A stretch of 64,000 bases of DNA from Siphlonurus alternatus (Eukaryota; Arthropoda; Insecta; Ephemeroptera; Siphlonuridae): NCBI GenBank assembly GCA_949825025.1, contig OX463784.1, forward strand, positions 1,451,168-1,515,167, read 5' to 3'. Position numbers and translations under genes: made by a program. Below are positions 1-64,000 of this stretch, piece after piece (the first letter of the stretch is position 1; each line of letters opens with the position of its first letter). The notes beneath the pieces were generated by a model, which saw nothing but the letters and a program-made list of their open reading frames with translations, was not told the DNA's origin and did no database searches.

Positions 1-529
1 GTAACTTAAGGGATAGTTGGGTCATATTGCATAGTCTAAAGTAACTGACACCAAAGTTTATATACTTGTATATTCTGTATAAAGGCCATGATTAAATCCT
101 CCCAGTTTGGAAAATATCGTTTTTACCACTATTTTGTATGCTATATTACCACTGTAACAATGTAAATTATGGATAATATATTATTACATGCATCAGTCAT
201 ATTTTAAAATTATCTTAACCACGTTTTGCCGGTAATAATTTTTTTTTATAAATAACTTTTATTTTAATCATTGCATATTAGCTAATCATTGTACAAAATT
301 ATTATTTAATTACAATATTCATGTCCAAAATGGGCCATAAAACATCAAGAAAATCAATGCAGTTTACAGTTAATTATAATTTACAATAAAATACTACAGA
401 GTCTTTCAATTCCCCAACACGACTGGCTCGACATGACCTTGTCACGTGACCTCCACGAGGTCACCGCCCTTCAAACCTCACTTGTTTGGTGAGTTGAGTT
501 TTTATTTCACAAATAATTAGTATGCATTT
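1..529. other. AT-rich DNA without a recognised gene
   Basis: This stretch is AT-rich with frequent stops in all frames. A short, more GC-rich patch near 415-485 contains GTCACGTGAC-type palindromic motifs but no supportable exon. Nothing else was recognised. Confidence 0.5.
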
Positions 530-852
530 TTAAGGTAAGATAATAAGAAAATTCTGATCGACGTAGTCCCATTTTATTAACATGTAAACCTTAGCAACCT
601 CATATAAATTCTGAATTTTTTAGAGACTGCCCTTTGCACTAAAAAAATGAAGAAAAAATTCCAAAACAATGGAGGAACCGATTTTTTTCTTTTCAATTAA
701 TTTTTAAGTTTCGGTTTCCATGGGCGGCATTTTTTGGTGCTAAGGAATGTATGAAAAAAAAATCAGAATTTTTATGAGGTTGCTAAGGTTTATTTATATG
801 GTTATCAAACGGGACTACGCTGAGCGGAATACTCTAGTTTTCTTACCCTTAA
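530..852. mobile_element. Palindromic MITE, TTAAGGTA family, copy 1
   Basis: The left end (TTAAGGTAAGA) is the inverse of the right end (TCTTACCCTTAA). The inner arms also pair: the left has the motif GACGTAGTCCCATTTTATTAAC and then ACCTTAGCAACCTCATA, and the right mirrors both. The whole 320 bp is close to one imperfect foldback. Related copies lie at 7380-7759, 15275-15662 and, truncated, near 13407. No transposase is encoded, so this is a non-autonomous element of unassigned superfamily. Confidence 0.75.
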
Positions 853-983
853 TTTACTGTTCTAAAATTCTGTTGCCTTAATGTATCCGCAAACAGTGCC
901 CGCTGGGTTTCTTCATACTTACCTGCACTAATCTCCACACATTTTGCTGGCATCCACCATGAGATGGTTGCATCTCGTCCATA
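849..983 (-). other. Candidate host exon (minus strand), family unknown
   Basis: On the minus strand an AG acceptor (AATTTCAG) is followed by an open frame beginning Tyr-Gly-Arg-Asp-Ala-Thr and containing a Trp-Trp pair. After 61 nt (position 923) there is a perfect donor, CAG/GTAAGTAT. If the donor is ignored, the frame runs on to a TAA at 849-851, giving 44 codons in all. That stop lies at the edge of a MITE, which favours the shorter internal exon 923-983. The upstream frame is closed just before the acceptor. I do not recognise the protein family, and no neighbouring exon was found, so this is a splice-signal-based suggestion only. Confidence 0.35.
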
Positions 984-1088
984 CTGAAATTAGTTTCATG
1001 AGTGACCATTTTTTAAAATAACTTTATTGGATAACTGCATATTATTCAAACGCACTAAAATGTCCATGTTAAGCATTCACATTCTTTA

Positions 1089-1377
1089 TTTTTATCCCCC
1101 GGGTTAAAGCGAGTGCTAAACATGGTGCTAAAAAATATGGGTTAAATCGGTGATTATCGTTTATCGTGTATGTTTAACATTGAATTTTATTTTGACTTGT
1201 CTTATAATCCTAATAAACAATTGTTTAAGTGTATAATTATGATGAAATCTTGACTGTAGCAGAAATGGAATAAATAATTACATTTTGAAATGCTTAACCT
1301 CGATTTGTCTGAAATTTTTTTAGCAATATGTTTGGCTCCTAGTTTATTAACCATGTTTAACGCCCAGGGGATAAAAA
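1089..1377. mobile_element. Short inverted-repeat element (MITE-like)
   Basis: The left end reads TTTTTATCCCC followed by GGGTTAAAGC and TAAACATGGT. The right end is the inverse: ACCATGTTTAAC, GCCC, GGGGATAAAAA. The arms are about 40 bp and imperfect, with an AT-rich interior of about 200 bp. It has no coding capacity and the superfamily is unassigned. Confidence 0.6.
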
Positions 1378-2040
1378 TCGAGGCTAAATTTAATTAGAGG
1401 TTAAATGTTAATTTTAAATGCTGCCCTAATATTGTGTTATTCAGCGGCCATATACGAAGTCAATGTTAATTAAGTAATGGACCACGTGACTGATGACGTC
1501 AACAACGTGGCTGCACAACGTGACGTCACAGCTGCCTCGTGCCATCAATCAAGGTACGATCAAAGTGAGTTAGTGACTCTAAAATAAATATGTAGATATT
1601 TTTCCTGATCTATTAAGTTTTAGTACAAAACAATTAAAGGTAAACAACAGTTTTATTGACTTTATTTCTCATTTTTTTTATAATCATCAAATAAATCAAT
1701 ATTTGGACTTTGAAACATTAATTATATTATTATTTCATTATTTGTATTTGTTTATATTTATTTATATAGTACCGTATTTAGCAACTAAAATATATATATA
1801 TATATATATTCCTGAAATATTAAAAATTGGTACTATTAATTTAAAAACAATTTCATTGTTTACATACCTCTCTTTTTTTGCATAATAAATGCATTCAGTC
1901 ACCATTTAAAAATAAGTTTGAAATACCTTGGCATGCACTATTATATATTATGTTAAAAATAATCATTTAAAAGAATTTAAACAATTATAAAATGACATGA
2001 AAATTAATAAAAAATAAAAAATTATTTTTTTTAATTTTAG
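1378..2040. other. AT-rich gap with one short dispersed duplicate
   Basis: No gene is seen. A sequence of about 28 bp beginning TACGAAGTCAATGTTAATTA near 1453 recurs near 2590. Two TGACGTCA motifs lie near 1495 and 1520. A short (TA)n run is at 1787-1809. The last 20 bases form a pyrimidine-rich tract ending TTTTAG that precedes the exon-like block at 2041. Confidence 0.45.
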
Positions 2041-2170
2041 GACCTTTCAACTGACTGTGGACTCTCGATAGATCTTCAATAACTTTGTAAGGACGAGGAA
2101 ACACCCCAAGTGATACCACGAGATGCGATCCGTGGTCGCTTGCCTCAATGACTCAGCATGTCCTCGCCAG
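2041..2170 (+). other. Exon-like block C (member of a three-copy family)
   Basis: A pyrimidine tract ending TTTTAG precedes this GC-richer 130-nt block, and CGCCAG/GTAGGG follows it. Its 3' half resembles the blocks at 3972-4108 and 12608-12767, with shared ACCCCAAGT..ACCACGA, GATCCG and TC(N)CCAG/GT endings. All three frames contain stops, so it is either a noncoding exon or a decayed one. Read in frame with the final CAG, the end contains a Cys-x5-Cys motif also seen in the other two blocks. Confidence 0.4.
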
Positions 2171-2342
2171 GTAGGGATCATAATGTATAGCCTGTCCGGG
2201 ATAGGTTGATCTGACGTCACGATCTTTTGTCCTCCAATACAATCCTACTGAGAGGGTCACGTGACGTCAGATGGACCAATCTCAGATAGACTATTCCGTT
2301 CGACGTGGACTCGAACAAACAAACTCATGGGGGTCTGAAACT

Positions 2343-2583
2343 CAGGGGCAGATCCAGGGGGGGGGGGGTGCCCTATCCTGTAATGTTAAATTTGAGGTGG
2401 GAGGTTGGGGCGAAAGGGGGGTGGGGTAATACTTTCCATGTATTTTGGGACCTCTGGGGGGGGGAAGTGAGTTACACTTTCCATGTACAGTATTTTGGGA
2501 CCTTTGGCGGAGGTAACACTTTCCAAGTATGTTGCGACCTTTGGGGGGGGGGGGGGGGCTACCACCTTGGATCCACACTGCTG
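2343..2583. mobile_element. Degraded inverted-repeat element with GGATCC ends and internal tandem repeats
   Basis: The left end CAGGGGCAGATCCAGGGGG is mirrored by a right end CCTTGGATCCACACTGCTG, an imperfect terminal inverted repeat. The interior holds about three repeats of some 60 bp, each with ACTTTCCA(A/T)GTA, TTGNGACCT and a G-run. The same terminal type is clearer at 5647-5842 and occurs as a left end alone near 13909. Apparent ORFs here are low-complexity Gly/Pro products of the G-runs. Confidence 0.45.
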
Positions 2584-2641
2584 AACCTACATACGAAGTC
2601 AATGTTAATTAAGAAATGGAGGATCTTTCCCTTTCATATTA

Positions 2642-3275
2642 AATTCAAAATTCAAAATTCAAATTTTTTTTATTAATCCATTTCTCCTACAATCAATATA
2701 TCAAGTATAGATAACAGTTGAGGTTAATAGGACAGGTCATGGTGGCCACAAGGCCGAGAAGAAGTGATTAATAGGTATAATATATACAACATGCACAAAG
2801 AATTATTAAAGATCAAAATCATGGTCCATGTAGCTCTTGACGCTATAAAAACATTTATCCAGTAACATGTTTTTAACACTTGCGTGGAATAGTTTATCAC
2901 TTTCAATGCACTTTATATCACTTGGGAGTTTATTATAGAGCCGGAGACAACTCATAAAGGGACCATTTTTGTACATATCAAGTCTGCACCAAATTGGGGT
3001 TATAATACTTTTGAGATTCCTTGTATTATGCTTATGATTAACAACATGTTCTCTGAAATGAAGCAAATTCCTTTTTACTTTAAGCACACATTCTAAAATA
3101 TACATACAAGGAAGAGGTAATATACCATGCTCCTTAAATAATTTCACACATGTAGCCCTTTTTTTTGCGAAACACATTAGACGTACAACTTTTTTTTGTA
3201 ATTTAAATAATCTATGACTTTCTATTGAATCTCCCCAGCAGATAATTCCATATTTTAAATTCTCATGAAGAGACC
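2642..3275 (-). mobile_element. 5'-truncated CR1/jockey-like LINE, same family as 22.5-26.6 kb
   Basis: The minus strand encodes the last ~140 residues of a LINE ORF2: the post-RT region with WGDSIESHRLF, then LQKKVVRLMCFAKK and a C-terminus matching the element at 25807-26394 nearly residue for residue. The 3' UTR ends with GATTGTAGGAGAAATGGATT and a tail of tandem TTTTGAA-type repeats, as in the longer copy. The element lacks endonuclease and RT. It breaks off at about 3275, the usual outcome of incomplete reverse transcription. It is a dead insertion, but its frame is still open over about 125 codons. Confidence 0.85.
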
Positions 3276-3630
3276 AATTCCCCTCCTTGTTTGTACGTCT
3301 TTGTCATACACTTTGAGGGAGTCTGAGTGCTACCGATGATGTCATTGTTGATAACTGCCATGTAAATATAATTATTTGACCATTTCACTTTTTTTTAAGA
3401 AACTGCAAATTTGAAAAAATATAATTGACTTTTTTTATATAAGATGTTATCTTAAATTGGAAGATTTCAGTGCATGGAAAAAATATATTAATCAATTAAT
3501 AATAATATGTAACTGCAATGGGCTTTCTTTAATTCATAATATATCAATCGCAAAACATATAATACACGAATAAGTAATGAAAATAAAAGTAGAATCTCTT
3601 ACTTTATGCTACCATTATTATTTTATGAAT
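3276..3630. other. AT-rich gap
   Basis: No gene, repeat family or RNA was recognised in this stretch between the truncated LINE and the next foldback element. Confidence 0.5.
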
Positions 3631-3952
3631 AATGGAGTATCAACCTCAAAATTGTTTATTGCAGATGTGGATAGAGGGTGCAAAGTTATGCTACCCTGAT
3701 TTTTTTCAGATTTTTTTGAGCTCGGGAACTATTTTTAAAAAATTATTGAAATTTCTTTTTGTGATGTCACGAATCGCCACTCCTTAAGAAAAAGATAGGA
3801 CTTGCCGCCGCGTGACGTCACAAAAAGACTTTCAATAATTTTTTTAAAAATACTTCCCGGGCTCTAAAAAATCTGAAAAAAAATCAGGGTAGCATAACTT
3901 TTCACCATCTATCCATTTCTGCAATAAAAAATCTTGAGGTCGATACTCCATT
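3631..3952. mobile_element. Palindromic MITE with TGACGTCA in the loop
   Basis: The left end AATGGAGTATCAACCTC pairs with the right end GAGGTCGATACTCCATT. Arms of about 130 bp are nearly complementary, including GATGTGGATAGA.GGTG against CACCATCTATCCAT and TGAGCTCGGGAACTATTTTT against its mirror. The loop contains GTGATGTCAC and GTGACGTCAC. Its arm core resembles the element at 21382-21769, so the two are related families. It is non-autonomous. Confidence 0.8.
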
Positions 3953-3971
3953 GCACCTTTCTCCTTCCTAG

Positions 3972-4108
3972 AACTTGCCACATCCCATGCACGACCGATC
4001 GTTCGCTCAAGAGATTACCCCTCGACTTGCGAGAGAAAGACTCCTCGTCGGTCAGAGACCCCACGTCACCACGATCCGGCCTGCAAGGATCACATGTGTC
4101 TTCACCAG
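3972..4108 (+). other. Exon-like block A (member of a three-copy family)
   Basis: A strong pyrimidine tract (CACCTTTCTCCTTCCTAG) immediately precedes this 137-nt GC-rich block, and TTCACCAG/GTAACT follows. Its last ~75 nt match block B at 12608-12767 closely (GTCGGTCA..GACCCCACGTCACC, then CGGCCTGCAAGGATCACA), apart from a 7-bp length difference. All three frames are open here, so frame cannot be assigned from this copy. One frame ends with a Cys-x5-Cys motif before the donor. Whether this is a coding exon or a noncoding-RNA exon is unresolved. Confidence 0.45.
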
Positions 4109-5116
4109 GTAACTAAGGTTCATATCTAACTTGGGTTTCGGTTATGTAAAATTTAAATGGCATGTTAAATGGAAAGTTAAAGTTATTTTTTCACTATTTT
4201 TTTTGTGTCAATAAATTGTTGGTTGGCTATATATAACTATATATAAGAATTTCAAATTTTTTCAGAATTTTTGGAGCAGTATTTTACACTTTTTCCGATT
4301 AAAAGAGTTACGGGTCGTTAATATTAACGGTGCAAAGTCAATCTTATATAGTCCCATCCTGCAACCTATGACAATTTTACAGTTGCCAATTTTACAGAGA
4401 TCTCTCGTTATGACGTCACATCATACACCTCTCGACATCCCGAACGTTACGTCTGTTCTCATTACATCACTCTGTCATGTCGATTGTAAACCTTGTTTGT
4501 GAACAAACATTTACATGTAATGTTTTAACTGCAGTTTTAAGATTTCCTTTCGACTTATACGCATGAAAGAAAGCAATTGGGGAATGTCAAGCAGAATTAA
4601 GCTATCGAAAGAAAAACGTAATTTTTATTATAGTATACAAATTGATAAAATATCTCCTGATAATTATGTAATGATAACATTATTCAGGCTAGCTCTTTAT
4701 ATTTTATATATACTCTAACACCGGGACCCTATTATCATAAAGCTTATTATTTATCATTATTATATCATTATAATAGTTTCAAATCGCTGTTGTATCGTTG
4801 TGTAATTTACACCAAGGGGGTCGCACACTACATTCGTATATTATGGAATCGTATATTATGACTTTGTATGATAAAAATTTAGAAATGAGAGGGAAAAGAG
4901 AAAAAAAAAAAACAAATGATACCATGCGATATAATACGAAGCTGTGCGCCCGTACACCTGATCGCATAGGATCTCAATTTTTAATCATATCGTGCAAAAT
5001 CCTGCGATCTGTGTGAGTCATCCCTTAATCAAAAGGATGTACTTTACAGGATTAATTATGACGTCACATAATTTTTCATCTTGAATTTAATTGTGTTAAA
5101 AGATATCACAGCAAAA
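4109..5116. other. Gap without a recognised gene
   Basis: This is AT-rich DNA with only short, low-complexity reading frames. TGACGTCA motifs occur near 4411 and 5060. No convincing exon, RNA gene or repeat family was seen. Confidence 0.45.
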
Positions 5117-5482
5117 GGTCGAGTGTGGCGCAGTGCATTGACCGGTTCTCGTTAGATCACCGAAGTCAGGCTACGTCGAGCGTGGGTAAAACTTGGATGG
5201 GTGACCGATTCAAGAAAAAATTACGTTGCTCCCTCCCTGGGGTAAATTCGTCTCGCTTTCTACCCAGTGCAGTGATGCACCTGTGTGTGGTTCCCCAGGC
5301 TTTGGTCCATTGAGAGAAAGTAGAAGTGTCCGTCCTGACTGAGGTTTTCCACGGTTCCCTCAGTCTCACCTCAGCGAATGCTGGGACGCGTAACAGGCCG
5401 TGGCCACTATGTACTATCCGTTCCCTACCTTATCCCTACCCTTTACCCGGCCGCGAGCTGTAAGCTCTTAAGGGGTGTATCC

Positions 5483-5520
<38 letters not shown>
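5117..5520 (+). mobile_element. 5S rRNA-derived SINE with poly(A) tail
   Basis: Positions about 5145-5206 carry the 5S rRNA signature: CCGGTTCTCGTTAGATCACC, GAAGTCAGGC and then ACTTGGATGGGTGACCG, the region containing the internal Pol III promoter of 5S genes. The flanks are not 5S. The match ends after GTGACCG and is followed by about 270 bp of unrelated body (with GGTTTTCCACGGTTCCCTCAG and AGGCCGTGGCC) and a 34-nt A-run at 5487-5520. This is the architecture of SINE3-type elements: a 5S head, a body and a tail. It is therefore a retroposed SINE, not a 5S gene. No clear target-site duplication was found. Confidence 0.85.
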
Positions 5521-5522
<2 letters not shown>

Positions 5523-5646
5523 AAGAAGTGTGAAGTAACGTATTTGCAACGCTCTTACAAAAATCTCTGACAATACATTTGTCATATAAAAATACAATTA
5601 AGTGAATTAAAAAAATGAGTTTGGAGCAAGTTTCTTTACACTCGAT

Positions 5647-5842
5647 CAGGCGCGGATCCATGGAGGGGGCTGAGAAGGCTGCAGCCCCCCCCCCCCGAAA
5701 TTTTTTATTTAACATGGGCAATATAGGCACTTCCCTCACTCCAATGTTTTTTTAAAATTGGCCCTATGGAGGCAGCTCCCCCTTCATCCCCTGCAAATAT
5801 TTCAGCTTCCTCCGAAATTTTTTCCCGGATCCGCGCCTGCCC
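5647..5842. mobile_element. Short TIR element with CAGGCGCGGATCC ends
   Basis: The left terminus CAGGCGCGGATCC is the exact inverse of GGATCCGCGCCTG at the right. Inside, GGAGGGGGCTGAGAAGGCTGCAG pairs with sequence around 5768-5815. Both sides are flanked by CTCGAT, a possible 6-bp target duplication if the element ends in CCC. It is 196 bp with no coding capacity. The superfamily is unassigned. Confidence 0.7.
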
Positions 5843-6091
5843 CTCGATCATATTTATATCCTCAATTTTTGTGTTTTACTTTACTCCTGGTCTCACCTTG
5901 TTATATTAGCTTTGTTGTACTCTTTGGGCAGTCTGAATGTCACCAATGGTAGCATTTTGGGTCACTCACCTTGTTTGAATGTTCCATTATGGGGCATGTC
6001 CAGATTATATAAATATTATATATGTGCGGTAAATGCTGTTTTTTTTAATTTAATATATAGCTATGTTAATACATTTAAATGTACTCCTATT

Positions 6092-6095
<4 letters not shown>

Positions 6096-6174
<79 letters not shown>
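6096..6174. repeat. (AT)n microsatellite
   Basis: About 79 bp of uninterrupted AT dinucleotides. Overlapping Tyr-Ile 'proteins' in both strands are artefacts of this repeat. Confidence 0.97.
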
Positions 6175-6181
<7 letters not shown>

Positions 6182-7379
6182 ATAATCTCTCGTCCGGAAT
6201 AATGAGCCATATCTGCCTACCACAAATCTTGATCGTTTCAATAATGAGCTATCTGCTATTTTAGGTGAGCGCAACAATGAACTTTATACTATTTTACAGC
6301 TCTTAAAATTGCTTACCAGGAAACTACAGACCAAGAAAATTAATGAATAAGACCCATCAGCCAATCAGAGTGCTTAATTGTTGTAACTTCAGAGTAATGA
6401 AGCCCTGATTAGCTAGAAATTGAAACAATTTACAAACGAAATTCAAAAGTAAGCGATCGTGGCACTACCGTAGCAGAGACCTAAGCTCCGTGTCTTATGG
6501 CCAGACATTTGACCAGCTCGGCCGAGCTTCACTGTAACTGAGAGTGGCGTCGCCACTGAATCTCATGCAGCATGCACGTGAAGTGAGCCCCCCCACTTTC
6601 AGCACTAATTCCAAATTTAGGTGCAGTAATAAGTGCTCAATTAGTGCTAATTAGTGCCGTACGACGCACATGAGCCCTCCTTTAAACACAAGTTCAAATC
6701 AAATGTGAATGATGGGGGCCCACTTCACGATAGCCCCCCCACTTGCAGCACTAATTCCAATTTTGGGTGCAATAATTAGTGCTTGATTAGTGCTAATTAG
6801 TGCCGTAATATGTTTTACTCCAGCTCAATATCTTCATTTTCAAATATAAACATTAACCACTTGAGAGCAGCGCTCCCCTCCCTCCCAAACCTGCAAATTT
6901 TGCCGCAAGGATTAAAAAATTAAGTGAAATTAAAAGTGCTCAATTAGTGCTATATAATCCCAAAATTTCATTTATTTTAACTCGTAAATTATTTGCAATA
7001 ATTCATGGGACAATGTATCATGGTGGGAGGGAAATTCAAATCTATATTAGTTTCATTGGAAAATTGAATGCTGCAACATTAATTTATTTTATTCTTATTA
7101 GAAATTTTAAATTTCTTATTAGAAATGCTCATTTCTAATTAGAAATAATGGGTTCTAATTGGAAATTTCAATAAGAATAATAAGAAATTTTCAACAGAGA
7201 ATAATTGTTAATTGGGTTTTTATACATAGTTTGGACTGTTTGGAGGAAAAAATATTATTAAATAAACAAACTAAACCTAATTGGTGAATGCAAAAGACGA
7301 AAGTCCATACACAAAATGCGTACATTCATACATTTAAAATTAAGCATTTAAAATTTATAAAAAAAAAAATTGGTTTCAT

Positions 7380-7759
7380 TTAAGGTACAGATAACACCGA
7401 TCAACTGTTCGACGTAGTCCACTTTGATTAACACGTAAACCTTAGCAAATTGACAAAAATTATGAAAATTTTTTGAGAGGCACATATTAGTGCCTAAAAG
7501 CCGTATTATAGAAAATTCAAAACAATTAAACTAGCCGATTTTTTTAAAATTAATTTTCTTAATTTTTTGCATAGGGCCTTCCCATTGAGAAACAAACTAA
7601 AGCCTTAATTTAAAAAAATCGGCTAGTTAAATTGTTTTGAAACTTTTTCTATGTCTTTTAGGAATTAATATCTGCCTCTTAAAAAAATTCTGACATTTTG
7701 TGCATGAATTTGCTAAGGGGACTACGTCGAACAGCTGATCTGTGTTATCTCTACCTTAA
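7380..7759. mobile_element. Palindromic MITE, TTAAGGTA family, copy 2 (nested)
   Basis: The ends TTAAGGTACAGATAACACC and GGTTAT-type CTCTACCTTAA are inverse to one another. The arms share GATCAACTGTTCGACGTAGT and a mirrored AACAGCTGATC, and ATTAAACTAGCCGATTTTTTT and its inverse AAAAAAATCGGCTAGTTAAAT are almost perfect. It sits in the spacer between the arms of the larger foldback element, so it either nested there or is part of its core. Confidence 0.75.
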
Positions 7760-8063
7760 TCATTTACATAATTTTAATTGGAGAGACTTTATAAATTTAA
7801 TGCATCAATGTCAAAAGAAATGTTGAAAGAACTTATTTTGCTGCAGCATACAATTAACTTTCCATTAATATGAAACAAATATAGATTTGAATTTCCCTCC
7901 CACCATAATACATTGTCCCATGAATTATTGCAAATAATTTACGAGTTAAAATAAATGAAATTGTGAGATTATATAGCACTAATTGAGCACTTTTTATTCC
8001 ACTTAATTTTGGAATCCTTGCGGCAAAACTTGCAAGTTTGGGGGGGAGGGGGGTGCTGCCCTC

Positions 8064-10094
8064 ATTCAAATTCAAATTCAAATTTTTATTTCGATCATAG
8101 GCTGTACAGCATGGATCACGTCAATTATTACATTTAATATGTAACATACTTAATTTTTATTAAAATTAGCATAAATTTAATAAATTTAAACACATAATTA
8201 TACCTAAACAATATTTAAAATATATATGATCTATAAAATTAATACAATAATTAAAATTGTGTCCTTTTAAACATCACATTAGCACCATAATATATTTAAC
8301 ACACAACTTTTAAATTCAATTAAAAGTCTATACATCATGACAAATTAATTGGTTATTTCAACAATTTACTAGTAGTAAATTAGTTATTTAAAAAGCACGT
8401 TTGCATAAATTGTCATATATTCACATAATTTATTTCTTCTTTTCACAGTACAATAAGTTTCTTGATGCACTTACTCTTCTTGTATGAATTATTATGAAAA
8501 TTATATTTATATTTTTATCAGTTAAAGATAAGATTTTAATATGAAAATTTAACCACAATCACATGTTTGATGTTATTTTTCCTTTTTTTTTGTTTTTTTT
8601 TTTTCACTGTATCACATTATCTTGATGATCTTAATGGATGATAAGTTTTACATTAATATATTGGTTTTCTCACTATAGTAATTATTATGCTGTGTCAGCT
8701 ACGTTCCAGTTTGCTACATCTCCATCTGTTATTTTTGTGTCCTCTGAATAAAATTCTTTAACATTGTAATACTCTTTTTTTATTAAGATAGTTTTCAGTT
8801 TATTTTTTAATACATTATCACTACTTTCATCTCGCAATGATTGTGGTATAAAATCGTGAATTTTATGCGTTTGGTAATATGGATTATTTTTGTAAAAAGC
8901 AGAATGGTGTTTTTTTACTACTACCTTCGATTTATTTCTTGTATTGTATGGAGAAATGTTGGAAACTTGATCGTATGACTCAGCATGTAGTCTTTTATAC
9001 ATTGCACATTTTTTAATATAAATACACGGTTAAGTTAACATGTTCAGTTCCCTAAAATATGTTCTACATGAATCATATTTTTTAAACCTTTTTATTGTTT
9101 TAAGAGCCCTTTTTTGAAGAATAAACAGTCTATTTAACATAACATTATCACTACCCCACATTATTATACAGTAGCTTAAATGAGAATATATATTTGCATA
9201 ATATACAGACAGTAATATAGGATCTGACACAATTCTTTTTAATGAATACAACAAGAAATTGCCTCTTTTTATTTTTTTTGGAATTTCTTTTAAGTGTACA
9301 TCCCAATTTAGTGTATTATTAATATTCAATCCAAGAAATTTGGTATCACTTGCTTCTTGGATAATATCCCCATCTAGTTTAACTGTAATATTTATTGTTT
9401 CTTTACTTGTTGGTAATTGAAATCTGAGGAATGCTGTTTTATCTACATTTATGGTATAACCTGAGAATTTGTCTGTCAAGGTCAAGAGGCGTGGCTATAG
9501 TGGCAACACTGTTTGCATTGGAATGAGCTTAAATTTTTAGGAGGGGGTGGTGACAACAGTCCGTGAGAACGTTGCCACATTTCTCATCACATATAGGAAA
9601 CGATCATCGCCACGGTTCAAAATATATGAAAACAATTCAGAAAATAGTCTAAAAAATTAGGCTTTAGTAAAAAAAAAAGTAAAAGAATCTGTTGTATTAG
9701 TTGTATAGTTTTTTTGCAATACTAATTAACAAATTTAACATTGGAAGGATACAAAATTCTCATTTAAATAAATTAATTATAATTAAACCAACGGTTAAAA
9801 AATTCCGAAAAAATTCAGAGCTAATTTGACGATTGTTGTGAGTCCACCAAATTAATTTGAAGAAAATCTGCTGTAGCGAATTTTTCGTCAAAATTTCTCA
9901 GGTTAAGCCTTAACAATAGTCTGTTGCATTTTCACCAATTTACAAGTTGTTGTACAGTATTATTTGCTCTCAGTTCTAAATCTTTTACTGTTTTTGCTGA
10001 GATCTTTGCATTTGTATTATCAGCGAATTGTGATATCTCATCAGCATCAATGAGGTGTGATGCCAAATCATGTGTTTGAATTTTATTTAAAATG
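8064..10094 (-). mobile_element. Dead 5'-truncated jockey/CR1-like LINE inside the foldback element
   Basis: On the minus strand, 10094-9932 encodes the RT catalytic segment ending in LVNW. Its active-site motif reads FADN, not FADD, so the second catalytic Asp is lost. After about 445 bp of unrelated sequence the frame resumes at 9485 with INVDKTAFLRF, DTKFLGL, YANIYSHLSYCIIMWG and RLFILQKRALKTIKRF. A single in-frame TAA at 9030-9032 precedes the C-terminal part, which ends at 8685. The 3' UTR runs to tandem AATTTG-type repeats at about 8064-8080. Endonuclease and most of RT are missing. It cannot be active. Confidence 0.85.
9486..9931. other. Unclassified insertion splitting the LINE RT
   Basis: About 445 bp separates RT codons (…QQLVNW) from the continuation (…INVDKT) of the same LINE. 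It holds GGCAACACTG, a poly(A)-rich centre and no ORF. Terminal inverted repeats and a target duplication were not evident. It could be a small transposon or sequence placed by rearrangement. Confidence 0.45.
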
Positions 10095-10640
10095 AAGATA
10101 CTGAGCGGGAGCAAAACTTTTTACGGCACTAATTAGCACTAATCGAGCACTAATTATTGCACCCAAAATTATTAATTAGTGCTGTAAGTGGGGGGGCTAT
10201 CGTGAAGTGAGCCCCCCATAAATCCAATTTTATTTGAAAATGAAGGTATTTAGCTGGAGCAAAACTTTTTACGGCACTAATTAGCACTAATCGAGCACTA
10301 ATTATTGCACACAAAATTGGAATTAGTGCTGCAAGTAGGGGGGCTGCCGTGAAGTGAGCCCCCCATAAATCCAATTTTATTTGAAAATGAAGATATTGAC
10401 CTGGAGCAAAAAATTTTACGGCACTAATTGGGCACTAATTATTGCACCTGAAATTGGAATAAGTGCTGTAAGTGGGGGGGCTACCGCCGTGAAGTGAGCC
10501 CCCCATTTTTTAAATTTGACTTAAACATGTGTTTACAGGGGGGCTAATGTGTGTCGTACGGCACTAATTAGCCCTAATTGAGCACCTATTACTGCACCTA
10601 AATTTTGAATTAGTGCTGAAAGTGGGGGGCTCACTTCACG
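10095..10640. repeat. Tandem repeats of ~145 bp (GCACTAATTAGCACTAAT)
   Basis: About 3.5 tandem units share GGAGCAAAACTTTTTACGGC, GCACTAATTATTGCACC, GGAATTAGTGCTG(C/T)AAGT, a G-run and CCGTGAAGTGAGCCCCCC. The units are the outer part of the right arm of the large foldback element. Inverted counterparts lie at about 6590-6830. Short ORFs here are artefacts of the repeat. Confidence 0.8.
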
Positions 10641-10859
10641 TACATAATCGCAGCGGCACTGCCACTTTCAGTTCCAGCGTAACTCTGATGAAATCACTGG
10701 TCAAAAGACACAGAGGTCTGTGTAGGGTCTCTGCTACCATAAAATATCATCGTATAACTTTGGTAAAATATAGCTACCTTGATTGTTTATGAGCTACACT
10801 AGCGCCAATTACGCTCAAACCCCACAAAATTCTGAAAATGTTTGTAAAAATTCTGGCCA

Positions 10860-12388
10860 TTAAAAGGCATACAGGCCTCAAATTACAAATTAGATAGTCA
10901 CCAAGTGGGTTTAGAGTAAATAAATAACATTCGCATCATTTTTTTCCACGCGTGATGCATCCGTGCGAAGTCGCAGTTCAAAGTAAGAAATTTAGTCCTT
11001 GATGACGTCATGAAGTCCTTGATGACGTCACAACTCAATCAGTGGCGTGCGGTCCATTAATGCGTTGGATGCGGCGCATCTAGGGAAAATTTGAGCTTTC
11101 TTTAAAGAATATAAATATTTTCTTTTTCAATTTCATCACGTCAAATTTCAATAAAAAAAAAAATAATTTATCTTTGTCTATGTGAAAATCTTCGTTTGAA
11201 TTTATTGAAGCGTTTACCGCAAAAACGTAAATGAATTCGCGGTGCAATGCAAAGACGCCCTCTTGCATGAAAGCGGTAGACTCACTCAGCTTTGTTTTCC
11301 CCATGCATGAATCTACATTTCCCCTCCCACGCCCGTTTTTTCGTATAGTTTTATCATCAAAGAAAAAGCTGAGCTTTCTACCGATTTAGGAGGTGGGGGC
11401 GAGCTTCAGTCCTGGGAGGGAGTTGAGGGAGGGGAGCGACGACGATCGAGGAGCCGATGTTTTTGCCTCGTGGATTATCGTAAATTATATGCTGCATGCC
11501 GGGGAAAAAAATATAAGATTCGAAAACTTTATCTCCATGATACAATAGTTTATCTCTTATTTTTAAAGCAAAACAAATATATAGTTTCACAATTATGAAA
11601 TCCACACTATAATTATTTTAAACGATTAAACTCATGTTCTTAAATTGACTTTACCTTTCAAAACAACAAATTATTTGAAAGAAATTACGTATCTTAGAAA
11701 GTAAAATATTGATTTATCGACTGCTATCCTGATCAATCCGCGACGCGGATCATAATTAGAATTTAATTGACTGCAGAGAATAAAATGCGTATTTTTTTTT
11801 CACGTATTGCAGCTGTACATAGTCGGAATCACAATACAAAAATTATACGTATTGTTTTTAGTGAAAATAATTATATTATATATTAATTATGTGCTGATCG
11901 ATCATGAATAAAACTGTCATACGATCGATATAAAATAAAAAGACATTACCGACAAAAAATTTAACTCGTCTTACAAATTGATTTAAAAAATTATTTGTGA
12001 TTGATTTTAGAATTGTATAAAACGTCGAAATGTAATATATTTTTGTGTTATTTTTATGCTTAAAAAGTCGCCTACCACGCCCCCTTTTTAACAATTTTTG
12101 CGCCTGCGGCGGGCTATCCGGGGGGCTCCGCCCCCCGGACCCCCCTTTTGCTGTGTCCAGTCCCATAATTTTGCCGCCGCATTACTGCCTGCTAAACCCG
12201 CCGCACGCCTCTGAACTCAATGCTAATCGGTGCTAGCTGTGAGTTGTGACGTCAGCAAGGACTTTCTTTACAGCGCGACTTCGCACAGACGCACCGCGCG
12301 CAGGTAAAAATAATACGAATGTTTATTATAAACTCGAGCAACACTTAATGTCTGTCTAATTTGTAATTTGAGGCCTGTATCCCTTTAA
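10860..12388. mobile_element. Foldback element with TTAA-AGG…ATACAGGCCTC ends, split by a hAT-like element
   Basis: The left arm TTAAAAGGCATACAGGCCTC…AAATTACAAATTAGA is mirrored by TCTAATTTGTAATTTGAGGC…CTGTATCCCTTTAA on the right. Further in, CGTGCGAAGTCGC..GTTCAAAGTAAG and CCTTGATGACGTCAC pair with GTGACGTCAGCAAGGACTTT and GCGACTTCGCAC. Arms are about 170 bp. The central 1.17 kb is a later hAT-like insertion (11040-12213). Without it the host element would be about 350 bp. TTAA at both outer ends would suit a piggyBac-type target site but is only suggestive. Confidence 0.7.
11040..12213. mobile_element. Non-autonomous hAT-like element with 8-bp target duplication
   Basis: The termini CAGTGGCGTGCGG and CCGCACGCCTCTG are inverted repeats with one mismatch. 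They are flanked on both sides by AACTCAAT (11032-11039 and 12214-12221), an 8-bp direct duplication. CAG-type ends with 8-bp duplications are the hallmark of the hAT superfamily. The 1174-bp interior encodes no transposase. A perfect GC hairpin (9-bp stem, 3-nt loop) lies at about 12118-12138 near the right end. It inserted into the loop of an older foldback element. Confidence 0.85.
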
Positions 12389-12607
12389 GAAATAGCAGAG
12401 GTCTCTAATATATATATATGGTGTCTACGAATAATTGAAACACAATGAAATTAAAGTCTTTCGCTTTATTCATTAGCAATATATTTTGTTATTGAAATGT
12501 CAGTTTTTGAAATTATTAGAAAATGTTACTTAAACTGTCCTAAAATATTATAAAACATAATTAATCGTTCACTAACGCCAAATTAATTAATTATTTCCTT
12601 CTCCTAG

Positions 12608-12767
12608 CACTCGTCTGTCCACCCTCACGATCGCTCGAGAGGCCGCCCCACCAGACGCGCGGTGGACAATTTACGAAGCCCCCCAGCCAGGAATCTTCGT
12701 CGGTCACTGACCCCACGTCACCACGATCGTTCGTCCGGCCTGCAAGGATCACACGTGTCTTCTCCAG
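12608..12767 (+). other. Exon-like block B (member of a three-copy family)
   Basis: A pyrimidine tract (TATTTCCTTCTCCTAG) precedes this 160-nt GC-rich block and CTCCAG/GTGGGA follows. Its 3' part matches block A (3972-4108), and more weakly block C (2041-2170). The frame that ends with Ala-Cys-Lys-Asp-His-Thr-Cys before the donor has an upstream TGA within the block. Another frame, with Pro/Ser-rich content, is open throughout. The three blocks have lengths 130, 137 and 160, which are not congruent modulo three, so a simple cassette of coding exons is unlikely. Confidence 0.45.
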
Positions 12768-13406
12768 GTGGGAATATTGTACACTTCTGGGCAGGCCGAA
12801 TGTAAACACATGCTCTTCGTGCGCATTAAAGAGCCCAGTGTGCATTAATTACACGGACGTGTTGTACAAGATAGTATTAATATATAGTATGTAAATTTAT
12901 TGTGACTAGAGATGTATGTCTTATGTTAACGAGTGTTAACAAAACTTTCACCAGGACTAGAAGGTGTTTGGAGTGTGATAATTGTTTGAACCTTTGACAT
13001 AATATAACGGTAATATATATTATAAGTCCAACGAGGTACTGTCTAATTTTGTAGTAATTTCGTTTCTAAACAGGAAAAACATTGTCAATTAGTGAAATTT
13101 TTTTAAAAAAGTTAAATTGAAAATTGCAACATTTAATTTTTTACACAAATCTTTCACCAATTAAAATATGTAGCGTCTTCTTATGAATAAGAGTAACCAA
13201 AATTTCCATCTTTCTATGGTTATATAGCCGAAATAAATAATAACTGCATTTGACGTGAATAAAGATTGGGCTGATTCGTGAAAGTTCCAACGTCAGTTCC
13301 GATTCCCTTCAGCCTGTAGCTTATACAACCTGCGATACTTCAGTGCTTAAATAGTTGGCTACTTGACACTAAAAATTATCTCTCGGAGGGAGCAGGAATA
13401 ATGTTA
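12768..13406. other. AT-rich gap
   Basis: No gene or repeat family was recognised. The sequence is AT-rich with stops in all frames. Confidence 0.5.
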
Positions 13407-13630
13407 ATTAAGGATAAGGTAACACGGATCAGCTGTTTTTTTAGTCTCAATAGATCAGCATGTAAACCTTGGCAAATTCACAGAAAATTCTGAATTTTTT
13501 TTAAGAGACCTATTTTAGTACTTTAAAAGTCACAGAAAAAAATTTCAAAACAATTATTCGAGGCATATTTTTTTTATTAATTTTTTAATTTTTCTTTCTA
13601 TGGGATGCTCAAAATTATAATAAAAAAAAT
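13407..13630. mobile_element. TTAAGGTA-family MITE, left arm only
   Basis: TTAAGGATAAGGTAACACGGATCAGCTG, then GCATGTAAACCTTGGCAAATTC and a TTTTTTTAAGAGACC motif follow the left-arm order of copies at 7380 and 15275 (each quoted motif is degenerate). The right arm is absent or too decayed to recognise, so the right limit is approximate. Confidence 0.55.
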
Positions 13631-14491
13631 CACAATCAAATAACGCTTTCCCACCTCGTCAACTCTCATCTTTATTATTTGCATGATCATATTATAATTT
13701 TTTATCACAGTACGTACATGATTATGTAACAAGGGGTTAAAAAATTGAAAAATTATTATAATTAAGTATTAATTGCTAATTAATGTTTAAAAAATCTTCT
13801 TTCCGTATATGCAAAACCTAGAACATAATTCATACAATGACTATAATATATAGGCAAATTTACATGATATTTCCTCCGGAAGTTATAGCAGGAAGTGTAA
13901 TGTTTCTGGCAGGGGTGGATCCAGACCGCGGCACTGGGGAGGGGGGGGGGAAGGGCCGTCCCCAATCCCGAAATGTTCCAATTTATTTGGGGTGGGCCTG
14001 GTGGGAGGGGGGTGACGGGTGGTATTTCTACGTCATTTCTATTTCTTTACTCTGTAAAGTTTCAAAGTTGAATTATATACAAACAGAAGAGCTGCAAACT
14101 TCATCCCACTCCGGAAGGAATATAAAATTTAATGTTGTCTGTATGTTGCAGGAAGACTGCAGCCGAGATCGAGGGGGAACGTCGACAATTATTTTGTTAA
14201 CATTTTCTGTACGCATTTTGTAAAAAAGAAAAAAAAAAAAACATTTTTGGACCATCAGGTCATTCTCGTCCTGCAGCAACTGCTAGCTGTAAAGTTGCTG
14301 TTGTGTTTTTTTTTTTGTTTCCCAAACATTTCATATCCTTGAAATTTGGACTTTTTAGATAAAAAAGTTAAAATTTAAGGCATGACTTAAGGTAAAAATT
14401 GCCATAAAAATTGCAAATTAAATTGAAATCTTGAGCAGTATAGTAATTTCTTATTAAAATTTATAACTGATATAATGCATTGCGGGCTAAA
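13631..14491. other. Gap with a fragment of a GGATCC-ended element
   Basis: Near 13909 the sequence CAGGGGTGGATCCAGACC followed by G-runs resembles the left terminus of the elements at 2343 and 5647, but no matching right end was found. Reading frames here are interrupted or G-run artefacts. No gene was recognised. Confidence 0.4.
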
Positions 14492-14721
14492 AAGGTGGAT
14501 TCATATGGTGATTTTTATCATGCGAAGCGAAGCGAATAATGCGCATTTGCTGTAACATCCATTGGCGGTCATATTTGGCGATTGAAAAAAGAGCATCATA
14601 ATTTAAAGCGCGCGACATTCGCCGCCGTAACCGCGAATTTGCTCGCAGCATATATAAGGATTTCACCGCTTTTGCGTCGAAATCGCGTCGCATCGCCGTT
14701 GTCGCCATCTGAATCCGCCTT
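14492..14721. mobile_element. Short TIR element, AAGGYGGATTCAKATGGYGA ends
   Basis: The left AAGGTGGATTCATATGGTGA pairs with the right TCGCCATCTGAATCCGCCTT, 20-bp terminal repeats with three differences. The interior (230 bp total) is CG-rich with GCGAAGCGAAGCG and CGCGACATTCGCCGCCG, unlike the AT-rich flanks. The superfamily is not assigned. Short antisense frames across it are not credible genes. Confidence 0.7.
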
Positions 14722-14875
14722 AAATACAGTGTAAGATCTAAGATTACTGATATAATTTGGTAATTGGCAAGAATTCATAAAATTATTATTATTATTATAC
14801 TGTTGATAAAAAGAAATTAAATATCACCTTCAGAAATCCGGACATATTTTATACAATTCGACGTTGAATTGTTTA

Positions 14876-15187
14876 ATTGTCACTGCCCACTCCACCACAC
14901 AAGGCCTGCACGAACTGCAAAGCGCGCGAATAAAAATAGTAGTCCATCCTCTGTGCTATAGCATTGTAAATTTCAATAGAAATAAATTTTTCTTGATATT
15001 TTCACACCCCAAACGTAATTTCTAAACCCCATATCTTGCCATAAGTTTCAAAATTTTAAAACCACTCCTTCCATGAAAATTTCGGTGTCAAAGTTGCATA
15101 TAACTCGATGTAAAATTGAGAATCTAATTCAAAAAACAATCTAGATCGATATTATAGTGCGCAGGTCTTGGTGGAGGGGGCAGTGTG
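14876..15187. repeat. Inverted repeat, ~28-bp arms
   Basis: CACTGCCCACTCCACCA…GCCTGCAC at 14881-14910 pairs with GTGCGCAGG…TGGTGGAGGGGGCAGTG at 15158-15185. The roughly 250-bp spacer is AT-rich. It may be a degraded MITE. Confidence 0.5.
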
Positions 15188-15274
15188 GTTGTGTAATAAA
15201 TGCCATGGGTGAGGGCATGGAGCATGGGTGAGGGTTTTTTTAGCTAGAGCTGATAGATTTTTATAAGCAGAAAC

Positions 15275-15662
15275 TTTAAGGTAGAGATAATACGGATCAG
15301 CAGGTCCAAAATGCTAAAAAAATCCCATTCATAAAAATTATGAAAAAAATTTAATTAAAGTGTTCTCCTCTACACCCCCTATCAGTAGGTAAAATATCAG
15401 GTATACAAAATTAACGAGCTAGTTTTCGAGTTATTAATTTTTAAAGTTGACCAATTTAACATGGAAGTTCTAATTTCCATGTTAAATTAGAAAACTTTAA
15501 AAATTGATAACTCAAAAACTAGCTCGTTTTTGTATACGTACATGATATTTTACCTACTGATAGGGGGATGTAGGGGAGAACACTTTAAATTTCTTTCATA
15601 ATTATTATGAATGGGATTTTTTTAGCATTGGGCCAGCTGATCCGTATTATCTCTACCTTAAA
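15275..15662. mobile_element. Palindromic MITE, TTAAGGTA family, copy 3
   Basis: The termini TTTAAGGTAGAGATAATACG and CGTATTATCTCTACCTTAAA are exact inverses. The arms continue as a near-perfect palindrome through GGATCAGC, GTGTTCTCCTCTACACCCCCT and AACTAGCTCG towards the centre near 15470. This is the best preserved copy of the family in the window (388 bp). Its high arm identity suggests relatively recent activity or arm homogenisation. Confidence 0.85.
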
Positions 15663-16036
15663 CCAAAATTGTTACGACTTAATTTGCTTTTGCTGTGAAA
15701 CAAAAAGTTAAGTTTTTTTATCTTCATTGTTGTGGTGACAGATAATTTCATAATCATGAACAATTATTAAGGTATCAAAACCATATCCTCTCTATATATA
15801 ACTGCAGCTAAAACTCGAACGTGTTCACAGTAGTCGAACTATAACGTACTTATATAGGTTAGTTATTTTGATGATAATAGCTAGTGATCGAGTTAGAGGT
15901 TATATATTATAGTTGATGAGGTACTATATGCATAGTACAGGGTTTGATAAAAAATTAAAAAAATATACATAATATAATTAATGATGGTTCAATTCGTATG
16001 TTTTTGTCTTTTAAAAAAATTCGTATAATCTTTTAT

Positions 16037-16042
<6 letters not shown>

Positions 16043-16103
<61 letters not shown>
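16043..16103. repeat. (AT)n microsatellite
   Basis: About 61 bp of AT dinucleotides in otherwise AT-rich DNA. Confidence 0.95.
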
Positions 16104-16108
<5 letters not shown>

Positions 16109-16389
16109 TGTCTTTTCGAAGAAGATAACATTTATAACATAAAAGAACTTGCATTTACGTGAGCTCTCTCTCGAGTGACCAGCACTATATAATATACGAC
16201 CGTGTAATGTGCTAACGACACTGCATGCGTGCGAGGAGTGGAAGCGAACACAAAACGGTAGAAATTTTAAGGGCAACAATAAAATTCCTTACATATATCC
16301 CCTGCGCTCTCTGTCATAGCTATACTATATAATAGAGGCTTCAAGTCATGTGCTCACGCTGTGCAACTGTTTGTCGCTAAGGTCCATCC

Positions 16390-16815
16390 CCTGCTCAAAA
16401 ATCTTGAGCAATATCTTATAAGATCTTTTATGATCTTGTCAAGTGAACTCAAGAAGTCCGAAAAAGAGGCAAGACAATAATCAATGCTGGTCAGGAATAT
16501 ATATTATCCTTCTAAAAATAATATTTAAGCAAAAAATTTGGGAAAAGTCAAGAAATAAGATGTTTTTGGTTTAAAAATATCTTGAGCAAGATAATAATTT
16601 TGTTCAAGACGTCATTTCTTACGTAAGATCGACATCATGGCAAGAAACTTACTTGCGCAAGAAAAAATACCTTGCAAGATAGCAAATCTTGCGCGTGTTT
16701 TCGAATTTTTTGCAAGATTATTTCTTGAGCTAGTTTATGGCTTGCGCACGATGGTAATCTTGCTCAAGAAGTCATTTCTTGCGCAAGATTGACATCTTGG
16801 CAAGTAATTAAATTT
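16390..16815. repeat. Degenerate repeat block rich in CTTGCGCAAG / CTTGAGCAAG
   Basis: Short palindromes CTTGCGCAAG, CTTGAGCAAG and relatives recur many times. Two longer segments, TCAAGACGTCATTTCTTACG… near 16610 and TCAAGAAGTCATTTCTTGCG… near 16765, are direct repeats about 160 bp apart, each ending in ATCNTGGCAAG. The block lies just downstream (minus-strand sense) of the R2/R4-like ORF, so it could be that element's 3' UTR or an unrelated minisatellite. Confidence 0.55.
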
Positions 16816-16866
16816 ATAATGACAAATTTCTATTTTATATAGAATTAATGATAATTTTCTATTATT

Positions 16867-19800
16867 TTAGTTTTTATTGGTAGTAAAGTTTATGAGCTTG
16901 CGAGTGGTGGGAAACGAATAGTTCCAGAAGATCTTCACCTGGTCGTTTGCCACCACTGCCTCAACGTCCCCAGGAGCGTATGGTATGACAGGTGAATCGT
17001 CAATACCAAAATGGTGCCTCAGATGGAAATAAAGCTCCCGCAGTGCAGCATTGTGCCTCTCGATGTAAAGAGTACGGGCATAGAAAGGACATGCAGAGAG
17101 AAGATGCATGGTGGTCTCGGGAGAACGGAAGCACGCCCGACATCTGGTGTCCAGCTGACGACCAGAGATCAACTGCTGGTACACCAGGGATGTGAACACA
17201 CCATCCTGCATCTTGATGATATTGCTCTCTGACACGGAAGTCAGCCCAGAGGAGCGAAGAAAGGCAAAAGTACGCTCCCTGCAAAGGCCCTGGCTCTCGA
17301 TGTTCTTGTAGAACACGCTATGCATGCTCTTTGCCATGTGCCCTCGCAATAGAAGACGCACCTCCGCCTCCCTCACCCTCTGCTTGGCGAGAGCCCGAGG
17401 CAAACCTGCAAGGTTTACTCCTGGCCTCGACTCCGGCTCCACCAAATCCAACTGTACTCCCAATGCCCATGCCGCCCTTTTTGCTGCACTGAACAAAAAC
17501 GCTCCACTGCCCCACAACTCATGCCCATACACAAGTTGAAGATGGGGATCTGTGCTCGTTACCACACGACACGCCATACTGATAACCATTCGGTTGTAGG
17601 CTTTCTCAACTCCGAGCAACCCTCTACCTCCCTGATCACGTGGAAGGTAGACCCTCTCAACAGAAGCCCGCTTATGGTGGCTCAAGTTTGAAGACATGAC
17701 TTTCCTCGTGATGGTATCGAGGCCCTTCAGCTCTGCCACGTTCCATTTCATGGCACCAAAGGTGTAGAGCATGACAGGGATGGCTAGCATGTTGGTCGCT
17801 TGGATCTTATTGCGACCCGACAACCTGGAACTCCAGATCTTCTTCAGGCGTCGAACATACTCCCCACGAAGCACCTTCTGGCACAATCCTGTATCCTGAA
17901 CGTGACTTTCACTCACGCCCAGGTACTTGTACCGTGCTTCGGCATCGAGATGTCTAATGATGCTCCCGTCTACCAGCTCCATGTCTTCTCGTTGGCCACA
18001 CACCTTGCCAAGTCGAATGTGCAGGACCGCACACTTGTCCAAGCCCAACTCCATCCCCGTGTCTGCTGCAAAGCTACTAACAAGATCAAGCGACTCCCTG
18101 AGCTTGCGTTTGCTAGAACCATAGATTTTCAGGTCATCCATGAAGAATGCATGGGTGACCTTATGGCTCCGACACGAAGGTGGGCCAGCCATGTACCCAT
18201 CTTGTTCCCGAAGTAAAGCAGAAAGGGGCAACTGGGTGATGCAGTAAAGTTTGGGGCTAAGGGAGTCACCCTGGAACACTCCCCGCTGATATGCCACGAA
18301 CTCTGTGTACGACACTCTACCACCAGCCTTACACTGGAAGCGAGTCCTCCACAGCGGCATGAGGTCCCTAATGCATCTCACCAGATCGGGATGAACATTC
18401 AAGATCTCGAGACACCTCAAGATTAAGCCATGCGATGTCATGTCGAAAGCTTTCCTGAAGTCCACCCAGGCCACAGAGAGGTTCCGCTTATGCTGTATGG
18501 CATCTTGACAGACGCAGCGGTCCAGGAGAAGGTTCTCCTTACACCCCTCGTGGCCCCTCCGAGCCCCCTTCTGCTCGTGCAACTCTACCCAAACTGGCTG
18601 AATAGAGTCCTCCAGTAGCTCATTCAAACAACCAGTAAAACCTTTATACTCGGTGTTGAGCGTGGTGATGGGTCTATAGCTGGATGAAAGTGACAAGTCC
18701 CCCCCTTTGGGGATCAGGATCGTGCGTCCCTCCACCAACCAAGCAGGGATCTCCATCGTGCCCCTTAACATTGCGGTGTAATGCCTTGCCAAGTGAGGAT
18801 GCACAGCCGTAAACTTTTTCCACCAGAACGTTTGGATCTTATCAACGCCTGGCGCTGCCCAATTGCGCTTTCCTCTGAAAGATCGGGCAACAAGTTCTAC
18901 TGTGACATCCGGGCACACTACCTGCCTATCCTGCACTCTCCGACAAAGCTTCTCAAACTCCGAGAGAGCCTGAGACTCGACGTTGAACTCGACACTTTCC
19001 CCATAAATTCCCGCCCAGAATGCACGGATAGCATCCGCCGTAGGAGGGTTGTGTGGAGGCGCTGGTCTCTCCCGCTCCAAAAAGCGGCGCGCATTGTGAA
19101 GAAAGACGTTATTATCCTCCAAGCACTGCAAACGACTCAGCTTCTTTGCTTTTATAGCCTTCAGGGTGCGGATTCGATCCAGAAACTTCTGTTTGGCAAC
19201 AACCAAAACAGAAAAGCGTAAAGTCTTGTAAAGCGTCCGTGTTGAAGCTAAAAGTAGCTTCATCTTCCGGGAAGCTGGTCTCCCTGAACGGACAAACTCC
19301 ACAACACTCTGGATTCGTGACGCACCCCATCTGGCCTCCAGAATCCTCTCCTCCAGATCTGCTATCTGCCCACGGATCTTTTCCTGGGCACTCGGGCCAT
19401 CCTGCATCTTGGGAAGCATGAGCTTCGCGGCGGCAAAGACAGCCACGTTGACTTCCATCAACGTTGACTCCTGGGTGAGGCATGAGAAAAGTGCCTCATT
19501 CATCGCTACCAAGTCTTGTGCTCGGATTTTCCTTCTCGGTCTCCGAAGGAATGGTCGCTTTTCGAAACGCAGACTGGTCTTTTCAATCTCCTCCCTCAGC
19601 TCTGCCTCAAAGTCCCTCCCCTGCAAAACAACAGGTTCAGGCTGTGCCTCATCTTCGGAGGAAGACGACGAACGAAATTCCACCGAGTCTGAGACAGAGG
19701 CTTGCGAGCTAGAAGCAGAAGAAGGCGTCTGCGACCTGGGTAAAATTCCCCGACGCCCCAGCACAGCTCTGGCTTGGTCACTCAACTGCTGTTTCGTGAC

Positions 19801-20031
19801 CCCCATCTCCGGATGGCGCTCCTGCCAAATCATTAAAAGACGGGCCATATATCCCCTGCGCTGAGGCTCACTAGCTTCGTAACAGACAAGCAGTTCATCA
19901 CAAAGCTCCTCCGTCCACCTCAATCGCCCATGTAGAGGCTGGTCCCTTTGTCCCCCACCACTTGGTGCAGCCGACACATCCGAGATGCCGGCATGGTCGG
20001 GGGGCCTTCGCATGTTATGCCTAGGAACCAT
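16867..20031 (-). CDS. R2/R4-like non-LTR retrotransposon ORF (RT), restriction-like endonuclease missing
   Basis: This uninterrupted 1054-codon frame starts at ATG 20031. Residues about 37-94 form a helical, Trp-bearing segment (LRWTEELCDELL…WQERHPE) resembling a Myb/SANT-like DNA-binding region. Residues about 95-150 are Ser-rich. The RT domain lies at about 395-690, with the catalytic box FMDD at 630-633 and VDFRKAFD and GVFQGDSLSP motifs before it. A zinc knuckle (C964-x2-C967-x8-H976-x4-C981) follows, as in R2/R4-type elements. In such elements this knuckle precedes a PD-(D/E)xK restriction-like endonuclease. Here the frame ends about 70 residues later, just after a KIFWNYSFPTTRKL motif, with AT-rich coding and no PD motif. 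The coding region is far more GC-rich than its surroundings. It is intact as an ORF but probably incompetent for autonomous insertion. Confidence 0.85.
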   Translation of the reverse strand: MVPRHNMRRPPDHAGISDVSAAPSGGGQRDQPLHGRLRWTEELCDELLVCYEASEPQRRGYMARLLMIWQERHPEMGVTKQQLSDQARAVLGRRGILPRSQTPSSASSSQASVSDSVEFRSSSSSEDEAQPEPVVLQGRDFEAELREEIEKTSLRFEKRPFLRRPRRKIRAQDLVAMNEALFSCLTQESTLMEVNVAVFAAAKLMLPKMQDGPSAQEKIRGQIADLEERILEARWGASRIQSVVEFVRSGRPASRKMKLLLASTRTLYKTLRFSVLVVAKQKFLDRIRTLKAIKAKKLSRLQCLEDNNVFLHNARRFLERERPAPPHNPPTADAIRAFWAGIYGESVEFNVESQALSEFEKLCRRVQDRQVVCPDVTVELVARSFRGKRNWAAPGVDKIQTFWWKKFTAVHPHLARHYTAMLRGTMEIPAWLVEGRTILIPKGGDLSLSSSYRPITTLNTEYKGFTGCLNELLEDSIQPVWVELHEQKGARRGHEGCKENLLLDRCVCQDAIQHKRNLSVAWVDFRKAFDMTSHGLILRCLEILNVHPDLVRCIRDLMPLWRTRFQCKAGGRVSYTEFVAYQRGVFQGDSLSPKLYCITQLPLSALLREQDGYMAGPPSCRSHKVTHAFFMDDLKIYGSSKRKLRESLDLVSSFAADTGMELGLDKCAVLHIRLGKVCGQREDMELVDGSIIRHLDAEARYKYLGVSESHVQDTGLCQKVLRGEYVRRLKKIWSSRLSGRNKIQATNMLAIPVMLYTFGAMKWNVAELKGLDTITRKVMSSNLSHHKRASVERVYLPRDQGGRGLLGVEKAYNRMVISMACRVVTSTDPHLQLVYGHELWGSGAFLFSAAKRAAWALGVQLDLVEPESRPGVNLAGLPRALAKQRVREAEVRLLLRGHMAKSMHSVFYKNIESQGLCRERTFAFLRSSGLTSVSESNIIKMQDGVFTSLVYQQLISGRQLDTRCRACFRSPETTMHLLSACPFYARTLYIERHNAALRELYFHLRHHFGIDDSPVIPYAPGDVEAVVANDQVKIFWNYSFPTTRKLINFTTNKN

Positions 20032-20320
20032 TTAATTTATACTCATGTGGAAGGAGGGTTAGCCCATACCACAGAGTCCCCAGCATTGCCGAGATTTTGC
20101 TGCCTAGGTACTCTGAGCTCCGCGGCAGCAGGGAGAGCTCCGGCTCCATAACCAGTTAGTGGCTATGGACTGAAGGCTGTAATTAAACAACCCCCAGGTG
20201 GAGCCCCAAGGGCGCGGTCCCACGCGTCGCGTACTGAACTTTTCCCACACAGTGTTTAGCATGAGTCAAGAACAGCCGGGTGCCCAATTATTATTATTAT
20301 TATTATTTTTTTTTTTTTTA
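20032..20320 (-). other. Probable 5' leader of the R2/R4-like element
   Basis: Upstream of the ORF start on the minus strand lies about 255 bp of GC-richer sequence beginning GGGCACCCGGCTGTTC, preceded by an (ATA)n run and an A-run (20289-20320 on the plus strand). It contains a GAGCTC…GAGCTC inverted repeat around 20115-20140. Compositional continuity with the ORF suggests it belongs to the element. Some elements of this type carry a self-cleaving ribozyme in the 5' leader, but I could not fold it here. Confidence 0.5.
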
Positions 20321-20423
20321 CATCCATATCATCTGAATAATTGTTAACACATATTTAAATCATACAATTCTTGATGTCACTATCTGAAAATCAAACACCA
20401 AGGTGCCTCGTGAGTGATTACTT

Positions 20424-20651
20424 TCACGGGGTCGCATCGTTCCCGCAAAGAGCGCATGCTCCGAGCCAGCCCGCATGTCTCACACACACGAGGGCGAGCA
20501 CGGCTGCGACGGGCGCGGCCACGAGAAGCACGTAGTCGATGGCCGGCGCACACGCGGGCAGACGTACGTCCATCACCCGGCGATCGTCAGCGCCACACGT
20601 CAGTGATGAGGGCTCCGGGGTCAACAGCACCGTCGTCTCGTTTAGCCACAC
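20424..20651 (-). CDS. Host gene, 3' exon: LRR C-terminal cap, transmembrane helix, short tail
   Basis: The minus-strand acceptor GCTCACAG precedes GTGTGGCTAAAC at 20651. The frame (75 codons) joins in phase 0 to the exon ending at 22260. Together they give a leucine-rich-repeat C-terminal cap: HLDC-x2-C in the upstream exon, then a Trp (VWLNETT), and two Cys (LTCGAD…RLPAC) here. A hydrophobic segment of about 21 residues (YVLLVAAPVAAVLALV) follows, then a short Cys-containing tail (RHAGWLGACALCGNDATP) and TGA at 20424-20426. A GTGAAAGT just before the stop could be a donor, in which case a further cytoplasmic exon would exist. The class is a single-pass LRR receptor or adhesion-type protein; it cannot be named further. 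GC content contrasts with the flanks. Confidence 0.65.
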   Translation of the reverse strand: MWLNETTVLLTPEPSSLTCGADDRRVMDVRLPACAPAIDYVLLVAAPVAAVLALVCVRHAGWLGACALCGNDATP

Positions 20652-21381
20652 CTGTGAGCACCAATGACGTCAGACGGTGCACACCAAAACATTCGTATAT
20701 ATATGATGGTGCTCGTTTGAAAGTGTTAAATTATTAATTAATGACAGTGACTGACTGTGTCATGCATGGTGTAACGAAATATTTCGTATAATGTGTACCC
20801 ATGCATTTTTGTTATAATAGTGAGAATTTCTCAACTGTCATTGATTTTCTTTAAAGTTATTGTTATGTTGGCGTCATAAAGTTAGTGCGCCCCCTAGTAG
20901 TAACTGCTTGAACTACGTGCGTCTGGCGAGGATTGCTGTATATGATTAACATTGTAAAATCATGTAAATGGCTCTATCAGTAGCCACAGCATTATTTTAT
21001 GACAACACGATAATTAGTTGTCAAACACTTTCGGACAAATACAAAAAAATATTTCAACTTCGTAAGTGATTTCTTTCCTATATATTTGATAATTTCTGTG
21101 ATTCTCCCCATGCTAAAGGTATTGCCGTATCCTCGATGCAAAGAGCAAAATTTGCAGACGTCAGCGCCATCTTTTGGTCCTTTATGTCCTCTATAAACAG
21201 GTTCCTCTAAACGTTCTAAATACCCTCAATTAAGTCAAATTTTGTTTCTAATAAAATATGTGTCACCAGTTTTATCATTTTTAAAGACAGTAACTAGGTT
21301 AATTACTAAATAGCTATCCGTATTAGTTATTATAATTATATATGTATTATAAAAATATTGTGAACAATTCGTAAAAAGATA

Positions 21382-21769
21382 ATAATAGACAATAATGGTT
21401 GCATTTTTTTATTTCATAATTAGAAAATATACATTAAATTATGCTTTTCTGAATTTTTTCAAATTTTTTGGAGTGCGGGAACTAATTTTAAAAAAATATT
21501 TAAAATACCTGAATTTGGGTGGTATATCTGATGGGACAACCGTGACGTCATCGACAGCCAATAGCCGTGACATCATCAACAGCCAATCACAGCACGACAT
21601 ATGACGTCACGGTTGTCCCATCAGGTGTACCACCCAAATTCAGGTATTTTAAATATTTTTTTAAAATTAGTTGCCGCACTCCAAAAAATCCGAAAAAAAT
21701 AAAAAAAGCATAATTTTTGGTATATTTTCTAATTATCAATAAAAAAATGCAACCATTATTGTCTATTAT
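21382..21769. mobile_element. Palindromic MITE in the intron, TGACGTCA-rich loop
   Basis: The ends ATAATAGACAATAATGGTTG and CAACCATTATTGTCTATTAT are exact inverses. The arms of about 150 bp mirror each other through TGGAGTGCGGGAACTAATTTT and ACCTGAATTTGGGTGG, then TGATGGGACAACCGTGACGTCA. The loop contains tandem GACAGCCAATAG / AACAGCCAATCA. The arm core resembles the element at 3631-3952. Confidence 0.85.
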
Positions 21770-21937
21770 ACACGTACTTGCTTTGTATTAGGTCTTTTCA
21801 TGCATGAAATGCATGCATGAAAATAATTATAAATTAATTTAAGTGAAGAATATTGATGAAATCTTTTTAATTAATTTACATAATAATTAACCGTGAAATT
21901 ATCAAATAGCTTTTCCATCCTAAAGTTGGCACTAGCT

Positions 21938-22043
21938 TTGATTATCACTGTTATAACCGTCTTTCTATTGTGATCGAGGCTTAAATCTTTTTGATTATCA
22001 CTGTTATAACCATCTTTCTATTGTGATCGAGGCTTATATCGTT
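21938..22043. repeat. 53-bp tandem duplication
   Basis: GATTATCACTGTTATAACCG…TCTTTCTATTGTGATCGAGG is present twice head-to-tail with very few differences (CCG versus CCA, TTAAATC versus TTATATC). Confidence 0.85.
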
Positions 22044-22082
22044 ATGATTTACCAATTATTAATGTAATGTACATGCATGCAG

Positions 22083-22195
22083 TCATCGCCTCGGAAAAAT
22101 TTCCTTTACAGCCTTGCTAATCACCATGCCCCGTAAGAATAACACAAAGCATGGTGATTAACAAAGCTGCAAGTGGGAAATTTACTAAGGCGACA
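22083..22195. repeat. Small inverted repeat (possible MITE)
   Basis: TCGCCT..GGAAAAATTTCC and CTAATCACCATGC on the left pair with GCATGGTGATTA, GGGAAATTTAC and AAGGCGA on the right. Total length is about 113 bp with an 18-nt loop. Confidence 0.6.
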
Positions 22196-22259
22196 AGTGC
22201 AGTATGTATATTATATACAGTTTTTATGTTCGCAAGTCAGCATGCCATGCACGACTTAC

Positions 22260-22484
22260 ATGCAGTTCAACGATGGTGCAGGAGCTGCAGTCAAGGTGAT
22301 TGCCCCTGAGGACAACAGCCACGAGACCCTCGATGTTCCTGCGAGCCGCCCTCAGGCTGAGGCTGCTGACCAGGTTGTGCGAACGCTCCGCCCAGGTCAA
22401 GAACCGCGCGCCCTCCACCGAGCGCACGATGTGAGACATCCGGAGAGTGACTACTCGGCCCTCACCAATCGCGTCGTCCACAGC
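22260..22484 (-). CDS. Host gene, upstream exon: leucine-rich repeat and start of the LRR C-terminal cap
   Basis: The exon begins after a CTGACAG acceptor (the frame upstream is closed by TGA at 22488-22490). It ends at a consensus donor CAT/GTAAGT, with 75 codons in phase 0. The sequence has LRR-like spacing (RVVTLRMS…NLVSSLSLRAAR…GLVAVVLRGNHLDCSSC), the last part being the usual entry to an LRR C-terminal cap. The remaining cap cysteines are encoded in the exon at 20424-20651. The 22.5-26.6 kb LINE lies immediately upstream and would sit in the preceding intron. Further 5' exons were not found in the window. Confidence 0.6.
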
Positions 22485-22536
22485 CTGTCAGACACGTTTA
22501 GAATACTTTGATCTGACACGTTAAAAAAAGTTCAAA

Positions 22537-23450
22537 ATGGCCGGCGATGAAGTTGTACATTCGTGTAGTTCATGTTTAGAAGCTACAATTCCTAGTGATA
22601 AGGTCATTACATGTGGTGCTAGTTGTGGCAAATTATTTCACATTCAATGCGCACAAATTACTGATACGGAGTATAAAAATATAACAAAGAGTAGGCATTT
22701 ATTCTACAAATGTGTGAACTGCATCGCGTCACAAGAGACCGCTGTGGGCAGACTCAAGAGAGAGGTAAATGAGTTGAAAAATTGCTGTTACGAACTCATT
22801 CTACTTACTCAGAATCAATCTCAGCATATGGAGGATTTAATTGCATTTAAAAATTTTATATTAGAGAACAATGCAGCCCCTAAACGCTTATTTTCTGATG
22901 CTGTAAATAGAAAACAGCTGTTTATAAAGCCTCCTTCCACCAATTCAGGCGGGAAGAAGGTGAATAGTTTAGAATCCGCGGGAAGAAATTCAAATGATGT
23001 TACCTCTCGTATGCAAACTGAGCAGCCAACTTCACTCGACACTTCAACAGACGCGCCTACTGATACAGAGCGCGAGAAAATCGACGAGCGTCCCGAGCGG
23101 GATGCGAGCGACGAGGAGGATGGCTACAAGAAGGTTCGCGGTCGGAACTTTCGCCGGCACCAGAAGCAAGGCTCAGCCAGCAAAGACAGCGACTGCCCGT
23201 TGGTCGGGGCAGACAAAAAGGCACACTTACATGTGTGGCGCCTTCACTCTAAGACTACAAAAGAAGACGTGAAGAATCATATAGACGGTAAATTAAACTG
23301 TAATATTGAAATTGAAACTTTAAATGCATGAGGGCCGTACGCCTCGTTTAAAATTACTGTAGATTTTAATTTATTAGAAAAAATAATTGATCCTTCTCTA
23401 TGGCCTGTAAACGCATTAATTGATAGATTTAGATTTGCAAAAAAAAAAAT
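22537..23450 (+). pseudogene. LINE ORF1 with PHD-type zinc finger and RRM-like C-terminus
   Basis: The ORF starts at ATG 22537. Residues 10-62 match a C4HC3 PHD finger (C10, C13, C26, C30, H35, C38, C59, C62). A short coiled-coil-like stretch follows (about residues 68-110), then an acidic/basic linker. A segment starting near residue 228 (LHVWRLHSKTTKEDVKNHI) is typical of the RRM-like region of jockey/CR1 ORF1 proteins, which bind element RNA. An in-frame TGA at 23329-23331 interrupts that region. The same frame continues for 36 more codons to an 11-A run at 23439-23449 and then directly into the endonuclease. ORF1p would be an RNA-binding chaperone of the LINE ribonucleoprotein. The TGA makes this copy truncated. 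Confidence 0.8.
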
Positions 23451-23511
23451 CCACCAAAGCCTTTTCCCCAGAGCACATAAGCGTTCTGAGGTAATCACTG
23501 ACACGTGTTCC

Positions 23512-26394
23512 ATTTTTCATCTAAATATTCAGGGCTTAAACAGTAAAACTCTACAATTAGAAAATTTTGTACAACCTTTCAAGTCTTTGAAAATAATATG
23601 TGTTACAGAACATTTTTTGAACAAAGGTGATTATTCTACTTTTAAAATTGGTAAATTTATTATGGCTAGTATATATTGTAGAGAAGTCAAAATACGTGGT
23701 GGCTCGTGCATTTTTATTCATGAATCTTTAGCGTTTAAAGAAAATTTAACAATAAAGAATATGTCTATAGAGAATTGTATTGAAATGTCATGTGTAGATG
23801 TAGATTTCTGTGATACACCTTGTTCTGTCCTTTGTATTTATCATCCTCCAAAGGGAGATTTTAATTTGTTTTTAGAAAAACTTGAATTAGCTATAAAAAA
23901 TATATATTGAGATAAAAGAGAACCTGTTTTGTGTGGAGATTTTAATGTTAATATGCTTTGTAATGATTCAAACGTAAAGGAATTTGAAACACTCTTAAAC
24001 ATATGTAATCTAAAATCAGTAATTATTTCTCCCACGAGATATTGTAAAACAACTATGACTTTAATAGATAATATAATTATCCCTAAGTTGATTCCATTTG
24101 ATCTAAATGAGAGTAAGGTTATACCATGTTATTTTTCAGACCATGAGGCTCAACTTATATCAGTTAGTAATAATAGCACAAAAAATACAAGTAACAATAA
24201 TTATAAACGATTTTTCTCGAGGAAAAATATGAAACAATTTAAAAATTATTTAAAAAATGAGTCCTGGTCAAATGTGTATAATAAATTTGATGTTTAATTC
24301 TTTCCATGGAATTTTTACAAACTATTTTGAATTGTCTTTCCCATTAGTAAAAATTAAAAAAAATGATGATAATAAATATAAAAAAAAGCCTAATATAATG
24401 ATACAAGGATTAAAAATATCAAGACAAAAATTAAGAGATTTAAAAAAAATAAAACAATAAAAACCCACATATATGGAATGATGAATATGTTAAAAAATAT
24501 AAATATATATATAATAAGCTTCTACGTGTTGCAAGTAAAAGGAAAAATACCTTGTTCATTAAAAATTCAGATAATAAGTCCAAAGCAATGTGGGATCTAA
24601 TTAAAAAAAGACATGGAAAAAACAATAATAATAAAAAAATTATTTCAGATATAATTGTTGATGGTAAAACTGAAGACAATCCAAAAAATATTGCACAAAA
24701 TTTTAATAATTATTTTATAAAATCTATTGCTGATTGCAAAAAAAATATTGACATCACAGCTAGTTCATATGCTAATATATATGATGCAATAAAAATAAAT
24801 CAAAATTCAATGTTCTTATCTCCTTTATCAAACTCGCAGCTTTTAAAAATAATTAATAATTTAAAAAATAAACACTCTTATGGTTTTCATAGTGTCTCAA
24901 ATTTTGTACTTAAATCTTGTGCTAATGATGTCAGTGTTGTGCTCACTTTTATAATAAATAAATCATTTGAAGATGGTAAATTTCCATCCATTCTTAAAAA
25001 TGCTATAATTAAGCCAGTTTACAAAAAAGGTGCAAAAAATATGATGGAAAATTTTAGACCAATCAGTTTATTATCTGTTTTTTCTAAGTTATTTGAACAG
25101 GCTTTCTTAATAAAACTTTTGCCATTTTTAGATAAGTACGAGATACTATCAAAATTTCAGCACGGCTTCCGTAAAAATAAATCCACAGAAACTGCAATGT
25201 TCCAATTAATTGATAGCATCATTGATAGTATAGATAAAAAACAAAAATCAGCTGGAGTATTTTTGGATTTGTCAAAAGCTTTCGACATGGTTGATCATAA
25301 TATTTTGTTTAATAAATTGTTTAGATATGGAATAAGAGGTAAATGTTTGGATTGGCTTAAATCTTTTTTAAGTAATAGAACTCAAACTGTTGAAATATCA
25401 TGTAAATTAAATGAAAAACATTATTCAGATAAAACTACCCTTAAATACGGCTTGCCACAGGGTACTTGTACAGCACCAGTATTATTTCTTATTTATATAA
25501 ATGATCTACCTTTAAATTTGAATGATAATAATTGTTTGTTTGTGCAATATGCTGACGACTCTAACTTAAAAGTTACGGGTGAAAATAACGAACAACTTTC
25601 TAAAAATATTGAAAAATCATTAACAAAGGTAAAAGCACATTTTAATTATATTGGTTTACTGCTTAATGTAAATAAAACTGTGATTCTACAATTTCAAAAT
25701 ATTGAAAATAAAAATCAAACAATCCAATCAGTACAATTAGAAACACAAAATATTCCATTACATAATTCAACTAAATTTTTAGGATTAATCATGCATCGAT
25801 TCAAATTTGCGCTGGGTAGATCATATTCAGTATATATGTAAAAAATTAGCATCAGTGATATTTGCTATAAACGAATTACGGTATGAAACCGAATTTGAAT
25901 CTTTGAAAATACTGTATTACGCAAATTTCTATTCATTGCTTAAATATGGAATAATTTGTTGGGGTGATTCTCTCGAGTCTCATCGACTGTTTATCCTACA
26001 AAAAAGGGTAATACGTTTAATGTGTTTTGTTAAAAAAAGGGCAACATGTGTAAAACTATTTAAGGAGCATAGTATATTACCCCTTCCTTGTATCTATATT
26101 TTAGAATGTGTACTTAAAGTTAAAAAAAGTATGTCTTTTTTTAGAGAACATGTTGTAAATCATAAGTATAATACAAGGAATGTGAAGAGTGTAATAACCC
26201 CTATATGGTGCAGACTTAATATGTATAGAAGTGGTCCATTTATGAGTTGTTTACGACTCTTCAATAAGCTCCCAAGTGTTATAAAGTGCATCGAAAGTGA
26301 TAAGTTATTCCACGCAAGTGTCAAGGATATGTTACTAAAAAAATGTTTTTATAGCGTGAAGAGCTACATGGACTATAACTTTGAATTAACATAA
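23512..26394 (+). pseudogene. LINE ORF2: APE endonuclease and reverse transcriptase, broken
   Basis: Endonuclease motifs appear in order: HLNIQGLNSK near 23518, a CVTEH motif, an IYHPPKGD motif, CGDFNVNM at about 23932, TLIDNI, and SDHEAQ near 24139. RT is at 24552-25841 with LDLSKAFD (residues 238-245 of that segment), GLPQGT (300-305) and YADD (333-336). A post-RT region (KYGIICWGDS, then RLFILQKRVIRLMCF) runs to 26394. Breaks seen: an in-frame TGA at 23908-23910, a frameshift near 24290, a further frame change near 24460-24540, and a frameshift near 25795-25806. Normal ORF2 of this clade would be about 900 residues in one frame. Confidence 0.88.
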
Positions 26395-26944
26395 ATTATT
26401 GTCTGTTTAAACTATTAATGTAAATAATTAATTACTCCTCTGGCTATTAATTAACTTGCCTACATGACCTGTCCTACTAACCTCAACAAATATCTATCTT
26501 GATATATTGATTGTAGGAGAAATGGATTGAATAAAGAATTTTGAATTTTGAATTTTTTGAGTTAATTAACTTAGGTGAGAACTTTACCACGCTTCTCATA
26601 TAACTTTAATTGACTTGACGGCGATGCTTATGTGCCATGATGCAACGAAATTATATTTTATTTTGTTAGATTTTTGTGATTAATATTGCCTGCTGACAAA
26701 GTTGTATATTATATAGAGAAGACATGAAATATAAAAATCACCGTTTTTCACAACTTTGATTATATATACAAGCTTGTTATTGCATATTATTATTAATTTT
26801 AGGTATAGCAGAATACGAAAAGAAGAGACGAGAGAGAATATAATTATTTTTTATTGTAAATTAAAAACTATATAATAATATATAATGTTATAATATAATA
26901 TTACTTACATAGATGAAGAGAAAGGGAAGGACAGGGAGAGAGGG

Positions 26945-27051
<107 letters not shown>

Positions 27052-27059
27052 TGTGACAC

Positions 27060-27320
27060 AAGACGGAGTTTTGATCCAGAACTTCATGGGTTCGCCATTG
27101 TTTGCCTGCCACTTTGTGAGCGTTTGTTTGCCCGGTGACCCCTAACACGCGCATGTATTTGAGAGGTGCTCAAGTTCATGTAGGTGACCACTGCCTTGAT
27201 GGCGGTTCCTTGTGGTTTCCCAGGTGCATACCAGGGTAGTACCTAACACAAGGCCACAGCCGCGTGCCTTCTTTCATATCCTAGAAACCTCTTTCTCTTG
27301 TCTACCCGAGTAAAAATGTT
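27060..27320 (+). mobile_element. Possible SINE-related segment
   Basis: GC-richer than its surroundings, it contains GGTTCCTTGTGGTTTCCCAG, then ACAAGGCCACAGCCGCGTGC and TTTCATATCCTAGAAACC. The order resembles the body of the 5S-derived SINE at 5117-5520 (GGTTTTCCACGGTTCCC…ACAGGCCGTGGCC) and pyrimidine-rich SINE tails found in arthropods. No Pol III promoter head or A-tail was identified, so this may be a fragment. Confidence 0.4.
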
Positions 27321-28130
27321 TCATATATAAAACATATATAACACCTGTATTGTGGCTATAAGTGCCAAAATTTTGCTTTATGACCTATATATGACCTATA
27401 CCAACTTATACGCGAAGAAATTGGGGAAAAGTGATAAAGGTTGTTACATATAACATACCTTTAAATAATCTTTGTATTTCCTATAACCACTTCAAATAAC
27501 GATATAGCTTATGAAAAATATTGATGAGAAAATATATATAAAATCATTATTTTTACGTTATTTTTCATTTTTGCTGAAAGAGGAGACCTTTATTGGTAAA
27601 GCAAATATATTGAGAGGATACATCTTTAAAAAAACGTATAAAAGGCCTATGAATATAATTTATATTACACATATAATTGTTAAACAAAAAATATAGGTTC
27701 CTTAAATTATTATATAAAGATACTTTTACCTATATCAAACCTGTATTCTTCATATAATACATGTTTATGAGGGATAGAGATTTTCTTTACCAATAATGTA
27801 AAAATATTGGTAATCTAGAGCAGAGAGACCTTTAATTTATTTATGCCATTATACAGGTATAAAAGTTACATTTACTTATATATGCTTATATTAAAAGTAG
27901 AAGACATGCATTTAGATGTCACTGAACCTATTTGCAACCACTATATTACCACTATTACTTCACCTGAAATATGTTTATGGTTATCTTAGGTAACACTAAA
28001 GATAGAGGAAATATATACTTGGTATATATGTACTACATCCTATCTTTATACATGCTTTATTATTAGTTTAAATTATATGACAAAGCAATATTCTTATATT
28101 GAAAATAGAGGCAATTTAAATGTATGCAAT
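27321..28130. other. AT-rich gap
   Basis: Repeated TATATA-containing words, but no gene, RNA or definable repeat family was seen. Confidence 0.5.
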
Positions 28131-28724
28131 ATTAACACAAGCAGGAAGTAGAGCAGTTATATATACGACAGACGACGCGCGGGCCGTCAAGCAAGAAAAA
28201 TTTTGAGAGAGGAGAAGAAATAGCTAGGAGGGGAAGTGTGTGAGCGGAGAGGAGGGGGTAATGCTCGAGCGAGCGCTGCCTCTGCTGCGAGCGTAGCTGA
28301 CGGCCAGGCAGCAGCACAACATTTTTGATGATCTTTGTGCATTCATAACTTGATTTGCATGCATGCTATGGACAAACGGTTTTCAGGCTATTTGACAAAT
28401 ACTATCAAGACTGCTCTCAATAAGTTTAGTCCTAATGCGTATGTGGTTACAAAGGTTGTATTGCGGAACAGTATGTGGTTACTTTTTCATTTTGTGGTTA
28501 CGTTACCACAAAATAGCGAAAAAGTTTAATTAGAACTATTTTGTGGTTACTTTTTTCAGAGCTTTTGCAATTCAGGCCCTTTGTCGGTCCAGTAACCACA
28601 AAGGGTCTTTATTGCAATTGCAACAAAAGCACCTTCCCTTTATAAGGCTTATATCTCTGCTTCATTATTTCACCAAAGGGTGGCGGGTCGATGCACATTA
28701 TTTGAGGCCGTGATAATTCCTTCA
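28131..28724. other. GC-richer patch and TGTGGTTAC-rich sequence ahead of the tandem arrays
   Basis: Positions 28150-28320 are unusually GC-rich (GACGACGCGCGGGCCGTC, CGAGCGAGCGCTGCCTCTGC) with a TATATA beside them, and could be a promoter or an old exon; no supportable frame was found. From 28440 to 28600 the word GTGGTTAC occurs four times and its complement GTAACCAC twice. GTGGTTAC also occurs twice in almost every satellite monomer to the right. Confidence 0.4.
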
Positions 28725-30225
28725 CCGGTAAGGGTTCGCTGAGGGATTATTCATCAACAAAATTTTTCTTTTGGAAAAAAATTTTTTTTCGAATGGTGTG
28801 GGGGGGGGGTCATTTTATTGCTAATCACTAACAAATTTTTTTATTTTTTTTCGAATGATGGTGGGGGAGGGGGGGGCTCATTTTATTGCTTATCACTAAA
28901 ATTCATCGTTCTTATTTTATTTTGGAGGAATATATTTACAATTTTTTTCGGATGGAAAAAAAATTCCAGGGGGGGGGGGGAGGGAATTTTATTGCAAATT
29001 TTTTTTTCTTTTAGGCCGGTAAGGGATCGTTGAGGGATTATTCATCAACAAAATTTTTCTTTTGGAAATAATTTTTTTTTCGAATGGTGGTGGTGGGGGG
29101 GGGGGGCTCATTTTATTGCTTATCACTAAAATTCATCGTTCTTATTTTATTTTTGAGGAATATATTTACAATTTTTTTCGGATGGAAAAAAAAATTCCAG
29201 GGGGGGGGGGAGGGAATTTTATTGCAAATTTTTTTTTCTTTTAGGCCGGTAAGGGTTCGCTGAGGGATTATTCATCAACAAAATTTTTCTTTTGGAAATA
29301 ATTTTTTTTTCGAATGGTGGTGGGGGGGGGGGGGCTAATTTTATTGCTTATCACTAAAATTCATCATTCTTATTTTATTTTGGAGGATTATAATTACAAT
29401 TTTTTTCGGATGGAAAAAAAAATTCCAGGGGGGGGGGGGGAGGGAATTTTATTGCAAATTTTTTTTTCTTTTAGGCCGGTAAGGGTTCGCTGAGGGATTA
29501 TTCATCAACAAAATTTTTCTTTTGGAAAAAATTTTTTTTTCGAATGGTGGTGGGGGGGGGGGCTCATTTTATTGCTTATCACTAAAATTCATCGTTTTTA
29601 TTTTATTTTGAGGAATATATTTACAATTTTTTTCGGATGGAAAAAAAAATTCCAGGGGGGGGGGGGGAGGTAATATTATTGCATATTTTTTTTTCTTTTA
29701 GGCAGGTAAGGGATCGCTGAGGGATTATTCATCAACAAAATTTTTCTTTTGGAAAAATTTTTTTTTTCTAATGATGGGGGGGGGGGGGGTATTTTTATTG
29801 CTAATCACTAAAATTCATCCTTCTTATTTTATTTTGGAGCAATATATTTACAATTTTTTTCGCACGGTAAAAAAAAATTCAGGGGGGGGGAAGGGAATTT
29901 TATTGCATATTTTTTTTTTCTTTTAGGCCGGTAAGGGAACGCTGAGGGATTATTCATCAACAAAATTTTTTCTTTTGGAAAAAAAATTTTTTTCGAATGG
30001 TAGTGGGGAGAAAGGGTTCATTTTATTGCTAATCACTAAAATTCATTGTTCTTATTTTATTTTGGAGGAATATATTTACAAATTTTTTCGGATGGAAAAA
30101 AAAATTCCAGGGGAGGGGGGGGAGGAAATTTTATTGCATATTTTTTTTTCTTTTAGGCCGGTAAGGGATCGCTGAGGGATTATTCATCAACAAAATTTTT
30201 CTTTTGGAATAAAAAAATTTTTCGA
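28725..30225. repeat. ~230-bp tandem repeat, about 6.5 copies
   Basis: Units start at about 28725, 29016, 29246, 29476, 29703, 29928 and 30158 with CCGGTAAGGG(T/A)(T/A)CGCTGAGG, spaced 225-230 bp. The first unit is 291 bp because of an internal duplication. Each unit has GATTATTCATCAAC, a TTTTTTTTCGAATGGTGG segment with a G-run, TTTTATTGCTTATCAC, and a second G-run after AAATTCCAG. The last unit passes within CAACAAAATTTTTC directly into the 427-bp satellite. Gly-rich or Phe-rich ORFs in it are artefacts. Confidence 0.9.
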
Positions 30226-33200
30226 TACGTTAATTACGGTCAATTAAAGTAGTCTATGACACTAAGGATATCCATATTATACCTCATAAAATTATGAAGG
30301 TTGGAAATGGAACCTACTAGTGGTAACAAAAGTACCTAGATATAAATTTTATTGCAACCTCCGTCAAATTTTAATTACACTTAAAACAATTAAAAAATGC
30401 GGCTTGGATTTCAAGTCAATATTTTTGCACCTCTATATTATGCAAACATTGTAACGTCTATCTGAAAATTCACATTCGTCAAGTCCTTTACATTCTTCTG
30501 TTCAATTCATCCTGAGAAAAATTTTGGTTTAAGGTGGAATTATATGTGGTTACTAATGTATCTACAAATAATATCAACTGAATGCTCACATGTTGAATAT
30601 ATTTGAATTAGAGCTCTATAGATAACAAAGGTATTTGCCAATTTCAATTTTGCATTTTTTCACGATAAATAATTTAAAAGGGTCATTTGACCCTCAAGGA
30701 TTGAAGGGTCGCAAATTTAAGGGTCATGATTAGATCCGACATAAATTATACCAAACATAAATATAGGATTTAAAATGGTTAGGACTAAACTACTAGTGGT
30801 TACAAAAGTACCTAGAAATAAATTTTATTGCAACCTCCGTCAAATTTTAATTACACTTAAAACAATTAAAAAATGCGGCTTGGATTTCAAGTCAATATTT
30901 TTGCTCCTCGATTTTATGCAAACATTGTAACGTCTATAAGAAAATTAACATTCCTTAAGTCCATTACATTCTTCTGTTCAATTTATCCTCTGAGAAAAAA
31001 TTTTGCTTTAAGGTGGAACTATATGTGGTTACTAATGTATCCAGAAATAATATCAACTGAATGCTCACATGTAATATATATTTTGCATAGATTAAAAAAA
31101 ATTGAATGGATGACATCATTGCACAGATGAATTAAGTACGGTCAATTAAAGTAGCCTAAGACACTAAGGATATCCATATTATACCTCATTAAATAATTAA
31201 GGTTGGAGATGGAACCTACTAGTGGTTACATAAGTACCTAGAAATTAATTTTATTGCAACCTCCGTCAAATTTTAATTACACTTAAAACAATTAAAAATT
31301 GCGGCTTGGATTTCAAGTCAATATTTTTGCACCTCGACATTATGCAGACATTGTAACGTCTATATGAAAATTCACATTCGTCAAGTCCTTTACATTCTTC
31401 TGTTCAATTCATCCTGAGAAAAATTTTGGTTTAAGGTGGAACTATATGTGGTTACTAATGTATCTACAAAAAATATCAACTGAACGCTCACATGTTAAAT
31501 ATTTTTGAATTAGAGCTCTATAGATAACAAAGGTATTTGCCAATATCAATTTTGCATTTTTTCACGATAAATAATTTAAAAGGGTCATTTGACCCTCAAG
31601 GATTGAAGGGTCGAATATTTAAGGGTCATTATTAGATCCGCCATCAATTATACCAAACATAAAAATAGGATTTAAAATGGAACCTACTAGTGGTTACAAA
31701 AGTACCTAGAAATAAATTTTATTGCAACCTCCGTCAAATTTTAATTACACTTAAAAATAAAATGCGGCTTGGATATCAAGTCAATATTTTTGCACCTCGA
31801 TATTATGCAAATATTGTAACGTCTATATAAAATTCACATTTCATTCTCAAGTCCTTTACATTCTTCTGTTCAATTTATCCTCTGAGAAAAAATTTTGGTT
31901 TAAAGTGGAACTATATGTGGTTACTAATGTATCCAGAAATAATACAGATGAAATAAGTACGGTTAATTAAAGTAGCCTAAGACACTAAGGATATCCATAT
32001 TATACCTCATTAAATAATAAAGGTTGGAAATGGAACCTACTAGTGGTTACATAAGTACCTAGAAATTAATTTTATTGCAACCTCCGTCAAATTTTAATTA
32101 CACTTAAAACAATTAAAAAATGCGGCTTGGATTTCAAGTCAATATTTTTGCACCTCGATATTATGCAAACATTGTAACGTCTATAAGAAAATTAACATTC
32201 CTCAAGTCCTTTACATTCTTCTGTTCAATTTATCCTCTGAGAAAAAAAAATTTTGGTTTAATGTGGAACTATATGTGGTTACTAATGTATCCAGAAATAA
32301 TATCAACTGAATGCTCACATGTAATATATATTTTGCATAGATTAAAAAAAATTGAATGGATGACATCATTGCACAGATGAATTAAGTACGGTCAATTAAA
32401 GTAGCCTAAGACACTAAGGATATCCATATTATACCTCATTAAATAATGAAGGTTGGAAATGGAACCTACTAGTGGTTACATAAGTACCTAGAAATTAATT
32501 TTATTGCAACCTCCGTCAAATTTTAATTACACTTAAAACAATTAGAAAATGCGGCTTGGATTTCAAGTCAATATTTTTGCATCTCGATATTATGCAAACA
32601 TTGTAACGTCTATAAGAAAATTAACATTCCTCAAGTCCTTTTACATTCTTCTGTTCAATTTATCCTCTGAGAAAAAATTTTGGTTTAAGGTGGAACTATA
32701 TGTGGTTACTAATGTATCCAGAAATAATATCAACTGAATGCTCACATGTTATATATATTTTGCATAGATTAAAAAAAAGTGAATGGATGACATCATTGCA
32801 CAGATGAATTAAGTACGGTCAATTAAAGTAGCCTAAGACACTAAGGATATCCATATTATACCTCATTAAATAATAAAGGTTGGAAATGGAACCTACTAGT
32901 GGTTACATAAGTACCTAGAAATTAATTTTATTGTAACCTCCGTCAAATTTTAATTACACTTAAAACAATTAAAAAATGCGGCTTGGATTTCAAGTCAATA
33001 TTTTTGCATCTCGATATTATGCAAACATTGTAACGTCTATAAGAAAATTAACATTCCTCAAGTCCTTTTACATTCTTCTGTTCAATTTATCCTCTGAGAA
33101 AAAATTTTGGTTTAAGGTGGAACTATATGTGGTTACTAATGTATCCAGAAATAATATCAACTGAATGCTCACATGTTATATATATTTTGCATAGATTAAA

Positions 33201-36200
33201 AAAAAATGAATGGATGACATCATTGCACAGATGAATAAGGTACGGTCAATTAAAGTAGCCTAAGACACTAAGGATATCCATATTATACCTCATTAAATAA
33301 TGAAGGTTGGAAATGGAACCTACTAGTGGTTACATAAGTAAGTAGAAATTAATTTTATTGTAACCTCCGTCAAATTTTAATTACACTTAAAACAATTAAA
33401 AAATGCGGCTTGGATTTCAAGTCAATATTTTTGCATCTCGATATTATGCAAACATTGTAACGTCTATAAGAAAATTAACATTCCTCAAGTCCTTTTACAT
33501 TCTTCTGTTCAAATTATCCTCTGAGAAAAAATTTTGGTTTAAGGTGGAACTATATGTGGTTACTAATGTATCTACAAAAAATATCAACTGAATGCTCACA
33601 TGTTAAATATTTTTGAATTAGAGCTCTACAGATTACAAAGGTATTTGCCAATTTCAATTTTGCATTTTTTCACGATAAATAATGTAAAAGAGTCATTTGA
33701 CCCTCAAGGATTAAAGGGTCGCAAATTCAAGGGTCATGATTAGATCCGACATCAATTATACCAAACATAAAAATAGGATTTAAAATGGAACCTACTAGTG
33801 GTTACAAAAGTACCTAGAAATAAATTTTATTGCAATACTAGTGGATACATAAGTACCTAGAAATTAATTTTATTGCAACCTCCGTCAAATTTTAATTACA
33901 CTTAAAACAATTAAAAAATGCGGCTTGGATTTCAAGTCAATATTTTTGCACCTCGATATTATGCAAACATTGTAACGTCTATAAGAAAATTAACATTCCT
34001 CAAGTCCTTTACATTCTTCTGTTCAATTTATCCTCTGAGAAAAAAAATTTTGGTTTAATGTGGAACTATATGTGGTTACTAATGTATCCAGAAAAAATAT
34101 CAACTGAATGCTCACATGTTAAATATTTTTGAATTAGAGCTCTATAGATAACAAAGGTATTTGCCAATTTCAATTTTGCATTTTTTCACGATAAATAATT
34201 TAAAAGGGTCATTTGACCCTCAAGGATTAAAGGGTCGCAAATTTAAGGGTCATGATTAGATCCGACATCAATTATACCAAACATAAAAATAGGATTTAAA
34301 ATGGAACCTACCAGTGGTTACAAAAGTAGCTAGAAATAAATTTTATTGCAACCTCCGTCAAATTTTAATTACACTTAAAACAATTAAAAAATGCGGCTTA
34401 AATTTCAAGTCAATATTTTTGCACCTCGATATTATGCAAATATTGTAACGTCTATATGAAAATTCACATTTCATTCTCAAGTCCTTTACATTCTTCTGTT
34501 CAATTTATCCTCTGAGAAAAAATTTTGGTTTAAAGTGGAACTATATGTGGTTACTAATGTATCCAGAAATAATACAGATGAAATAAGTACGGTCAATTAA
34601 AGTAGCCTAAGACACTAAGGATATCCATATTATACCTCATTAAATAATAAAGGTTGGAAATGGAACCTACTAGTGGTTACATAAGTACCTAGAAATTAAT
34701 TTTATTGCAACCTCCGTCAAATTTTAATTATACTTAAAACAATTAAAAAATGCGGCTTGGATTTCAAGTCAATATTTTTGCACCTCGATATTATGCAAAT
34801 ATTGTAACGTCTATATGAAAATTCACATTTCATTCTCAAGTCCTTTACATTCTTCTGTTCAATTTATCCTCTGAGAAAAAAATTTTGGTTTAAAGTGGAA
34901 CTATATGTGGTTACTAATGTATCCAGAAATAATACAGATGAAATAAGTACGGTCAATTAAAGTAGCCTAAGACACTAAGGATATCCATATTATACCTCAT
35001 TAAATAATAAAGGTTGGAAATGGAACCTACTAGTGGTTACATAAGTACCTAGAAATTAATTTTATTGCAACCTCCGTCAAATTTAAATTACACTTAAAAC
35101 AATTAAAAAATGCGGCTTGGATTTCAAGTCAATATTTTTGCACCTCGATATTATGCAAATATTGTAACGTCTATATGAAAATTCACATTTCATTCTCAAG
35201 TCCTTTACATTCTTCTGTTCAATTTATCCTCTGAGAAAAAATTTTGGTTTAAGGTGGAACTATATGTGGTTACTAATGTATCCAGAAATAATATCAACTG
35301 AATGCTCACATGTTATATATATTTTGCATAGATTAAAAAAAATTGAATAAATGACATCATTGCACAGATGAATTAAGTACGGTCAATTAAAGTAGCCTAA
35401 GACACTAAGGATTTCCATATTATACCTCATTAAATAATGAAGGTTGGAAATGGAACCTACTAGTGGTTACATAAGTACCTAGAAATAAATTTTATTGCAT
35501 CCTCCGTCAAATTTTAATTACACTTAAAACAATTAAAAAATGCGGCTTGGATTTCAAGTCAATATTTTTGCACCTCGATATTATGCAGACATTGTAACGT
35601 CTATATGAAAATTCACATTCGTCAAGTCCTTTACATTCTTCTGTTCAATTCATCCCTAGAAAAATTTTGGTTAAAGGCGGAACTATATGTGGTTACTAAT
35701 GTATCTACAAAAAATATCAACTGTATGCTCACATGTTAAATATTTTTGAATTAGAGCTCTATAGATAACAAAGGTATTTGCCAATTTCAATTTTGCATTT
35801 TTTCACGATAAATAATGTAAAAGGGTCATTTGACCCTCAAGGATTAAAGGGTCGCAAATTCAAGGGTCATGATTAGATCCGACATCAATTATACCAAACA
35901 TAAAAATAGGATTTAAAATGGAACCTACTAGTGGTTACAAAAGTACCTAGAAATAAATTTTATTGCAACCTCCGTCAAATTTTAATTACACTTAAAAAAT
36001 AAAATGCGGCTTGGATTTCAAGTCAATATTTTTGCACCTCGAAATTATGCAAACATTGTAACGTCTATATGAAAATTCACATTCCTTAAGTCCTTTGCAT
36101 TCTTCTGTTCAATTTATCCTCTGAGAAAAATTTTGGTTTAAGGTGGAATTATATGTGGTTACTAATGTATCCAGAAATAATATCAACTGAATGCTCACAT

Positions 36201-39200
36201 GTTATATATATTTTGCATAGATTAAAAAAAAATTGAATGGATGACATCATTGCACAGATGAATTAATTACGGTCAATTAAAGTAGTCTAAGACACCAAGG
36301 ATATCCATATTATACCTCATTAAATAATGAAGGTTGGGATTAGAACATACTAGTGGTTACATAAGTACCTAGAAATAAATTTTATTGCAACCTACGTCAA
36401 ATTTTAATTACACTTAAAACAATTAAAAAATGCGGCTTAAATTTCAAGTCAATATTTTTGCATCTCGAAATTATGCAAACATTGTAACGTCTATCTGAAA
36501 ATTCACATTCCTCAAGTCCTTTACATTCTTCTGTTCAATTCATCCTAAGAAAAATTTTGGTTTAAGGTGGAACTATATGTGGTTACTAATGTATCCAGAA
36601 ATAATATCAACTGAATGCTCACATGTTAAATATATTTGAATTAGAGCTCTATAGATAACAAAGGTATTTGTCAATTTCAATTTTGCATTTTTTCACGATA
36701 AATAATTTAAAAGGATCATTTGACCCTCAAGGATTAAAGGGTCGCAAATTTAAGGGTCATGATTAGATCCGACATAAATTATACCAAACATAAAAATAGG
36801 ATTTAAAATGGTTAGGACTAAACTACTAGTGGTTACAAAAGTACCTAGAAATAAATTTTATTGCAACCTCCGTCAATTTTTAATTACACTTAAAACAATT
36901 AAAAAATGCGGCTTGGATTTCAAGTCAATACTTTTGCACCTCGAAATTATGCAAACATTGTAACGTCTATCTGAAAATTCACATTCCTCAAGTCCTTTAC
37001 ATTCTTCTGTTCAATTCATCCTAAGAAAAATTTTGGTTTAAGGTGGAACTATATGTGGTTACTAATGTATCTACAAAAAATATCAACTGAATGCTCACAT
37101 CTTAAATATTTTTGAATTAGAGCTCTATAGATAACAAAGGTATTTGCCAATTTCAATTTTGCATTTTTTCACGATAAATAATTTAAAAGGGTCATTTGAC
37201 CCTCAAGGATTAAAGGGTCGCAAATTTAAGGGTCATGATTAGATCCGACATCAATTATACCAAACATAAAAATAGGATTTAAAATGGAACCTACCAGTGG
37301 TTACAAAAGTAGCTAGAAATAAATTTTATTGCAACCTCCGTCAAATTTTAATTACACTTAAAACAATTAAAAAATGCGGCTTAAATTTCAAGTCAATATT
37401 TTTGCACCTCGAAATTATGCAAACATTGTAACGTCTATCTGAAAATTCACATTCCTCAAGTCCTTTACATTCTTCTGTTCAATTCATCCTAAGAAAAATT
37501 TTGGTTTAAGGTGGAACTATATGTGGTTACTAATGTATCTACAAAAAATATCAACTGAATGCTCACATGTTAAATAATTTTGAATTAGAGCTCTATAGAT
37601 AACAAAGGTATTTGCCAATTTACATTTTGCATTTTTTCACGATAAATAATTTAAAAGGGTCATTTGACCCTCAAGGATTAAACGGTCGCAAATTTAAGGG
37701 TCATGATTAGATCCGACATCAATTATACGAAACATAAAAATAGGATTTAAAATGGAACCTACCTGTGGTTACAAAAGTAGCTAGAAATAAATTTTATTGC
37801 AACCTCCGTCAAATTTTAATTACACTTAAAAAATAAAATGCGGCTTGGATCTCATGTCAATATTTTTGCACCTCGAAATTATGCAAACATTGTAACGTCT
37901 ATATGAAAATTCACATTCCTTAAGTCCTTTCCATTCTTCTGTTCAATTTATCCTCTGAGAAAAAATTTTGGTTTAAGGTGGAATTATATGTGGTTACTAA
38001 TGTATCCAGAAATAATGTCAACTGAATGCTCACATGTTATATATATTTTGCATAGATTAAAAAAAAATTGAATGGATGACATCATTGCACACAGATGAAT
38101 TAATTACGGTCAATTATAGTAGTCTAAGACACTAAGGATATCCATATTATACCTCATTAAATAATGAAGGTTGGGATTAGAACATACTAGTGGTTACATA
38201 AGTACCTAGAAATAAATTTTATTGCAACCTCCGTCAAATTTTAATTACACTTAAAACAATTAAAAAATGCGGCTTAAATTTCAAGTCAATATTTTTGCAC
38301 CTCGAAATTATGCAAACATTGTAACGTCTATCTGAAAATTCACATTCCTCAAGTCCTTTACATTCTTCAATTCAATTCATCCTAAGAAAAATTTTGGTTT
38401 AAGGTGGAACTATATGTGGTTACTAATGTATCCAGAAATAATATCAACTGAATGCTCACATGTTAAATATATTTGAATTAGAGCTCTATAGATAACAAAG
38501 GTATTTGTCAATTTCAATTTTGCATTTTTTCACGATAAATAATTTAAAAGGGTCATTTGACCCTCAAGGATTAAAGGGTCGCAAATTTAAGGGTCATGAT
38601 TAGATCCGACATCAATTATACGAAACATAAAAATAGGATTTAAAATGGAACCTACCTGTGGTTACAAAAGTAGCTAGAAATAAATTTTATTGCAACCTCC
38701 GTCAAATTTTAATTACACTTAAAATATAAAATGCGGCTTGGATTTCAAGTCAATATTTTTGCACCTCGAAATTATGCAAACATTGTAACGTCTATATGAA
38801 AATTCACATTCCTTAAGTCCTTTCCATTCTTCTGTTCAATTTATCCTCTGAGAAAAAATTTTGGTTTAAGGTGGAACTATATGTGGTTACTAATGTATCT
38901 ACAAAAAATATCAACTGAATGCTCACATGTTAAATATTTTTGAATTAGAGCTCTATAGATAACAAAGGTATTTGCCAATTTCAATTTTGCATTTTTTCAC
39001 GATAAATAATTTAAAAGGGTCATTTGACCCTCAAGGATTAAAGGGTCGCAAATTTAAGGGTCATGATTAGATCCGACATCAATTATACCAAACATAAAAA
39101 TAGGATTTAAAATGGAACCTACCAGTGGTTACAAAAGTAGCTAGAAATAAATTTTATTGCAACCTCCGTCAAATTTTAATTACACTTAAAACAATTAAAA

Positions 39201-39561
39201 AATGCGGCTTAAATTTCAAGTCAATATTTTTGCACCTCGAAATTATGCAAACATTGTAACGTCTATCTGAAAATTCACATTCCTTAAGTCCTTTCCATTC
39301 TTCTGTTCAATTTATCCTCTGAGAAAAAATTTTGGTTTAAGGTGGAATTATATGTGGTTACTAATGTATCCAGAAATAATGTCAACTGAATGCTCACATG
39401 TTATATATATTTTGCATAGATTAAAAAAAATTGAATGGATGACAACATTGCACAGATGAATTAATTACGGTCAATTATAGTAGTCTAAGACACTAAGGAT
39501 ATCCATATTATACCTCATTAAATAATGAAGGTTGGGATTAGAACATACTAGTGGTTACATA

Positions 39562-39802
39562 CACTCTTAAAAAAATTTGGCTTAATTTTGACATCTTATA
39601 ATCAGTATATTTTTAACGCCTTAAATCTTGATTTTTCAGGTGTTTCGTAGTCAATATTCAGTAGTCAGCATATACTGTCAGTATATAGCTTATACTGACT
39701 ACTGAAAATGCGCAACGAAACACCTGTAAAAAGCATGATTTAAGGCGTTAAAAATGCACTGATTATAAGATGTCAAAATTCAGCCAAATTTTTTTAAGAG
39801 TG
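39562..39802. mobile_element. 241-bp TA-flanked palindromic MITE, copy 1
   Basis: The ends CACTCTTAAAAAAATTTGG and CCAAATTTTTTTAAGAGTG are exact inverses. Most of the element folds back, with ACGCCTTAAATC, GGTGTTTCG, TCAGTAGTCAG and mirrors. Comparison with uninterrupted monomers (GGTTACATAAGTACC) shows insertion at TA with TA duplicated, as in Tc1/mariner-type MITEs. In this copy the second TA reads TT. Confidence 0.9.
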
Positions 39803-40695
39803 TTAGTACCTAGAAATAAATTTTATTGCAACCTCCGTCAAATTTTAATTACACTTAAAACAATTAAAAAATGCGGCTTGGATATCAAGTGAATATTTTT
39901 GCACCTCGATATTATGCAGACATTGTAACGTCTATATGAAAATTCACATTCGTCAAGTCCTTTACATTCTTCTGTTCAATTCATCCTGAGAAAAATTTTG
40001 GTTTAAGGTGGAACTATATGTGGTTACTAATGTATCTACAAAAAATATCAACTGAATGCTCACATGTTAAATATTTTTGAATTAGAGCTCTATAGATAAC
40101 AAAGGTATTTGTCAATTTCAATTTTGCATTTTTTCACGATAAATAATTTAAAAGGGTCATTTGACCCTCAAGGATTAAAGGGTCGCAAATTTAAGGGTCA
40201 TGATTAGATCCGACATCAATTATACGAAACATAAAAATAGGATTTAAAATGGAACCTACCTGTGGTTACAAAAGTAGCTAGAAATAAATTTAATTGCAAC
40301 CTCCGTCAAATTTTAATTACACTTAAAAAATAAAATGCGGCTTGGATTTCAAGTCAATATTTTTGCACCTCGAAATTATGCAAACATTGTAACGTCTATA
40401 TGAAAATTCACATTCCTTAAGTCCTTTCCATTCTTCTGTTCAATTTATCCTCTGAGAAAAAATTTTGGTTTAAGGTGGAATTATATGTGGTTACTAATGT
40501 ATCCAGAAATAATGTCAACTGAATGCTCACATGTTATATATATTTTGCATAGATTAAAAAAAAATTGAATGGATGACAACATTGCACAGATGAATTAATT
40601 ACGGTCAATTATAGTAGTCTAAGACACTAAGGATATCCATATTATACCTCATTAAATAATGAAGGTTGGAAATGGAACCTACTAGTGGTTACATA

Positions 40696-40936
40696 CACTC
40701 TTAAAAAAATTTGGCTTAATTTTGACATCTTATAATCAGTATATTTTTAACGCCTTAAATCTTGATTTTTCAGGTGTTTCGTAGTCAATATTCAGTAGTC
40801 AGCATATACTGTCAGTATATAGCTTATACTGACTACTGAAAATGCGCAACGAAACACCTGAAAAAAGCATGATTTAAGGCGTTAAAAATGCACTGATTAT
40901 AAGATGTCAAAATTCAGCCAAATTTTTTTAAGAGTG
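40696..40936. mobile_element. 241-bp TA-flanked palindromic MITE, copy 2
   Basis: Same sequence and same monomer position as copy 1, with the TA duplication intact on both sides (ACATA/CACTC…GAGTG/TAAGT). It is the second member of the first pair. Confidence 0.9.
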
Positions 40937-43900
40937 TAAGTACCTAGAAATAAATTTTATTGCAACCTCCGTCAAATTTTAATTACACTTAAAACAATTA
41001 AAAAATGCGGCTTGGATATCAAGTGAATATTTTTGCACCTCGATATTATGCAGACATTGTAACGTCTATATGAAAATTCACATTCGTCAAGTCCTTTACA
41101 TTCTTCTGTTCAATTCATCCTGAGAAAAATTTTGGTTTAAGGTGGAACTATATGTGGTTACTAATGTATCTACAAAAAATATCAACTGAATGCTGACATG
41201 TTAAATATTTTTGAATTAGAGCTCTATAGATAACAAAGGTATTTGCGAATTTCAATTTTGCATTTTTTCACGATAAATAATTTAAAAGGGTCATTTGACC
41301 CTCAAGGATTAAAGGGTCGCAAATTTAAGGGTCATGATTAGATCCGACATCAATTATACCAAACATAAAAATAGGATTTAAAATGGAACCTACCAGTGGT
41401 TACAAAAGTAGCTAGAAATAAATTTTATTGCAACCTCCGTCAAATTTTAATTACACTTAAAACAATTAAAAATTGCGGCTTAAAATTCAAGTCAATATTT
41501 TTGCACCTCGAAATTATGCAAACATTGTAACGTCTATCTGAAAATTCACATTCCTCAAGTCCTTTACATTCTTCAATTCAATTCATCCTAAGAAAAATTT
41601 TGGTTTAAGGTGGAACTATGTGTGGTTACTAATGTATCCAGAAATATTATCAACTGAATGCTCACATGTTAAATATATTTGAATTAGAGCTCTATAGATA
41701 ACAAAGGTATTTGTCAATTTCAATTTTGCATTTTTTCACGATAAATAATTTAAAAGGATCATTTGACCCTCAAGGAATAAAGGGTCGCAAATTTAAGGGT
41801 CATGATTAGATCCGACATAAATTATACCAAACATAAAAATAGGATTTAAAATGGTTAGGACTAAACTACTAGTGGTTACAAAAGTACCTAGAAATAAATT
41901 TTATTGCAACCTCCGTCAATTTTTAATTACACTTAAAACAATTAAAAAATGCGGCTTGGATTTCAAGTCAATACTTTTGCACCTCGAAATTATGCAAACA
42001 TTGTAACGTCTATCTGAAAATTCACATTCCTCAAGTCCTTTACATTCTTCTGTTCAATTCATCCTAAGAAAAATTTTGGTTTAAGGTGGAACTATATGTG
42101 GTTACTAATGTATCTACAAAAAATATCAACTGAATGCTCACATGTTAAATATTTTTGAATTAGAGCTCTATAGATAACAAAGGTATTTGCCAATTTCAAT
42201 TTTGCATTTTTTCACGATAAATAATTTAAAAGGGTCATTTGACCCTCAAGGATTGAAGGGTCGCAAATTTAAGGGTCATTATTAGATCCGCCATCAATTA
42301 TACCAAACATAAAAATAGGATTTAAAATGGAACCTACTAGTGGTTACAAAAGTACCTAGAAATAAATCTTAATGCAACCTCCGTCAAATTTTATTTACAC
42401 TTAAAAAATAAAATGCGGCTTGGATTTCAATTCAATATTTTTGCACCTCGATATTATGCAAATATTGTAACGTCTATATGAAAATTCACATTTCATTCTC
42501 AAGTCCTTTACATTAATTCTTCTGTTCAATTTATCCTCTGAGAAAAAATTTTGGTTTAAGGTTGAACTATATGTGGTTACTAATGTATCCAGAAAAAATA
42601 TAAACTGAATGCTCACATGTTATATATATTTTGCATAGATTAAAAAAAAATTGAATGGATGACATCATTGCACAGATGAATTAATTACGGTCAATTATAG
42701 TAGTCTAAGACACTAAGGATATCCATATTATACCTCATTAAATAATAAAGGTTGGGATTAGAACATACTAGTGGTTACATAAGTACCTAGAAATAAATTT
42801 TATTGCAACCTCCGTCAAATTTTAATTACACTTAAAACAATTAAAAAATGCGGCTTGGATTTCAAGTGAATATTTTTGCACCTCGATATTATGCAGACAT
42901 TGTAACGTCTATATGAAAATTCACATTCGTCAAGTCCTTTACATTCTTCTGTTCAATTCATCCTGAGAAAAATTTTGGTTTAAGGTGGAACTATATGTGG
43001 TTACTAATGTATCTACAAAAAATATCAACTGAATGCTCACATGTTAAATATTTTTGAATTAGAGCTCTATAGATAACAAAGGTATTTGTCAATTTCAATT
43101 TTGCATTTTTTCACGATAAATAATTTAAAAGGGTCATTTGACCCTCAAGGATTAAAGGGTCGCAAATTTAAGGGTCATGATTAGATCCGACATCAATTAT
43201 ACGAAACATAAAAATAGGATTTAAAATGGAACCTACCTGTGGTTACAAAAGTAGCTAGAAATAAATTTTATTGCAACCTCCGTCAAATTTTAATTACACT
43301 TAAAATATAAAATGCGGCTTGGATTTCAAGTCAATATTTTTGCACCTCGAAATTATGCAAACATTGTAACGTCTATATGAAAATTCACATTCCTTAAGTC
43401 CTTTCCATTCTTCTGTTCAATTTATCCTCTGAGAAAAAATTTTGGTTTAAGGTGGAACTATATGTGGTTACTAATGTATCTACAAAAAATATCAACTGAA
43501 TGCTCACATGTTAAATATTTTTGAATTAGAGCTCTATAGATAACAAAGGTATTTGCCAATTTCAATTTTGCATTTTTTCACGATAAATAATTTAAAAGGG
43601 TCATTTGACCCTCAAGGATTAAAGGGTCGCAAATTTAAGGGTCATGATTAGATCCGACATCAATTATACCAAACATAAAAATAGGATTTAAAATGGAACC
43701 TACCAGTGGTTACAAAAGTAGCTAGAAATAAATTTTATTGCAACCTCCGTCAAATTTTAATTACACTTAAAACAATTAAAAAATGCGGCTTAAATTTCAA
43801 GTCAATATTTTTGCACCTCGAAATTATGCAAACATTGTAACGTCTATCTGAAAATTCACATTCCTCAAGTCCTTTACATTCTTCAATTCAATTCATCCTA

Positions 43901-44607
43901 AGAAAAATTTTGGTTTAAGGTGGAACTATATGTGGTTACTAATGTATCCAGAAATATTATCAACTGAATGCTCACATGTTAAATATATTTGAATTAGAGC
44001 TCTATAGATAACAAAGGTATTTGTCAATTTCAATTTTGCATTTTTTCACGATAAATAATTTAAAAGGGTCATTTGACCCTCAAGGATTAAAGGGTCGCAA
44101 ATTTAAGGGTCATGATTAGATCCGACATCAATTATACGAAACATAAAAATAGGATTTAAAATGGAACCTACCTGTGGTTACAAAAGTAGCTAGAAATAAA
44201 TTTTATTGCAACCTCCGTCAAATTTTAATTACACTTAAAAAATAAAATGCGGCTTGGATTTCAAGTCAATATTTTTGCACCTCGAAATTATGCAAACATT
44301 GTAACGTCTATATGAAAATTCACATTCCTTAAGTCCTTTCCATTCTTCTGTTCAATTTATCCTCTGAGAAAAAATTTTGGTTTAAGGTGGAATTATATGT
44401 GGTTACTAATGTATCCAGAAATAATGTCAACTGAATGCTCACATGTTATATATATTTTGCATAGATTAAAAAAAAATTGAATGGATGACAACATTGCACA
44501 GATGAATTAATTACGGTCAATTATAGTAGTCTAAGACACTAAGGATATCCATATTATACCTCATTAAATAATGAAGGTTGGCATTAGAACATACTAGTGG
44601 TTACATA

Positions 44608-44848
44608 CACTCTTAAAAAAATTTGGCTTAATTTTGACATCTTATAATCAGTATATTTTTAACGCCTTAAATCTTGATTTTTCAGGTGTTTCGTAGTCAA
44701 TATTCAGTAGTCAGCATATACTGTCAGTATATAGCTTATACTGACTACTGAAAATGCGCAACGAAACACCTGAAAAAAGCATGATTTAAGGCGTTAAAAA
44801 TGCACTGATTATAAGATGTCAAAATTCAGCCAAATTTTTTTAAGAGTG
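44608..44848. mobile_element. 241-bp TA-flanked palindromic MITE, copy 3
   Basis: First member of the second pair. It has the TT-for-TA variant at its right edge, shared with copies 1 and 5. Confidence 0.9.
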
Positions 44849-45597
44849 TTAGTACCTAGAAATAAATTTTATTGCAACCTCCGTCAAATTTTAATTACAC
44901 TTAAAACAATTAAAAAATGCGGCTTGGATATCAAGTGAATATTTTTGCACCTCGATATTATGCAGACATTGTAACGTCTATATTTTTTTTTTTTTTTTTT
45001 TTATTACATTCATAATTTTACAGATATTGTCCAGCAGAGATTAAATTAATAATCTCATCTGCCGGTGCAAGATTTCACAATAATGTTTTTCTTCAAGAGT
45101 AAACAAATGTTATTAAACTGAATAGCAAAATAAAAATTTCCACAAAACACAATGACAAAAGAACTTTAATTAAACAATATTTTGAATCTTTGTCTTAATG
45201 TGAAACAAAAACAAAATTCTTTTTTATATTTTGTATTTAAAAAAAGAAAATATTAAACAATCATTTTTAGATATTTTATCATGAAAATCAATGAAAATTA
45301 AAAATTTATTTACATAAAATAATTATCATCCCTAAGGTTCTATTACATTGTAACATAAAAATATATACATAAAAAAAATTGATCAGAAAATATTCATATA
45401 CACTTTGTTGTCCATTTTCTGCAACAAAAAAAAACAGAATTTTGTAATTTACATACACAACCTCTTCCTACATAACCATTTAATCTCTATTTTCTATAAT
45501 ATGATTTTAAATTTAATTTTTTTAATATAATCTCCAAATAAACACTTTTATAAACTTTAATAAGAGTCAAAATTTTTATCTTTTTTTATATAAGTTA

Positions 45598-45601
<4 letters not shown>

Positions 45602-45660
<59 letters not shown>
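45602..45660. repeat. (TA)n microsatellite in LINE 3' UTR
   Basis: About 59 bp of TA dinucleotides inside the 3' UTR of the inserted LINE. Confidence 0.95.
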
Positions 45661-45663
<3 letters not shown>

Positions 45664-46036
45664 CAACTGACTTTCATATGGGATATTTTTCAACAAAAAA
45701 CAACATCAAACAATTCAACTATATTAAAATATTGACATTATTGACTCGTATATTAAAAACAAATTAACATGATTTGTTTATACCACAGTTACCAAATCCT
45801 GAAAAAATTTAAAGATATATGTATTAAGCTGTAATAGAAAAAATATATTAGAAATCTGTAACAAAAGATAATTGTAATAGCTGAAACAGAGTTTAAGACA
45901 TACAGTTATTATTATTTTTTATATTCTTCAATAATAATCAAATAGCAAAAAAAAAATTAAGAAAATATACTTTAATATAGTAAATATTTAATTTTATAAA
46001 TTAATAAATTTATTTATTTTAATTTTTATTTGACAT

Positions 46037-47614
46037 TCAACTTGATAAAGAAAGCAACCAATTTTTAACATATTTTTTAACTAAACTTCTTGACTCTAAA
46101 CATTTTAAATTTAAAGGCATATCATTCCATAACCTTGGTACCATATAATCCCACGTTTTTTCACAAAACCTATTTAACCTTTTTGGTGCAATTAAAGGAT
46201 CATTTGTAATTAGTCTCGTTTCATAATTATGTACACGTAATTCTCCATGGTTCAAATCAAAATATTTGACATTTATTAATGAATGTTTTGCTTGAAGATT
46301 AACTGGTAATACATTCCAATATTTATAAACATTATCCCCAGTTTCAAATTTATCACCAAATTTCATACATTTCAGCAACCTTTTTTGCATTTTAATTAAT
46401 TTTGTCATTGAACTGGATTCAGAAAATCCCCAACCCAATATCCCATAAATTAAAAAAGGATGTGCTAATGCAAAATATACTTTCCGCAATGTTTTTTCAT
46501 TAACAATGGATTTTAATTTGTACATTTGAGCCATCACAGATCTTAATTTATTAATAATTTTGTTGATTTGTGGATGCCATTCAAAATTTTCATCAATTAT
46601 TATCCCTAAATAAGTATGTACTTTAACTTGTTCAATTTCCTCACATGTGCAATTATCCATAAATTTGTGTATACAATCATTTGTATGAATTTTTATTTTA
46701 ATACACTCATTTTTTCTCAAGTATTTATTACATATATGCATTACTTTAGTTTTCTTTGTATTAATGATTAGACCATAGTCATGTGCCCAATAAGCTAATT
46801 GATTTGCATTTATTTGTAAATTCTTATGAGCTTCCAAAAAATCTTTGTTAGACACAAGTATAAGTAAGTCATCAGCAAACATAAATATTTTACAATTTTT
46901 TAATACAGAAAAAATACTATTAACATAAACATTAAATAATATTGCTGAAATTGTACCTCCTTGAGGTGTCCCCCACTTAATTTCCCATTCATCTCCTTTT
47001 ATATTATTTATTTCAACCACCATTTTTCTATTTTTTAAGTAATCTTTAATTAATTCAAGTGTGGGACCTCTTATTCCAACTTTTTTCAGCTCATCAAAAA
47101 GAATATCTTGATTTAGCGTATCAAATGCTTTCGAAAAATCTACAAATAAGGCCAGTACATGATTATTATCCATTAATTCATTATAAATAAATTCAGACAT
47201 ATCTCCAATTAATTCATTTGTAGATCTACCCTTTTGATAGGCATACTGATTTTTGTTAATTATTTTATATTCTTCAAGATAATCAATTAAATTTGTAGTT
47301 ATATATTTTTGAGGTAACTTATCAACTGTTGGAGACAACATAATAGGTCTATAATTATTACAATTTTTATGATCTCCTCCTTTATAAATTGGTCTACAAA
47401 TTGATTTTTTAAGATTTAATGGGAATCTCTTTTCTTCAATGCATAAATTAATAAACTTGGTTAAACTTAAATACAATTCATCACCCCCCATTTTTATATG
47501 CTTTATAGTTATTTTATCATGTCCAGGAGCTTTATTTACTTTACATTTTTCAATTAAATTTATTGTTTTTTCATTAGTTATTTTAGGTAAATAAATTGAC
47601 TGAGCTGCATTCAC
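46037..47614 (-). CDS. LINE reverse transcriptase (N-terminally truncated ORF2)
   Basis: The 525-codon frame is uninterrupted and stays open upstream of the first Met to the insertion edge at 47644, so the true start and the endonuclease are lost by 5' truncation. RT motifs: KAPGHDKIT (29-36), NYRPIMLSP (87-95), VDFSKAFD (158-165), GTPQGG (215-220) and FADD (246-249). A post-RT region with HTYLGIIIDENFEW, PFLIYGILGWG and MQKRLLKCMKF follows. It then has the C-terminal domain with HNYETR and PRLWNDMP motifs typical of jockey/CR1-group elements. The intact catalytic FADD and open frame point to a recent insertion of a different family from the LINE at 22.5 kb. It has no endonuclease and is unlikely to move by itself. 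Confidence 0.9.
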   Translation of the reverse strand: MNAAQSIYLPKITNEKTINLIEKCKVNKAPGHDKITIKHIKMGGDELYLSLTKFINLCIEEKRFPLNLKKSICRPIYKGGDHKNCNNYRPIMLSPTVDKLPQKYITTNLIDYLEEYKIINKNQYAYQKGRSTNELIGDMSEFIYNELMDNNHVLALFVDFSKAFDTLNQDILFDELKKVGIRGPTLELIKDYLKNRKMVVEINNIKGDEWEIKWGTPQGGTISAILFNVYVNSIFSVLKNCKIFMFADDLLILVSNKDFLEAHKNLQINANQLAYWAHDYGLIINTKKTKVMHICNKYLRKNECIKIKIHTNDCIHKFMDNCTCEEIEQVKVHTYLGIIIDENFEWHPQINKIINKLRSVMAQMYKLKSIVNEKTLRKVYFALAHPFLIYGILGWGFSESSSMTKLIKMQKRLLKCMKFGDKFETGDNVYKYWNVLPVNLQAKHSLINVKYFDLNHGELRVHNYETRLITNDPLIAPKRLNRFCEKTWDYMVPRLWNDMPLNLKCLESRSLVKKYVKNWLLSLSS

Positions 47615-48403
47615 ATTATTAACAATAGAAAATTTAATATCACATGAAAATTCACATTCGTCAAGTCCTTTACATTCTTCTGTTCAATTCATCCTGAGAA
47701 AAATTTTGGTTTAAGGTGGAACTATATGTGGTTACTAATGTATCTACAAAAAATATCAACTGAATGCTCACATGTTAAATATTTTTGAATTAGAGCTCTA
47801 TAGATAACAAAGGTATTTGTCAATTTCAATTTTGCATTTTTTCACGATAAATAATTTAAAAGGGTCATTTGACCCTCAAGGATTAAAGGGTCGCAAATTT
47901 AAGGGTCATGATTAGATCCGACATCAATTATACGAAACATAAAAATAGGATTTAAAATGGAACCTACCTGTGGTTACAAAAGTAGCTAGAAATAAATTTA
48001 ATTGCAACCTCCGTCAAATTTTAATTACACTTAAAAAATAAAATGCGGCTTGGATTTCAAGTCAATATTTTTGCACCTCGAAATTATGCAAACATTGTAA
48101 CGTCTATATGAAAATTCACATTCCTTAAGTCCTTTCCATTCTTCTGTTCAATTTATCCTCTGAGAAAAAATTTTGGTTTAAGGTGGAATTATATGTGGTT
48201 ACTAATGTATCCAGAAATAATGTCAACTGAATGCTCACATGTTATATATATTTTGCATAGATTAAAAAAAAATTGAATGGATGACAACATTGCACAGATG
48301 AATTAATTACGGTCAATTATAGTAGTCTAAGACACTAAGGATATCCATATTATACCTCATTAAATAATGAAGGTTGGGATTAGAACATACTAGTGGTTAC
48401 ATA

Positions 48404-48644
48404 CACTCTTAAAAAAATTTGGCTTAATTTTGACATCTTATAATCAGTATATTTTTAACGCCTTAAATCTTGATTTTTCAGGTGTTTCGTAGTCAATATT
48501 CAGTAGTCAGCATATACTGTCAGTATATAGCTTATACTGACTACTGAAAATGCGCAACGAAACACCTGAAAAAAGCATGATTTAAGGCGTTAAAAATGCA
48601 CTGATTATAAGATGTCAAAATTCAGCCAAATTTTTTTAAGAGTG
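48404..48644. mobile_element. 241-bp TA-flanked palindromic MITE, copy 4
   Basis: Second member of the second pair, with intact TA at the right edge as in copies 2 and 6. The LINE at 44983-47644 separates it from copy 3. Confidence 0.9.
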
Positions 48645-51600
48645 TAAGTACCTAGAAATAAATTTTATTGCAACCTCCGTCAAATTTTAATTACACTTAA
48701 AACAATTAAAAAATGCGGCTTGGATATCAAGTGAATATTTTTGCACCTCGATATTATGCAGACATTGTAACGTCTATATGAAAATTCACATTCGTCAAGT
48801 CCTTTACATTCTTCTGTTCAATTCATCCTGAGAAAAATTTTGGTTTAAGGTGGAACTATATGTGGTTACTAATGTATCTACAAAAAATATCAACTGAATG
48901 CTGACATGTTAAATATTTTTGAATTAGAGCTCTATAGATAACAAAGGTATTTGCGAATTTCAATTTTGCATTTTTTCACGATAAATAATTTAAAAGGGTC
49001 ATTTGACCCTGAAGGATTAAAGGGTCGCAAATTTAAGGGTCATGATTAGATCCGACATCAATTATACCAAACATAAAAATAGGATTTAAAATGGAACCTA
49101 CCAGTGGTTACAAAAGTAGCTAGAAATAAATTTTATTGCAACCTCCGTCAAATTTTAATTACACTTAAAACAATTAAAAAATGCGGCTTAAAATTCAAGT
49201 CAATATTTTTGCACCTCGAAATTATGCAAACATTGTAACGTCTATCTGAAAATTCACATTCCTCAAGTCCTTTACATTCTTCAATTCAATTCATCCTAAG
49301 AAAAATTTTGGTTTAAGGTGGAACTATATGTGGTTACTAATGTATCCAGAAATATTATCAACTGAATGCTCACATGTTAAATATATTTGAATTAGAGCTC
49401 TATAGATAACAAAGGTATTTGTCAATTTCAATTTTGCATTTTTTCACGATAAATAATTTAAAAGGATCATTTGACCCTCAAGGAATAAAGGGTCGCAAAT
49501 TTAAGGGTCATGATTAGATCCGACATAAATTATACCAAACATAAAAATAGGATTTAAAATGGTTAGGACTAAACTACTAGTGGTTACAAAAGTACCTAGA
49601 AATAAATTTTATTGCAACCTCCGTCAATTTTTAATTACACTTAAAACAATTAAAAAATGCGGCTTGGATTTCAAGTCAATACTTTTGCACCTCGAAATTA
49701 TGCAAACATTGTAACGTCTATCTGAAAATTCACATTCCTCAAGTCCTTTACATTCTTCTGTTCAATTCATCCTAAGAAAAATTTTGGTTTAAGGTGGAAC
49801 TATATGTGGTTACTAATGTATCTACAAAAAATATCAACTGAATGCTCACATGTTAAATATTTTTGAATTAGAGCTCTATAGATAACAAAGGTATTTGCCA
49901 ATTTCAATTTTGCATTTTTTCACGATAAATAATTTAAAAGGGTCATTTGACCCTCAAGGATTGAAGGGTCGCAAATTTAAGGGTCATTATTAGATCCGCC
50001 ATCAATTATACCAAACATAAAAATAGGATTTAAAATGGAACCTACTAGTGGTTACAAAAGTACCTAGAAATAAATCTTAATGCAACCTCCGTCAAATTTT
50101 ATTTACACTTAAAAAATAAAATGCGGCTTGGATTTCAATTCAATATTTTTGCACCTCGATATTATGCAAATATTGTAACGTCTATATGAAAATTCACATT
50201 TCATTCTCAAGTCCTTTACATTAATTCTTCTGTTCAATTTATCCTCTGAGAAAAAATTTTGGTTTAAGGTTGAACTATATGTGGTTACTAATGTATCCAG
50301 AAAAAATATAAACTGAATGCTCACATGTTATATATATTTTGCATAGATTAAAAAAAAATTGAATGGATGACATCATTGCACAGATGAATTAATTACGGTC
50401 AATTATAGTAGTCTAAGACACTAAGGATATCCATATTATACCTCATTAAATAATGAAGGTTGGGATTAGAACATACTAGTGGTTACATAAGTACCTAGAA
50501 ATAAATTTTATTGCAACCTCCGTCAAATTTTAATTACACTTAAAACAATTAAAAAATGCGGCTTGGATTTCAAGTGAATATTTTTGCACCTCGATATTAT
50601 GCAGACATTGTTACGTCTATATGAAAATTCACATTCGTCAAGTCCTTTACATTCTTCTGTTCAATTCATCCTGAGAAAAATTTTGGTTTAAGGTGGAACT
50701 ATATGTGGTTACTAATGTATCTACAAAAAATATCAACTGAATGCTCACATGTTAAATATTTTTGAATTAGAGCTCTATAGATAACAAAGGTATTTGCCAA
50801 TTTCAATTTTGCATTTTTTCACGATAAATAATTTAAAAGGGTCATTTGACCCTCAAGGATTGAAGGGTCGCAAATTTAAGGGTCATTATTAGATCCGCCA
50901 TCAATTATACCAAACATAAAAATAGGATTTAAAATGGAACCTACTAGTTGTTACAAAAGTACCTAGAAATAAATTTTATTGCAACCTCCGTCATTTTATT
51001 TACACTTAAAAAATAAAATGCGGCTTGGATTTCAATTCAATATTTTTGCACCTCGAAATTATGCAAACATTGTAACGTCTATATGAAAATTCACATTCCT
51101 TAAGTCCTTTCCATTCTTCTGTTCAATTTATCCTCTGAGAAAAAATTTTGGTTTAAGGTGGAATTATATGTGGTTACTAATGTATCCAGAAATAATGTCA
51201 ACTGAATGCTCACATGTTATATATATTTTGCATAGATTAAAAAAAAATTGAATGGATGACATCATTGCACAGATGAATTAATTACGGTCAATTATAGTAG
51301 TCTAAGACACTAAGGATATCCATATTATACCTCATTAAATAATGAAGGTTGGGATTAGAACATACTAGTGGTTACATAAGTACCTAGAAATAAATTTTAT
51401 TGCAACCTCCGTCAAATTTTAATTACACTTAAAACAATTAAAAAATGCGGCTTGGATTTCAAGTGAATATTTTTGCACCTCGATATTATGCAGACATTGT
51501 AACGTCTATATGAAAATTCACATTCGTCAAGTCCTTTACATTCTTCTGTTCAATTCATCCTGAGAAAAATTTTGGTTTAAGGTGGAACTATATGTGGTTA

Positions 51601-52269
51601 CTAATGTATCTACAAAAAATATCAACTGAATGCTCACATGTTAAATATTTTTGAATTAGAGGTCTATAGATAACAAAGGTATTTGCCAATTTCAATTTTG
51701 CATTTTTTCACGATAAATAATTTAAAAGGGTCATTTGACCCTCAAGGATTAAAGGGTCGCAAATTTAAGGGTCATCATTAGATCCGCCATCAATTATACC
51801 AAACATAAAAATAGGATTTAAAATGGAACCTTCTAGTGGTTACAAAAGTACCTAGAAATAAATTTTATTGCAACCTCCGTCAAATTTTATTTACACTTAA
51901 AAAATAAAATGCGGCTTGGATTTCAATTCAATATTTTTGCACCTCGAAATTATGCAAAAATTGTAACGTCTATATGAAAATTCACATTCCTTAAGTCCTT
52001 TCCATTCTTCTGTTCAATATATCCTCTGAGAAAAAATTTTGGTTTAAGGTGGAATTATATGTGGTTACTAATGTATCCAGAAATAATGTCAACTGAATGC
52101 TCACATGTTATATATATTTTGCATAGATTAAAAAAAAATTGAATGGATGACTTCATTGCACAGATGAATTAATTACGGTCAATTATAGTAGTCTAAGACA
52201 CTAAGGATATCCATATTATACCTCATTAAATAATGAAGGTTGGGATTAGAACATACTAGTGGTTACATA

Positions 52270-52510
52270 CACTCTTAAAAAAATTTGGCTTAATTTTGAC
52301 ATCTTATAATCAGTATATTTTTAACGCCTTAAATCTTGATTTTTCAGGTGTTTCGTAGTCAATATTCAGTAGTCAGCATATACTGTCAGTATATAGCTTA
52401 TACTGACTACTGAAAATGCGCAACGAAACACCTGAAAAAAGCATGATTTAAGGCGTTAAAAATGCACTGATTATAAGATGTCAAAATTCAGCCAAATTTT
52501 TTTAAGAGTG
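52270..52510. mobile_element. 241-bp TA-flanked palindromic MITE, copy 5
   Basis: First member of the third pair, with the TT-for-TA variant shared by copies 1 and 3. Confidence 0.9.
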
Positions 52511-53403
52511 TTAGTACCTAGAAATAAATTTTATTGCAACCTCCGTCAAATTTTAATTACACTTAAAACAATTAAAAAATGCGGCATGGATATCAAGTGA
52601 ATATTTTTGCACCTCGATATTATGCAGACATTGTAACGTCTATATGAAAATTCACATTCGTCAAGTCCTTTACATTCTTCTGTTCAATTCATCCTGAGAA
52701 AAATTTTGGTTTAAGGTGGAACTATATGTGGTTACTAATGTATCTACAAAAAATATCAACTGAATGCTCACATGTTAAATATTTTTGAATTAGAGCTCTA
52801 TAGATAACAAAGGTATTTGTCAATTTCAATTTTGCATTTTTTCACGATAAATAATTTAAAAGGGTCATTTGACCCTCAAGGATTAAAGGGTCGCAAATTT
52901 AAGGGTCATGATTAGATCCGACATCCATTATACGAAACATAAAAATAGGATTTAAAATGGAACCTACCTGTGGTTACAAAAGTAGCTAGAAATAAATTTT
53001 ATTGCAACCTCCGTCAAATTTTAATTACACTTAAAAAATAAAATGCGGCTTGGATTTCAAGTCAATATTTTTGCACCTCGAAATTATGCAAACATTGTAA
53101 CGTCTATATGAAAATTCACATTCCTTAAGTCCTTTCCATTCTTCTGTTCAATTTATCCTCTGGGAAAAAATTTTGGTTTAAGGTGGAATTATATGTGGTT
53201 ACTAATGTATCCAGAAATAATGTCAACTGAATGCTCACATGTTATATATATTTTGCATAGATTAAAAAAAAATTGAATGGATGACAACATTGCACAGATG
53301 AATTAATTACGGTCAATTATAGTAGTCTAAGACACTAAGGATATCCATATTATACCTCATTAAATAATGAAGGTTGGGATTAGAACATACTAGTGGTTAC
53401 ATA

Positions 53404-53644
53404 CACTCTTAAAAAAATTTGGCTTAATTTTGACATCTTATAATCAGTATATTTTTAACGCCTTAAATCTTGATTTTTCAGGTGTTTCGTAGTCAATATT
53501 CAGTAGTCAGCATATACTGTCAGTATATAGCTTATACTGACTACTGAAAATGCGCAACGAAACACCTGAAAAAAGCATGATTTAAGGCGTTAAAAATGCA
53601 CTGATTATAAGATGTCAAAATTCAGCCAAATTTTTTTAAGAGTG
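53404..53644. mobile_element. 241-bp TA-flanked palindromic MITE, copy 6
   Basis: Second member of the third pair, 1134 bp from copy 5, with intact TA on the right. Confidence 0.9.
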
Positions 53645-56600
53645 TAAGTACCTAGAAATAAATTTTATTGCAACCTCCGTCAAATTTTAATTACACTTAA
53701 AACAATTAAAAAATGCGGCTTGGATATCAAGTGAATATTTTTGCACCTCGATATTATGCAGACATTGTAACGTCTATATGAAAATTCACATTCGTCAAGT
53801 CCTTTACATTCTTCTGTTCAATTCATCCTGAGAAAAATTTTGGTTTAAGGTGGAACTATATGTGGTTACTAATGTATCTACAAAAAATATCAACTGAATG
53901 CTCACATGTTAAATATTTTTGAATTAGAGCTCTATAGATAACAAAGGTATTTGCCAATTTCAATTTTGCATTTTTTCACGATAAATAATTTAAAAGGGTC
54001 ATTTGACCCTCAAGGATTAAAGGGTCGCAAATTTAAGGGTCATGATTAGATCCGACATCAATTATACCAAACATAAAAATAGGATTTAAAATGGAACCTA
54101 CCAGTGGTTACAAAAGTAGCTAGAAATAAATTTTATTGCAACCTCCGTCAAATTTTAATTACACTTAAAACAATTAAAAAATGCGGCTTAAAATTCAAGT
54201 CAATATTTTTGCACCTCGAAATTATGCAAACATTGTAACGTCTATCTGAAAATTCACATTCCTCAAGTCCTTTACATTCTTCAATTCAATTCATCCTAAG
54301 AAAAATTTTGGTTTAAGGTGGAACTATATGTGGTTACTAATGTATCCAGAAATATTATCAACTGAATGCTCACATGTTAAATATATTTGAATTAGAGCTC
54401 TATAGATAACAAAGGTATTTGTCAATTTCAATTTTGCATTTTTTCACGATAAATAATTTAAAAGGATCATTTGACCCTCAAGGAATAAAGGGTCGCAAAT
54501 TTAAGGGTCATGATTAGATCCGACATAAATTATACCAAACATAAAAATAGGATTTAAAATGGTTAGGACTAAACTACTAGTGGTTACAAAAGTACCTAGA
54601 AATAAATTTTATTGCAATCTCCGTCAATTTTTAATTACACTTAAAACAATTAAAAAATGCGGCTTGGATTTCAAGTCAATACTTTTGCACCTCGAAATTA
54701 TGCAAACATTGTAACGTCTATCTGAAAATTCACATTCCTCAAGTCCTTTACATTCTTCTGTTCAATTCATCCTAAGAAAAATTTTGGTTTAAGGTGGAAC
54801 TATATGTGGTTACTAATGTATCTACAAAAAATATCAACTGAATGCTCACATGTTAAATATTTTTGAATTAGAGCTCTATAGATAACAAAGGTATTTGCCA
54901 ATTTCAATTTTGCATTTTTTCACGATAAATAATTTAAAAGGGTCATTTGACCCTCAAGGATTGAAGGGTCGCAAATTTAAGGGTCATTATTAGATCCGCC
55001 ATCAATTATACCAAACATAAAAATAGGATTTAAAATGGAACCTACTAGTGGTTACAAAAGTACCTAGAAATAAATCTTAATGCAACCTCCGTCAAATTTT
55101 ATTTACACTTAAAAAATAAAATGCGGCTTGGATTTCAATTCAATATTTTTGCACCTCGATATTATGCAAATATTGTAACGTCTATATGAAAATTCACATT
55201 TCATTCTCAAGTCCTTTACATTAATTCTTCTGTTCAATTTATCCTCTGAGAAAAAATTTTGGTTTAAGGTTGAACTATATGTGGTTACTAATGTATCCAG
55301 AAAAAATATAAACTGAATGCTCACATGTTATATATATTTTGCATAGATTAAAAAAAAATTGAATGGATGACATCATTGCACAGATGAATTAATTACGGTC
55401 AATTATAGTAGTCTAAGACACTAAGGATATCCATATTATACCTCATTAAATAATGAAGGTTGGGATTAGAACATACTAGTGGTTACATAAGTACCTAGAA
55501 ATAAATTTTATTGCAACCTCCGTCAAATTTTAATTACACTTAAAACAATTAAAAAATGCGGCTTGGATTTCAAGTGAATATTTTTGCACCTCGATATTAT
55601 GCAGACATTGTAACGTCTATATGAAAATTCACATTCGTCAAGTCCTTTACATTCTTCTGTTCAATTCATCCTGAGAAAAATTTTGGTTTAAGGTGGAACT
55701 ATATGTGGTTACTAATGTATCTACAAAAAATATCAACTGAATGCTCACATGTTAAATATTTTTGAATTAGAGCTCTATAGATAACAAAGGTATTTGCCAA
55801 TTTCAATTTTGCATTTTTTCACGATAAATAATTTAAAAGGGTCATTTGACCCTCAAGGATTGAAGGGTCGCAAATTTAAGGGTCATTATTAGATCCGCCA
55901 TCAATTATACCAAACATAAAAATAGGATTTAAAATGGAACCTACTAGTGGTTACAAAAGTACCTAGAAATAAATTTTATTGCAACCTCCGTCAAATTTTA
56001 TTTACACTTAAAAAATAAAATGCGGCTTGGATTTCAATTCAATATTTTTGCACCTCGAAATTATGCAAACATTGTAACGTCTATATGAAAATTCACATTC
56101 CTTAAGTCCTTTCCATTCTTTTGTTCAATTTTCCTCTGAGAAAAAATTTTGGTTTAAGGTGGAATTATATGTGGTTACTAATGTATCCAGAAATAATGTC
56201 AACTGAATGCTCACATGTTATATATATTTTGCATAGATTAAAAAAAAATTGAATGGATGACATCATTGCACAGATGAATTAATTACGGTCAATTATAGTA
56301 GTCTAAGACACTAAGGATATCCATATTATACCTCATTAAATAATGAAGGTTGGGATTAGAACATACTAGTGGTTACATAAGTACCTAGAAATAAATTTTA
56401 TTGCAACCTCCGTCAAATTTTAATTACACTTAAAACAATTAAAAAATGCGGCTTGGATTTCAAGTGAATATTTTTGCACCTCGATATTATGCAGACATTG
56501 TAACGTCTATATGAAAATTCACATTCGTCAAGTCCTTTACATTCTTCTGTTCAATTCATCCTGAGAAAAATTTTGGTTTAAGGTGGAACTATATGTGGTT

Positions 56601-59600
56601 ACTAATGTATCTACAAAAAATATCAACTGAATGCTCACATGTTAAATATTTTTGAATTAGAGCTCTATAGATAACAAAGGTATTTGCCAATTTCAATTTT
56701 GCATTTTTTCACGATAAATAATTTAAAAGGGTCATTTGACCCTCAAGGATTAAAGGGTCGCAAATTTAAGGGTCATTATTAGATCCGCCATCAATTATAC
56801 CAAACATAAAAATAGGATTTAAAATGGAACCTACTAGTGGTTACAAAAGTACCTAGAAATAAATTTTATTGCAACCTCCGTCAAATTTTATTTACACTTA
56901 AAAAATAAAATGCGGCTTGGATTTCAAGTCAATATTTTTGCACCTCGAAATTATGCAAAAATTGTAACGTCTATATGAAAATTCACATTCCTTAAGTCCT
57001 TTCCATTCTTGTGTTCAATATATCCTCTGAGAAAAAATTTTGGTTTAAGGTGGAATTATATGTGGTTACTAATGTATCCAGAAATAATGTCAACTGAATG
57101 CTCACATGTTATATATATTTTGCATAGATTAAAAAAAAATTGAATGGATGACATCATTGCACAGATGAATTAATTACGGTCAATTATAGTAGTCTAAGAC
57201 ACTAAGGATATCCATATTATACCTCATTAAATAATGAAGGTTGGGATTAGAACATACTAGTGGTTACATAAGTACCTAGAAATAAATTTTATTGCAACCT
57301 CCGTCAAATTTTAATTACACTTAAAACAATTAAAAAATGCGGCTTGGATTTCAAGTGAATATTTTTGCACCTCGATATTATGCAGACATTGTAACGTCTA
57401 TATGAAAATTCACATTCGTCAAGTCCTTTACATTCTTCTGTTCAATTCATCCTGAGAAAAATTTTGGTTTAAGGTGGAACTATATGTGGTTACTAATGTA
57501 TCTACAAAAAATATCAACTGAATGCTCACATGTTAAATATTTTTGAATTAGAGCTCTATAGATAACAAAGGTATTTGCCAATTTCAATTTTGCATTTTTT
57601 CACGATAAATAATTTAAAAGGGTCATTTGACCCTCAAGGATTAAAGGGTCGCGAATTTAAGGGTCATGATTAGATCCGACATCAATTATACCAAACATAA
57701 AAATAGGATTTAAAATGGAACCTACCAGTGGTTACAAAAGTAGCTAGAAATAAATTTTATTGCAACCTCCGTCAAATTTTAATTACACTTAAAACAAATA
57801 AAAAATGCGGCTTAAATTTCAAGTCAATATTTTTGCACCTCGAAATTATGCAAACATTGTAACGTCTATCTGAAAATTCACATTCCTCAAGTCCTTTACA
57901 TTCTTCTGTTCACTTCATCCTAAGAAAAATTTTGGTTTAAGGTGGAACTATATGTGGTTACTAATGTATCTACAAAAAATATCAACTGAATGCTCACATG
58001 TTAAATATTTTTGAATTAGAGCTCTATAGATAACAAAGGTATTTGCCAATTTACATTTTGCATTTTTTCACGATAAATAATTTAAAAGGGTCATTTGACC
58101 CTCAAGGATTAAAGGGTCGCAAATTTAAGGGTCATGATTAGATCCGACATCAATTATACCAAACATAAAAATAGGATTTAAAATGGAACCTACCTGTGGT
58201 TACAAAAGTAGCTAGAAATAAATTTTATTGCAACCTCCGTCAAATTTTAATTACACTTAAAAAATAAAATGCGGCTTGGATTTCAAGTCAATATTTTTGC
58301 ACCTCGAAATTATGCAAACATTGTAACGTCAATATGAAAATTCACATTCCTTAAGTCCTTTCCATTCTTCTGTTCAATTTATCCTCTGAGAAAAAATTTT
58401 GGTTTAAGGTGGAATTATGTGTGGTTACTAATGTATCTAGAAATAATATCAACTGAATGCTCACATGTTATATATATTTTGCATAGATTAAAAAAAAATT
58501 GAATGGATGACATCATTGCACAGATGAATTAATTACGGTCAATTAAAGTAGTCTAAGACACCAAGGATATCCATATTATACCTCATTAAATAATGAAGGT
58601 TGGGATTAGAACATACTAGTGGTTACATAAGTACCTAGAAATAAATTTTATTGCAACCTCCGTCAAATTTTAATTACACTTAAAACAATTAAAAAATGCG
58701 GCTTGGATTTCAAGTGAATATTTTTGCACCTCGATATTATGCAGACATTGTAACGTCTATATGAAAATTCACATTCGTCAAGTCCTTTACATTCTTCTGT
58801 TCAATTCATCCTGAGAAAAATTTTGGTTTAAGGTGGAACTATATGTGGTTACTAATGTATCTACAAAAAATATCAACTGAATGCTCACATGTTAAATGTT
58901 TTTGAATTAGAGCTCTATAGATAACAAAGGTATTTGCCAATTTCAATTTTGCATTTTTTCACGATAAATAATTTAAAAGGGTCATTTGACCCTCAAGGAT
59001 TGAAGGGTCGCAAATTTAAGGGTCATTATTAGATCCGCCATCAATTATACCAAACATAAAAATAGGATTTAAAATGGAACCTACTAGTGGTTACAAAAGT
59101 ACCTAGAAATAAATTTTATTGCAACCTCCGTCAAATTTTATTTACACTTAAAAAATAAAATGCGGCTTGGATTTCAATTCAATATTTTTGCACCTCGAAA
59201 TTATGCAAAAATTGTAACGTCTATATGAAAATTCACATTCCTTAAGTCCTTTCCATTCTTCTGTTCAATTTATCCTCTGAGAAAAAATTTTGGTTTAAGG
59301 TGGAATTATATGTGGTTACTAATGTATCCAGAAATAATGTCTACTGAATGCTCACATGTTATATATATTTTGCATAGATTAAAAAAAAATTGAATGGATG
59401 ACATCATTGCACAGATGAATTAATTACGGTCAATTATAGTAGTCTAAGACACTAAGGATATCCATATTATACCTCATTAAATAATGAAGGTTGGGATTAG
59501 AACATACTAGTGGTTACATAAGTACCTAGAAATAAATTTTATTGCAACCTCCGTCAAATTTTAATTACACTTAAAACAATTAAAAAATGCGGCTTGGATT

Positions 59601-60880
59601 TCAAGTGAATATTTTTGCACCTCGATATTATGCAGACATTGTAACGTCTATATGAAAATTCACATTCGTCAAGTCCTTTACATTCTTCTGTTCAATTCAT
59701 CCTGAGAAAAATTTTGGTTTAAGGTGGAACTATATGTGGTTACTAATGTATCTACAAAAAATATCAACTGAATGCTCACATGTTAAATATTTTTGAATTA
59801 GAGCTCTATAGATAACAAAGGTATTTGCCAATTTCAATTTTGCATTTTTTCACGATAAATAATTTAAAAGGGTCATTTGACCCTCAAGGATTAAAGGGTC
59901 GCAAATTTAAGGGTCATGATTAGATCCGACATCAATTATACCAAACATAAAAATAGGATTTAAAATTGAACCTACCAGTGGTTACAAAAGTAGCTAGAAA
60001 TAAATTTTATTGCAACCTCCGTCAAATTTTAATTACACTTAAAACAATTAAAAAATGCGGCTTAAATTTCAAGTCAATATTTTTGCACCTCGAAATTATG
60101 CAAACATTGTAACGTCTATCTGAAAATTCACATTCCTCAAGTCCTTTACATTCTTCTGTTCAATTCATCCTAAGAAAAATTTTGGTTTAAGGTGGAACTA
60201 TATGTGGTTACTAATGTATCTACAAAAAATATCAACTGAATGCTCACATGTTAAATATTTTTGAATTAGAGCTCTATAGATAACAAAGGTATTTGCCAAT
60301 TTACATTTTGCATTTTTTCACGATAAATAATTTAAAAGGGTCATTTGACCCTCAAGGATTAAAGGGTCGCAAATTTAAGGGTCATGATTAGATCCGACAT
60401 CAATTATACCAAACATAAAAATAGGATTTAAAATGGAACCTACCTGTGGTTACAAAAGTAGCTAGAAATAAATTTTATTGCAACCTCCGTCAAATTTTAA
60501 TTACACTTAAAAAATAAAATGCGGCTTGGATTTCAAGTCAATATTTTTGCACCTCGAAATTATGCAAACATTGTAACGTCTATATGAAAATTCACATTCC
60601 TTAAGTCCTTTCCATTCTTCTGTTCAATTTATCCTCTGAGAAAAAATTTTGGTTTAAGGTGGAATTATATGTGGTTACTAATGTATCCAGAAATAATATC
60701 AACTGAATGCTCACATGTTATATATATTTTGCATAGATTAAAAAAAAATTGAATGGATGACATCATTGCACAGATGAATTAATTACGGTCAATTAAAGTA
60801 GTCTAAGACACCAAGGATATCCATATTATACCTCATTAAATAATGAAGGTTGGGATTAGAACATACTAGTGGTTACATAA

Positions 60881-61325
60881 AGGTGTACTGAAGGGAACAC
60901 TTTTTTAATATCATCTTATCAACAAAAATAAGACTGATTCACTGGTAATAACCATTTTATTGTTGAGGCCCCCAAATTTGAATTTCAGGGACCAACGGCT
61001 AAAAAGTGAAGTTGTGACGTATCGGTCTGGCCACACGCGATGCCCAGTAGAAATTTTATGGCGAGATGAGAGCAGAAGCGGCGATACCGGATGTTGGATG
61101 TAGGTGGGATGTAGAGGTAGGTGGCAGCACCGGACCACGTTGTTTAAACTTCAAACGAGCTCCGTATTTTTTTCGTTTTTTGAAGTGTTAAAAACTAAAT
61201 TAGTGATAAAAAATTGTTGTAATGTGATTATAAGTGTATGTACTAAAGAGTGTTTTATAAATATAGAGTGATCGTCACTTAATTTCAGCAAAAAGTGTAC
61301 TTATCTCTTTCACTCTTGTGCTACC
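60881..61325 (+). promoter_or_regulatory. 5' UTR / promoter region of the terminal LINE
   Basis: The satellite stops within GGTTACATAA at 60880 and a GC-mixed leader of about 445 bp begins at AGGTGTACTGAAGGG. It contains a TGACGT-type motif near 61015 and a GGATGTTGGATGTAGGTGGGATGTAG-like G-rich stretch (degenerate ~10-bp units) around 61090-61130. There is no TATA box close to the likely start. LINEs of the jockey group use internal TATA-less promoters in this position. Placement of the 5' end at the satellite edge is inferred. Confidence 0.5.
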
Positions 61326-63308
61326 ATGATGTCTGATCCCAGTTCTCGTGGTTCAGTAGCAGGTGTGTCTAGTGTTTTCATGCCAACTATGGCACATTGG
61401 TTGCCTACCAATAACACCCCGTATAATTACTGGGTCCAGCAAGAAGGAGCTCCAAATTTTGAAAGTAAGACTGTTATTGAAAAACTAAATATAATAGAAA
61501 AAGGTGTGGCAAAATTAACTGTCCTATATGAAAATTTGTACTATAATATGATAATGCAAAATGATAAGACAAGAAATAATGTGAATCAGCCATGTTGTAA
61601 TTATGACAATAGTATTAATATGCCAGTACGGCAAGTACAAAATAGTGTAGTGGATTTAAAAGGGTCACGTGCTCGGCCAATGTCATATTCTGCGGCGGCA
61701 CGCACGAGAGCAGCAGACAACTCCCGAGCAGAAGGTGTGTGGCTCGCTGCATCGAGGAGCGTAAATAGCTCTGCTGCTCGAGGTCGCACGGTGATGAACT
61801 CTCGCTCGAGGTCAGAAGGCGTGTGGCGCGCTGCACCGAGAGCAACACAAACTGACAGAGAGGGGGCGGAATGCGATTGGCGCACCGTTCCAAGTAATCA
61901 CCGCGGATCGAGAAAATCCATCCATATAAATGACCAAATCAACTTTGATCACACTAATCGTTTTAATAATCTTATCACTGACAATGCTAATATTTCTACA
62001 TTCAATCAAGATGACGTCACGTTTTCTCCAAACATTACAGAAATAAGAGGTAACCTCTTCTCTGCACCACCTGGATACGCTCTCGCGCATTGTGTTGGAG
62101 CAGACTTCTCTTGCAAAAGAGGAATAGCACCGGAAGTTGTAAAAAAAATTGACAACATCGACAACATGAAAGCACAGCTTCGCAGGCCTGGACAAGTAGC
62201 CGTAGATAAAAGAAATTCTGCAGAACGGCCTGTAATTTTTCATCTGGTGACTAAAGAGCTGTCTACGGACGTCCCAACACATGAAAAAATAATTGAAAGT
62301 CTGTGTGAACTGCGTAATGTCTGCCACTTATTAGGCATTACAAAACTAGCCATGCCTAGAATCGCATGTGGAAAAGACAGACAGAAATGGCGGAACATCA
62401 GTATTGAAATTGAATCAATATTTGCAAATTCAAATATACAAGTATTGATTTTTTATGCAACACGGGCTGATATAAAAAAATTCAAGGCTGAGAGCAAATT
62501 AAAGCAGGTGATAAATCGCAACGACATCCCTGCGGTGGAAACCTCTATGCCCAGCAATACAGGGGAACCCAAAATTATCACGGAGGTTACCGCTCCCATC
62601 GAACCTGCCGTGCAAATACACAACACGGAGGCGACTGCTGCGGTAAGGAATGACTCTCCTGTTGCGGCGATGGTGACACCTCACGTGGAGCTGTGCAGAG
62701 AGGTGGCGGAGGCGGCGAGCACCTCTGAGGTGCAGCAGCAAAGCTCAGCAGAAAACAGGCGGGCTGACACTGATCTTCCTCATGGTGTGGAGGAGCGCGA
62801 GGAGGAGAGGAGCAGGCGGGCCGCCACCATCCTCTCCTTGCAGTCTACACGGACAGGCCAAGGGTCCCTCATGACCCAGGGGTCACCTGAAGGTGACGCA
62901 GGTGTACATTCGGACACCCCGGCATCTGGTGAGCATTCTCCAACCCCCAGTGCTCCCTCACAAAGTCCGTCTCAAGTCATGCAAAATTTTTTTACTCCCA
63001 GTGCACCCATTTATTCCCAATTTACAGAAAATCCTGAAAAGTCAGACTCATTTTCAGAGGAACAAGAAAAAGAGTATGAGAGGTACAATAGTGCTGTTAA
63101 AGCTGGTGATTTAAATACCTCAGGGCTTGATGAATTTAATAAATTTTGCGCAGATACTCTTGGAGAAGATAATTTATACGAGCAAAATGAGAATTTTAAT
63201 ATACAAAAAAACTCAAATACTATTAGTCAAAGGCAACTTCGACCTAGAATTTCAGCACAAAACCATAATTATTTTCTACAAACAAAAGTACAGGTAAAAA
63301 AATCTTAA
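61326..63308 (+). CDS. LINE ORF1 protein carrying a TARG1/OARD1-type macrodomain
   Basis: The uninterrupted 660-codon frame starts at ATG 61326 (ATGATG). Residues about 48-78 look like a short coiled coil. Residues about 115-195 are Arg/Ala-rich, with three imperfect repeats centred on Trp (EGVWLAASR, EGVWRAAPR, ECDWRTVPS). Residues about 236-380 form a macrodomain. It has the ADP-ribose-binding entry EIRGNLFSAPPGYALAHCVGA, an LVTK motif, an AMPRIACGKDRQKW motif and a final IQVLIFYA strand. K310 and D351 are 41 residues apart, the spacing of the catalytic Lys/Asp pair in TARG1, which removes ADP-ribose from glutamate. The C-terminal 280 residues are Ser/Pro/Glu-rich and disordered-looking. 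The endonuclease frame follows immediately. The usual PHD, CCHC or RRM-like ORF1 domains were not seen. Confidence 0.85.
   Translation: MMSDPSSRGSVAGVSSVFMPTMAHWLPTNNTPYNYWVQQEGAPNFESKTVIEKLNIIEKGVAKLTVLYENLYYNMIMQNDKTRNNVNQPCCNYDNSINMPVRQVQNSVVDLKGSRARPMSYSAAARTRAADNSRAEGVWLAASRSVNSSAARGRTVMNSRSRSEGVWRAAPRATQTDREGAECDWRTVPSNHRGSRKSIHINDQINFDHTNRFNNLITDNANISTFNQDDVTFSPNITEIRGNLFSAPPGYALAHCVGADFSCKRGIAPEVVKKIDNIDNMKAQLRRPGQVAVDKRNSAERPVIFHLVTKELSTDVPTHEKIIESLCELRNVCHLLGITKLAMPRIACGKDRQKWRNISIEIESIFANSNIQVLIFYATRADIKKFKAESKLKQVINRNDIPAVETSMPSNTGEPKIITEVTAPIEPAVQIHNTEATAAVRNDSPVAAMVTPHVELCREVAEAASTSEVQQQSSAENRRADTDLPHGVEEREEERSRRAATILSLQSTRTGQGSLMTQGSPEGDAGVHSDTPASGEHSPTPSAPSQSPSQVMQNFFTPSAPIYSQFTENPEKSDSFSEEQEKEYERYNSAVKAGDLNTSGLDEFNKFCADTLGEDNLYEQNENFNIQKNSNTISQRQLRPRISAQNHNYFLQTKVQVKKS
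63294..63308 (+). promoter_or_regulatory. Candidate -1 ribosomal frameshift site at the ORF1/ORF2 junction
   Basis: ORF1 ends GTA AAA AAA TCT TAA. The seven As at 63296-63302 fall as A-AAA-AAA in the zero frame, the canonical X-XXY-YYZ slippery heptamer. The stop lies one codon after it. A -1 slip enters ATC TTA AAA TGT ACT, the open frame of the endonuclease. In that frame no ATG lies between the preceding stop (63266-63268) and the first endonuclease motif, which argues for frameshifting or reinitiation rather than a separate start. A downstream stimulatory fold was not assessed. Confidence 0.6.
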
Positions 63309-64000
63309 AATGTACTAATAAATGTATTTCAATTTTACAACTAAACATTCCAGGTTTTAAAGCAAAATTAACTTTATTTGAGTCTCTTCTTGAATTAGAA
63401 AATATTGATATAGCCATTATTTGTGAACATGGCCTTAAAAAGGAAGAGATTAGCACTATTAAATTTAAGAATTATAGATTAAGTACGTTTTTCTGTAGGT
63501 TATCGCAAGTTAAAGGTGGAGTGGCAATTTTTTCTAAAAATTTGTTAAATGTTGATAAAATTGATATTGTGTCTGCTGAATCATATTTTGAGTGCTGTCT
63601 TGCCAAGGTCAAATTAAACAAGTCGCAAAATATTTTTCTTGCATCAATCTATAGGTCACCAACGTGTAAAAAAGGAATATGTCAGAGTGAAATGATGGAT
63701 AAATTTTTTGAATGTTTTGAGACTATGTGTGTAAAAATAAATAATTTGTGTAGACATAATGATAAAATTGTATTGGGTGGAGATATTAACATTAATATTT
63801 TAAAGAAAAATAATACTGTAGATTTTTATACTGACATGTTGCAATCTTTTGGTTTACACATAGTAAACCAGCAACCAACTAGAGTATCCAAACACACTTC
63901 AACTCTTATTGATCATTTAATAATGAAAAACTCTGACTTAAACACAACGTGTGTCAGTAAAGACACAATACTGTCAGATCATAAATATACACTTTTAAAG
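63302..64000 (+). CDS. LINE ORF2, APE-type endonuclease (cut by the window edge)
   Basis: Reading the frame entered by a -1 shift, APE endonuclease motifs appear in order. They are LQLNIPGFKAK near 63335, an IICEHGL motif near 63418, a GGVAIFSKN motif, an ASIYRSPT motif near 63646, LGGDININIL near 63775, a STLIDHLIM motif near 63900 and SDHKYT at about 63974. These are the metal- and DNA-binding residues of AP-like endonucleases that nick target DNA for target-primed reverse transcription. The frame is uninterrupted for about 230 codons to the end of the window. RT should follow outside. Together with intact ORF1 this suggests a young, possibly active element. Confidence 0.88.
   Translation, partial: MLKCTNKCISILQLNIPGFKAKLTLFESLLELENIDIAIICEHGLKKEEISTIKFKNYRLSTFFCRLSQVKGGVAIFSKNLLNVDKIDIVSAESYFECCLAKVKLNKSQNIFLASIYRSPTCKKGICQSEMMDKFFECFETMCVKINNLCRHNDKIVLGGDININILKKNNTVDFYTDMLQSFGLHIVNQQPTRVSKHTSTLIDHLIMKNSDLNTTCVSKDTILSDHKYTLLK

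Follow-up and report, generated by a model that had tools for sequence, protein, structure and literature searches.

A TARG1-type macrodomain in ORF1 of a LINE-type element probably inserted into satellite DNA of Siphlonurus alternatus

The window, that is, the whole 64-kb stretch of Siphlonurus alternatus DNA analysed here, ends inside a LINE-type element that lies beside a satellite array. The features of the element are listed below.

60880..60881, no strand: satellite/LINE boundary, probable 5' junction of the insertion, at the end of an array of ~468-bp satellite units
60881..61325, plus strand: presumed 5' UTR of about 445 nt, placed between the satellite junction and the first ATG of ORF1
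61326..63308, plus strand: ORF1, an open reading frame of 660 aa without interruption
61458..61574, plus strand: predicted long helix, aa 45-83, likely a coiled coil (AlphaFold2 and heptad scan)
61575..62030, plus strand: basic Arg-rich linker, aa 84-235, predicted to be disordered, candidate RNA-binding part (pI and pLDDT)
62031..62465, plus strand: TARG1/OARD1-type macrodomain, aa 236-380 (sequence match and fold)
62253..62255, plus strand: codon of K310, counterpart of the TARG1 nucleophile K84 (alignment to TARG1)
62376..62378, plus strand: codon of D351, counterpart of TARG1 D125 (alignment to TARG1)
63057..63233, plus strand: predicted C-terminal helical segment, aa 578-636, without family match (AlphaFold2)
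63269..64000, plus strand: start of ORF2, an APE-type endonuclease (Exo_endo_phos_2), truncated by the window edge
63296..63302, plus strand: A_AAA_AAA heptamer in the ORF1 frame, one codon ahead of the ORF1 stop

Judged from the sequence, the layout is that of a LINE inserted into satellite DNA, with a leader of ~445 nt followed by ORF1 and the start of ORF2; the window ends upstream of any reverse transcriptase. Likeness of the satellite to the rest of the window halts at 60880 (blastn, E to 1e-4), where 19 of 80 blastn alignments terminate exactly and beyond which none of the 80 extends. Past the junction, at 60954-60987, repeat finding marks 34 nt that resemble the satellite at 71%, and for this reason 60880 is a probable rather than a proved end of the satellite. 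The array spans 30955-60880, is made of units of about 427-468 bp, and is broken up by other elements. A reverse-transcriptase ORF of 548 aa resides between satellite blocks at 46037-47683 on the minus strand (RVT_1, E 4.8e-32). A second LINE is found at 22525-26394 on the plus strand (RVT_1, E 3.1e-32); its ORF1 features a sub-threshold PHD match (E 6.4e-4), and its endonuclease region is marked by an in-frame stop. The unbroken ORF of 1054 aa at 16867-20031, on the minus strand, has RVT_1 (E 1.1e-20) as sole Pfam match up to E 0.001, and it may be a retroelement with a single ORF, R2-like or related. The macrodomain element is present in one copy within the window, and Rfam families were found nowhere in it.

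ORF1 overlaps by 40 nt, in a different frame of the same strand, an ORF which matches the Pfam family Exo_endo_phos_2 (E 8.8e-7, 29.2 bits, cut-off 27.4). The overlap supports placing the macrodomain in an ORF1 of LINE type, as proposed in an earlier note on this DNA. The endonuclease is 29% identical to that encoded at 23497-24159 by the second LINE (E 2.7e-13, search restricted to the window), and a sequence search of solved structures gave no convincing match to it. Picked out by eye in ORF2 are LNIPG, CEHGL, SIYRSP, GGDINI and SDH, which we take to be catalytic-type endonuclease motifs. The ORF2 frame is without an early ATG. The heptamer at 63296-63302 hints weakly at a possible -1 frameshift into the endonuclease frame; counting this one, 8 slippery-type heptamers occur in frame within the AT-rich ORF1, and the RNA 3' of A_AAA_AAA has no folding advantage over shuffled sequences (z 0.77), with no stimulatory fold seen.

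Residues 236-380 of ORF1 match TARG1 with an E of 3.8e-26, and in a structure comparison of the domain model the predicted fold is a macrodomain, nearest to TARG1; sequence and fold thus bear out the subtype that had been read from motif order. A misread satellite or a chance ORF as source of ORF1 was dropped, in view of the 660 codons and of the TARG1 match. K310 and D351, pointed out in the earlier note as the catalytic Lys and Asp, align with TARG1 K84 and D125. Passages of one paper name Asp125 as the TARG1 residue (PMC5087735), a review prints position 125 as Glu125 in the section concerned (PMC7050489), and the TARG1 chain used in the comparison carries Asp. The ADP-ribose-binding glycines of TARG1, G43 and G123, correspond to G266 and G349 in ORF1; G43E and G123E are handled as ADP-ribose-binding-deficient in parts of PMC5928194. 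The first ADP-ribose loop differs from that of human TARG1, as G41-A42 are replaced by K264-R265 in the window copy, changing GAG to KRG. Since both substitutions fall in this loop, activity of the window copy cannot be presumed. The altered loop, residues 31-40 of the domain model, is its least confident stretch (block-mean pLDDT 68). The macrodomain has a pI of 9.2. The NCBIfam model of DarG scores 26.4 bits against the domain and does not reach its cut-off of 250.

The catalytic pair is kept in relatives. In a set of 130 proteins, window copy included, Lys occupies the K84 position in all, and Asp the D125 position in each of the 129 reaching that column. Gly is found at the G43 position in 129/130, the exception being Arg in Ephemera P0003, and at the G123 position in 128/129, with Phe in P0097. 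Membership of the set depended on similarity to the domain, which biases these counts upward. Lys at the G41 position is peculiar to the window copy among the 130 proteins.

Outside the macrodomain, ORF1 was modelled by AlphaFold2 from alignment A3, which holds 12 sequences (mean pLDDT 52.3, pTM 0.36). The helix at aa 45-83 has block-mean pLDDT values of 84-86 at aa 51-70 and lower ones at its ends, and a home-made heptad scan of ORF1 peaks at aa 48. Residues 79-232 are below pLDDT 50, and the linker has a pI of 10.0 at aa 86-235. The macrodomain carries a following helix in the full model, and the C-terminal helices fall from a block-mean pLDDT of 88 at 581-590 to 45 at 631-640. No second confident globular fold was seen in the model. 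Pfam searches of full ORF1 returned 0 families up to E 1, with RRM, CCHC, PHD, Tnp22 and esterase domains all unmatched. The macrodomain itself was overlooked in these searches, so that strongly diverged versions of RRM, CCHC, PHD or esterase domains are conceivable. The TARG1-type macrodomain is the sole recognised globular domain of ORF1, and the plan of the protein, as modelled, looks like a coiled coil followed by an Arg-rich linker and the macrodomain.

A protein search with whole ORF1 (7995 candidates scored) identified six relatives: P0002, Ephemera danica P0003, Neocloeon triangulifer P0004 and three metagenomic proteins. Three more came from a search, over 126 candidates, that used the domain within the full-length protein. 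Similar long proteins are found in two mayflies and in seven metagenomic sequences; the Ephemera and Neocloeon proteins are annotated merely as hypothetical or uncharacterized. P0002, from another source, is 37% identical over 67% of ORF1 and 57% identical in the macrodomain. ORF1 residues 1-235 match P0002 residues 1-215 (E 3.4e-7, equalled by 0/200 shuffles), and no likeness was detected between the C-terminal tails of the two proteins, 59/200 shuffles being equally good. As N-terminus and macrodomain are common to ORF1 and P0002, the fusion occurs beyond this locus as well. The N-terminus of P0010, the sole JGI protein tried, had no detectable match to that of ORF1 in a comparison made without shuffle control. 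From likeness of layout and from number, the mayfly and metagenomic proteins would be LINE ORF1s as well.

Pooled identity among the metagenomic proteins P0005-P0011 (21 pairs, P0008 and P0011 being incomplete) is 0.908 in the macrodomain, 0.730 before it and 0.746 after it. In this one family, comparison of the protein sequences shows the macrodomain to be under amino-acid constraint relative to its flanks, as measured by protein-level identity and not by dN/dS. The faster change of the flanks need not imply special selection on the macrodomain, because the flanks are probably disordered.

A profile search restricted to short proteins yielded 299 matches. Among the 120 listed, many are fly and bird proteins annotated as OARD1; the rest include unnamed proteins and at least one fragment of the metagenomic family, P0011. 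Viral contigs scanned with ORF1, P0006 and P0002 contained no relative; 22 loci were found in a scan with profile A2. Prokaryote genomes gave 81 relatives, 80 of which were kept, bacterial or archaeal by their record titles. In two proteins, P0017 (metagenome, 256 aa; Pfam OSK E 1.1e-7, above cut-off) and P0097 (Frankliniella fusca, 245 aa; OSK E 0.003, below cut-off), a TARG1-type macrodomain is followed by an OSK/SGNH-hydrolase-like domain. As the other enzyme known from LINE ORF1 is an SGNH esterase, both proteins merit a look for a mobile origin. P0124 (250 aa) and P0014 (246 aa) have TARG1-type macrodomains behind N-terminal stretches which feature SWASVV and NRYTCL, and which we take to resemble retroelement ORF1 or gag linkers.

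The first tree was built from 76 of the 130 proteins; the 54 others (fly and bird OARD1 rows, P0006, P0009) were excluded as near-duplicates by a hand-made list, without clustering. The window copy pairs with P0002 (100/98), Neocloeon groups with metagenomic sequences (8 rows, 96/99), and both the window pair and this mayfly/JGI group fall outside the set holding dipteran host OARD1 (99/91). For the second tree, 7 more long or odd rows were removed, Ephemera P0003 included, leaving 69. Here the grouping of the window pair with the mayfly/JGI group was not rejected (p-AU 0.443), nor was that with the same group plus P0014 (p-AU 0.307) or that with the OSK-type group (p-AU 0.29). As none of the three alternatives was rejected, the test has little power. 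In this tree Neocloeon fell in no starred set, and the join of P0014 to the window pair is flagged as a long-branch one. On these alignments the domain may have been acquired by either one old capture or several, and the trees single out no source for it.

Human TARG1 (OARD1, C6orf130; an ALC1-like macrodomain hydrolase) is a single-domain cellular enzyme, whereas here it makes up one domain of a retrotransposon ORF1. The nearest parallel in plan is the type IV, or esterase, ORF1 of CR1/L2 elements such as ZfL2-1, which, in the sections bearing on it, has a coiled coil, an Arg-rich motif and a hydrolase replacing RRM and zinc knuckles (PMC3905857, PMC4120745), without a structural RNA-binding domain (PMC3905857). 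The hydrolase is an SGNH esterase in type IV and an ADP-ribose macrodomain in the window ORF1. Within types I-IV defined for the Jockey superfamily in the portion of PMC4120745 that treats them, no fit was detected for the element, and its ORF1 would be placed in type V, unclassified. Insect R1/TRAS LINEs (PMC4686597, PMC5563155) also took up a foreign enzyme domain; theirs is a viral helicase in ORF2, in contrast to the cell-type macrodomain in ORF1 of the window LINE. The DarG antitoxin macrodomain is 20% identical to the window domain and keeps the Lys without the TARG1 acidic partner, as stated in a passage of PMC7050489, whereas the window copy keeps both residues.

Macrodomains borne by parasitic genetic elements are also known from viruses (alphavirus nsP3, coronavirus Mac1, Kadipiro virus VP8); the carrier of the window domain is a retrotransposon. 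Alphavirus chains are 10-14% identical to the window domain and rank under TARG1 and DarG in the structure comparison; alphavirus and coronavirus macrodomains presumably belong to another class. Among viral structures, Kadipiro virus VP8 in BFVD matches best (TM 0.91, 33% identity). A TARG1-like macrodomain is found also in Armadillidium vulgare iridescent virus, where the identity of 36% covers 112 columns only of the structural alignment. The two viruses suggest that the TARG1 subtype has been captured repeatedly by arthropod parasites.

In a full-text search of open-licence literature, no LINE with a macrodomain ORF1 was seen in the titles or abstract openings of the matches listed; an earlier record, for instance in Repbase, is possible. 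The terms 'macro' and 'ADP-ribos' are absent from the main text of a survey of ORF1 in 448 elements (PMC4120745). A LINE ORF1 with this enzyme would be new, within a known kind of element.

We lean, by a small degree, towards the reading that the RNP of this LINE carries an ADP-ribosyl hydrolase or reader that acts, at the target nick, on marks made by PARP. ORF1p would multimerise via the coiled coil and the Arg-rich linker would hold the element RNA, and a putative ADP-ribosyl hydrolase or ADP-ribose binder would thereby be placed inside the RNP. At the target site, PARP1/2-type enzymes would be activated by the nick that the APE endonuclease makes and by the ends of the cDNA. The macrodomain might then remove or hold Glu/Asp-linked ADP-ribose on proteins, and perhaps phospho-linked ADP-ribose on nucleic-acid ends; with the marks cleared or used, target-primed reverse transcription and repair could proceed. 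According to passages of the papers cited, TARG1 acts on Glu/Asp ADP-ribose of proteins and on ADP-ribosylated nucleic-acid ends (PMC7050489, PMC11833690), and RNA and PAR compete for binding to it (PMC5928194). The relevant part of a review reports that PARP1 and PARP2 gather and act where human LINE-1 integrates, and that retrotransposition drops by roughly half when either is lost (PMC8535693). The nick role is favoured because the chemistry of TARG1 meets there with the presence of PARP1 and PARP2. Given the loss data, PARP cannot be viewed simply as a factor against LINEs; by analogy they also speak against the nick role, as human LINE-1 uses PARP instead of undoing it, in the account given by the same part of the review (PMC8535693). 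The altered first loop of the window copy and the relatives that have lost a binding glycine (P0003, P0097) weigh against it too.

The domain, its subtype, the residue pair and the LINE-ORF1 setting of the earlier note held. The counter-defence role attached to them is inference only and sits uneasily with passages of PMC10221186 and PMC8535693. In that reading, the macrodomain would strip, as viral macrodomains do, the ADP-ribose put on element RNA, cDNA or ORF proteins by host PARPs or other ADP-ribosyltransferases. The retained K310/D351 pair is in line with it, as are the TARG1-like folds of the two arthropod-associated viruses and the reversal by TARG1 of phospho-end ADP-ribosylation of RNA and DNA, reported in part of PMC11833690. 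Most vertebrate PARPs, however, are said in a section of PMC10221186 to be absent from insects, and human LINE-1 activity drops on PARP loss (PMC8535693, in the part concerned). Counter-defence is possible and the main rival, weaker than the nick role, and on balance we judge it unlikely. The other serious rival, to which we give a similarly low probability, is a pure binder, in which the macrodomain would contact nucleic acid or poly-ADP-ribose in place of RRM or CCHC, hydrolysis being unimportant. The basic pI, the charge added by K264-R265, and an ORF1 in which RRM, CCHC, PHD and esterase were all unmatched suit such a module, and TARG1 binds ssRNA not, or not solely, via the ADP-ribose pocket, as described in a portion of PMC5928194. 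Yet the Lys/Asp pair and the second-loop glycine, needless for a pure RNA binder, are kept in both the window copy and P0002.

Two further readings would deprive the domain of a role in the element. It could be a passenger, a captured copy of host OARD1 drifting without function; the changed first loop would suit drift, and so would decay of the neighbouring LINE in the window, which has stops in its ORF2 region. An ORF1 open across 660 codons speaks against it, as do the macrodomain being the best conserved part and the sharing of N-terminus and macrodomain with P0002 at an overall identity of 37%, and we hold it very improbable. The lowest probability goes to a host macrodomain gene adjoining a LINE endonuclease fragment by chance. 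The window ending ahead of any reverse transcriptase would permit this, and so would the uninformative annotation of the two mayfly relatives. Such a gene is hard to reconcile with the 40-nt overlap of ORF1 and endonuclease ORF on one strand, with an intronless ORF1 beside a satellite array, starting about 445 nt past a sharp junction, and with seven divergent metagenomic relatives resembling copies of a repeated family.

Whether the nick reading extends to a set of animal LINEs, which would have built their ORF1 around a captured de-ADP-ribosylating enzyme, is a proposal to which we give slightly less than an even chance; an 'eraser' type would then join the types with RRM, PHD or esterase. 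If so, 'eraser' LINEs would modify PARP signalling at the insertion nick, ADP-ribosylation would be a direct contact point between retrotransposon and host, and the related layouts in two mayflies and in the metagenomic family would be further members. Macrodomain capture, so far linked with viruses in the papers cited, would extend to a retrotransposon. No part of LINEs is less well understood than the ORF1 protein, and an ORF1 enzyme with known chemistry and inactivating mutations would make it directly testable whether ADP-ribosylation at the insertion site promotes or impedes retrotransposition.
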